Shown here: positions 1 through 44,841 of the stretch, piece by piece
Layout: each line of letters starts with the position of its first letter
How positions within the stretch are numbered: position 1 is the stretch's first letter
From: an uncultured Granulosicoccaceae bacterium
Lineage (GTDB): Bacteria > Pseudomonadota > Gammaproteobacteria > Granulosicoccales > Granulosicoccaceae
Reading direction: 5' to 3'
Assembly: GCA_937951345.1 (NCBI GenBank)
Contig: CALFCF010000003.1
Span: forward strand, 1-44,841
Length of the DNA stretch: 44,841 bases
The notes under the pieces: model-generated
Told to the model about the DNA's origin: nothing
Databases searched by the model: none
The model's input: the letters and a program-made list of their open reading frames with translations, nothing else
Program-made: the position numbers and the translations under genes

Positions 1-23
1 CCTTCATGAATAGAGCAGGCTAG
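1..23 (-). repeat. Terminal fragment of the 249-bp CTAG-ended element
   Basis: The first 23 bases are identical to the last 23 bases (34341-34363) of the complete element at 34115-34363, including the terminal CTAG. The rest of this copy, if intact, lies left of the window. It is the third occurrence of the same end in this segment and has the orientation of the 34115-34363 copy. Confidence 0.85.
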
Positions 24-161
24 TGAATTTAGAGCAAAAACAACAGGAAGGGTTCTATCGATTTTTCACAAAGCCCGGTTTGCGCGCCTGTTAGAGTTCA
101 GAGCGGTAACAAGCGGCAATAATCGATAAAAGATTCAGGTGTTATGAGGGCGGGATGAGTA

Positions 162-193
162 CGAACCGCTCCAGAAAGAGCGGTTCGATTTTT
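162..193 (+). terminator. Rho-independent terminator for a gene left of the window
   Basis: A perfect 10-bp stem (CGAACCGCTC / GAGCGGTTCG) with a 6-base loop is followed on the plus strand by ATTTTT. No plus-strand gene lies upstream inside the window, so it would end a transcript entering from the left. There is no T run on the minus strand, so it is a poor candidate for ending katG, which stops at 270. Confidence 0.7.
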
Positions 194-269
194 ATACATC
201 GATCAAATCTGATCGCGGTTACGCACAGTGCCCAACCGCACAGGTTTCGATGTTATTGCAACGTCCGGA

Positions 270-2450
<2,181 letters not shown>

Positions 2451-2464
2451 CTAGTTCAAGGTTA

Positions 2465-2478
2465 AACAATAATTTGTT
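2465..2478. promoter_or_regulatory. Small inverted repeat in the katG leader
   Basis: AACAA-TAAT-TTGTT is a perfect AT-rich dyad about 24 bases upstream of the katG start. It could be a binding site for the neighbouring Fur-family regulator or an RNA feature of the leader. It does not match a canonical Fur/PerR box well, so the role is inference only. Confidence 0.25.
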
Positions 2479-2617
2479 CTGATAAATCAATTTCATAAAC
2501 AAAGCGCGACTGGCGTAAAGCAAATGACCTGGTTCGGTACAACGCCCGGATTATCGGTGGCAACAACGACAGTCAACTTGCGATTGATGTGATTCAACCG
2601 ACTTTCAAATAGAGCGA

Positions 2618-3073
2618 TTAACGCTTACGGCTAGCCGCCGTCTTTTGACAGCTCGGGCATAAACCCCAGTAAATTACTTCCGCTTCATCAATCTTGTAAC
2701 CGTGGGTATCTTCGGCGACAAGGCATGGTGCTTCTCCAACAGCACAGTCTATGTCTATTAGTTTGTCGCATTCGCGACAAGCAAGATGGTGGTGATTATC
2801 AACTCGATGCTCGTAGCGGGCAGCCGAGCCGGCCGGTTGTATACGACGCAGAATGTTATGTACGCACATCGTATTAAGCGCGTCATAGACAGCTTGTTTT
2901 GATATCACACCGAGTTCTGACTTGACCAGCTGGCAAATTTCATCAGCCATCGCATGAGGGGATTGTGAAACCGCGCGATACACAGCCAGACGCTGCGCCG
3001 TGACCTGCAAACCCGCGGTCCTCAGTGCGTCTGATACATCGGGCGGATCATGAGCTGCCTTACTTTTCCCCAT
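2618..3073 (-). CDS. Fur-family transcriptional regulator (FurA/PerR type, katG-linked)
   Basis: A metal-dependent repressor of 151 residues, the usual Fur size. An N-terminal winged helix (recognition region about 56-70) is followed by a dimerisation domain. The metal-site signature [19 protein letters not shown] (His94-96, Cys99, Cys102) and a second Cys pair (Cys139, Cys142) suggest a structural Cys4 zinc site as in FurA/PerR members. Position directly upstream of katG points to peroxide sensing rather than global iron control. Its ATG has no convincing Shine-Dalgarno and sits close to a predicted promoter. An operator-like dyad overlaps that promoter, suggesting autoregulation. The exact subclass (FurA, PerR, Zur) cannot be fixed from sequence reading alone. 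Confidence 0.9.
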
Positions 3074-3081
3074 GCACGGAT

Positions 3082-3114
3082 ACTATAGCCAATTCTGGAC
3101 TTAATCAATAATTA
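3082..3114 (-). promoter_or_regulatory. Putative promoter and Fur/PerR-type operator of the regulator-katG unit
   Basis: On the minus strand, TATAGT (complement of 3082-3087) can serve as a -10 with TTGATT or ATTGAT 15-16 bases upstream as a -35. The -35 lies inside TAATTATTGATTA (3102-3114), an AT-rich imperfect dyad with 10 of 13 symmetric positions resembling Fur-family boxes. The predicted transcription start falls very near the ATG at 3073, so the message may have little or no leader. Confidence 0.4.
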
Positions 3115-3389
3115 GATACAAGTATAAAATCTATCACCGCGATTAAAAAACTAAATATGTGTCGGGAGGAAATTAAATTCAGCAAAAGCGTTTCAAGACA
3201 ATTCGTATTCCCTGTAGACACCGAATCCGGTGTTAACGGTTATGCGAATTGCAGCTTTTACGTCGCTGCCACGTGGTGGAACTTGCGAGACGCTTGAGCA
3301 AGCAGATTACGACGCTACTAAAGCTACGGTACCGAGTGGTACTGCACTTTGCGCTTGAGGAAAGGGTGAGATTACAGAGACTGGATCGA
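3115..3389. other. Intergenic stretch between the Fur regulator and the rhodanese
   Basis: No supported gene. It contains several small dyads, for example GTACC-GAGT-GGTAC near 3329-3342. A possible 60-codon frame on the plus strand from 3249 has no ribosome site or recognisable content and runs into the rhodanese gene on the other strand. Confidence 0.4.
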
Positions 3390-3423
3390 CAACTGGTGTC
3401 AGTTGCCACTTACTCGTGGCAAC
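3390..3423. repeat. Two overlapping, mutually exclusive hairpins at the 3' end of the rhodanese gene
   Basis: CAACTG-GTGT-CAGTTG (3390-3405) and GTTGCCAC-TTACTC-GTGGCAAC (3402-3423) are both perfect stems and share GTTG, so only one can form at a time. The second covers the last codons and stop of the rhodanese gene. Neither is followed by a T run on the minus strand, so a simple intrinsic terminator is not supported. Confidence 0.5.
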
Positions 3424-3863
3424 CCCGCTGATTTCCAGGCATCAAATCCACCATCCATATGAACAATATTAGCGATACCCGCTTTCAACATGATAGGTAC
3501 TGAGCGACCGCTTCGAACGCCGGTTTTACAATGAACGAGATATACTTTTGTTGGATCAAGTTTACGCACATTGTTCTGGAAATCAGAACCATAGTAATCA
3601 ATATTTATAGCACCATCGATATGACTTTCTGCAAATTCCCCGTGCGTGCGTACATCGATAACCACGATGTCTGGGATGTTTTGTATAACTGTCAGAGCTT
3701 CCCGAGCATCAACATGCCTGACTCCGTTTTTATGTAAAGTACCGACGGCTTCCAGCGACCAGTCATCTTGCTGCGAAGTGTCTGCTTTCGAAAACTTTGT
3801 AACGGGTATCGTAAGCACCACGAAAGCCAGAAATGCGAAAAATAGCAGCAGATATTTGTTCAT
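3399..3863 (-). CDS. Membrane-anchored or exported rhodanese-like sulfurtransferase
   Basis: A single rhodanese domain of about 100 residues follows an N-terminal hydrophobic segment (about residues 4-20) that should anchor it to the membrane or export it to the periplasm. Landmarks are VIDVRTHGEFAESHIDGAINI and the active-site loop HCKTGVRSGRS, with the persulfide-forming Cys at about 112 in C-x5-R form. The family moves sulfur atoms via a cysteine persulfide; the natural acceptor here is unknown. A start at 3863 (ATG, 154 residues) is preferred over an in-frame GTG four codons upstream (3875). It lies on the same strand as katG and its regulator but 300 bases away, so it is probably a separate transcript. 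Confidence 0.85.
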   Translation of the reverse strand: MNKYLLLFFAFLAFVVLTIPVTKFSKADTSQQDDWSLEAVGTLHKNGVRHVDAREALTVIQNIPDIVVIDVRTHGEFAESHIDGAINIDYYGSDFQNNVRKLDPTKVYLVHCKTGVRSGRSVPIMLKAGIANIVHMDGGFDAWKSAGLPRVSGN

Positions 3864-4316
3864 TACTTTATTCACTCTTTACGCAGGGGCATACAACAAC
3901 AACGGAATTCTATTAGTGCAGCCGGATAATACTTCGTCCTAACAAAAATTAGAGCAATTTTCACCTGTAAGTTCAATAAACAACTCTATTTGAAAACCAT
4001 TCGATAGTCATACCAGGCAATGGCAATAAGTCACCTTAGCCAGATGAACACCATACAGTTCAATAGTATTTCCAGTAGTATTGCTACCAATTTGTGTAAC
4101 TGTCTATTTCGTAGTGGATGATTAATCAAACATCATCGCGAAATATCAATCATTTTAGTAACAATTGGCCATCGTCTGATTTACGCACACTCGGACTGAT
4201 CACTTCTGTGATTTGATCACACAGAACGAGCTATCACTCTGGCAATAAAAACCCGCCGGACAGGGGTTATGTATGCTGATTCTGGACGTTCGATACCCAA
4301 TACAGAAGGTTATACT
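3864..4316. other. Intergenic stretch upstream of the rhodanese
   Basis: No supported gene. It is AT-rich and contains a dyad at 4204-4226 (TTCTGTG and CACAGAA arms) that resembles a CRP half-site pair, but with one base too few between TGTGA and TCACA. The left end of the 4317-4471 repeat follows. Confidence 0.4.
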
Positions 4317-4471
4317 AGAAGCCATCTCAAAATTGAGATTGCGCGCTCAGCCAAAGCGTGGTCGCTCGAGCAGCGCAGTTTACACGCAGTAAATGAGCAG
4401 CGCAGAACGGCACACAACGCAGAATCAGCGTACAGGACTCGGCGTCCGCGATCAATTTTGAGATAGCTTCT
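4317..4471. repeat. 155-bp intergenic element with about 25-bp terminal inverted repeats
   Basis: The left end AGAAGCCATCTCAAAATTGA (from 4317) matches the reverse complement of the right end (4447-4471), which reads AGAAGCTATCTCAAAATTGA then TCGCG; one mismatch falls in the first 20 bases. The interior is GC-richer and carries repeated GCGCAG-like words. The ends and size look like a MITE or a structured repeat of the ERIC/RUP kind. No open frame inside is convincing. No second copy was found in the window. Confidence 0.6.
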
Positions 4472-4513
4472 GTTAAAGATGGCGTCTATTAAAGACGGTT
4501 TCTATTAAAATAG
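4469..4513. repeat. 16-bp tandem repeat, about 2.8 imperfect copies
   Basis: TCTGTTAAAGATGGCG (4469-4484), TCTATTAAAGACGGTT (4485-4500) and a partial TCTATTAAAATAG (4501-4513) lie head to tail, starting in the last bases of the 155-bp inverted-repeat element. They look like local slippage next to the element end. Confidence 0.7.
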
Positions 4514-4666
4514 TAAGATGTATCATTCATCGCTCCCTGCAGACTATCTGAGACCGCAACACGAAAATACGACACACCTTTTACACGTATCTTAAGACTT
4601 AATGGAAATTTTGACCTTGTGGAAATATTAGCACCCGGAAATGGCAAATACCTATTGAGGCTATTA

Positions 4667-5152
4667 ATGTTGGCAACAGTTTTTGCAGCAGCATTACTCT
4701 TGTCTAACAACTCAACTCCAGAGAGTGATCAGTACACAGTCAAGATTGCAGAACAACTTAAACACGAACCAATACCTGTCTCAACTTCAAACAAATCAGC
4801 CGCTACGCTGCATGACTCCCGCTTTGGCCTATTTACCAATGAAAAGATTTGCATGGCCATAACGAATGCAATGGCAGGTATACCCTTTTCATCCATGAAA
4901 ACCTCGTCATTATCAGATCATATAATTGTGTCAACAAACCCCGGCATAGGCTCACAGGCAGAATCCTATAACTGTAAACAGGTTGAAAATCGATTTTACT
5001 GGAACAATTCATCCAGCGTCTTCAGTCAATCAATTCTCGAAGTCGAGCCGCAGATTAATATGGCCAGAAAAGACATTCTAATCCTGTATCTCTTTGAACC
5101 ACGAGATATCAGCAATATCGTTCGCCGATATAACATTGATGATTTCAAGTAA
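4667..5152 (+). CDS. Exported protein of unknown function
   Basis: I do not recognise the family. The product is about 161 residues with an N-terminal hydrophobic segment (MLATVFAAALLLS) fitting a signal peptide or single anchor, then a soluble part with two cysteines (Cys in EKICMAI and in YNCKQ) that could form a disulfide outside the cytoplasm. The ATG at 4667 is chosen because TGAGG sits six bases upstream; an in-frame GTG at 4619 would extend it by 16 residues but lacks a ribosome site. It stands alone between intergenic regions of several hundred bases. Confidence 0.6.
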   Translation: MLATVFAAALLLSNNSTPESDQYTVKIAEQLKHEPIPVSTSNKSAATLHDSRFGLFTNEKICMAITNAMAGIPFSSMKTSSLSDHIIVSTNPGIGSQAESYNCKQVENRFYWNNSSSVFSQSILEVEPQINMARKDILILYLFEPRDISNIVRRYNIDDFK

Positions 5153-5471
5153 CCGACAACCAAAGGCAACGTGCTACCCCCAAGTAAAATGAAGTGCTAT
5201 AAGTGCGTCAAACCCAAAATCACATCGACTATCCCGGCTGGTGATAATTCAGGCGACATGTGACACTCCCGTCACTGTAAGTCTTTTCCAACCGATGAAC
5301 CGCTACTCGCCACCTATTACACAATAGTTGTGGACAGCGCAGCAAACACACCAAACAATTTGTAGTTAATTTACCGATTAAATTTAATGTAGCGTCTAAT
5401 CAAAATATATTATCGACTTCCGGGTTTTTTCAATTACACTCATTGCTTATGAACTACCACGGAGAAGCAAG
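5153..5471. other. Intergenic stretch upstream of the peroxiredoxin-like gene
   Basis: No gene seen. The last 100 bases are AT-rich, with TATTAT-type -10 candidates near 5408, consistent with a promoter for the gene at 5472. No clear -35 or operator could be assigned. Confidence 0.4.
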
Positions 5472-6011
5472 ATGCTTGTACCTCGTCACACCGTTCCAGC
5501 CTTGTCTGTCGCAACTTTGGCACATGGCGATTTTGATGTAACCAAAGCAAATCCAGATCGTGGAACCATTGTTTGCTTCTACCGAGGATTACATTGCCCG
5601 ATCTGCGCGAACTATCTAAAGGAGCTTGGCAAACTAAACAAAACATTTGCTGATAAAGGCTACGAAACTATTGCTATCAGTTCTGATACTCAAGAACGCG
5701 CGCAGGAAATGGCGGACAAGATCGACTCTCCGGATTTACGCGTTGGCTATGGTCTATCACTTACCACCGCACGCGAATGGGGTTTGTCTATTTCCGCATC
5801 GATCGGTACAACATCAATTGGCATCGAAGAGCCGGCACTATTCTCTGAACCTGGTTTATTCGTCGTAGACAGTGACATGACACTCTACTACGGCTCAGTT
5901 CAAACCATGCCCTTCGTAAGACCTCACTTTTCAGAACTTGCGGGCGCACTGGATTTTGCCATTGACAAAAATTATCCAGCCCGTGGTGAATATGTGGGTG
6001 AGATATTATAG
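5472..6011 (+). CDS. Peroxiredoxin-like AhpC/TSA-family protein
   Basis: A 179-residue thioredoxin-fold protein of the peroxiredoxin-like branch. The strand-turn-helix motif is FYRGLHCPICANYLKEL with Cys42 and Cys45 in CxxC form, where a typical peroxiredoxin has a Thr/Val-Cys peroxidatic site; ISSDTQERAQEMA follows as in thiol peroxidases. There is no signal peptide, so it should be cytoplasmic. The role is probably reduction of peroxides or disulfides, but the CxxC makes a thioredoxin-like activity possible. GGAGAAGCAAG precedes the ATG. It is a single gene with an intrinsic terminator downstream, near other peroxide-stress genes but not co-transcribed with them. Confidence 0.85.
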   Translation: MLVPRHTVPALSVATLAHGDFDVTKANPDRGTIVCFYRGLHCPICANYLKELGKLNKTFADKGYETIAISSDTQERAQEMADKIDSPDLRVGYGLSLTTAREWGLSISASIGTTSIGIEEPALFSEPGLFVVDSDMTLYYGSVQTMPFVRPHFSELAGALDFAIDKNYPARGEYVGEIL

Positions 6012-6053
6012 CGGGTAGAAGCCGATCGATACCTTAAAAACCACTTTCTACGG

Positions 6054-6085
6054 ATCACCGGTGATCTTTAACCGGTGATTATTTC
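6054..6085 (+). terminator. Intrinsic terminator downstream of the peroxiredoxin-like gene
   Basis: A perfect 9-bp stem (ATCACCGGT / ACCGGTGAT) with an 8-base loop is followed by TATTTCT, a modest T-rich tail, 42 bases after the stop codon. Confidence 0.6.
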
Positions 6086-6607
6086 TGTCACTCCCCGGAT
6101 CCCCTGCTCCTCATTCCTTACATATACTGATACTGATACTGATACTGATACTGATAGACCAAGATTACAACGGATCATGCTTCGGCAAAGTTTATCACTC
6201 TTCGTTGCTTATATATTCATTACGCTGAATGCAGTATCAGTTGATATGCATTAGCATTTACTGCTCAAAATAAACCCACAGCAAATTCATCCCTAAACAC
6301 AGCATGCAATCTTGCTGTTGTGCCGGCTCACAGATGAGTGTCCGAAACTTCGGATTTCAATACAGCACTAGCAAAAAACCGGTAGTCTCGCGCCTGATGA
6401 ATGTCGATGGAACAATACAGTAGTTGCTAATAGGGCTGTAGGCGCGGTAGTCGGTGGAAACAACGACACAGGTGGCGAGCTTGAATTCCTGGCGTCGGGC
6501 TTCAGGCGACAGCGCCGGTCAGGCAAAATTTCGGCGATTTGAATTTTAAGTCACTGCGGATGAACCCGTGATGCCTGACGATTCAAGGAGCAATGCCTCT
6601 ACAGCGT
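6086..6607. other. Intergenic stretch between convergent genes
   Basis: About 520 bases with no supported gene, containing the hexamer repeat at 6125-6156. Words around 6450 (TCGGTGG then AACAACGACA) nearly repeat a piece of the katG leader near 2553. A short open plus-strand frame there could be a decayed gene fragment, but the match is too short to be sure. Confidence 0.4.
6125..6156. repeat. Perfect hexanucleotide microsatellite (TACTGA)5
   Basis: Five perfect copies of TACTGA plus a trailing TA. It is intergenic, 113 bases after the peroxiredoxin-like gene and well away from the next start codon, so phase variation of a promoter is not obvious. Confidence 0.95.
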
Positions 6608-7624
6608 CTACAACTCATAGTCAGGTGTCATATAACGTCTTTGGCTTCTACCACTGACGCCATTCCCGGCACTGGCTAAAGCACCGGCACTTCCACTATT
6701 GTTTAATCTCGATTTAATCTTGTCACTCGACAATATAATTGTTACCGCCAGAGCACCAAATCCAAGCCCAATCAATCCACCGGTTGTTATTGATTCGCCC
6801 AGTACCGGCCATGCAAGCAACATCGTAGCAGGCGGAGTCAGATAGATAAGACTCGAGACGTTTATAGCGGTCGTACGACGAAGCAATAAATACATCAAAC
6901 CATATGAAGCTATAGAGACAACGGCTGCCATATAGATCAGAGTCAGCACATACTCCAGGTTCCACGTCGCTTCAAAGCGCTCGAACGTCCAACCCAAACC
7001 GGCAAAAAATACGAGTGCAGCAGTACTATGAATCCACAATATCTGGTTTAGATGAATAGTTTGTAGTCCCCTGTTTTTACGCGCGAGCGTCATACGCCGG
7101 TCAATCAGTGTTGCAATTGAGATAGCAATCACAGAGACAAGTAATAATGAGTACGCCACGCCGGTTCCAGCAACCACCAGCTGACTGGACAATGTGATAT
7201 ACACAGCCACTACCCCGACACTTAACCCCATCCATTGAAAACGATTAGCCTTTTCAACTTGTCCACCGGACATCCCGATAGCGCATATTGTTGTCAAAAG
7301 TGGCTGCATAGCCGCGACGAATGCGACCATACCGGCAGTGACACCATACGTCATTGCCGCAATGCCGCCCGCCAGATAGACACCATGAGATAAAACACCA
7401 ACGAGCGCATGGCCAAAGAATTCACGACGGGAAACTGTTGCAAATTTCTGGCAAGTACTTAGAAAGGCCACCAGAAACGAGAGCCCCAGTACGACAAGCA
7501 GATAGCGGATAGTGAGGAATGTAAAAGGACCGGAATAGCCCAGACCAAATTTGGCTCCAACCCAACCGGAGCTCCAGAGAAAAACGAACAAGACAGATAA
7601 TAAGACAGTGTAACTACTGCGCAT
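6608..7624 (-). CDS. EamA/DMT-superfamily permease
   Basis: An inner-membrane transporter of about 338 residues with ten predicted hydrophobic segments in two repeated EamA halves. Typical DMT landmarks are WSSGWVGAKFGL in helix 1, the second-half YLLLRRTTAINVSSLIYLTP and the helix PVLGESITTGGLIGLGF. Family members export amino acids, purines, metabolites or drugs; the substrate here cannot be told. The ATG at 7624 is chosen because GGAGTGG lies just upstream; an in-frame GTG at 7654 would add ten residues. The C-terminal tail of about 35 residues is polar and Gly/Ser/Arg-rich. It appears monocistronic and is convergent with the peroxiredoxin-like gene. Confidence 0.85.
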   Translation of the reverse strand: MRSSYTVLLSVLFVFLWSSGWVGAKFGLGYSGPFTFLTIRYLLVVLGLSFLVAFLSTCQKFATVSRREFFGHALVGVLSHGVYLAGGIAAMTYGVTAGMVAFVAAMQPLLTTICAIGMSGGQVEKANRFQWMGLSVGVVAVYITLSSQLVVAGTGVAYSLLLVSVIAISIATLIDRRMTLARKNRGLQTIHLNQILWIHSTAALVFFAGLGWTFERFEATWNLEYVLTLIYMAAVVSIASYGLMYLLLRRTTAINVSSLIYLTPPATMLLAWPVLGESITTGGLIGLGFGALAVTIILSSDKIKSRLNNSGSAGALASAGNGVSGRSQRRYMTPDYEL

Positions 7625-7654
7625 GAGAACCACTCCAAATCCAAAACTACTCAC

Positions 7655-8051
7655 GCAGTTCGGGTAAAACTCCTAACATCGAACAACTCAAGCAGCCCCA
7701 AGCCCCTTTTTGGAGTCACTTGCGGCCACAGATTTAAAAAAGAGAGTCTAGAATGACATCAGCCCATTTTCCAGTAGACTTTAGTCCAGTCTCGAAGGAT
7801 TCAATGGCCGGTATTTTAAAAATTAGTACCAGTTCTTTTTAAACTGTACTTTAGGCTTGCCAACGGCTTTCTTTGAAAGCGGTTGCATTGGAAATAAAGC
7901 GATTGCTTTGAAAAACGATCTATGCAGATTGATTAAAAATCAAATAATCAATAACGAATGATCAATAACGAACCTGGCGGGGAAACGGTCGGTGCCAACA
8001 AAACCTGTGACACCAACCGGGAAAACGAAATTACGGGATTACAGAATCACG
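7655..8051. other. Intergenic stretch upstream of the DMT permease
   Basis: About 400 bases without a gene. A 14-bp unit is tandemly duplicated at 7947-7960 and 7961-7974 (ATCAATAACGAATG then ATCAATAACGAACC). Short imperfect repeats of AAAGCGGTTGC / AAAGCGATTGC lie near 7875-7910. Confidence 0.5.
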
Positions 8052-8666
8052 CTACTGAGCAACTCTGGAGACTGCAAAGTCAAACGTGTATGTCGACAGA
8101 CTGCCTGTTTGATTCAACCACAACGCATAGTCTCCTGCAGGTAGCGGCGATGTGAAACCCACAGCACCGGGTGCCTGACCGGCTTCAGCGAGAACATCTA
8201 CTCCGATATCAGCCGTTCCAAAATGCCTGAACCCGAACAATGAACTGGTATCAGCAGCGGCTTCAGCGGGAGTCACGGTAAACGAAGTCCCCTGCTGAAG
8301 CGCGAAAAAGGCGACCGGGTCACCTGCATCGCTGCTATAAGCGTTCACGGTGATAGTATCCAGCGTGTCACAGTTGCCAACGGTGAACTGCACATAATCA
8401 AGATCACCACTTTCAGTTGAAGCAGAAAGCTGGTTAATGCCGGCACCCAGTGGCCAGGAGTTGGGGCTGGCCGGATCGTCAGAGAAATCGCCAGCATCCG
8501 TTTCCGACAGGTTAACGGCATCGGCGTCGTTGCATACCATCGCATCGGGATCGACAGCAGGGGGCTCAAGGTCGACAGCGTTGTTATCCGAATCACTACT
8601 GCATGCTGCCACAGCAACAGTCATCGGGATAACGAGAAATTTGAGCGCTACAGGTTTGATAGTCAA
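8052..8666 (-). CDS. Predicted lipoprotein of unknown function
   Basis: About 204 residues. A TTG start at 8666 is preferred because GGAG lies nine bases upstream and it gives a clean lipoprotein signal: hydrophobic segment, then VAVAAC with the lipidated Cys at 22, followed by a Ser/Asp/Asn-rich linker. The frame stays open upstream for 71 codons, but that part is not signal-like. The mature part is acidic and beta-rich, with NSWPLGAGINQLS and a C-terminal PAGDYALWLNQTG segment resembling the beta-sandwich pre-peptidase C-terminal domains of secreted proteins. That resemblance is by eye. Function unknown. Confidence 0.65.
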   Translation of the reverse strand: MTIKPVALKFLVIPMTVAVAACSSDSDNNAVDLEPPAVDPDAMVCNDADAVNLSETDAGDFSDDPASPNSWPLGAGINQLSASTESGDLDYVQFTVGNCDTLDTITVNAYSSDAGDPVAFFALQQGTSFTVTPAEAAADTSSLFGFRHFGTADIGVDVLAEAGQAPGAVGFTSPLPAGDYALWLNQTGSLSTYTFDFAVSRVAQ

Positions 8667-8835
8667 GTTGGTTTCTCCGGAGAATTTTGTACTTTCTCGC
8701 AATTTTCGTGACAGTGGTCTAACGGTTAACGACGTTGGACAACAGATTCGATAAATTGTTTTGATAAGATGGTTTGTGAAACGGTTAAATACGCGACCAA
8801 AACCATCGAGTTTAAGAGACATCAAGCTGCATGTT

Positions 8836-8873
8836 CGTGTCGGGTCGCATAATCCGTGTCGGGTTGCATAATA
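8836..8873. repeat. 19-bp tandem duplication
   Basis: CGTGTCGGGTCGCATAATC (8836-8854) is followed directly by CGTGTCGGGTTGCATAATA (8855-8873), 17 of 19 identical. It lies 170 bases upstream of the lipoprotein start. Confidence 0.85.
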
Positions 8874-9055
8874 TTTCAACAGTCTATGCCGGCATGATAT
8901 CGTGCTGATTCTAGCACCGACTCGTCGACAGCAGGGTATGTCCGGATTACATCATAACCTCACAACAAAAATTTGCGCGATGATCTATCAGGACATGCAT
9001 CCGACTAACCGCCCCGCTCTGCTGACACCAGCGTTTGCCCGAAACCGAAGACAGG

Positions 9056-9081
9056 ATACTGAAACACAATACTGAAACACG
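9056..9081. repeat. 13-bp tandem duplication
   Basis: ATACTGAAACACA (9056-9068) is followed directly by ATACTGAAACACG (9069-9081), 12 of 13 identical. It lies in the leader of the thiolase operon, 48 bases before the start codon. The surrounding 8667-9128 stretch holds no supported gene. Confidence 0.85.
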
Positions 9082-9128
9082 ATATAGACGACTACCGGTC
9101 TTACCCCTATTTACAGGTATTTTCAAAA

Positions 9129-10316
9129 GTGAAAAACATACCGCAAAACAACGACCCCGTGATTATCGGCTGGGCACACTGTCCCTTTGGCAAACTGGCA
9201 GCGGAAGACACAGAGGCCTTGATAGCGTCCGTCGGCACTGCGGCCATCGAACATGCCGGTGTGACGCCCGAGGATATCGACCTCGTTGGTGTTGGTGTAC
9301 TAAACGGTGGCTTCTCGTCGCAACTGTTCGAAGCAGGTTTAGCATCTATTGCCGTGCCCGGTCTGCAACACACCCCGGCTGTGCGCTCAGAGAATGCATG
9401 TGCAACCGGTTCCGCGGCTCTGTACGCAGCTATGGACACAATCGCAGCCGGTCGCGCGCGCATTGCATTAGTGATCGGAGCAGAGAAAATGACTGCTGTA
9501 TCAACGGCAGATGCCGGTGACATTCTGCTCGGTGGCTCATACCGTAAAGAAGAAGCTGATGTATCGGCCGGGTTTGCCGGTATATTCGGCCAGATTGCCG
9601 GCAGTTATTTTCAAAAGCATGGTGATAAATCAGCAGAACTTGCCATGATAGCTGCGAAGAATCATGCCAATGGCGCACTGAATCCCTTTGCTCATATCCA
9701 GAAAGATCTGGGGTTCGATTTCTGTAACACCGTTTCAGAAAAAAACCCTCGCGTTGCTGGCCCGTTGCGACGCACAGATTGCAGCATGATATCCGATGGC
9801 GCAGCAGCACTGGTCGTCGCGGATCGAGAGACAGCTCAAGGGCTTGCCCGTGCCATCGAGTTTCGCGCAAGGGTACATAAAAATGATGTTTTCCCGTTAT
9901 CACGACGTGAACTAACCGAGTTCGCGGGAGCGCGAGCCGCCTGGGCTTGTGCAAAAGAACAAGCCGGTATAAGCCTTGATGATCTTGATTTCGTTGAAAC
10001 ACATGACTGTTTCACGATTGCAGAGATGATTGAATATGAAGCCATGGGACTTACCGCATCCGGTGAAGGCTGGAAAGCAGCATGTGAAGGGCTGACTCAG
10101 AGAGATGGCAGGTTACCCGTCAACCCGTCAGGTGGTTTGAAAGCTAAAGGACATCCCGTCGGTGCAACCGGCGTTTCCATGCATGTTATGGCCTGCATGC
10201 AGTTAATGAATGAGGCGGGTGATATGCAAATTCCAAATGCCTCTATGGCCGGTGTTTTTAATATGGGTGGTGTTGCTGTGGCGAACTACTGCTCGATACT
10301 GGCGCGCGCAATGTGA
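9129..10316 (+). CDS. SCP2-type thiolase (acetyl-CoA acetyltransferase family)
   Basis: A 395-residue thiolase-fold enzyme. The nucleophilic Cys is at 91 in ENACATGSAAL, the SCP2-thiolase motif HDCFTIAE is at 292-299, and the GHPVGATG His is at 342. The C-terminal Cys of biosynthetic thiolases is replaced by NMGGVAVANY, as in SCP-x-like members. These enzymes cleave or form 3-oxoacyl-CoA. GTG start with only a weak AGG upstream; no better in-frame start exists. It is the first gene of a coupled operon with an acyl-CoA synthetase (4-base overlap) and a PPC-domain protein. No dehydrogenase or hydratase is present, so a full beta-oxidation cycle is not encoded here. Confidence 0.9.
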   Translation: MKNIPQNNDPVIIGWAHCPFGKLAAEDTEALIASVGTAAIEHAGVTPEDIDLVGVGVLNGGFSSQLFEAGLASIAVPGLQHTPAVRSENACATGSAALYAAMDTIAAGRARIALVIGAEKMTAVSTADAGDILLGGSYRKEEADVSAGFAGIFGQIAGSYFQKHGDKSAELAMIAAKNHANGALNPFAHIQKDLGFDFCNTVSEKNPRVAGPLRRTDCSMISDGAAALVVADRETAQGLARAIEFRARVHKNDVFPLSRRELTEFAGARAAWACAKEQAGISLDDLDFVETHDCFTIAEMIEYEAMGLTASGEGWKAACEGLTQRDGRLPVNPSGGLKAKGHPVGATGVSMHVMACMQLMNEAGDMQIPNASMAGVFNMGGVAVANYCSILARAM

Positions 10317-11878
10317 GCATTGTCCCGTTCTCTACGCGCACGATGAATCTTGCGCACTTCGTTGAACAACAGGCGCGACGACTATCAGCAGAACCTGCAA
10401 TGGTCTGGGGTAACAGTGTTTGGGATTGGTCTGCTTTTGAAAAGCGTGTTGGTACGATGGCTGCGGTTTTCGCTAAACAGGGCATCGGGCACGGTGATCG
10501 CGTACTGGTGCAATCGCGTAACTGCAACCAGTTGTTTGAAAGCATGTTTGCCTGTTTTCGCCTGGGCGCGGTCTGGGTTCCGGCGAATTTTCGTGGAACA
10601 CCTGATGATTTGTCCTGGATGGCAGAGCTCTCAGCAGCCAAACTGCTGTTATGTGATGCGGCGTTTCCGGAACACGCTGGCATAAGCGGCCCGGAATGCC
10701 TACTTTCAATTGGTGAATCGGAATTTGCTGACTCCATCGATTCTCTGATGGAATGTATCGGCGACACTCCGGCCACTGTATCAGTGGATCGCGATCACCC
10801 AGCCTGGCTGTTCTTTACCTCAGGTACATCCGGTCGTCCGAAAGCCTCTGTTCTTACTCACGGACAGCTTGGCTTTGTAGTAAACAACCATCTGTGTGAT
10901 CTCGTCCCGGGCATAACCCACAAAGACGCATCACTGGTCGTGGCTCCACTGTCACACGGTGCTGGCATACATCAACTATTGATGGTAGCGCGTGGAGCCC
11001 CGACAATTCTTACCGCTTCAACGAAATTCAATACATCAGAAATCTGGTCACTGGTCGAGAAGTGGCACGTGACCAACATGTTTACCGTGCCGACTATTCT
11101 CAAACTGTTAGTCGAAGCGCCGGAAGTCTCACAACACGATCACAGCTCATTGAAATATGTGATCTACGCGGGCGCCCCGATGTACCGTCGTGATCAGATA
11201 CAGGCAATAAACACATTAGGCAACGTGATTGTGCAGTACTTTGGTCTCGGTGAAGTCACCGGTGCCATCACGGTCCTGCCACATCATGAACATTCCGCTT
11301 CAGACGATGCACGCGAGGGAACCTGCGGCTATCCGCGCACCGGTATGCAGATCGAAATTCAAGCAGATGACGGTTCAGTGTGCTGCCCAGGCGAAACCGG
11401 CGAGATCTGTGTTACCGGCCCGGCTGTGTTTGCAGGTTACTGGAATAACCCGGAGGCAAACGCTGCGTGTTTTCGTAATGGCATGTTCAGAACCGGAGAT
11501 CTGGGTTATGTGGATGCACAAGGTTACGTGTACATCACAGGTCGCGCGTCCGACATGTACATCTCAGGCGGGTCCAATATTTATCCTCGCGAAATTGAAG
11601 AAAAACTCCTGCAACACCCAGCCGTATCAGAGGTCGCAGTATTTGGTATGCCGGATGATAAGTGGGGAGAAATTGGCGTGGCAGTGGTTACGCTTGCCAG
11701 CGACAAAGCAGTTGAAACCGATGAGATCGAGCAATTTATCCGCGGTAAAATCGCATCTTATAAAGTACCCCGACACTTTTATATCTGGGATGAGATACCT
11801 AAGTCGGGTTACGGAAAAATGGCAAAACGACTGGTTCGCTCTGAACTCGAGCGACGCTTAAAAGATGAAACAACCTGA
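10313..11878 (+). CDS. AMP-dependent acyl-CoA synthetase (ANL superfamily)
   Basis: Activates a carboxylic acid to its CoA thioester via an acyl-adenylate. At 521 residues it is full length. The P-loop FTSGTSGRPKASVLTHG is at 168-184; YFGLGEVTG, TGRASDMYISGGSNIYPREI and the C-terminal catalytic Lys in GYGKMAK (about 502) are all present. It is closest in style to medium-chain or aromatic acid ligases (FadD/MenE-like), but the substrate is not readable. The GTG start overlaps the thiolase stop (GTGA), and its TGA overlaps the ATG of the next gene, so the three proteins are translationally coupled. The convergent TRAP importer may supply its substrate. Confidence 0.93.
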   Translation: MSIVPFSTRTMNLAHFVEQQARRLSAEPAMVWGNSVWDWSAFEKRVGTMAAVFAKQGIGHGDRVLVQSRNCNQLFESMFACFRLGAVWVPANFRGTPDDLSWMAELSAAKLLLCDAAFPEHAGISGPECLLSIGESEFADSIDSLMECIGDTPATVSVDRDHPAWLFFTSGTSGRPKASVLTHGQLGFVVNNHLCDLVPGITHKDASLVVAPLSHGAGIHQLLMVARGAPTILTASTKFNTSEIWSLVEKWHVTNMFTVPTILKLLVEAPEVSQHDHSSLKYVIYAGAPMYRRDQIQAINTLGNVIVQYFGLGEVTGAITVLPHHEHSASDDAREGTCGYPRTGMQIEIQADDGSVCCPGETGEICVTGPAVFAGYWNNPEANAACFRNGMFRTGDLGYVDAQGYVYITGRASDMYISGGSNIYPREIEEKLLQHPAVSEVAVFGMPDDKWGEIGVAVVTLASDKAVETDEIEQFIRGKIASYKVPRHFYIWDEIPKSGYGKMAKRLVRSELERRLKDETT

Positions 11879-12711
11879 TGCAATCAGTCGTTCATCCGGG
11901 ACCGGTTGGCAACGAGCGACTACAGATAGCACTCTGTTCAGGAGAACCGTTTACGGTAAAGTTGCAAGCAGGCATTCCACTTGAACAAGCCGTTGATGAA
12001 GCATTATCACCACTTGGATTCGACAGTGCCTGGCTCGAGCTCCAGCAGACATCCGTTGAACCAGTTTGCTACGTAATTCCCGATCACGCGTCAGACAATC
12101 AGCATGTTGCCTGGTACTCGGAAAAGTACGAATTTGAAAGAGGCCGCATAGACCGTCTCGGGATGATAGTCGGTCGCTACAACGAGCGGATATTTACGCA
12201 TAGCCATGGCCAATGGACATCATCAGAGGGTAAGCAGGCTATGGGGCACCTGCTTGCACCCGATACGATACTCGCAACTTCAGCAACGGCAAGCGGCATC
12301 GGCCTAAAGGGTGCGACATTTGATCGCCGACACGATCCCGAAACTAATTTCGAGCTATTCCATATCGATAAGACCGATCAAATCGGTGGCGACTACGCAG
12401 CAATCAGACTGCTGCCGAACCAGGACTTCGCCACCGCCTTGCATAACGCCTGCAACCGTTTAGGTTGGACGTCAGCTCGCGTTCACGGAATTGGCAGCTT
12501 AATCGGTGCGTGTTTCGAAGACGGGCAAACTCTGAACAGTGTGGCTACCGAGTTTCTGGTCACCGATTGCGTCATCGAACTTCAATCATATCAACCGGAA
12601 ATTGTGATCGTGGGTGTAGAACCTGACAACATACTCTGCGGGCGATTATCACGAGGAAAAAATGCCGTACTGGTAACTGCGGAAATTGTTATGCAACGAT
12701 TAAATAGATAG
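11878..12711 (+). CDS. Tandem PPC-domain (DUF296) protein
   Basis: A 277-residue protein that reads as two copies of the PPC/PD1-like fold. Domain 1 (about 15-150) holds GEPFTVKLQAG and GHLLAPDTILATSATA. Domain 2 (about 175-275) holds ARVHGIGSLIGACFEDG and ends GRLSRGKNAVLVTAEI, matching the usual GHL...VTAE closing strand. Single-domain bacterial homologues form trimers of unclear function; plant AT-hook proteins use the fold for protein contacts. The ATG overlaps the synthetase stop (TGATG). Its fixed place behind thiolase and synthetase suggests a role with CoA intermediates, which is inference. No DNA-binding AT-hook is seen. Confidence 0.75.
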   Translation: MQSVVHPGPVGNERLQIALCSGEPFTVKLQAGIPLEQAVDEALSPLGFDSAWLELQQTSVEPVCYVIPDHASDNQHVAWYSEKYEFERGRIDRLGMIVGRYNERIFTHSHGQWTSSEGKQAMGHLLAPDTILATSATASGIGLKGATFDRRHDPETNFELFHIDKTDQIGGDYAAIRLLPNQDFATALHNACNRLGWTSARVHGIGSLIGACFEDGQTLNSVATEFLVTDCVIELQSYQPEIVIVGVEPDNILCGRLSRGKNAVLVTAEIVMQRLNR

Positions 12712-12754
12712 CCAAAGTCAAAGGTATGTAAATATATCCAATGACTAAAAGCGA

Positions 12755-14035
12755 TCAACGATAAAAATATTCTACTAGAAACATGGGTATCGAAGGCACG
12801 TAAGTGCAAAGCAGCAACACAATAAGTAATACACCGACAAACCACACATTAACCTTCGAGACATCCCAAATATTTGCTTTGGCAATCGAACAGGATGTTA
12901 TCAGTACCGATGCCACAGGCGGTGTTTGTTGCCCGATGGCCAGATTCAACGTTACGATCAGGCCGAAATGGACCGGATCAATTCCAACCAGTGTTATTAA
13001 CGGTACAACAATCGGCACAACAAGTATTATCGCGGCAACGGAATGCAAGAAAAAGCCGATTATCAAAAAGAAAATATTCAGGATCATCAGGATAACGTAC
13101 TTGTTATCCGTAAGACTCATCATTGATTGCGCCAGTTCCTGTGGCACCTGAGCACGGGTAAGAAAACCACCCATCAGCACTGATGCTGCAACCAGCAGCA
13201 TAACAACGGCTGTCTGCACACCACCTTCGATCATCGCTGATCGCAGGCGTTTAAAGTTCACTTCACGGTAGTAAAGACTCAGACCTATTGCAGTGACAAC
13301 CGCCAGGCCGGCAGCTTCAGTTGCCGTGACAAAACCTCCGAATATTCCGCCTAGAATAATGACAGGTAACAAAAACGTCGGCATCGCATCGATAAAGGTT
13401 TCTTTAACACGTTTCGTGTTGAAAGCCTCTTCGGTTGGTAAGTTATATTTACGCGCAAACGCATAAGCCACACTCATCAAACCGACAGCTCCCAATAGAC
13501 CGGGCACAACACCTGCGACAAACAACTGCTCTACACTGGCGTTGGCGGAAACCCCATAGACAATCATGGGAATTGACGGCGGGATAATAATGGCGAGCGA
13601 AGCTGAAGAAGAAGTAATTGCAGCTGACAGCGGCGCGGAATAACCACGCTTTTTCATCTGTGGGATCATCACCGAACCAAGTGCTGCCACATCGGCGACC
13701 GCAGAACCGGAAATCTCGGCAAAGAACAACGACACACCGATATTAACCATACCCAGTCCACCGCGAACAAAACCGATAAGTGCCGCAACAAAATTGATTA
13801 ATCGATCAGTAATTCCTCCGGCATTCATAATAGCGCCGGCAAGCACAAACATCGGTATGGCGATCAGCGAGAACTTGGTTGAGCCGTCGTACATATCGAG
13901 CGCGACAGTCACCAGTGAACCAACACCTTCAGTGACCGTTAGTCCAACGACCGCAGCAACAGCGAGCGCTACCGCGATTGGCACATTGATAAAAATTAAT
14001 GCGAGTAATACGAGGAATATACCGAGGACCATCAT
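12755..14035 (-). CDS. dctM: TRAP transporter large permease subunit (DctM family)
   Basis: An inner-membrane protein of 426 residues with about twelve hydrophobic segments. It is the ion-coupled translocation subunit of a tripartite ATP-independent periplasmic importer. Family landmarks include FAEISGSAVADVAALGSVMIP, SSASLAIIIPPSIPMIVYG and GGFVTATEAAGLAVV. The ATG overlaps the dctQ stop (ATGA). It is the last gene of dctP-dctQ-dctM and converges on the thiolase operon with only 43 bases between. Confidence 0.93.
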   Translation of the reverse strand: MMVLGIFLVLLALIFINVPIAVALAVAAVVGLTVTEGVGSLVTVALDMYDGSTKFSLIAIPMFVLAGAIMNAGGITDRLINFVAALIGFVRGGLGMVNIGVSLFFAEISGSAVADVAALGSVMIPQMKKRGYSAPLSAAITSSSASLAIIIPPSIPMIVYGVSANASVEQLFVAGVVPGLLGAVGLMSVAYAFARKYNLPTEEAFNTKRVKETFIDAMPTFLLPVIILGGIFGGFVTATEAAGLAVVTAIGLSLYYREVNFKRLRSAMIEGGVQTAVVMLLVAASVLMGGFLTRAQVPQELAQSMMSLTDNKYVILMILNIFFLIIGFFLHSVAAIILVVPIVVPLITLVGIDPVHFGLIVTLNLAIGQQTPPVASVLITSCSIAKANIWDVSKVNVWFVGVLLIVLLLCTYVPSIPMFLVEYFYR

Positions 14036-14565
14036 GCGCGCTTTCGCTCCTCTGCAGCAATCTCGGCTTCAATCTCTAAATGTTCCAGCGATTGACCCTG
14101 GCGCACGGTTCGCAAGTAAGCAGGTGCAGCTAAAAGTTCACAGAGTATGAAAAGCGCGGCACCGATGGGTATAACTGATTGAGTAAACTGAACGGGTACC
14201 CAACGCAGACTCACCAGTGTATCACCCTCCAACACCAGCAGAACCTGCCAACCCGCCCAGGCAAGTAACACGAAGAAAGCGATAAACACTATTTCGGCAA
14301 ATATGGCCAGGTAATAGCGCACCGGCATCGCTATGGATAAAAGCACGCTGTCAAACCCGATGTGCTTTCGTTTGATAACTGCCAGCGCACCACCGTAGTA
14401 AGTGATCCAGGACAATACAACACTGGCAACTTCGTCATACCATGACAAAGACGCATCCAGCTTGCGGTAAACAACAGCAATCACAACAATCGCTGTCAGA
14501 CCCACCATCAGCAACATCAGAACAATCTCGAGTATCGATTCAAGAAATTTCGACAGACGGGCCAA
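14032..14565 (-). CDS. dctQ: TRAP transporter small permease subunit (DctQ family)
   Basis: A 177-residue inner-membrane protein with four hydrophobic segments, the expected DctQ topology. WYDEVASVVLSWITYYGGALAVIKRKHIGFD is the typical helix 2 region, with the family's charged RKHIGFD loop. The TTG start at 14565 is supported by AGGAG eight bases upstream. The C-terminal tail is charged and cytoplasmic. It overlaps dctM by four bases and follows dctP after a 149-base gap that contains a strong hairpin. Confidence 0.88.
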   Translation of the reverse strand: MARLSKFLESILEIVLMLLMVGLTAIVVIAVVYRKLDASLSWYDEVASVVLSWITYYGGALAVIKRKHIGFDSVLLSIAMPVRYYLAIFAEIVFIAFFVLLAWAGWQVLLVLEGDTLVSLRWVPVQFTQSVIPIGAALFILCELLAAPAYLRTVRQGQSLEHLEIEAEIAAEERKRA

Positions 14566-14628
14566 TACCGTTACTCCTGATTTTTATTTTTTTATTAAAC
14601 TCTGCGCCGGTAATCCACCGGGTTACCG

Positions 14629-14661
14629 TTTGATTGAAACCGGGAACAGGCTTCAATCAAA
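14629..14661 (-). promoter_or_regulatory. Hairpin between dctP and dctQ, probable expression-balancing element
   Basis: TTTGATTGAAACC (14629-14641) pairs with GGCTTCAATCAAA (14649-14661), 12 of 13, around a 7-base loop. A second smaller stem (CGGTAA / TTACCG) lies at 14608-14628. There is no T run after the stem on the minus strand. The placement fits an mRNA 3'-end stabiliser that lets the binding protein be made in excess over the permeases; that role is inference. Confidence 0.55.
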
Positions 14662-14714
14662 TAGTCAAACCCGGCGACAGTCTAACAATTGTCAGCGAAA
14701 AATTTCGACGACCT

Positions 14715-15695
14715 TTATTTCGCGAGTGATTGCACCGTGCTGATCAGCTCCGCGCCGCCTTTTACAGTACTTGCAAACTCTTCGTAGACAGGCTTGGACG
14801 CCTCTACAAATGCTGCCTTATCAGCTTCGTTTACGGTAATTCCACCGTCTTTTAAATTCTGAAGCAACTCTGTCTCAAGGTTTGCCGCCATTTCATACAC
14901 AGCATCCTGCGATTCTTCCGCAGCAGCAATTAGTGCACTCTGAACATCTTCAGGTAATTTGGCGAAGTGCTTGGCGGATACCAGAACATAAGCCGGTGTA
15001 TAGACATGACCGGTTATAGACAGGTACTTTTGCACTTCCTGGAATTTGGCAGACCAGATTTGTGCGTAGGGATTCTCTTGCCCGTCAATTACATCCGTTT
15101 TCAGCGCAGTAAATACTTCCGAGAATGCCATTGGGGTTGGATTGGCGCCGTACAACTGAAACATCTTGACGCGCCATTCGCCTTTAGGCGTACGCAACTT
15201 GATACCCTCTAAATCTGCAGGTTTATTAATGGGGCGTGTGTTATTGGTGATATGTCGAAAACCGTTCTCAAAGTACCCCAGTATCTTGTAGCCTTTACTT
15301 TCTGCCGCCGCATTGAGCACGCTCTCACCAATTTCTGCGCGAACCGCTTTCATATGATCACGTGACTGAATGATGTAAGGCATTTCAAACACACCGAACT
15401 CATCTGCAACCGACGACATGACCGACGAAGGTAGTGAAAACGTTATTTGGCCCAGCTTCAGTTTTTGCAACAACTCCTTGTCCTTACCAAGTTGCGATGA
15501 ACCAAAAGCCTGCACTTCGGCTTTGTCCCCAAGCCGGGCATTAGCATTTTTGACGAATTCGTTTACCGATGCTTCAAACAGAGATCCGGGATTTCCTACA
15601 TGGCCGAATTTCAGTACCAATTTTTCAGCATGCAAGGGGCTGACGCCGGCAATCAAAGCCGCACCCAATACAAGCGATAAGAACGATTTTTTCAT
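14715..15695 (-). CDS. dctP: TRAP transporter substrate-binding protein (DctP family)
   Basis: A 326-residue periplasmic solute receptor with a Sec signal peptide (MKKSFLSLVLGAALIAG, cleavage near LHA-EK). DctP landmarks include LKFGHVGNPGS, FGSSQLGKDKELLQKLKLG and GIKLRTPKG, whose Arg (about 168) normally forms the salt bridge to a substrate carboxylate. A strong GGAGGAATCAAACC precedes the ATG. It leads the dctPQM operon. Because it faces an acyl-CoA synthetase operon, the likely cargo is an organic acid that the synthetase activates; the exact acid is not predictable from sequence. Confidence 0.93.
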   Translation of the reverse strand: MKKSFLSLVLGAALIAGVSPLHAEKLVLKFGHVGNPGSLFEASVNEFVKNANARLGDKAEVQAFGSSQLGKDKELLQKLKLGQITFSLPSSVMSSVADEFGVFEMPYIIQSRDHMKAVRAEIGESVLNAAAESKGYKILGYFENGFRHITNNTRPINKPADLEGIKLRTPKGEWRVKMFQLYGANPTPMAFSEVFTALKTDVIDGQENPYAQIWSAKFQEVQKYLSITGHVYTPAYVLVSAKHFAKLPEDVQSALIAAAEESQDAVYEMAANLETELLQNLKDGGITVNEADKAAFVEASKPVYEEFASTVKGGAELISTVQSLAK

Positions 15696-16074
15696 GGTTT
15701 GATTCCTCCGATTCTAATTATTCGACTATTCACTGGCGCAGGGCCGCAGCGCGATCAATGATAAATCACATTTTTACCACAATGGCAGCCAGCACAAGCT
15801 CACCTGCTGATAGTACCAAGAAACCCATCGATCGGCAGTTAGTCTGTTTTTTTAGGCTAAACCATAATATCAATTAATCAACGCAAGTCCATGTTTTTAA
15901 ACAATGTAATTTGACTGATGCACATACACCATCACAACAAACCACTCGCAAGTCAATCAGTCAGCCTGACTTTTCGGATGATGAACTTCCCGATAACCGG
16001 ATTGTCTTTTTCTCTTTGAGCTACGGGATCTTAACGTTGCCGGATATACTGATTACTAATCGAAGGAGAACACT
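15696..16074. other. Divergent intergenic region of dctP and the Tat-exported MBL gene
   Basis: About 380 bases with no gene. It must carry the two divergent promoters. A direct repeat of TTGAT (TTGATTAATTGAT on the minus strand, near 15871-15883) and a TATACT hexamer near 16044 upstream of the MBL gene are the only candidates; neither is strong enough to annotate as a site. Confidence 0.35.
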
Positions 16075-17016
16075 ATGAAAGCACCTCTGAGTCTAAATAG
16101 ACGCGACTTACTCAAAGGCGGTGTTGCCGCAGGAACCGCTGGAATGTTGAGCACCTCTGCCTTCAATTTGCTGGCAGCAGATAGCACAAAAGCACCGAAT
16201 GCCAACAAATACAGTTTTATGCTGGGCGATTTTGAGGTGTCCACTTTACTGGCCGGCAGCCGCATAGCAACCGAACCACAAACAATTTTTGGCAAAAATG
16301 TGTCCAGTGAAAAATTTGCAACAGTATCTGCCGAAAATTTCATACCCGTTGATAAAACTAAATTTTACTTTACGCCAACTGTTGTAAAAGCCGGCAATGA
16401 AGTTGTTTTATTTGACACAGGATTGAATCCGGCGAGCGTTAGTACACCCCTTCGAGCTGCCGGCATCGAACCTGACGATGTCACCGTCGTTGTAATCACC
16501 CATATGCACGGCGACCATGTAGGGGGTTTGTCGGGAGACGGCGGAGCAGTAACCTTCAAAAACGCACGCTATGTCACTGGTGAGGCTGAGTTTGATGCCT
16601 GGGCGAAACGGGACAACAAAAACTTCAAAAACAAAGTTGAACCACTTGCAGAAAAAATGGAGTTCCTGAAAGACGGTGGATCTGTTGCGTCCGGCATTAC
16701 TGCCATTGGTGCATTCGGGCACACACCGGGACATATGATTTACATGCTGGAGTCCGGTGGTAAACAGTTTGCGATAATAGCTGACACCGCCAATCACTAT
16801 GTCTGGTCGTTAGCCTATCCCGACTGGGAGGTAAAATTTGATATGGACAAAGCTAAAGCGGCTGCAACGCGCAGGCAGGTATTTGGTATGCTCGCCGCAG
16901 ATAAAATACCATTTGCCGGCTACCACATGCCATTCCCTGCCACCGGATTTGTAGAATTCCGTGGAGAAGGCGGATTTCGCTACGTCGCAGCAAGCTATCA
17001 GCTGGATTTAGGTTAA
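16075..17016 (+). CDS. Tat-exported metallo-beta-lactamase-fold hydrolase
   Basis: A 313-residue MBL-fold protein with a twin-arginine signal (NRRDLLKGGVAAG, Arg9-Arg10, cleavage after about 34). The zinc motif HMHGDH is at 143-148, with further ligand regions GAFGHTPGH (His216) and ADTANHY (Asp237). Tat export suggests folding with its metal in the cytoplasm before release to the periplasm. The family covers lactonases, glyoxalase II-like esterases and alkylsulfatases; the overall style resembles quorum-quenching lactonase-like MBL proteins, but the substrate is unknown. GGAG lies six bases upstream of the ATG. Monocistronic by spacing. Confidence 0.88.
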   Translation: MKAPLSLNRRDLLKGGVAAGTAGMLSTSAFNLLAADSTKAPNANKYSFMLGDFEVSTLLAGSRIATEPQTIFGKNVSSEKFATVSAENFIPVDKTKFYFTPTVVKAGNEVVLFDTGLNPASVSTPLRAAGIEPDDVTVVVITHMHGDHVGGLSGDGGAVTFKNARYVTGEAEFDAWAKRDNKNFKNKVEPLAEKMEFLKDGGSVASGITAIGAFGHTPGHMIYMLESGGKQFAIIADTANHYVWSLAYPDWEVKFDMDKAKAAATRRQVFGMLAADKIPFAGYHMPFPATGFVEFRGEGGFRYVAASYQLDLG

Positions 17017-17128
17017 ATGTCTTCAGATTGCATTGAATATCTTTTCAGATAAGCTGGCGTGTTGTTTCGAGAATCCTTTATAACGCCCGCGTAAAGATCA
17101 TGCTTCCGGGCTTTGGTATTTGGAGAAT

Positions 17129-17500
17129 ATGAAAGAGCTCCTGCTAATAAGCCTGTTGTTGTTTTCTTCCAGCACATTGGCTGAATGGGTTGAGTATTCG
17201 ATAAAATCAAATGGTGATGTTGTGTTTTTTGACAAGGCACGCGTCGAGAAAAATGGGGCCTTGGTTAAGATTTGGACCAGAGTTCGATTTAAAACATCAC
17301 TTATGGGCGCATCAAGCTACCAAAGCCTGCTACAAATAAACTGCGCAAGCAGATCAGAAACCACACTTCAGAATACATTTTTTTCTGATAAAAATTGGAC
17401 CTCGCTTGCCATGGCGACAAACACCCGGGCAAAACCCGAGAAGAAAATAAAGGTAGACTCGGTTACCGCACAACTCGCTGACATGCTCTGTAACGAATAA
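17129..17500 (+). CDS. Small exported protein, surface-adhesin-E-like
   Basis: About 123 residues with a signal peptide (MKELLLISLLLFSSSTLA). The mature part shows the pattern of short proteins annotated as surface-adhesin E: a WVEYS start, a FFDKARVEKNG strand pair, a VKIWTRVRF strand and a conserved-looking NCAS Cys with a second Cys at the C-terminus (disulfide likely). The ATG at 17129 is used because GGAG precedes it; an in-frame TTG at 17120 overlaps that site. The family match is by eye and function is unknown. It follows the MBL gene by about 110 bases and may be its own unit. Confidence 0.6.
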   Translation: MKELLLISLLLFSSSTLAEWVEYSIKSNGDVVFFDKARVEKNGALVKIWTRVRFKTSLMGASSYQSLLQINCASRSETTLQNTFFSDKNWTSLAMATNTRAKPEKKIKVDSVTAQLADMLCNE

Positions 17501-17527
17501 CCTGGCGGCAGTTTTCGAAGCATTAAA

Positions 17528-17567
17528 CAAAAAAATACCCGCGCAATGATCACACTGCACGGGTATT
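17528..17567 (-). terminator. Intrinsic terminator for the PQQ dehydrogenase transcript
   Basis: On the minus strand a long stem (AATACCCG ... CGGGTATT, with extra GC pairs inside) is followed by TTTTTTT, a textbook Rho-independent signal about 95 bases after the dehydrogenase stop. The plus strand lacks a T run after the stem. Confidence 0.8.
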
Positions 17568-17659
17568 AGTTGACTTCACGAACTTTTAATACTGATAAGT
17601 TTTAAGCGTATCAACCCAATCAGTCGATGTAAGGATCAGATCAGACTTATCTCTAAAAT

Positions 17660-18982
17660 TTAATTCAAGCTGGCGGTGATTTTATATATCTCGCCTTCGT
17701 CTGTCGTGGCAAACAACGCGTTATCAGGCCCCATCACCAGCCCTCGAAATCGCTTTGAAAACCCAAGCGGCATTTTTATCGCGCTTTTTATCGACAACCC
17801 ATCTTCAGCGATATCGTACATATCGATCCGTGATCCAGGTGGCGTGTCGCCGAAGGCAATGCCCATGATTCCGGCAGTTAAACGCCCTTCGTAGATACCC
17901 CAATTGCTGCCTGTCAGGAATGCTGCTGATCCGGTACCTTGAGAAAGACCGTTGTTGTTCCATGCCGGTGGCATCAGATCACCAAAGCGGGTATCACTCA
18001 TCGGCGTATAGGCTGCGCGAACGGCCGGATCCATACCATCCATCTGATTAGGCTCGTAACCACAGTACTTGTCGGGACATGCGCCTCTGCCACCAGTTTG
18101 TTCAGCAGGATCCCAACCGGCGTTACCACCATTGACCAATGCGGTTATTTCATCGTTATGCCAGGGACCATGTTCCGCAGTAAACGCCCTGCCATCACTG
18201 GGACGAAAATCTATGCCTTGTACATTTCTGTGGCCATAGGTATAGATTCGTTTATCAAACCCTTCAGGTGGGTTGTTGTCAGGATGTGCGTTTCCGTCAC
18301 CATCTATTCGCAGTACTTTACCGCAGAGTAGTGAACCGTCTTGCGGGCAGATACCTCTGTGGCGATCCCCGCCTGTTACCCATAGATACCCCTCTGGCCC
18401 AACACGTAATCGTCCGCCATTATGCGCACCCGGTCCTCCGAAAGGTTGATTCGACTCAAGCGGTTTGTATTGAATATCAGTCACTATATCGGTGCGATCC
18501 GAAACACTGCCAAGGTCATCACTGACTTTAAACCGCATCACGATATTACCGTCACACTTCTCAAAGTTGGTTTTACAACCATCACCGTAATATTTGTTGG
18601 AAGTGGAATAAACATACAGCATGCGATTTTCATCGAACTTACTATCTGCAACCACGCCTAACATCCCGGCCTGGCCATCACAGAAAAGGTCACCGCCGGC
18701 GTCACCGTAACCGCTTGAATCTTTCATTCCGTAAAGAGCATTGACATCACCGGATGCAGTTCTGACAGAAAGCCCTTTACATTTTTCCGTGTAGAACATT
18801 GTTCCGTCGGACAAAAAAGCCATATCCCACGGGCTTTCAAGACCTGTCATAACCTCTGAAGACTCAATTGACGGTACTGCCATTGCTCCATCGGCAGCAG
18901 TGGCATTAGGGATTAACCCAACCGCCATCAGCGTCAACGCAGACGTCGAGATTATCGAAATAGCGCTTCCAGATTTAACCAT
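17660..18982 (-). CDS. PQQ-dependent sugar dehydrogenase (soluble aldose dehydrogenase family)
   Basis: A periplasmic six-bladed beta-propeller quinoprotein of about 440 residues with a Sec signal (cleavage near ATA-ADG). Family landmarks are LESPWDMAFLSDG at the N-terminus, GPGAHNGGRLRVGPEGYLWV (catalytic-type His at about 187) and TYGHRNVQGI with the Arg-Asn pair that contacts PQQ. Several Cys pairs are unusual for the family and may form disulfides. The ATG at 18982 is preferred (GGAGG eight bases upstream) over an in-frame TTG at 18997 that lies within the ribosome site. It follows a cytochrome c gene closely, which probably takes its electrons. The sugar specificity is unknown. Confidence 0.88.
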   Translation of the reverse strand: MVKSGSAISIISTSALTLMAVGLIPNATAADGAMAVPSIESSEVMTGLESPWDMAFLSDGTMFYTEKCKGLSVRTASGDVNALYGMKDSSGYGDAGGDLFCDGQAGMLGVVADSKFDENRMLYVYSTSNKYYGDGCKTNFEKCDGNIVMRFKVSDDLGSVSDRTDIVTDIQYKPLESNQPFGGPGAHNGGRLRVGPEGYLWVTGGDRHRGICPQDGSLLCGKVLRIDGDGNAHPDNNPPEGFDKRIYTYGHRNVQGIDFRPSDGRAFTAEHGPWHNDEITALVNGGNAGWDPAEQTGGRGACPDKYCGYEPNQMDGMDPAVRAAYTPMSDTRFGDLMPPAWNNNGLSQGTGSAAFLTGSNWGIYEGRLTAGIMGIAFGDTPPGSRIDMYDIAEDGLSIKSAIKMPLGFSKRFRGLVMGPDNALFATTDEGEIYKITASLN

Positions 18983-19018
18983 TTCACATTCCTCCAAGAA
19001 TTATTAGTTTCGATACAA

Positions 19019-19411
19019 CTATTGATTCGAAGCATCTTCCAAATACGCCGCCAGATTTAAAATCTCCTCATCTGTTAGTGGTTTCGCCATCATGATCATC
19101 AAAGATGAATTGGGCCCGACTTTTGTACCGGCGCGGTAGGTTTCCAGTTTTTCTATCGTGTGCGGGATTTCATTTCCGGATACTTTCGGAAAACTGGCAA
19201 CCCCTTTACCCGCAGGCCCATGGCAGTTGATACAGGTTTTGTTATACCTATCCTCTCCGGCTTGCTTATCTCCCAACGCAACATCACCTTGATTCGATAA
19301 ACCTTCTTCCGTTGTTGAACCTTCAGTTTTCGTATCACCACTAAACGCAAAACCGAAGAAACCAAGACAGAAAATAAAAAGCAGTGTTTTATTGCGCAGC
19401 ATAGCGATCAT
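19019..19411 (-). CDS. Exported class I c-type cytochrome
   Basis: A 130-residue exported monohaem cytochrome. A signal peptide or anchor (LLFIFCLGFFGFAFS) is followed by a Thr/Glu/Gly-rich linker and one haem motif, CINCH (Cys60, Cys63, His64), with the sixth ligand probably Met107 or Met108 in SLMIMMAKPLTDEE. A c553/c5-like domain carried before a PQQ dehydrogenase fits a dedicated electron acceptor feeding the respiratory chain. The gap to the dehydrogenase ATG is 36 bases, so one operon. No good ribosome site is visible for either in-frame ATG near the start. Confidence 0.88.
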   Translation of the reverse strand: MIAMLRNKTLLFIFCLGFFGFAFSGDTKTEGSTTEEGLSNQGDVALGDKQAGEDRYNKTCINCHGPAGKGVASFPKVSGNEIPHTIEKLETYRAGTKVGPNSSLMIMMAKPLTDEEILNLAAYLEDASNQ

Positions 19412-19738
19412 GACATGTAGCGACAGACTATAGAGTCATCAAATTAGCGGGATTCCAGTCTATCTTACCTTTGTGTAAATTCAAATGATTCACGCATTCA
19501 ACACCACAACTCGTTGTATTTACTGAAATAAACCTGAACGAATCAAAAATATATTTGTTAAGTTTGATTCATGAACAACCAATTACTAACAAACTCCCTA
19601 TGTCAGATAGCGCTTTCAAAAACCGTAAGTGACATGTAGCAACCGAATTTTGCGTTCTTTTTTCCTTTCTATCGGTAAGCTATGCAGGCCTCCAACATTT
19701 TTCCTTCGGTTAACTGATATTTCAACGCCAGGGGACCT
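19412..19738. other. Intergenic stretch upstream of the cytochrome c gene
   Basis: No supported gene. An inverted repeat GAATCAAA (19540-19547) / TTTGATTC (19563-19570) with a 15-base AT-rich centre lies about 130 bases upstream of the cytochrome start and could be an operator or promoter-associated dyad. Confidence 0.35.
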
Positions 19739-19864
19739 CTGATTTATTAGGCGAGGCAGGCAGGGCAAGGCGAAATTTGGCGAAAAAGCGGAGTGTTTAT
19801 GCGAATACATGAGTGTTGTGAGCCGAATTTCAACGCAGCCATGGCAACGCAGGCGATAAATCAG
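19739..19864. repeat. 126-bp element with CTGATTTAT terminal inverted repeats
   Basis: It begins CTGATTTAT and ends ATAAATCAG, perfect 9-bp inverted ends. The interior is built of GGCGA-rich words (GGCGAGGCAGG, GGCGAAATTTGGCGAAAA, CAACGCAGGCG). The composition and ends look like an intergenic repeat or MITE remnant rather than unique sequence. It was seen once in this window, so its repeat status is an inference. Confidence 0.45.
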
Positions 19865-19876
19865 TGCTTTCCTCGC

Positions 19877-20422
19877 TTATATTAGAACCTTTACGTTAAG
19901 CTTTGGTAGTATCAAACTACGTTGCCTTAAACGGCATTTTGGCAAGTCATTACCTACAAGGTAACCATCGAAGCAATTGTTTAACGGCTTTCTGTCCGAA
20001 CAATAGTGAAATTGGCGCGTACCGACCCACTCACTCGGACTTGAACTATCTATAGTAGCCAACCGGTTACCGGTGGAGACTTCGTTTAAACTAAACCTCA
20101 GATCAGCGTCGCTACCCCAGTCAAGACGAATAATATGCTCGCCTGATGTGAGCGGATCGAGGTTTACCCGACGCCATTTGGGTGCAATATTTCGGGTGCT
20201 ATCGACTGTGCCGCTACCGATTTCAACAGCCTGGGCACTAACCAACGAACAACTTAGCAACAGCACTGCTGTTAAGGCTATTTGTGAGAACACAATTAAG
20301 CGCGAACGGATACTGTGTTGAACTGCTGTGTACAAAACAGTTGCTTCAACTTCAGTTTCAAAAGAGCGGTTTGTGTCTACGCAATACTCGGGATTACAGG
20401 TTCTCATTTGCCTGATTTCCAT
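19877..20422 (-). CDS. Exported protein, probably truncated or frameshifted (unknown function)
   Basis: A hydrophobic export segment (QIALTAVLLLSCSLVSAQA) is preceded by an atypically long, uncharacteristic N-terminus, so the true start is probably internal, perhaps a GTG near 20294. After the signal comes about 70 residues with the pattern of secreted beta-sandwich domains (WRRVNLDPLTSGEHIIRLDW, ADLRFSLNEV). The last 45 or so residues lose this character, while a different frame just after SPSEWV continues with ANFTIVRTES before a stop. This suggests a frameshift or gene remnant. The 126-bp repeat lies directly downstream. I cannot name the family. Confidence 0.4.
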   Translation of the reverse strand: MEIRQMRTCNPEYCVDTNRSFETEVEATVLYTAVQHSIRSRLIVFSQIALTAVLLLSCSLVSAQAVEIGSGTVDSTRNIAPKWRRVNLDPLTSGEHIIRLDWGSDADLRFSLNEVSTGNRLATIDSSSPSEWVGTRQFHYCSDRKPLNNCFDGYLVGNDLPKCRLRQRSLILPKLNVKVLI

Positions 20423-20738
20423 TCATCGATTCGTATCAAGACAACAAATGGTCCCGACTTATTACGCGTGTTTTGTGATCACGCTCCGCATTCTCAAGTA
20501 ATTTCAGGCAATTACGAGAACTGTTTATCTCAGAGTGTATTTTCTATTATTCGCAATTTAATCAATAAGTTGATGTGTTTGAAGTGTTGTATCAAAGACC
20601 AAACTGCCAGATTGGACACATACAAAATGTGATGTTGTCAGTTTACGATCACAAAAGAATTCAAACCCTATCGATTATGGTGTCGCCTTTGGTATCGATC
20701 TGCGCTCACCTCAATAACGCGGGAAAATGATTTAAGAG
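20423..20738. other. Intergenic stretch downstream of the aspartic protease gene
   Basis: About 315 bases, AT-rich, without a supported gene. No terminator-like hairpin with a T run was found for the protease gene that ends at 20739. Confidence 0.35.
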
Positions 20739-22082
20739 TTATTTTCGACTTAATAGCAGACGTGAACTTTCCTGCTCTATATGAAAACGGAACTGTCCTA
20801 AAATGTTCATCCCGAGTAAACCATCAATCCCTCGATCGCCCGGGAAATCGATAACAGCCACCTGTGTATCTTCTAACAGATGCGGGCCGAGACTGATTTC
20901 CGGCACAACGTAAACAGTGCCCATGATTGGACCATTCGCAGTGTGGAAAACGCGTCTTTCCTGTGCCACAGCATCCCCGTTGGCATTGAGCGTATTAAAT
21001 GAAGCTTTTGACACTGCAGTCATAGACGCTCCCGTATCTATCAACAATTTCACACTGTCCTGTCGACTATTGTTTAAGTCGACCGAAAACTGATTACCTA
21101 TTTTTTGTAAAGTAATTGAGTCAGCACCCTCAAATGGTGAGCTGGTCAGAACGACTGGTGCGTCGGTTTCTCCGGTAATGCTATTCAAAGCCAACGCGGC
21201 CGACTCCCCGACAAGCGCATCATTCAGAAGCTCATTAAATTGACTGACTGCAAACGCCTCGTCACCACCTCTCAGGTGTGCCAATGCCTGACGGTACTGA
21301 TGAACGGATGTCATTAAACCGGAGGTGCTGATATGCGAATAAAAATTGATAAGATACCACCAGTCTTTCTGTGCAGTGAATGAGTTATCAGTCACCTCAA
21401 CAAAATTATTGAAGCGATTAATAACCTTCTGCCGATCAACGTTGGAATAAGCATAGGTTTTGGCAAGAAGATAGACATCGATAACTTCAAGAAAACTACC
21501 GTTACTTTGGTTAAAGTCGGCAAGAAGAATTAATGCATCTATATCATCATAATAAATAGACAGATAACTCTCCATCAAATCGGAAAAGTCACTGTTATTT
21601 CGAACGTCCATTAAGAAACTGAGTTCTTTTAATAGCCTGCTTCGTAATTCACCGACAATCCCTGTACCCAGTTGCTCCTGCTCTTCAAACAATGCCATCG
21701 CATCGTCGTATCGCCTGTCTTTTAGTAGCTCGGTAAATACATCGCTGATTGTCCGCCCGGCATTTTCGCTATTAGTAACTGGCCCTGCTTGTTGTTGCGC
21801 AAGCTGTGGATTACTACTCAGGGAAACTTCCTTATCTATTTCTCCATTCGCACGTGCATCAGCCCGTGCATTTGCCAGTCGAGCATCCGCATCGCGAAGC
21901 GTAACTGTGGAATCAGATCCACTGGGGGTGGCAGCGCGATGGCTACCCGGCAGAAGACCGCTTAGAGTCGTAGAAACATGCGACTGATACACCGTCAACG
22001 TGGTTGCACCAAACCAGCCCGCACCCAGACCTATAACAAATGCCACTGTTATCATCAGAGTTATTGAAAAACGGCTAATCAT
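20739..22082 (-). CDS. Membrane-anchored retropepsin-like aspartic protease
   Basis: A 447-residue protein with one N-terminal transmembrane helix (about 9-28), a Ser/Ala/Asp-rich linker, a helical middle (about 110-300) with TPR-like spacing, and a C-terminal clan AA protease domain. The catalytic motif is LLIDTGASMTAVS (Asp349), with the closing signature GIDGLLGMNILGQFRF. A single DTGA copy means it would act as a dimer like retropepsins. The domain resembles the bacterial TIGR02281-type proteases; substrates are unknown. The catalytic part should face the periplasm. Start ATG at 22082 with a weak ribosome site. Divergent from the esterase at 22292. Confidence 0.85.
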   Translation of the reverse strand: MISRFSITLMITVAFVIGLGAGWFGATTLTVYQSHVSTTLSGLLPGSHRAATPSGSDSTVTLRDADARLANARADARANGEIDKEVSLSSNPQLAQQQAGPVTNSENAGRTISDVFTELLKDRRYDDAMALFEEQEQLGTGIVGELRSRLLKELSFLMDVRNNSDFSDLMESYLSIYYDDIDALILLADFNQSNGSFLEVIDVYLLAKTYAYSNVDRQKVINRFNNFVEVTDNSFTAQKDWWYLINFYSHISTSGLMTSVHQYRQALAHLRGGDEAFAVSQFNELLNDALVGESAALALNSITGETDAPVVLTSSPFEGADSITLQKIGNQFSVDLNNSRQDSVKLLIDTGASMTAVSKASFNTLNANGDAVAQERRVFHTANGPIMGTVYVVPEISLGPHLLEDTQVAVIDFPGDRGIDGLLGMNILGQFRFHIEQESSRLLLSRK

Positions 22083-22291
22083 TGGTTGTTATCGATTTCT
22101 GATGTCCCTGCAAGATCAAGCAAAACACAGCTATAGTTCATTACTGAAATTTGACATCATGCCACGACAAGGGTTCTAAACCTCGGCTATCATGTCATTG
22201 CACACCGTGAGCCATCTGACGATGTTACGTTGTCTGACCGCTGATCGATACGTTGAAGCAATTGAATTTATCCAGTTCTAAAAATTCTGTA

Positions 22292-23134
22292 ATGAACCAG
22301 ATGCGGCAGATCCTGCTAGGTGTATCCATTCTGTTAGGTGCTATAGCCAGCCCTTATGCAAACGCCTGTACTGGTCAAACGGCTTGCACACTGGGTGATC
22401 GCTCTTATCATGTCAGAGAGCCCGCGCAATGGGATGGCCAGTCCAAGTTACCTGTTGTTATCCATTTTCACGGCTGGGGTCGCCAGGGTACGCTGGTTGT
22501 CAGGCACTCACGCATCGCCAGCGGCGCAGTTGCAAAACACGCACTATTGGTTGCGCCAAACGGGCTAAACAGAACCTGGGCTTTTTATCGCCCCGATTCT
22601 CCGGACACTGATTTTACAAACGCAATTTTGCGGGATTTGAGTAAACGCTACCCGATAGATATCAACCGTATCATTGTGTCTGGCTATTCATGGGGTGCCA
22701 ACATGGCGTGGCGATTTATCTGCGATACTGGAGATAATGAATACCCATTCGCTGCATTACTGGCAGTGTCCGGCACTCTGTCCCAAAGTGAAACGTGTAA
22801 AGCCGGACCCACTGAGGTAAGACAGGTATTCGGACTCGATGATACGGTACAACCTTTTCCGATGGGCCCTGATGGCGATACAACCTACCCGGTTGCGTTA
22901 TGGCGTAATGTTTTGCAATGCGCAGATGGAAACCGAGAAGGTGAATGGAATGCCCGACCGTTTTTAACTTTTGAACGCACGTCCTGGAATTGCAAACACG
23001 GACGTGTTGTATTGGACGTACATCCTGGTGGCCACTTCATTCCTCACGATTGGATTCCACTTCAGGTAGCTGATCTACTGAAGCTCGATGAGGCAACCAC
23101 TGGTAATAGACAAAGTACCCAGGGTAGCCAATAA
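22292..23134 (+). CDS. Secreted alpha/beta-hydrolase esterase, PHB-depolymerase/LpqC-like
   Basis: About 280 residues with a signal peptide ending near YANA-C. The nucleophile elbow GYSWGANMAW (Ser at about 133) matches GxSxG; VVIHFHGWG forms the oxyanion-hole strand, a late DDTVQPFP supplies the probable Asp, and HPGGHFIPHDW the His. The pattern belongs to the polyhydroxybutyrate depolymerase / feruloyl-esterase-like group of exported esterases. Paired cysteines near the N-terminus suggest a disulfide. An ATG at 22292 is preferred over the longer TTG frame at 22253; neither has a strong ribosome site. It faces a related esterase gene, with only 60 bases between their ends. Confidence 0.82.
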   Translation: MNQMRQILLGVSILLGAIASPYANACTGQTACTLGDRSYHVREPAQWDGQSKLPVVIHFHGWGRQGTLVVRHSRIASGAVAKHALLVAPNGLNRTWAFYRPDSPDTDFTNAILRDLSKRYPIDINRIIVSGYSWGANMAWRFICDTGDNEYPFAALLAVSGTLSQSETCKAGPTEVRQVFGLDDTVQPFPMGPDGDTTYPVALWRNVLQCADGNREGEWNARPFLTFERTSWNCKHGRVVLDVHPGGHFIPHDWIPLQVADLLKLDEATTGNRQSTQGSQ

Positions 23135-23194
23135 CAAAGTGCCAGTGTCAAAGTAGCCAGTCACACATCTGTCGGAAGCGACCGGTTCCTGCGA

Positions 23195-24043
23195 TTATTT
23201 TTCCGGCAACCCTTCGTACCACGTCACAACCAGCGGCGCCCACCCTTTCGGCATTGCATGCCCACCCGGATACAACGCTAATTCCAGAGCCGATCCGGGT
23301 TTACAGCGTTCCCAGCGGCGATGCCAGTAATCCGGTTCGGTAACAAAACTATCCGCTTTAAGCTGATAACAACCATTGGTTTCCCGCCAGATCGACATCG
23401 CATGAAAAATGTCACCCTGAATCAATGCGTTTGGGTCACGCGAATCATCACCGCGCAGCACGCGCCCCTCCAGAGGCACCGTTCCGTCACGCCAACCATG
23501 GGTGTGTAACATACGTACCGGGCCTTCACACTCAACGGGATGCGGACGCCAGAAATTACCACCAAGTGGCGCATAAGCAGAAAAACTTTTCGGCGCTGCA
23601 CAGGCAAGATAGGCGGTCATTGAACCGCCAATAGAAAACCCACCCAGCAGAATGCGCTCAGAGTCCAGATTGAACTGGGTGATTGCGTGATCTCTTACCG
23701 ATTGAATAAAAGCAATTTCGTCACGAGAGGACGGAAACCAGGGATGAAACGCCCATCGTCTGCCACCACCATTTTCTCGTCGCGTACCGTTCGGCGCGAT
23801 AACCGCATAACCCTTCTCAAGAAAGGTGTTAACCATACTGCGCCGACCCAGCGCTCCTTTAGCACTGCCACCAAAACCGTGAATAAAAACAATTGCCGGT
23901 ACAGGCTTGTCAGTATCGGGGCGCACCGCAAAATATTCCCCCTCATCAACCTCGCATGCGGTAGAGCCAGAGCAGGAGATTGCTTGTTGAGAGAAACAAA
24001 GACTAATCGAGAACATGCAGAGCAACGTAAATACACGCATCAT
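23195..24043 (-). CDS. Secreted alpha/beta-hydrolase esterase, PHB-depolymerase/LpqC-like (paralogue)
   Basis: About 282 residues with a signal peptide (VFTLLCMFSISLCFS). GGFSIGGSMTAY holds the nucleophile Ser (about 137), IVFIHGFGGS the oxyanion strand, GWRDGTVPLEGR the acid region and YPGGHAMPKGW the His. The layout, the early C-x5-C pair and the closing GGHxxPxxW motif match the converging gene at 22292-23134, so the two look like diverged paralogues. ATG at 24043 or 24040 are equally possible starts. Likely an exported esterase for polyester, feruloyl or acetyl substrates; specificity unknown. Confidence 0.82.
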   Translation of the reverse strand: MMRVFTLLCMFSISLCFSQQAISCSGSTACEVDEGEYFAVRPDTDKPVPAIVFIHGFGGSAKGALGRRSMVNTFLEKGYAVIAPNGTRRENGGGRRWAFHPWFPSSRDEIAFIQSVRDHAITQFNLDSERILLGGFSIGGSMTAYLACAAPKSFSAYAPLGGNFWRPHPVECEGPVRMLHTHGWRDGTVPLEGRVLRGDDSRDPNALIQGDIFHAMSIWRETNGCYQLKADSFVTEPDYWHRRWERCKPGSALELALYPGGHAMPKGWAPLVVTWYEGLPEK

Positions 24044-24082
24044 CACACTCGAACATTTAGTAATTAGAAAAAATCACATCAG

Positions 24083-26056
24083 TTACACTGATACTGACGG
24101 ATTCTCGTTTTTCAAGTCTTCTACAAATTGTTTGTCTGTTTCAAATTTATCAGAAAACTGGATAACCGGTAGCTGAGACAAAAACTGATCAATGTTGAAA
24201 GGTGTATGACCAGGCTCTGCCAGGAGGTCAGCAAATCGCTCACGTTCAATGAATGCAGTTTTTATGATTGCCGGCGCGTTCAGATTCTCAGGTGTACTGA
24301 GTTGGCGGGACAACCGGGGTCGAACGCTTAAGTCCATGCTACCCAGTGCAGACAATGCTGTTGCACCCAGTAAACTCACAGCAATAGGAAGCAACCACCA
24401 CGAAACCAATCCTTTTAGCATCAAGGCTAACAGCAAGCCTCCAGTTATCGTTTCAAGCAGGTGGAATTTAAAAATCTCGGATAGCGAATAAGAACCGCCA
24501 CGTCGTTGCTGGGGTACCCACTGTTCGTTAAAGCCGGCCAATGTTCGAAATACAGCGACAGACTGTTGCACCATCATGATAGGTGCATACAAAACAGATA
24601 AAAGAATTTCCAACACAAACGACGCGGTGAACTGCATCGGACCACCCATATCGCGAACCGATATACCTACCAACCTTGCCGATAACACACCAATAAGTTT
24701 AGGCGCTAACAACATACCGTAAATAATCACCATGATCAGCACCGTGTTTCCGGTAGATATATCCGGCCAGCTGACCTGCGGATCGTAGCCGGAAAAATAG
24801 GCTACTGCGCTCATCTCCTGACCATTCACCACCAGTGCCCACATCATCAGTAGAGCAAACCAGGCGGGTGACACCAGGTAACCCATGGCACCACTGAGCA
24901 AATGGAAACGACTTATGACATGCAAACCACGTGTTCGTAAAAGCCTGAGGTGTTGAAGGTTTCCCTGACACCACCGCCGGTCGCGCAAAAAATAATCAAT
25001 TAACGTCGCCGGAACTTCTTCATAAGAACCTTCGACTTCGGGTACAAAGCTAACCGACCAGCCAGCCCGGCGCAGTAATCCGGCTTCTACAAAATCGTGA
25101 CTGAGAATCAGTTTGCCATTTACCTTTGGCAATCCGGCGCATTGGGCAAACGCTTCGACACGCATAATCGCGTTGTGCCCCCAGTAATTGCCTTCACGGT
25201 CAGTCCATTTGGCAAGTCCCCGCGCCAACGCCGCACCATAGACGCGATTGGAGAACTGCTGCACACGACCAAACAATGTGTTCGCTCCAAACAAAGCCGG
25301 AAACGACTGGACTAAGCCTGCCGACGTATCTGCAGACAGCGCATTCGTCAGTTTGGTGATGGACTCCGCACTCATTAAACTATCTGCATCAAGAACCAGC
25401 ATTGCTGTGTAGTGTCCGCTGTAGTTCTCAACCCAATCAGACAGATTACCTACCTTTCGATCAGTGTTAACTTTACGGCGCCGGTAAAATACATTTTGCT
25501 TCGAATCAATCTGGCCAAGCAAGGCCACAAATGCGCGTTCCTCCTGCCACGCGATGGCATCATCGCGAGTGTCAGACAATATGTATAAGTCAAAGGAATG
25601 TTCAGAGCGCTGTTTTCTTATATCAGCAAGCATTGCCGCAACATTGCCGAAAACATCAGCCGCGTTTTCATTGTGTATAGGCACCAGCAGCGCAACATCG
25701 AGCGGAGCAACAACTTGAGGGATTGCTTCGGAGCGTCCAAACAACAAGGTTACAGCACCTGAAACAGCCGTAGACACAGACAATGCGATCCAGAAGAACG
25801 TTGATGCAACCAATGTGACAACAACCAGCTCCATCACTGAATAACCATCGGCAGCCAACCAGCGGACAAACAAACTAACCAATCCAAGCGTGGCGAGTAC
25901 GGCAGGTAAAAATGTTGCAATACGCCAGACAAAAGTCTGTGCAGATGAAGGTGCCTGAGGCACAGCCGTATCGCGATAGGGTTTATCGAGCGCTTGCACC
26001 GGCATTGGCTGGGGCGCCGTCGGTGGCATCCATGCGGTAGTCACGTTGGCTTTCAT
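24083..26056 (-). CDS. opgH: Osmoregulated periplasmic glucan glucosyltransferase OpgH
   Basis: An inner-membrane processive glucosyltransferase that builds the glucan backbone from UDP-glucose. It has two N-terminal helices, a GT2 catalytic domain with VLDADS (about 223), SHDFVEAGLLRRAGW (about 320) and the Q/RxxRW-type RDRRWCQGN (about 360), then four to five C-terminal helices. At 657 residues it is clearly shorter than the roughly 850-residue enterobacterial OpgH, mainly at the termini. The ATG at 26056 overlaps the opgG stop (ATGA), fixing the start; the frame stays open seven codons upstream. Last gene of opgC-opgG-opgH. Confidence 0.93.
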   Translation of the reverse strand: MKANVTTAWMPPTAPQPMPVQALDKPYRDTAVPQAPSSAQTFVWRIATFLPAVLATLGLVSLFVRWLAADGYSVMELVVVTLVASTFFWIALSVSTAVSGAVTLLFGRSEAIPQVVAPLDVALLVPIHNENAADVFGNVAAMLADIRKQRSEHSFDLYILSDTRDDAIAWQEERAFVALLGQIDSKQNVFYRRRKVNTDRKVGNLSDWVENYSGHYTAMLVLDADSLMSAESITKLTNALSADTSAGLVQSFPALFGANTLFGRVQQFSNRVYGAALARGLAKWTDREGNYWGHNAIMRVEAFAQCAGLPKVNGKLILSHDFVEAGLLRRAGWSVSFVPEVEGSYEEVPATLIDYFLRDRRWCQGNLQHLRLLRTRGLHVISRFHLLSGAMGYLVSPAWFALLMMWALVVNGQEMSAVAYFSGYDPQVSWPDISTGNTVLIMVIIYGMLLAPKLIGVLSARLVGISVRDMGGPMQFTASFVLEILLSVLYAPIMMVQQSVAVFRTLAGFNEQWVPQQRRGGSYSLSEIFKFHLLETITGGLLLALMLKGLVSWWLLPIAVSLLGATALSALGSMDLSVRPRLSRQLSTPENLNAPAIIKTAFIERERFADLLAEPGHTPFNIDQFLSQLPVIQFSDKFETDKQFVEDLKNENPSVSV

Positions 26057-27588
26057 TGTGTCCACCGGTACAACCAAACTTCGCTTATCGGCTTGCCGGA
26101 TGTGCGCAACTGTGCGCGCATTTCAACTGCTTTGGCATCACCGGGTAAAAAAGAAAACACCAATCGAACACCACCGGTACCAGGGTTATGTTGCAAGATA
26201 CCTTTGGATAATTTTCCGGTATTTGATCGTAGCGTGAGTTGAATATCGCTCAGATCATCCGGTATGTCGGGATGATCAGTGAAATCTATCGCCACTACAT
26301 TTTTAACCTGATCAAATCCTTTACCGATACGTGTATTGGTTACTCGTGCCAGATCAGGTGTGCCTTGCGGATCTTCACCCCATTGCATGGTGTAGGAGAA
26401 ACTGTGTTCATCGCCCGCATTCAATGGCTCCCTGGGTCGCCAGTAAGCGACGATGTTGTCATAGATTTCCTTGTCGGCCGGGATTTCCACCAGCTCTACA
26501 GTCCCCCGGCCCCAGGCTTCGCCCGGTGTAATCCAAAGCGACGGCCTGTTCTGATAATGGGCCTCCAAGTCAGCGAAGTCCTCAGCACGCCGGTTACGCT
26601 GCATTAAGCCGAAGCCCTTAGGGTTGTTATCAACAAACGAGCTCACCTGCAATCGCGCAGGATTGGCCAATGGTCGCCACAGCACTTCACCGTTACCGTT
26701 CCACACCATCAATGCTTCACTGTCATGCACAGCCGGTCGAAAATCATCGAAACGATGCCTGTTGGTTTCATCAAAGAAAAACATTGATGTCAATGGACCC
26801 AGTCCGACATGCGTCAGATCTGTTCTGGGAAATAAAGTCGCGTCGACTGATACTTTGGCAGGCACACCGGGTGTTATCACAAAGGTGTATGCACCCGTTG
26901 TAGAAGGGCTATCCAACAAAGCGTAAACCGTAACAAGTTTTTCACCTGGCTCCGCAGCCTTTACCCAGAATTTTGTAAAGTCCGGAAACTCCTCTCCGTC
27001 AGGATGGGCTGTTTTCAGTGCCAGGCCCCGTGCAGACAACCCATAGGTCTGTCCTGTTGCAATACCTCGAAAGTACGATGCGCCCTGAAACAAAAAAAAC
27101 TCGGTGAAGATATCCGGTTTACTCAATTCTGCACGCAGTCGAAAACCTGAATACCCCATAGTTCCGTCTACCGGTAAATCCGGAAACTGATCAGTGGTAT
27201 CAAAAAGTGATAAATCGTAATCCAGGGTGTTGGATATACCGTTTTGAAGAATATTAATTTCAGTCGGGCGCTCGTGATAAAGCCCTGCTGTGAACAAATC
27301 CATTTTGAAAGGGCGGTCTTCGTCCATCCAGATAGCATTCCTGGAATTGAACCAGATGTGATTGAACTCGTCGTAGCTTAAGTCGAGCCAGGGCTTCGGG
27401 ATTCGTGGTCGCGGTGCATAGGGTTTATCAGCCAGTTCAGCCGCCATCGTGTGCAAGACGTCCTTATCGAAACGTTTTTCCACAACAACCGACTCTTGTT
27501 CTGCCCCAGCAGTTGCCATAAGCAATAGCCATAGCAATATCACTGAGGTGCAGCAAAAGACTATCCGGATAGCGGGTAGAATTTTCAT
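26053..27588 (-). CDS. opgG: Periplasmic glucan biosynthesis protein OpgG
   Basis: A periplasmic protein of about 511 residues needed for osmoregulated glucan synthesis, with a signal peptide (CCTSVILLWLLLMATAGA). Family landmarks are LADKPYAPRPRIPKPWLDLSY near the N-terminus, RLRAELSKPDIFTEFFLFQGASYFR, LTSMFFFDETNRHRFDDFRPAVHDS and YWRPREPLNAG. The ATG at 27588 overlaps the opgC stop (ATGA), so this start is preferred over a longer open frame. It in turn overlaps opgH by four bases. The gene set implies translational coupling and stoichiometric production. Confidence 0.94.
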   Translation of the reverse strand: MKILPAIRIVFCCTSVILLWLLLMATAGAEQESVVVEKRFDKDVLHTMAAELADKPYAPRPRIPKPWLDLSYDEFNHIWFNSRNAIWMDEDRPFKMDLFTAGLYHERPTEINILQNGISNTLDYDLSLFDTTDQFPDLPVDGTMGYSGFRLRAELSKPDIFTEFFLFQGASYFRGIATGQTYGLSARGLALKTAHPDGEEFPDFTKFWVKAAEPGEKLVTVYALLDSPSTTGAYTFVITPGVPAKVSVDATLFPRTDLTHVGLGPLTSMFFFDETNRHRFDDFRPAVHDSEALMVWNGNGEVLWRPLANPARLQVSSFVDNNPKGFGLMQRNRRAEDFADLEAHYQNRPSLWITPGEAWGRGTVELVEIPADKEIYDNIVAYWRPREPLNAGDEHSFSYTMQWGEDPQGTPDLARVTNTRIGKGFDQVKNVVAIDFTDHPDIPDDLSDIQLTLRSNTGKLSKGILQHNPGTGGVRLVFSFLPGDAKAVEMRAQLRTSGKPISEVWLYRWTQ

Positions 27589-28799
27589 CCTTTCACCACC
27601 CGCCTCCACGGTTGGCTTTTGAACCAGGCGACACTGTAAGCAATAAAAATAAGAAACGCCCAACCCAGTACGTTACACAACGCTACCGCTACATGACCGT
27701 TACCTACCTGATCGAGAACGAATCCGACAAACCTCGAGAGAATCATCGACACGATAAAAACTGCCAGAGACTGCTGCCCTACTTTGGTCAGTAATGTAAC
27801 TATCAGTTTCGCAAACTTACCCAACAGGCTACGCCCTTCAAACAGCAATCTGCGGCCACCATCGCCAGCTAGTGCATAAGCCAGATAGGCAAGCACCAGA
27901 AATTGAACGTAACGCAATATGCCAAAGTTGGTTTTTTCAATCCACATGACATTGGCAATTCGCCACTTGAGCGCCCAATCAAATCCCCATTCCCTGAAGG
28001 CCACATGCGACAGTGTCATAAAGCCCAGCGTGACTAAGGTGGCGAGCAAAATCAGATAAGCATTAACCGGTGGTTTAGGGATCCAGCCACGCATCAGGGC
28101 GAATCCTGTGAAAAAAATCAACTGCCAACCAAACGGGTTAAAAAACCAAACCCGGTCAGTCACAAAAGATGCCGGCAAATTTAAACCGGCATCTTCAAAC
28201 CCAAGCGCTGCCAGTATGCGCGCTTGCGCGACAAACCAAACAGCGAACATAAAAACAAACACCAGACTTAACCGTATTCTTGACAGCCACATCACGATTG
28301 GCATCATCAGGAGCACGACAATATACATGGGCAAAATATCGAAGTAGTTCGGCACATAGGTAAGTGTCAATAGTCCGAAGACACCTTTTTCCGCATTCTT
28401 TAGGAAGAAACCCAGTGCAAGACTGTCTACATAACTTTTGTCAAAACCGATGCGATCAAGCGCTATAACCATAAACAACAGCGCAAAAAACAAACTGATG
28501 TGCGCCCAGTACACTTGCCAGCAACGGTACAAAACCCTTGCAGTGCCCAGTGCCCATCCACCCCGGTCATAACTCGTACCGAAGGCTATCGCTGAAGCCA
28601 TACCGGAACAAAACACAAACATTTCGGTTGCATCAGAAAAACCAAAGCGGCCCGGTATCCAGTCACCCCAGAAGTTTTTCGGTGCGTGACTGGTGAAGAT
28701 AATCAACATGGCTATGCCACGGTAAAAATCGAGGCGCGGATCGCGCACCCGCTTTTTCTCCGGGGATGCCTGCATTGAGGCAGGATTAGGAGCTGACAT
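27585..28799 (-). CDS. opgC: OpgC-type membrane acyltransferase for glucan substitution
   Basis: A polytopic inner-membrane protein of about 404 residues with roughly ten helices. RDPRLDFYRGIAMLIIFTSH and RFGFSDATEMFVFCSGM match the OpgC family known from Rhodobacter, which adds succinyl groups to periplasmic glucans, rather than the enterobacterial OpgC. The ATG at 28799 has an AGG ten bases upstream and lies 22 bases after the TPR gene; the frame stays open further upstream into that gene. It overlaps opgG by four bases. The acyl donor is presumed succinyl-CoA from family knowledge. Confidence 0.88.
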   Translation of the reverse strand: MSAPNPASMQASPEKKRVRDPRLDFYRGIAMLIIFTSHAPKNFWGDWIPGRFGFSDATEMFVFCSGMASAIAFGTSYDRGGWALGTARVLYRCWQVYWAHISLFFALLFMVIALDRIGFDKSYVDSLALGFFLKNAEKGVFGLLTLTYVPNYFDILPMYIVVLLMMPIVMWLSRIRLSLVFVFMFAVWFVAQARILAALGFEDAGLNLPASFVTDRVWFFNPFGWQLIFFTGFALMRGWIPKPPVNAYLILLATLVTLGFMTLSHVAFREWGFDWALKWRIANVMWIEKTNFGILRYVQFLVLAYLAYALAGDGGRRLLFEGRSLLGKFAKLIVTLLTKVGQQSLAVFIVSMILSRFVGFVLDQVGNGHVAVALCNVLGWAFLIFIAYSVAWFKSQPWRRVVKG

Positions 28800-28821
28800 A
28801 TCTGAAAACCTGCTTGTTACT

Positions 28822-30192
28822 CTAGGCAAGCTCTCGACTGGGCACGGCTGCCGCCGCTCTTCCATCGGCAATCAGCGCACGACGGGCAGCTGTGTACCCG
28901 TCTTCATTGCCACCACGACTGGATAATCGATTGGCCAATATTGCCTCTGCTTCATCGAGGTACCCGGCTCGTATGCCACAGTCAATTGTCAGACGTTCAA
29001 ACACATCACGCTGTGCATGACTACCGCCTGCCAACTGCATATTTGCATTAGCACTGGAGAGGTTGGTAAAAGCCTTTTCATAATCCGCTTCACCAAAGGC
29101 TTCCAGACCGGCAGCTGCCGATAAGCCCGGATTAGACATGGCTTTTTGCATATCGTTACAACAGGATTTTGCGTCTCTATGCAGTCGACCTAATAGCGTT
29201 TTTATATCTTCTTGTCTGTTGTCACCGACAAGCGCAAGCAAATAATGCAGGTCAGCAAAAATCAGACAACCATCTTCTGTGCGTTTGGCAGACAGATCGG
29301 CTAATTCTTCCCAGCGATCACCGACCTTCACACCATTGAGTTCCAGACGGGACAACAGCGAGGTTGCGTTGGAGATATCACGGTAATCATCGGTTTTGTC
29401 TTGACGGATTTCACTATCATAAAGCTCCAATGCAACCGCGTGCTGACCAAGGTCAAGATGCATCAACGCTTTGTGCCACCAGACGTGATAGCGAAAGTTG
29501 TTGCAATGACTCCATGCATGCTCGCGTCCGGTCAGCCACTCAATACCACCTGCTGCATCTGCGGTCATATCGTGAACGTGTGCGACTGCATGCAAGCCCC
29601 ATGCATCATCAGGCGCTATCAATACACCTTCACGACCAGCGAACTTAGCGCGGTTGTATTCACCGGTTTCCTCCAGAGCAAAAGCGTAACAACCCAGTAG
29701 ATAACCATAACCGCGGTCACTCGGCTTGTAGGCCGGCATAACTTTCTCAAGTACCGCTCGCATGCCGACGTTATCGCCGAGTACGAATCGCGTGGCATGA
29801 TCAAGCTTCACCGCAAGAATATCGTCAGACGCCTGATCGATGATGGCTGAAAAATGTTCCAGCGCGCGGCGTGGATTGCCAGAGACCCAACCGTCCAGTG
29901 CGTCGATAAAATGTTGTTCACGCACAGAGATACTGGTGCCTGATGCCGCCGTACGCGCAGCCACCAGAGCCTCTTCTGCTGTCTGTATCAACTCGCGTCG
30001 ACCCAGCAACGTGTAGAACATACCCTTGATCGCATGCGCCAGCGCGAAGTCAGGATCGGCTTCAAGTGCCTCACCCAGAAAACCCGGCGTTGCTGCACCA
30101 TGCGCTAAAAATGCTAGTTGAGTTTTGTTCCAGGCATCAAGTGCCGGACCAGGCTTTACCGTTGTTGGTTGGCCGAAAACATCGTGAGTCAT
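28822..30192 (-). CDS. Tetratricopeptide repeat protein, TTC38-like
   Basis: About 456 residues, all helical, without a signal peptide. WGLHAVAHVHDMTADAAGGIEWL and FRYHVWWHKALMHLDLGQHAVAL are the signature of the TTC38 family, bacterial members of which are cytoplasmic proteins of unknown role. The ATG at 30192 (MTHDVFGQ) is preferred over a longer frame starting at 30318 because GGAACAAAG lies just upstream. It sits 22 bases before opgC on the same strand, so it may be the first gene of the glucan operon or just read through. Confidence 0.8.
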   Translation of the reverse strand: MTHDVFGQPTTVKPGPALDAWNKTQLAFLAHGAATPGFLGEALEADPDFALAHAIKGMFYTLLGRRELIQTAEEALVAARTAASGTSISVREQHFIDALDGWVSGNPRRALEHFSAIIDQASDDILAVKLDHATRFVLGDNVGMRAVLEKVMPAYKPSDRGYGYLLGCYAFALEETGEYNRAKFAGREGVLIAPDDAWGLHAVAHVHDMTADAAGGIEWLTGREHAWSHCNNFRYHVWWHKALMHLDLGQHAVALELYDSEIRQDKTDDYRDISNATSLLSRLELNGVKVGDRWEELADLSAKRTEDGCLIFADLHYLLALVGDNRQEDIKTLLGRLHRDAKSCCNDMQKAMSNPGLSAAAGLEAFGEADYEKAFTNLSSANANMQLAGGSHAQRDVFERLTIDCGIRAGYLDEAEAILANRLSSRGGNEDGYTAARRALIADGRAAAAVPSRELA

Positions 30193-30277
30193 TCTTTGTT
30201 CCGAGGTGGTGGAGCTATTTGTAATAGGTAAAATTAGATACTGATTTAAACCAAAAAGTTTCCGGTAACAGGCATTT

Positions 30278-30292
30278 CCAGTCCGGAACTGG
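30278..30292. promoter_or_regulatory. Perfect 15-bp dyad upstream of the TPR-opg genes
   Basis: CCAGT-CCGGA-ACTGG lies about 86 bases upstream of the TPR gene start, flanked by an outer TTCCGG. It could be an operator for the TPR-opgCGH transcript or a small RNA hairpin. Nothing ties it to a known regulator. Confidence 0.3.
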
Positions 30293-30395
30293 CACACGTT
30301 AATCGCCCCGGTGAACAACCGTGACGGTGGCAGGATGATGTATTAATTTTTCGCTACAATTTTGGCGAGATTGTTGTTGAATCGATCATCAGTAA

Positions 30396-32009
30396 TCAGA
30401 TCTTACCGTCATAAGATTGACGGTTTATTATCGCAGCAATGACTGTGAAAGTACTTGCTTCGGTAGCAGATTGTAACGCGTGTCGCAGTTCCGTGCGATT
30501 AGTAACTGTGAACCCTTCCCCACCGAACGCCTTACCAATTGCTGCATAGTCATGCCCGCAAAAATCAACACCGGCATTAGGTAATTGCCGTTGCCGCTGT
30601 TTTAATTCGATAAGTGCAAGCGATTCATCAACGAAGATAACAAAAACCGTATTACGCGATTGTTCAAACGCTGTTGAGAGTTCACCGGCAACCATCAACA
30701 ATCCTGCATCGCCGGAAAAACTAACTACCGTTCGCTTCGGTGCAGCTAAATGTGCCCCCATAGCCAAAGGTACAGCACACCCCATCGTACATAGCCCGGT
30801 ACTTTGCAACAACGTGCCCGGTTCTTCGCATGTCCACATTTGTGATAACAGAATACGATGTGCACCGCTGTCTACTGTAGCCACAGTGTCCACCGGAAGC
30901 ACTGATCGACATTCATTAATGACCGCTGCCGGACCCCAGGCATCATCATCAGGAAAGGCATTTGCCAGCGCCTGTTTGAGCGCAGGCACTTCGCCGTTTA
31001 CCCAGGTAGCGTTTGGTTCAGTTGATTCCGAGATCGCGGTAAGCGCAGCACCGGTATCAGCGATGAAACTCAAGGTTGCCTGATGCATGAAGTGATGATT
31101 AGGACCGGCAGTTATATCGATAACCCGCGTGTGTTGCGGATCCCAGGGGTCCTGCCAGCCCGGGCGCATTTCTATCGGGTCATAACCGACACACAGAATC
31201 AAATCGGACTTGGACACGAACGGCAAAAGCTGCTTGTCCGCTAACGGTGAGAGGCCAGCGGAACCCAGACACAACGGTGAAGATTCCGGAATGACACCCT
31301 TTGCCTTATAAGACGTAATAACAGGCACCTGATAGCGTGTTGAAAACGCACGTACGATTTCAAACGACTTGTCTTTCAGTACATCAAGCCCCACCAGCAT
31401 AACCGGGCGCACAGCATCCGCAAGCCACTGACGCGCCAGCTCGAGATCTTCGCCTGCGGGAGCTACACGACTGGCAACAACCCGACGATTCTCGTAGGGC
31501 TTCGCTTCGGCGTCTGCAACACTGATCGGCACATCAATATGCACCGGACCCGCGCGTCCTTCTGTTGCAATACCGATGGCTTTTTCCGCAATCACTCCGG
31601 CAGCTTCGCCACTTAACGTAAAAGTCGCCTTGGTGATCGGTTCGAAAACTTTTCGATGATCAAGAACCTGATGGGTGTAACGCTCCGCCTCAAACGCATC
31701 AACACAACCCGTTAGAACAATAAGCGGTACTCGATCCTGTTCTGCATTTGCAACAACATTGACGCCATTCATCGCACCCGGGCCAACCGTTGCAACCAGA
31801 ATCGCAGGTGCACCGTCCATATGATGGACACCCTCTGCCATAAAGCCGGCTGCATTCTCATGTCGTGCCAGATGAAACCGGATACCGGCCGCTTCCAGCG
31901 CATCGACAAGTGTTAGTACTTCCCCACCGGGTATGCCGAACGCATGCCGGCATCCGGCTTCATACAGGCGGGTGGCAAGGACATCGGCTGCGCGTAATGT
32001 ATCGCTCAC
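30396..32009 (-). CDS. Thiamine-diphosphate-dependent enzyme, acetolactate-synthase-like
   Basis: A 537-residue three-domain ThDP enzyme. The N-terminal Pyr domain carries the conserved catalytic Glu51 (ARHENAAGFMAEG), the central domain starts near 190, and the C-terminal PP domain has FSGDAGLLM (Asp434). The metal-binding motif normally reads GDG then NN; here it is GDAG and VDESLALIELKQ (Asp461 in place of Asn), a variant seen in some uncharacterised acetolactate-synthase-like proteins. There is no regulatory-subunit gene, so branched-chain biosynthesis is unlikely. It may be a 2-oxoacid decarboxylase or carboligase. GTG start. Same strand as panB, 146 bases downstream. Confidence 0.82.
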   Translation of the reverse strand: MSDTLRAADVLATRLYEAGCRHAFGIPGGEVLTLVDALEAAGIRFHLARHENAAGFMAEGVHHMDGAPAILVATVGPGAMNGVNVVANAEQDRVPLIVLTGCVDAFEAERYTHQVLDHRKVFEPITKATFTLSGEAAGVIAEKAIGIATEGRAGPVHIDVPISVADAEAKPYENRRVVASRVAPAGEDLELARQWLADAVRPVMLVGLDVLKDKSFEIVRAFSTRYQVPVITSYKAKGVIPESSPLCLGSAGLSPLADKQLLPFVSKSDLILCVGYDPIEMRPGWQDPWDPQHTRVIDITAGPNHHFMHQATLSFIADTGAALTAISESTEPNATWVNGEVPALKQALANAFPDDDAWGPAAVINECRSVLPVDTVATVDSGAHRILLSQMWTCEEPGTLLQSTGLCTMGCAVPLAMGAHLAAPKRTVVSFSGDAGLLMVAGELSTAFEQSRNTVFVIFVDESLALIELKQRQRQLPNAGVDFCGHDYAAIGKAFGGEGFTVTNRTELRHALQSATEASTFTVIAAIINRQSYDGKI

Positions 32010-32155
32010 AGAAATTCTCTAATTTGTAGCAGGTTCAAAAGCAGATCATACGTCAACCCTATGTGAAAAGACATGAACCTGCGTCAATTAAAACCAAAAC
32101 TGGATCAACTTATGATGCTTCCGATTAACTTCTAATATCTCTTGCGTACAACTTA

Positions 32156-32965
32156 TTAATAAGTGTGCTCACTACCGGGGAATTCGCGGTTACGCACTTC
32201 TTTAGCGTAAGTATCAATAGCTTGTTTGATCAACGGCAGAACCTGCGTATATTGCTTAACAAACTTGGGTAAAAATTCATCGAACATACCTATCAAATCA
32301 TCAGTTACCAATATTTGACCATCGCAATCTACCGAAGCCCCAATTCCAATACTCGGTACAGACAATGCCTCATGCATGTCTCTCGCAACCGTTTCCATAA
32401 CGCCCTCGATAACGACGGCGAAGCAACCTGCCTGATCCACTGCACGCGCACTATCCACTAACGCATCAGCAACGGCTTTGTTTTTACCCTGTATTTTGAA
32501 TCCGCCTAACGTGTTTATTGATTGTGGTGTCAATCCGATATGACCCATGACAGGCACGCCTCTTTCTGATAAAAAACGAATAGTCTCGGCCATTTCTCTG
32601 CCACCTTCGATTTTGACCGCATCGCATCCGCTTTCCATGAGAACGCGCGCAGCACTTTCAAAGGCCTGTTCAGGGCTTTTCTGGTATGACCCGAATGGCA
32701 AATCAACCACCACACAAGCATGCCGGCAGGCACGCGCAACTGCTTTACCGTGCCGGATCATGGTGTCGAGATCGATCCCTACAGTGCTTGTTTCACCGTA
32801 TATCGTCATCGCCAGACTGTCTCCAACCAATATAAAGTCAACCGCACCGTCCATGGCTTTTGCCATGGGTGCTGTGTATGCGGTTAGCCCAACGATCGGT
32901 GTCGATCCTTTCATTGAGCGCAGATCCTGAATGGTCAGCTTCTTGGTTACCTTTTGAACACTCAT
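32156..32965 (-). CDS. panB: 3-methyl-2-oxobutanoate hydroxymethyltransferase PanB
   Basis: Transfers a hydroxymethyl group from methylene-tetrahydrofolate to 2-oxoisovalerate, the first step of pantothenate synthesis. At 269 residues it has family length. Metal and substrate residues are in place: ILVGDSLAM (Asp49), VVDLPFGSY (Asp88), AVKIEGG (Lys118, Glu120) and GHIGLTPQS. The region STVGIDLDTMIRHGKAVAR matches the family helix. The ATG at 32965 (MSVQKV) is chosen because GGAG lies upstream and the longer frame adds a non-conserved extension. panC and panD are not nearby, so this may be an isolated or second panB. Confidence 0.92.
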   Translation of the reverse strand: MSVQKVTKKLTIQDLRSMKGSTPIVGLTAYTAPMAKAMDGAVDFILVGDSLAMTIYGETSTVGIDLDTMIRHGKAVARACRHACVVVDLPFGSYQKSPEQAFESAARVLMESGCDAVKIEGGREMAETIRFLSERGVPVMGHIGLTPQSINTLGGFKIQGKNKAVADALVDSARAVDQAGCFAVVIEGVMETVARDMHEALSVPSIGIGASVDCDGQILVTDDLIGMFDEFLPKFVKQYTQVLPLIKQAIDTYAKEVRNREFPGSEHTY

Positions 32966-33119
32966 TCGTTTTATATAACTCCAATGCGTTATCAGCGGAA
33001 CCTGCCGGTGCGGCGGCAAACCACGATAACTTCACTTTTGGTCGATAGTAAAGTGTGAAACACGCACACCGATTCGATTCTGCACTAAAGTGTGCCAGTT
33101 GTAGGACGATGCTGCATCT

Positions 33120-34118
33120 ATGGCATCTATTTTAGAAATCTTGAGCTCGAGTCAGGCGCTCAAGCGCTATACAACCGGACTTATTGCGGTTGCCATGTTT
33201 CTGTTTTGCGCTTACTTCGCCATACCATTTCTGGTTGATTTACCGGATATTCAAATCCGCGTGCTTCAGGCAATAAAACTGGCCGCCGGCCTGATGGTTA
33301 TTTTGGGAGCTCTGCATATATTCCCACTGATCCAACACCTGAAGAATGTCAAAGCAGGCATATCGCCACTGTTTCCACGACAAAAGTCGGAAAGCTATCA
33401 ACCCTGGCCAGCGCATTCAAACCCGGTGGCTAACAGGGCTGGCTGGGGCCCGATTGAAACAGACTATGAAGTGGGAAGTAAGAAAACCCGGTTACATGTA
33501 GATTCGAAATACGATGCCCGACAAACAGCGTCACGCACACGTATCGGCTTTACCTTCTTCTACCTGCTCATCGGACTTGCATTGGCAGCGTTTCCCATTG
33601 TAATGAATGCGCTGGTTTATGAAATCACACCCCCGGAAATCGAGTCACTGCAAAAACTGGCCGACCAAACCTGGCCGCTCTTTGCCCTATGTTCGATCGC
33701 GGCTTTCATCACAACATCGGTTATGTTTCTGTCGCGCATGCCACTGGCCGAATTCGACATAGCCAGAGATACGGGGTCAGTGCGATTTACACGGTGTTTT
33801 GGATTTCTGGATAAATTTCTGAAGCCTGAGCGTCAATCATTCCGGGTCAGCGAAGTAGCCGGATTTCAGTTGGCCTACCATCGCTCGAAAACTTTCAGAC
33901 GGAACAATCGTAGAGTTTGCCAATACGAACTGATCCTCGTGCTGAATGATAGCAGTCGGCATCTGTTGACCAAAGGCAGTCGTCATCGAGCCGTACTAAA
34001 AGATGCCATTACAATCGCAAAGTTTCTTGGTGTACATGTTTGGGACCGGTCGGGTTATTACCAGCCAAACGATCCTGAATTCATGTCACAAACAGACCCG
34101 GTATTGCAGCCACTCTAG
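33120..34118 (+). CDS. Uncharacterised four-helix membrane protein
   Basis: I do not recognise the family. The 332-residue product has two N-terminal helices (about 20-38 and 52-70), a soluble loop, two further helices (about 140-160 and 190-208) and a C-terminal soluble domain with a PH-like strand pattern (LAEFDIARDTGSVRFTR ... YELILVLNDSSRHLLT). Such layouts occur in bacterial membrane proteins of unknown function. Its stop codon TAG lies inside the CTAG end of the 249-bp repeat at 34115, so the natural C-terminus may have been cut by insertion. Divergent from panB. Confidence 0.75.
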   Translation: MASILEILSSSQALKRYTTGLIAVAMFLFCAYFAIPFLVDLPDIQIRVLQAIKLAAGLMVILGALHIFPLIQHLKNVKAGISPLFPRQKSESYQPWPAHSNPVANRAGWGPIETDYEVGSKKTRLHVDSKYDARQTASRTRIGFTFFYLLIGLALAAFPIVMNALVYEITPPEIESLQKLADQTWPLFALCSIAAFITTSVMFLSRMPLAEFDIARDTGSVRFTRCFGFLDKFLKPERQSFRVSEVAGFQLAYHRSKTFRRNNRRVCQYELILVLNDSSRHLLTKGSRHRAVLKDAITIAKFLGVHVWDRSGYYQPNDPEFMSQTDPVLQPL

Positions 34119-34363
34119 CCTGCTCGATTCACGAAGGCGAAAACAGTGACAATGAAAACTAAGCAATTTCCAGTTAGAAACGCAGTTTTAGCGTCGCTGT
34201 GGGTGTTCGCACACTGTTTTCTATTCACCACCAGTGCCCGTCTGCCGTCGCAGCTCACACCATTCAGCTCAACCCGTAGATTTCTACGAATTTCGCTCAA
34301 TCGTGCGACCTGCTTAGGTAGCCAGTCTCTGGTGGCGAACCCTTCATGAATAGAGCAGGCTAG
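34115..34363 (-). repeat. 249-bp CTAG-ended palindrome-rich element, complete copy
   Basis: It runs CTAG to CTAG and, reverse-complemented, aligns over its full 249 bases with 38819-39067 with 16 differences and no gaps (about 94% identical). Terminal inverted repeats are imperfect here because one end has drifted (CTAGCCTGCTCGATTCACG). The inner hairpin CGTAGA-AA-TCTACG is kept; its outer arm is damaged. An 85-codon frame spans the copy, but differences between copies are mostly amino-acid-changing (11 of 16), arguing against a protein. Together with the short bare stretch to 34425 it fills the gap after the membrane protein gene. Confidence 0.9.
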
Positions 34364-34425
34364 AATTTTCAAAGATTCTGCAAAGAGTCACGCAGGAGCA
34401 CGACGCTAAAAGCACTACGGTAAAA

Positions 34426-34815
34426 CTACCCTAAATAGGCATGCGCCAAAAAAACACCGAAAGCAATCGCAAGCACACCGGCAAACCTTAGCAGATGTGC
34501 AAATTTTTCAAATAGCAAAACTACAAGACGCTTAAACCTGTCGTGTCCGATCAAAAATAGAACAACCGCCACGGCGACTATAACCCAGCCAATTACTGTC
34601 AGGGTTGCCGGAAACCTCGACTGACTTGCTGATAGTAAAAAGATAACGCCAATAACTAACCTTGCGACAACAGCGGCTATATATAACCAGCGCTTATCTG
34701 TATATCGTCGAATAAAATCGGAAAATACCAACGGGTTTATCACAATGACAATGCCCGCCAATATCATCAGAGAAGCAACTATGGCTACAACAATAGTCAC
34801 TATGGCTAAGTACAA
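34426..34815 (-). CDS. Small four-helix inner-membrane protein of unknown function
   Basis: 129 residues, almost entirely hydrophobic, with four predicted helices (about 3-28, 43-62, 68-88 and 103-125) and a basic loop FIRRYTDKRWL after helix 1. No family is recognised. TTG start at 34815 with a weak GGCGAG upstream. It begins 15 bases after the stop of the TPR protein at 34831-35562, so they likely form a two-gene operon. Position directly beside a repeat element is noted but its sequence is intact. Confidence 0.65.
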   Translation of the reverse strand: MYLAIVTIVVAIVASLMILAGIVIVINPLVFSDFIRRYTDKRWLYIAAVVARLVIGVIFLLSASQSRFPATLTVIGWVIVAVAVVLFLIGHDRFKRLVVLLFEKFAHLLRFAGVLAIAFGVFLAHAYLG

Positions 34816-34830
34816 GTCTCGCCAAACACG

Positions 34831-35562
34831 CTAAAGCTCCCGGGAAGCAAGGCGTATCCACTCATCATGTAACTTTCTATAATGGGCCGGAGACTTACTT
34901 GATTTATCCAGTAGCGCTGTGAACACTTTTCTTGCCTCATTGTCGTGGCCTTGCGACTTTAGCAACATACCGTACCGATAAGCGGGTTCAGGGCCGGAGT
35001 AGTAGTCTATCAACGCCTGATACTCTTCCGTTGCTTTCTCCAGTTCACCAAGCTCTGTCAGTGATCGGGCATACAGCAGATGGGCATCCTGATTCTTATA
35101 GTCAGGATTTTTTTCAATAAGTAAGTCCAGTAGTCGACGTGACTCGGTAAAGTTGTTCAATCCGAATTCGCTGGCAGCAAGCTTATGCATGATGTCAGGG
35201 TTGTTTTCGTAAAGCCCTGTCAGCGATTCACGGTAAAGATCGCGCGCTTGCGTGTATTGCTGCTTCTCGAGGTGAAGATCTGCCAGCGCACAAGCATTGT
35301 CAACGGTGTTGGCAATTTCATACTCACGTCTAGCTTCGTCCAGATTCTTGTTTGGTGCCAGCTTCTTGCTTACTTTACTGGCCACCTGTTGTCCGCTACG
35401 GCTGCCACTGAGCTCGGGTAAAACCTCGACTATGAAATAGGCCACCGCCCCCAGACCCGGTAATGCCAGGAGCACCATGATCCAAAGCTGACTGCGTCCG
35501 GTTTTTATGACATGCACAATGGCGATAATGGCCAGCAGTAGTGAAAAACCGATTATAGGCAT
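34831..35562 (-). CDS. PLDc_N-like membrane segment fused to a TPR domain
   Basis: A 243-residue protein. The first 55 residues form two short helices with the pattern of the phospholipase D-nuclease N-terminal domain ([35 protein letters not shown]), and about 80-235 are four to five TPR units (for example [21 protein letters not shown] and [20 protein letters not shown]). The domain pair is known in uncharacterised bacterial TPR proteins. The TPR part should lie in the cytoplasm and recruit partners to the membrane. ATG start with GGGAA upstream. First gene of an operon with the small membrane protein that follows. Confidence 0.75.
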
Positions 35563-35735
35563 GGTTCACTATTCCCGTTGTCTGTTGTCGATATGGTACA
35601 GAGAGGCCATGCAACGTCGCAAATCATTGTGAATCGTGGCCACCTTCCAGCAATAAACCAACACTGTACCGACGAATGCTGTATGCTTGCCGACCTCTTC
35701 TCAGGCATTTGCCACTCACCCGTCAGCAACACTTT

Positions 35736-37097
35736 ATGAGCTTCGATTCACTCGATTTGCATAAATCGATTCTAAAAGCAGTTAAACAGCAAGGCTACCA
35801 ACAACCATCTCCCATTCAAGAACAGGCAATTCCTGTGGTATTGAAGGGACATGATCTGATGGCTGCTGCACAAACCGGCACCGGAAAAACCGCCGGATTT
35901 ACATTACCTATTCTGCACCGACTGCAGCAGGGAAAACCTGCAAGGGCTAATCAGGTGCGTGCCTTGATCCTGACGCCCACTCGCGAACTGGCTGCGCAGA
36001 TACAAGACAATATTCAGCAATACGGCAAGCACCTGTCGTTAAGATCACACGCGGTTTTCGGGGGTGTAAAAATCAATCCCCAGATGATGCGACTACGCAA
36101 AGGCACCGATATTCTGGTTGCAACACCGGGTAGATTACTTGATCTACACAACCAAAATGCTGTGCGCTTTGATCAACTGGAAGTATTGGTACTGGATGAA
36201 GCCGACCGAATGCTCGATATGGGCTTCATTCACGATATGAAACGGATATTAAAATTGCTACCTGCAAAACGTCAAACACTGATGTTTTCTGCAACGTTTT
36301 CGAACGATGTTCGTAAACTGGCAAAGCAATTTTTGCAGCAACCAAAAGAAATCTCTGTTACACCAAAGGACACTGCCGCAACAACAGTTGCCCAGACAAT
36401 CCATACTGTCGACAAGGCCAACAAAGCTAAACTGCTGACCTTCCTGATAAAAGAACACAAATGGAATCAAGTGCTGGTTTTCGTTCGCACAAAGCACGGC
36501 GCGGACAAACTGGTCAAGCACTTAATCGCAGCCAAAATACGTACTGCAGCCATTCATGGTAACAAAAGCCAATCAGCCCGCACCAAAGCGCTAACCGGTT
36601 TTAAATCCGGATCGCTACAGGTGTTAGTTGCTACCGATATTGCAGCAAGAGGCATCGATATCAATGAATTACCGCAAGTCGTTAACTTTGACCTGCCACA
36701 CGTACCGGAAGACTATGTACACCGAATAGGTAGAACCGGCCGCGCAGGACTAAGCGGAGATGCCGTATCGTTAGTCAGTGCAGATGAGACCAAACAGCTC
36801 CGCGATATCGAACGACTCATCGGCAAGGCAATCACCCGTGTCGAGGTAGAAGGATACGAAGCAGATCATGTTGTACCGATATCGTCTGCAAAACCTGCGA
36901 AGCCCGGTACACGCAAACCAAAAAAGAAAAAGGTTGACGCACCACAGGGCAGAAGTAGAACCAAGAAAAACGCAAAAAAGAAAACTCAGACCCGAAATAG
37001 TCAATCCAATTCAAACAATAGAAAACGAAAGCCAGCCCCGACAGATGGTGCCGGTAGACGGCGACGCTCCGACACCAAAAAGGTAAGAGCTGCGTAA
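35736..37097 (+). CDS. rhlE: DEAD-box ATP-dependent RNA helicase RhlE
   Basis: A cytoplasmic RNA helicase for ribosome maturation and RNA decay. All core motifs are present: Q motif ([13 protein letters not shown]), AQTGTGKT (45-52), [31 protein letters not shown] and [10 protein letters not shown]. The helicase core ends near 375, followed by a strongly basic Lys/Arg tail of about 75 residues that should bind RNA. The ATG at 35736 ([10 protein letters not shown]) gives the typical RhlE start; a longer frame from 35676 is not conserved-looking. Monocistronic. Its end faces the decayed DUF3179 gene. Confidence 0.93.
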
Positions 37098-37113
37098 AAA
37101 GCGCGTAAGACTT

Positions 37114-37958
37114 CTAGTTCAACCAGACAGTTGTTTGCGGATAAAACCGTGACCAGGCAATCCAATAGGCTTGGTGACTGACAACTCTGCCACAACTTTC
37201 ATCGATTGCATCGATTGCATCGATTGCCATTACACCACCGGCATGAAGTACCCGTTCGATGTTTTCAAACTGCATCTTCTGACCGACTCTCAGCGCCAGA
37301 AAAGCTATTGATTGCGGGAAAGCCACAGCGATACCTGAAACCGTTATCGCACCTATCACATCTTCATGAACCGGTACGCGGGGATCGACATCGCCGATAG
37401 GGAAAATCAGGCCTTCCGCGTCTCGCGTGTTTCGAAAATCAACGTTTCGATTAAGTGCATGTTTCTCTGTCAACACGGTGGTTGCCGGATTGGCAGGTCT
37501 ATCTAAGCTATCAGGTGATCAGTCGGTTCATCCCAGCGGTTCGCGGTCTGCTCATTGAACTCTATACCTAACGAGCTCGCCCCGGCATTGGCTAGTTCAT
37601 CGAACAACTGGTGCTCCCTGCTAAAGTGCAACAGGCTGCTGACAAGCCCGGCTACACGCGGATCACCAGCAGTCACTACCTGTAGTAGCGCTTCAGAATT
37701 TGAAGCATCCCAGGTTGACCTTGAAACCGACCCGGCTGGTGCATGCGCACCTGCAAACGCAATTCCAACGGCATTGCTTAAATCTTCAGACAAGGGCCCT
37801 TCTGGAACCGTCGGCGGAATACCGAATTTCTCAATCATATAATCCGATAGAGCGTGAAGCTCTTCTTCTGATACTGCACCGAGCCAGTAAACGCCGATCA
37901 ACGCAAAACACAGGAATGCTAATACAATTTTATTTTGCGCATCATTGATCACAACCAC
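37114..37958 (-). pseudogene. Decayed DUF3179 gene with an internal deletion
   Basis: Two minus-strand frames are pieces of one family. The upstream piece (37503-37958, 151 codons) has an N-terminal anchor and ends WDEPTDHLIA then a TAG where the family continues WDLP. The downstream piece (37114-37476) resumes at ATTVLTEKH and holds EGLIFPIGDVDPRVPVHEDV and AYWIAWSRFYPQTTVW, the family's C-terminal signature. About 200 or more central residues, including the Cys-rich core of DUF3179 proteins, are missing between them, and the pieces are out of frame. By eye this is a non-functional remnant; intact members are exported proteins of unknown role. Confidence 0.75.
37201..37227. repeat. 9-bp tandem repeat inside the decayed DUF3179 gene
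   Basis: ATCGATTGC occurs three times head to tail, reading as AID-AID-AID repeats in the remnant's frame. It keeps frame, and the position corresponds to a loop before the C-terminal signature. Probably replication slippage. Confidence 0.9.
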
Positions 37959-38236
37959 GGTGAAGATTAACCAAGAACAAACATGTTAGTCTTGCAATTT
38001 ACAAACGATTCCGCATGGCAATTTTTTCGGATGGCAGTCATCCCGAATGGTTTTTATTTCGCATTTATTTCGTATGGCAGTGAAAATCGAACATAATACA
38101 TTTATCGTATCAATCACCCGGGTAGAAGTAATTGCACCTTGAATGGATCAGATGATAAAACGCTTTTTACAACCGCATGAACCGGACGATTCCCGGTGAA
38201 ACTCTACTAAATACGACAGAAGCCAAAGCTGCATAA

Positions 38237-38794
38237 ATGACCACCCGTATAGTACAAACACATCCTGACAAAGGTACCCGCGAATTCGAGCTGGTTGACG
38301 ATATGGTCAACTACAAGATGTCCGGACCTTTAGGGGATGAAGAGCTATCAGTCGTACTGTCTGCACTGTCATCCGAACCTGTCAAGGATGGATCAATGTT
38401 GTACTTTGTCAGTGGGATAAATCACGAACCACTGATAAAACTGTTTGCCGATCTACCCGACACCGAAAGCTTTACCGCGTTTGTCAACACACTACAGCAA
38501 CGGATTGTCGAAGAAGATTTCGGCAGACTTGCCGCAGAGAACCGGGATTCCAGCATCACAAAGGAACAGGTGGAAAATACGATCACAATGCTGGAGACCT
38601 ATCTGGATAAAAACAGTATCGACGATTTAATTAGCAGCTTGCGTAAGCTTGCAGAAGCGCCAAATGATCGGGAGCAACTAAATCATGTAGTCGACACATT
38701 TCATGATCTGGGCGTACAACAGGGCCCGGTGTTAACCTATGCACCATTTTTCAATACATTATTATCCAGCACTGATCTGGACGATTTTTCCTGA
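38237..38794 (+). CDS. Hypothetical cytoplasmic protein
   Basis: 185 residues, acidic, without signal peptide or membrane segment. It is mostly helical, especially a C-terminal half (about 100-175) of amphipathic helices (VENTITMLETYLDKNSIDD, LISSLRKLAEAPNDREQL). I recognise no domain. The ATG at 38237 has no clear ribosome site. It stands alone; the 249-bp element lies 24 bases after its stop codon. The 278-base region before it contains three loose copies of CG-ATGGCA words near 38011-38083 and nothing else of note. Confidence 0.6.
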   Translation: MTTRIVQTHPDKGTREFELVDDMVNYKMSGPLGDEELSVVLSALSSEPVKDGSMLYFVSGINHEPLIKLFADLPDTESFTAFVNTLQQRIVEEDFGRLAAENRDSSITKEQVENTITMLETYLDKNSIDDLISSLRKLAEAPNDREQLNHVVDTFHDLGVQQGPVLTYAPFFNTLLSSTDLDDFS

Positions 38795-38818
38795 CGTGCA
38801 GCAGCTGCGCTGATGTTG

Positions 38819-39067
38819 CTAGCCTGCTCTATTCATGAAGGGTTCGCCACCAGAGTCTGGCTACCTGAGCAGGTCGCACGATTGAGCGAAATTCGTAGAA
38901 ATCTACGGGTTGAGCTCAATCGAGTGAGCTGCGACGGCAGACGGGCACTGGGGATGAATACAAAACAGTGTGCGAATACCCGCAGCGACGCTAAAACTGC
39001 TTTTCTAACTGGAAATGGCTTAGTTTTCAGTGTCACAGTTTTCGCCTGCGTGAATAGAGCAGGCTAG
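38819..39067 (+). repeat. 249-bp CTAG-ended palindrome-rich element, reference copy
   Basis: This copy has perfect 17-bp terminal inverted repeats (CTAGCCTGCTCTATTCA). In the middle lies a nested palindrome: outer arms CGATTGAGC (38879-38887) and GCTCAATCG (38914-38922), inner arms CGTAGA (38894-38899) and TCTACG (38902-38907). It encodes no transposase. The same sequence is found inverted at 34115-34363, and the end alone at 1-23. All five ends seen in the window are CTAG, so either CTAG (or its TA) is the duplicated target, or it is part of the element. It looks like a non-autonomous MITE-type element. Confidence 0.9.
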
Positions 39068-39083
39068 TAATAACTATAAAATC

Positions 39084-39338
39084 ATGCCGGCCAAAGTAGA
39101 AATATACGGTACAAGCTACTGTCGTCATTGCCTTGCCGCACGTGAGCTACTCGATTCAAAGCAGATTGAATATACCGAGTACCTTATCGATCTGATGCCA
39201 CTGGAACGAGCCCAGATGTTGCTTCGTTGCGGACGCAAGAAGGTACCGCAAATATTAATAAACAACACCCCTATCGGAGGCGATGAAGAACTGCATGAGC
39301 TTGATGCCTCCGGAGAACTCGTGCGGCTGTTAGGATGA
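39084..39338 (+). CDS. grxC: Glutaredoxin 3 family protein
   Basis: An 84-residue monodomain glutaredoxin, normal size for GrxC. The redox motif is CRHC (Cys13-Cys16) rather than the usual CPYC. The cis-Pro is in KVPQILIN, and the glutathione-binding GGDEELHEL follows. It reduces protein disulfides and mixed disulfides with glutathione in the cytoplasm. The Arg-His pair between the cysteines would change the Cys pKa and redox potential. It begins 16 bases after the 249-bp repeat ends, so its promoter must lie in or before that element. yaaA follows on the same strand 130 bases later. Confidence 0.9.
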   Translation: MPAKVEIYGTSYCRHCLAARELLDSKQIEYTEYLIDLMPLERAQMLLRCGRKKVPQILINNTPIGGDEELHELDASGELVRLLG

Positions 39339-39468
39339 ACTCGAACATCCTCAGACAAAAGCAATTCAATGACAAATCAACGCAAACGCAGTCAAAATCT
39401 TACTGAGACTTTTTATTCAATCAAGTAAACTCTTCGACGAGCTACAAAGTCAAAATCGAGATCAAACC

Positions 39469-40269
39469 ATGCTTGCTCTAATTTCACCCGCCAAGACGCT
39501 TGACTATGAAACCCCCATCAAGCTGAAAGACCACACACAGCCTCGCTTTCTTGATCATTCTCATACACTAATCGAGACGCTCAAACCCTACTCTTCTAAA
39601 CGGGTAGCGAAGCTGATGAATCTCAGCAGCAAACTGTCCGACCTGAATGTGGAACGCTACCGCGAATGGCACACACCATTCACACCAGAGAATGCCAGAC
39701 AATCGATTCTGGCATTTAAGGGCGATGTGTATATCGGGTTGGATGCAACAACGCTGACAAAGCGGGATTTAAATTTTGCGCAAAAGCATTTGCGAATACT
39801 ATCGGGATTGTATGGTGTGCTACGGCCATTAGATTTGATGCAACCGTATCGGCTGGAGATGGGTACACGAATGAAAAACCCCGGCGGCAAGAATCTTTAC
39901 GAATTCTGGGCCGAAGCGATTACAGACTCATTAAACGAAGAACTCCAGGAAAAAAGAAGCAAAATTGTTGTTAATCTGGCATCCAAAGAATACTTCGACT
40001 CCGTGCAGACATCAGAACTAAAAGCAGAAATTATTACGCCTGCTTTCCTCGATGAAAAAAACGGTGACTTTAAAATGATCAGCTTCTTCGCCAAAAAAGC
40101 ACGCGGCTCCATGGCAAGGTATCTGATTCAGGAACGTGTCAAGAGCGCCGCAGACATTCCAGGCTTCAACCGAGACGGCTATCGTTATGACAAAAAACTA
40201 TCGACAACCGAGCGCCCCGTTTTCACCCGCACAGAGAAACGCCAAAAGCAAGTAGCATCAGCTGCCTGA
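39469..40269 (+). CDS. yaaA: Peroxide stress protein YaaA
   Basis: A 266-residue YaaA/DUF328 protein. The family start LALISPAKTLDYETP is exact, and RILSGLYGVLRPLDLMQPYRLEMGT and VNLASKEYF are diagnostic. YaaA protects DNA and proteins in peroxide-stressed cells by lowering free intracellular iron and binds DNA. It lies behind a glutaredoxin gene, matching the stress theme of the window. No strong ribosome site is seen, but the ATG gives the family N-terminus. Confidence 0.95.
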   Translation: MLALISPAKTLDYETPIKLKDHTQPRFLDHSHTLIETLKPYSSKRVAKLMNLSSKLSDLNVERYREWHTPFTPENARQSILAFKGDVYIGLDATTLTKRDLNFAQKHLRILSGLYGVLRPLDLMQPYRLEMGTRMKNPGGKNLYEFWAEAITDSLNEELQEKRSKIVVNLASKEYFDSVQTSELKAEIITPAFLDEKNGDFKMISFFAKKARGSMARYLIQERVKSAADIPGFNRDGYRYDKKLSTTERPVFTRTEKRQKQVASAA

Positions 40270-40283
40270 GTTATTGTTTAAAT

Positions 40284-40481
40284 GTGGACACCCACTAACT
40301 GTTTGATATTTAAATGTGGATGTTTAAATGTGGACACCCACAAAACGAAAGCTGGACACCCACAAAAAACGAAAGCTGGACACCCACAAAAATGTGGTAA
40401 CTCAATGCCTACCGAGCGGGGTTGCGGTCAATACTCCAGTTAAAACCGGATAAAACTGGCCGGTTAAAACTGGACACCCAC
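40284..40481 (+). repeat. Cluster of five GGACACCC hairpin repeats (REP-like)
   Basis: GTGGACACCCAC occurs at 40284-40295 and 40330-40341, CTGGACACCCAC at 40352-40363, 40376-40387 and 40470-40481. The GTGG/CCAC ends can pair over an ACAC loop. Two units sit in a 24-bp tandem duplication containing ACGAAAGCTGGACACCCAC. The same unit flanks the next three genes on the other side and occurs inverted beyond the RAYT gene. The rest of 40270-40733 holds no gene and provides the leader of the FAD oxidoreductase. Confidence 0.85.
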
Positions 40482-40733
40482 TAATCGAATAGAAACTGAT
40501 CCAGCCCTATCAGTAATTATTTGCCTGATTATGTATACATAAGGCATCCAACAAGCTGGTAATTTGACCCATCACTGCCATTTAGCGACTGCCAGTGTGG
40601 CGCTGCCCATCCCCTTCCACCAGTACATTATCGCTGGCTACAACAAGTGAAAAAAGTACGCATGATCTAGTTGTGGCAACCGGTTGCGATTGGCTGTAAA
40701 TTCCACACAGTAATCCAGAGAAAGAGTACATAA

Positions 40734-41957
40734 ATGGCTACCGGCAGCATGCAGGCTACACCAGAGCAGTCCTCATACGACATTATAATTGTTGGCGGCG
40801 CCATCATGGGTTCATCAACCTCGTGGTTTCTGGCCGACAACGATGATTTCAACGGGTCTGTCCTGGTGGTAGAAAAAGACCCTAGCTACGAGTTTTGCTC
40901 AACGGCACATACTAATTCGTGCATGCGTCAGCAGTTCAGCGCAGAGCTGAATGTTCGCATTTCCCAGTTTGCTGCTGACTATGTCAAGAATATTCGAACC
41001 CGCATGGGCAACGATGAGCGCGTACCTGAGTTGTCGATACGCTCCTTCGGCTACATGTATCTGGCCGATAACGATGCATTTGCCGATGTGCTTCGTGAAA
41101 ACCAGAAAGTGCAACGCGACGCTGGTGCAGCTACTCAACTAATGACACCGGATGAAATCAAAAAACATTACCCGTTCTACCATGTAGACGACATTGTCTT
41201 GGGCTCCATTAATACAGTTGATGAAGGTTATTGGGACGGAGCGACTGTATTCGAGTGGTGGCGACGACAAGCGCGTGAACGCGGTGTGGAGTACGTTGCC
41301 AACGAAGTGGTGGGTATCAACAAGAATGCAAACGGCACCCGTGTAGAAAGTGTGACGCTTAAATCCGGTGAAGTTATAGCTTGTGGTCAGCTTGTTAATG
41401 CATCGGGTCCGCGTGCAGCTGTAACTGCACGCATGGCGGACATCGAAGTGCCGGTTGAACCTCGCAAGCGATACTCGTGGATTTTCAAAGCCGAGCATCC
41501 GCTGGACCAGGATCTACCGCTTACTATCGATCCTAGCGGTGTGCATTGCCGTGAAAATGGCGGTGGCACCTATCAGTGCGGCGGTCACTCGGATATCGAT
41601 CCTGCGGTGGACTTTGACGATTTTGCGATGGATCAGTCATTGTGGGAAAACCACGTCTGGCCGGTTCTCGCAACTCGCATACCGCAATTCGAAAGCATCA
41701 AGTTGACCAATGAGTGGGGTGGTCATTACGCCATGAACACGTTCGACCACAACGCAATCATGGGGCCGCACACTGAAGTAGGTAATTTTATCTTTTTGAA
41801 CGGCTTCTCTGGTCACGGCTTACAACAATCTCCTGCCATGGGGCGCGGAACAGCCGAATTTCTGACCTACGGTGAATACAGGAGTCTCGATATGTCACCA
41901 TTTAACTACGAACGCATTGTGAACAACCAGCCGATCATCGAAAAAGCGATTATTTAA
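40734..41957 (+). CDS. FAD-dependent oxidoreductase (DAO/GlpO fold)
   Basis: 407 residues with an N-terminal FAD-binding fold (YDIIIVGGAIMGSSTSWFLA, motif GGAIMG at 21-26) and a substrate domain typical of D-amino-acid oxidase/sarcosine-oxidase-like enzymes. The late NFIFLNGFSGHGLQQSPAMG is the family's C-terminal FAD motif. It oxidises an amine, amino acid or hydroxyacid; the substrate is unknown. A ribosome site AAAGAG precedes the ATG. It is first of a three-gene unit with a uronate-dehydrogenase-like protein and an SDR, so the pathway is probably catabolism of a small polar compound. Confidence 0.88.
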   Translation: MATGSMQATPEQSSYDIIIVGGAIMGSSTSWFLADNDDFNGSVLVVEKDPSYEFCSTAHTNSCMRQQFSAELNVRISQFAADYVKNIRTRMGNDERVPELSIRSFGYMYLADNDAFADVLRENQKVQRDAGAATQLMTPDEIKKHYPFYHVDDIVLGSINTVDEGYWDGATVFEWWRRQARERGVEYVANEVVGINKNANGTRVESVTLKSGEVIACGQLVNASGPRAAVTARMADIEVPVEPRKRYSWIFKAEHPLDQDLPLTIDPSGVHCRENGGGTYQCGGHSDIDPAVDFDDFAMDQSLWENHVWPVLATRIPQFESIKLTNEWGGHYAMNTFDHNAIMGPHTEVGNFIFLNGFSGHGLQQSPAMGRGTAEFLTYGEYRSLDMSPFNYERIVNNQPIIEKAII

Positions 41958-42019
41958 AATGCGGCTATGTCTGGCTGTACGTACCACCCGATAGACAAAT
42001 TTCTACAAGGTATTACACG

Positions 42020-42859
42020 ATGAAAAAACTGGTTTTAACAGGCGCAAAAGGGCGCCTTGGCTCATACTTGCGCGAGCCGTTGTCAGAGATGTGCGACGAG
42101 TTCGTATCAACGGATATCCTTGATGCACCCACCCAATTGCATTCCAACGAAACCTACATACAGGCTGACCTAGCCGATCTGGACGCGATGATTGAGTTAC
42201 TAAAAGGAGCCGATATGGTCGTGCACTTCGGCGCCATTGGTGACGAAGCGCCATTTGAAACTCTACTCGGTCCAAACTTTATCGGTGCTTACAACATTTG
42301 GGAAGCTGCCTACCGCAACAAACTGCGCCGAGTCGTGTATGCCTCGTCTATTCACGCCGTCGGCATGCACAAGAAAACTGACTTTATCGGCATCGACGCG
42401 CCGCACAAGCCGGATACTTATTACGGCCTGGCAAAATGCTTTGCAGAAGACCTCGCCAGCATGTACTGGGACAAACGAGGAATTGAATCAGTGTGCATGC
42501 GAATTCTTTCCTGTGCACAAGTAACCAACCCCCGTGCCGTTGGTACATGGCTTTCCTATGATGATCTCATTCAACTGGTGCAGCGTTCCATCGATACACC
42601 CGTCACTGGATTTTCAGTTGTCTATGGCGTGTCCAACAATGATCGCGCACCGGTAGACAACTCGGGTGCGCAGCACCTGGGCTATCGACCCAGAGACAAC
42701 GCCGAAAAGTTTGCAACCACTATATATGCAGAAGCCGATGCACTGGACCCACAAGACCCCGGCAATGCTCACCACGGTGGTCCGTTTGCTTCAGTCGAAC
42801 TTGGCAATAGTGGTGTTGCCGCGTTAAATTTGAACGCAGAAGACGTTGCTAAAAATTGA
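42020..42859 (+). CDS. NAD-dependent dehydrogenase/epimerase, uronate-dehydrogenase-like
   Basis: 279 residues of the extended SDR type. The dinucleotide motif is GAKGRLG (8-14), the catalytic YYGLAK motif has Tyr135 and Lys139, and the Ser lies in VVYASSIHAVG (about 109-110). VHFGAIGDEAPFETLLGPN, PDTYYGLAKCFAE and TWLSYDDLIQL follow the pattern of bacterial uronate dehydrogenases, which oxidise uronic acids to aldarolactones. Confirmed activity cannot be claimed; other sugar-acid dehydrogenases share the pattern. AAGG lies upstream of the ATG. It follows the FAD oxidoreductase by 62 bases and precedes the SDR by 11. Confidence 0.85.
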   Translation: MKKLVLTGAKGRLGSYLREPLSEMCDEFVSTDILDAPTQLHSNETYIQADLADLDAMIELLKGADMVVHFGAIGDEAPFETLLGPNFIGAYNIWEAAYRNKLRRVVYASSIHAVGMHKKTDFIGIDAPHKPDTYYGLAKCFAEDLASMYWDKRGIESVCMRILSCAQVTNPRAVGTWLSYDDLIQLVQRSIDTPVTGFSVVYGVSNNDRAPVDNSGAQHLGYRPRDNAEKFATTIYAEADALDPQDPGNAHHGGPFASVELGNSGVAALNLNAEDVAKN

Positions 42860-42870
42860 AGGTAAATACC

Positions 42871-43572
42871 ATGACAAAAGTTGCTTTGGTTACAGCCGGA
42901 GGTTCCGGTATGGGTGCGGACAGTGCGAGAGCATTGGCGGCAGATGGCTTTGAAGTAGGTATATTGTCCTCGTCAGGCAAAGGCGAAGCTTTGGCTAATG
43001 AATTGGGCGGTATCGGTGTTACCGGCACAAACAAATCAACCAACGATCTTCAAAAACTGGTTGATTCAGCCATGCAAAAATGGGGGCGCATTGATGTACT
43101 CGTGAACTCCGCAGGCCACGGCCCGCGAGCACCGGTGCTTGAACTCACCGATGAAGACTGGCACGAAGGCATGGAAGTGTATTTCCTGAATGCAGTACGC
43201 CCGTCAAGACTGGTGACCCCGATCATGCAAAATCAGGGCGGTGGCGCGATTATCAATATATCAACTTTCGCAGCATTCGAGCCTAACCCAGTATTCCCGA
43301 CGTCAGGTGTCATGCGTGCCGGACTTGCAGCATTCACCAAGTTATTCGCAGACAAATATGCAGCAGAAAACATTCGCATGAACAACGTGCTGCCAGGTTT
43401 TATCGATAGCCTTCCCGAAAAAGAAGAATTCCGCTCACTAGTACCTATGGGGCGATACGGTAATTCACTGGGTGAAATTGCCAGCGTGGTCGCATTCCTT
43501 GCGTCAGCGGGCGGTGCATACATCACCGGACAAAACATCCGCGTTGATGGCGGTATTACCCGTTCAGTTTGA
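42871..43572 (+). CDS. SDR-family protein lacking the canonical catalytic Tyr-Lys
   Basis: 233 residues of classical SDR size with the cofactor loop TAGGSGMGADS, NSAG (about 79-82) and catalytic-position Ser131 (NISTFAAF). Where the family has Y-x3-K the sequence reads S-GVM-R (Ser145, Arg149), followed by the usual AGLAAFTKLFADKYA helix, so alignment there is not in doubt. GQNIRVDGGITRSV closes the fold. It may use a different proton donor or bind ligand without redox chemistry. The ATG at 42871 has GAAGG upstream and is preferred over a TTG at 42856. Last gene of the cassette. Confidence 0.85.
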   Translation: MTKVALVTAGGSGMGADSARALAADGFEVGILSSSGKGEALANELGGIGVTGTNKSTNDLQKLVDSAMQKWGRIDVLVNSAGHGPRAPVLELTDEDWHEGMEVYFLNAVRPSRLVTPIMQNQGGGAIINISTFAAFEPNPVFPTSGVMRAGLAAFTKLFADKYAAENIRMNNVLPGFIDSLPEKEEFRSLVPMGRYGNSLGEIASVVAFLASAGGAYITGQNIRVDGGITRSV

Positions 43573-43585
43573 ATGTTGTTTGAAT

Positions 43586-43676
43586 GTGGACACCCACCAA
43601 CTTAATTACTTGAATGTGGACACCCGCTAAATTAATAGAAACTAATACAGCCCTAATAATACTTATCAGCCTAATT
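43586..43676 (+). repeat. Two REP-like hairpin units and a diverged copy of the 40470-40540 sequence
   Basis: GTGGACACCCAC (43586-43597) and GTGGACACCCGC (43616-43627) lie in a roughly 30-bp tandem repeat starting 14 bases after the SDR stop. The sequence after the second unit (TAATAGAAACTAATACAGCC) resembles that after the last left-hand unit (GAATAGAAACTGATCCAGCC), so the three-gene cassette is bracketed by imperfect direct repeats of about 60-70 bases. No gene is seen up to 43803. Confidence 0.8.
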
Positions 43677-43803
43677 TCGCATATCCAAGAAAGGTAACAA
43701 GATGGCGGCATCACCGATAGAAGTCACTTAACGATTAACTGGTAGCTCTGCCTGCGAATTCAAAATAATTGTGGTTGCTGCTGCGATCTAGCCCTAAAGG
43801 CAA

Positions 43804-44751
43804 TCACCAAATCCAACGCACACCAACTCTTTCGCAATACCGCTTAATTGAATTACTACTTCCTATCGCACGTTGCATGCGGGGTATTGAGGGGTATTGT
43901 GTATTCGCCCATCCACTCGCTGTGTAACCCAATCTTGCCATGATTCGGGGCGCCTCTGCCGGGATAGAGCCACTCTTTCCTGATCGTATTATTCGCCCGG
44001 TATAGTCAACGAGCTTCAGATATTCTTTGAACGCTACTGGTATCTCTTTGATGTTCATACCACCATTCGGGGCTTTACTATGAGTCTCTTTAGCGAAAGG
44101 CATTAACCCTGTAACTTTTTTCGATAAACGCCTTCTGATTGATGTGTAACGCGATGTTTCGGGTGTTTTCGCTATGCCCGCTCTAACCGGATTTAAATCC
44201 ACATAACACAAGGTGCGCAACAGAGCGGCAAGATCAAGAATCGCTTGCAGCTTGAAACGCGATTCCCAGAAACGTCCCTTGCAGTCATCTTCCTTGTTCG
44301 CCCGTCGGGCGATCGATTCGTTCAAATGGCCCATGAATCGGCTGATATTGCTTAGCTGCTCTCGCCATTGCGCGATGGTGTCTCTAACAGATTCCCGCTC
44401 GGATTCAGTTAACAGGTCGTTTGCCAGGTAACGCCTGATCAGCTCAGGCCCTTTGTAAAGCTTGTGCCACCGTTTGATCACTGCCCGATCTGAGAGCTTT
44501 TCAGCCCGATCTTGATCTACGTGCAGCACTACGTGATAGTGATTCGACAGAATCGCATAACCGGCAATATTTATACAAAAAACCTCTGATAAAACAAAAA
44601 GATGTTTTTCAATCCAGTCCCGCCGATGACTGAAGTCTCGACCCGTTACTTTATCCTGTCCACAAATAAACGCGCGACGTACGCAGCGCGTGACACAGTG
44701 ATAGTAAGGAGTGATATCCAGGCGAAGTTGTTTGCGTCTTGCAATCGTCAT
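43804..44751 (-). CDS. REP-associated tyrosine transposase (RAYT, Y1/IS200-like)
   Basis: About 315 residues with the HUH nuclease signature LSNHYHVVLHV (His71, His73) and a candidate nucleophile Tyr183 in TLCYVDLNPVRAG, the typical RAYT pattern. GRFWESRFKLQAI is also family-typical. The protein has a longer C-terminus than the enterobacterial RAYT (about 165 residues). RAYTs are single-copy domesticated transposases that nick and spread REP hairpins. GGACACCC repeats lie on both sides of this gene, fitting its cognate sites. The ATG at 44751 has AGGA upstream; an in-frame TTG is two codons earlier. Confidence 0.88.
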   Translation of the reverse strand: MTIARRKQLRLDITPYYHCVTRCVRRAFICGQDKVTGRDFSHRRDWIEKHLFVLSEVFCINIAGYAILSNHYHVVLHVDQDRAEKLSDRAVIKRWHKLYKGPELIRRYLANDLLTESERESVRDTIAQWREQLSNISRFMGHLNESIARRANKEDDCKGRFWESRFKLQAILDLAALLRTLCYVDLNPVRAGIAKTPETSRYTSIRRRLSKKVTGLMPFAKETHSKAPNGGMNIKEIPVAFKEYLKLVDYTGRIIRSGKSGSIPAEAPRIMARLGYTASGWANTQYPSIPRMQRAIGSSNSIKRYCERVGVRWIW

Positions 44752-44822
44752 AGCCAATTCCTTTTAGCCGATATTGATGTTACTAAACTCTCTCGAATTT
44801 GTGTCCCTCTGTCAAGCGATTG

Positions 44823-44834
44823 TTGGGTGTCCAG
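44823..44834 (-). repeat. Inverted REP-like unit beyond the RAYT gene
   Basis: TTGGGTGTCCAG is the reverse complement of CTGGACACCCAA, the same unit as at 40352-40363 with one base changed, in opposite orientation to the repeats on the other side of the RAYT gene. The window ends seven bases later, so the extent of this cluster is unknown. Confidence 0.75.
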
Positions 44835-44841
44835 TGTTTTG

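Follow-up and report, generated by a model that had tools for sequence, protein, structure and literature searches.

The 249-bp repeat analysed here is, with a probability that we put at roughly 0.88 on the strength of sequence comparison, a MITE of the IS1380 type, that is, a gene-less element with a 4-bp YTAR duplication that would depend for its movement on an IS1380-family transposase supplied in trans. The element proper is 241 bp long (CCTGC...GCAGG) and has terminal repeats CCTGCTCTATTCAYGAAGG. In the mechanism that we propose, an IS1380-family transposase would bind these repeats and move, or would at one time have moved, the 241 bp in trans, each insertion duplicating a 4-bp YTAR target. 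The MITE carries no transposase gene, and its sole long reading frame, of 82 codons, ends in the terminal TAG.

The window, by which we mean the whole 44,841-nucleotide stretch of DNA under study, is all of contig C3 in a draft genome of 115 contigs and 4.49 Mb from a marine bacterium of the Granulosicoccaceae. It contains two complete copies, A and the inverted B (Table 1), each of 249 bp and 16 substitutions apart after inversion; of a third copy, in minus orientation, only the left end is present. CTAG forms all five visible element ends. The terminal inverted repeat is perfect over 17 bp in copy A and over 11 bp in copy B, with one mismatch at position 12, and copy A differs from the consensus of 44 copies at 8 positions. 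These measurements bear out the description given in a sequence-only reading of the window, which had also spoken of an element present three times; that count is right for the window and wrong for the genome, where at least 52 copies of full length occur besides partial ones.

Table 1. Positions in the window of the 249-bp copies and of the parts of copy A
Feature	Position	Strand	Basis or remark
Complete copy A, 241-bp MITE (38823-39063) with CTAG each side	38819-39067	+	Sequence; consensus comparison
Left target tetranucleotide CTAG, probable 4-bp YTAR duplication	38819-38822	.	Inferred from TTAA/CTAG alternation and the L230 TTAG direct repeat
Right target tetranucleotide CTAG	39064-39067	.	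As for the left tetranucleotide
Left terminal inverted repeat CCTGCTCTATTCATGAAGG	38823-38841	+	16-base core against L232 IS1380 ends: 1 and 3 mismatches
Right terminal inverted repeat, inward reading CCTGCTCTATTCACGCAGG	39045-39063	-	Sequence
Long nested left hairpin of the interior (predicted)	38844-38957	+	Fold; of the 23 pairs changed on both sides, 15 lie in helices 2-4
Right hairpin domain, helix 5 (predicted)	38961-39043	+	Its TTAG (element about 202-205) is the second-MITE nesting site in several other copies
Complete copy B, inverted	34115-34363	-	CTAG 34115-34118 includes the TAG stop of gene 33120-34118
Left end of third copy, cut by contig start	1-23	-	Sequence

A genome-wide count, proposed earlier as a check, did turn up further copies. 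Our census drew on 1.77 Mb of stretches from the 4.49-Mb genome; 44 of the full-length copies (at least 52) are exactly 249 bp, and partial copies are numerous, contig ends truncating many of them. Searching the 4.49-Mb genome gave 141 occurrences of the 17-base end pattern and none of its reversed control, which, together with a fold 9.8 standard deviations below dinucleotide shuffles, excludes chance. Individual copies lie about 8 substitutions (about 3%) from the consensus and form a star-like tree with few supported forks, the pattern expected after a burst, and this suggests a fairly recent one. The flanks of the copies are unique, adjoining MITEs excepted, and they yielded no usable empty sites within paralogous repeats when such sites were sought through them. 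Copy number, tree shape and unique flanks support the proposal of a non-autonomous, multicopy element spreading through the genome. Of 70 inspected contig starts, 21 fall in the 249-bp element or no more than 10 bp from it, and the element accounts for part of the fragmentation of the draft. We had also considered a retroelement-like or one-ended mode of spread, suggested by the first solo ends all being left ends; right-anchored truncations (C42, C59, C95) ruled it out.

Several other forms exist beside the 249-bp one. Short forms of 45 and 51 bp retain the outer stem alone; their junctions are direct repeats, TTCG or TTCGCC, which is what loss of the hairpin through slippage would give. A 131-bp form retains the right hairpin. 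The congener G001 also has a 51-bp form (L180/L222, G001:C240:16632-16682); its outer stem differs from that of the 51-bp form in the present species, so the form has either had more than one origin or spread by itself. In composites of 393 bp a second, IS5-like MITE is inserted at the right-hairpin TTAG, and since this guest occurs in both orientations and in more than one length, at least two insertions must have taken place.

The bases beside the element are informative about its target. Both end tetranucleotides are CTAG in 33 of 51 copies and TTAA in two, while one copy has TTAA/GTAA and two combine a CTAG end with a TTAA end (ends read inward). The TTAA copies are dispersed over the tree among CTAG copies, with 5 changes, the maximum, against a shuffled mean of 4.8; this scatter implies that all four bases are acquired from the target, and it excludes the TTAA copies as an inherited subfamily. 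We infer that insertion of the 241-bp element duplicates four bases of the form YTAR, in nearly all cases CTAG and in some TTAA. CTAG and TTAA are palindromes, and a direct repeat as such is evident in a related insertion sequence alone (TTAG, locus L230).

The sequence-only reading had offered TA or CTAG as the target, with an IS630/Tc1-like helper. CTAG survives, as one form of a 4-bp YTAR site; duplication of TA alone does not, since TTAA replaces CTAG in unrelated copies. A MITE of the IS630/Tc1-mariner type would duplicate TA, would begin GCCTGC and would prefer C-TA-G sites, and one feature does look as TA-only duplication predicts: among 13 single-base deviations in the end tetranucleotides, about the number predicted by copy divergence, 7 affect the outermost base (to A, T or G) and 0 the innermost, whose G never varies alone. 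In the TTAA copies, however, which form no clade, an outermost T always goes with an innermost A. The genome, moreover, has no match to the DDE_3 transposase profile (PF13358), and the matching terminal repeats are those of IS1380 elements, one of them with a 4-bp TTAG direct repeat. An IS630/Tc1-type origin is, in our judgement, very improbable.

The two mixed copies, G000:C104:3436-3684 and G000:C16:73295-73543, have their CTAG and TTAA in reciprocal arrangement and are not the product of simple 4-bp duplication; reciprocal recombination or donor carry-over could each yield them. IS1380 is the bacterial family usually linked to piggyBac, and it is conceivable, if quite unlikely, that IS1380-type joining proceeds in a piggyBac-like manner, without repair synthesis, the tetranucleotide overhang of the donor pairing with that of the target. 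Were this true, heteroduplex ends would leave CTAG on one side and the target's own tetranucleotide on the other. Such joining would suit both the reciprocal CTAG/TTAA copies and those with CTAA, TTAG, ATAG or GTAG on one side, and all of these are explained equally well by plain mutation or by recombination from copy to copy.

The IS1380-type assignment follows from IS1380 elements in related genera, which share both the terminal repeat and the YTAR tetranucleotide. Using a degenerate terminal-repeat pattern on 35 genomes of Granulosicoccaceae, we found related ends in 7, with zero in controls; these ends come from several families of MITEs roughly 165 to 300 bp long, and the same repeat terminates other MITEs in G003, G006, G008, G027, G029 and G033. 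IS1380 transposases (PF13701/NF033539) were found in 7 of the 35 genomes, 6 above the curated cut-off and including G027, G022 and G029, and NCBIfam placed both transposases tested in IS1380, well above cut-off. At locus L232 of G027 the IS1380 element is 1,695 bp long, with inward ends CCTGATCTATTCATGA and CCTGGATTATTCATGA and CTAG beside each. These ends, the two best matches of the locus to the MITE repeat (1 and 3 mismatches of 16), face inward and bracket the transposase; the right one matches the end of a MITE in G027 at 18 of 19 bases, CCTG[G/C]ATTATTCATGAGGG. The IS1380 element at L230 (G022) has a TTAG direct repeat on either side, and the insertion sequence copies in G029 have ends CCTGAATAATTCAT and CCTGCATTATTCAT with adjoining tetranucleotides that are mostly YTAR; the terminal repeats of both are shared with the MITE but are more diverged than those of L232. 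The insertion sequences at L232 and L230 have the same CCTG-N4-ATTCATGA repeat beside YTAR as our element, which differs from them in being 241 bp, in lacking a transposase gene and in showing no similarity to an IS1380 interior that we could see. Published IS1380 members (ISPa33a, IS1247) carry repeats of 16 bp and duplicate 4 or 5 bp (PMC4133298, PMC3281130), and the 4-bp YTAR duplication here agrees with the 4- to 5-bp range of that family. Taken as they stand, the shared ends and targets suggest an IS1380 transposase as the mover of these copies.

An insertion sequence with the same ends, which the sequence-only reading had recommended looking for, was therefore found in related genera and not in the genome's own assembly. 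A PF13701 (IS1380) profile search of that draft assembly gave no match, a result that bears on present activity and not on origin, and no IS1380 transposase was found in G001 or G003, the carriers of the closest relatives. The helper's absence here may reflect loss or an assembly gap: the draft breaks at repeats, so a multicopy insertion sequence could be missing from it. Profile searches of the same genome with PF13358 (IS630) and PF13546 (IS701) found none, and a search with PF01609 found one IS1182 and one frameshifted IS5 element, both with unrelated ends. Among the ends listed for this genome no long element was bounded by two perfect ones, nor did any long element lie between MITE-like ends in a scan of 0.68 Mb that allowed up to 4 mismatches. 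The IS1182-family transposase is intact and lies at a contig end (L198, end of G000:C9); the frameshifted IS5-family transposase (L199, G000:C93) has ends TAGTCGGCCCTGA.

That IS5 element brings to mind MITEPsy1 of Pseudomonas syringae, a gene-less MITE of IS5 type and 100 nt that duplicates CTAG or YTAA (PMC3189936). Our element is likewise small and gene-less with a CTAG target, and differs in length, in terminal repeats and in the IS5-type helper. An IS5-type MITE like MITEPsy1 would account for a target of this kind, and the genome does have both a frameshifted IS5-family transposase and IS5-like MITEs. The terminal repeats tell against it: they read CCTGCTCTATTCATGA here and GGAAGGTCTGAAAAAGCC in MITEPsy1, the end repeat of L199, the sole IS5 element found, is unrelated and does not match that of the MITE, and no IS5-family element with CCTGCTCTATTCATGA ends was found, whereas IS1380 ends do match. 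We find this origin scarcely credible and retain the IS1380 assignment.

Both window sites are empty in G002, a member of the same genus. Its intergenic region orthologous to the site of copy A holds no element; copy B is placed exactly on the stop codon of gene 33120-34118, whose TAG lies within the CTAG, and the G002 orthologue of this gene ends normally, again with no element. The comparison of filled and empty sites suggested earlier thus succeeded as to presence and absence, and stopped short of the exact junction, the intergenic DNA being too diverged to be aligned base for base.

Placement is intergenic, genes being taken here as ORF calls of at least 100 aa and not as annotation. None of 36 testable copies breaks an ORF of at least 150 aa, which random CTAG sites do in 275 of 600 cases. 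At the right end the nearest gene is directed into the element in 53 of 68 cases, at the left end in 31 of 69 (Fisher 1e-4). Of the copies between genes of the same direction, 17 lie antisense to them and 4 sense (binomial p 0.007), and 14 copies lie between convergent genes against 2 between divergent ones. Read from left to right the element keeps one frame open over 82 codons; in the opposite direction each of the three frames meets a stop within 16 codons, and this asymmetry is possibly one reason for the orientation bias.

The nested palindrome noted at the centre of the element is borne out by predicted folding: the plus strand has a fold of -122.6 kcal/mol, with a z of -9.8 against dinucleotide shuffles. 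The plus strand is the stabler in 51 of 51 copies, by a mean of 24.5 kcal/mol, and the same holds in the G001 and G003 copies. In an alignment with the elements of G001 and G003, 90.7% of cells pair and 23 of 76 pairs are changed on both sides, against 8.0 in shuffles; sliding the partners abolishes the pairing signal, a lenient control in that the structure was derived from the same alignment, of six sequences only. As modelled, then, the interior is a large nested hairpin in which compensatory changes, between species and across genera, preserve the pairing. Either structural selection at the RNA level or palindrome-correcting template switching or replication errors could conserve it. A search of Rfam with the element, at E values up to 1, gave one chance microRNA match only.

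These observations raise the question of whether the element persists mainly as a structured RNA or DNA used by the host, such as a 3'-end or operon hairpin, and is no longer a mobile parasite. The compensatory changes, the advantage of the plus strand in every copy here and in those of relatives, the sparing of ORFs and the strong orientation bias toward gene ends would all suit such a role. Purifying selection, however, keeps any parasite out of genes, so that a lack of gene insertions is expected in either case; the strand transcribed is more often the less stable one, the tested sites are empty in the congener, and the copies form a recent star-like burst. We consider persistence through host use unlikely. 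Whatever its cause, the 3'-end orientation bias, together with a hairpin found across species, suggests effects on neighbouring transcripts.

The MITE of IS1380 type described here represents a new family, within a kind of genomic parasite that is well known, and not a new mechanism. When 84,980 species were searched with a pattern that excludes the genome's own copies, the only matches were in two draft genomes of Granulosicoccaceae; no homologue was found outside this family, and viral, phage and plasmid collections gave no match to the element. ERIC and Correia elements are intergenic, hairpin-forming and multicopy, with TA duplications; our element shares the first three properties and differs in duplication and sequence, the comparison having been made by Rfam search only. 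MITEPye1, of IS1182 type (PMC11578231), and the TIMEs, of Tn3 type and 262 bp (PMC4133298), are also gene-less, with inverted-repeat ends and a long predicted stem-loop; they have other helper families and duplications and few copies per genome, against at least 50 here. In the portion of the literature covered we found no description of IS1380-derived MITEs. If our assignment is right, IS1380 gains high-copy miniature derivatives across one bacterial family, and the set of MITEs would display the way in which targets are recognised in IS1380-type transposition (YTAR, mainly CTAG) and offer natural substrates for tests of the joining step.

Other repeats accompany the element. A second MITE family, IS5-like, about 142 bp long and with ends GGAACCTCTGATTTATTA, lies at 19726-19864 (minus) in the window and at about 27 other places in the stretches covered; it has TTAG/CTAG duplications, and one and the same TTAG of the 249-bp element has repeatedly been its insertion site. 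A third repeat, roughly 155 bp long and with TA-GAAGCCATCTCAAAATTGA as its ends, occurs at 4318-4469 in the window and at about 25 other places (C90:11598-11746 and C94:18879-19037 among them), is often found beside CTAG, and directly adjoins the 249-bp element in C25 and C62. At G000:C9:102773-103330 a 249-bp copy and a diverged CCTGCTTTATTTTTG...ATAATGCCGG-ended element share a single CTAG, now CTGG; the insertion site here was the border of a related, older element.
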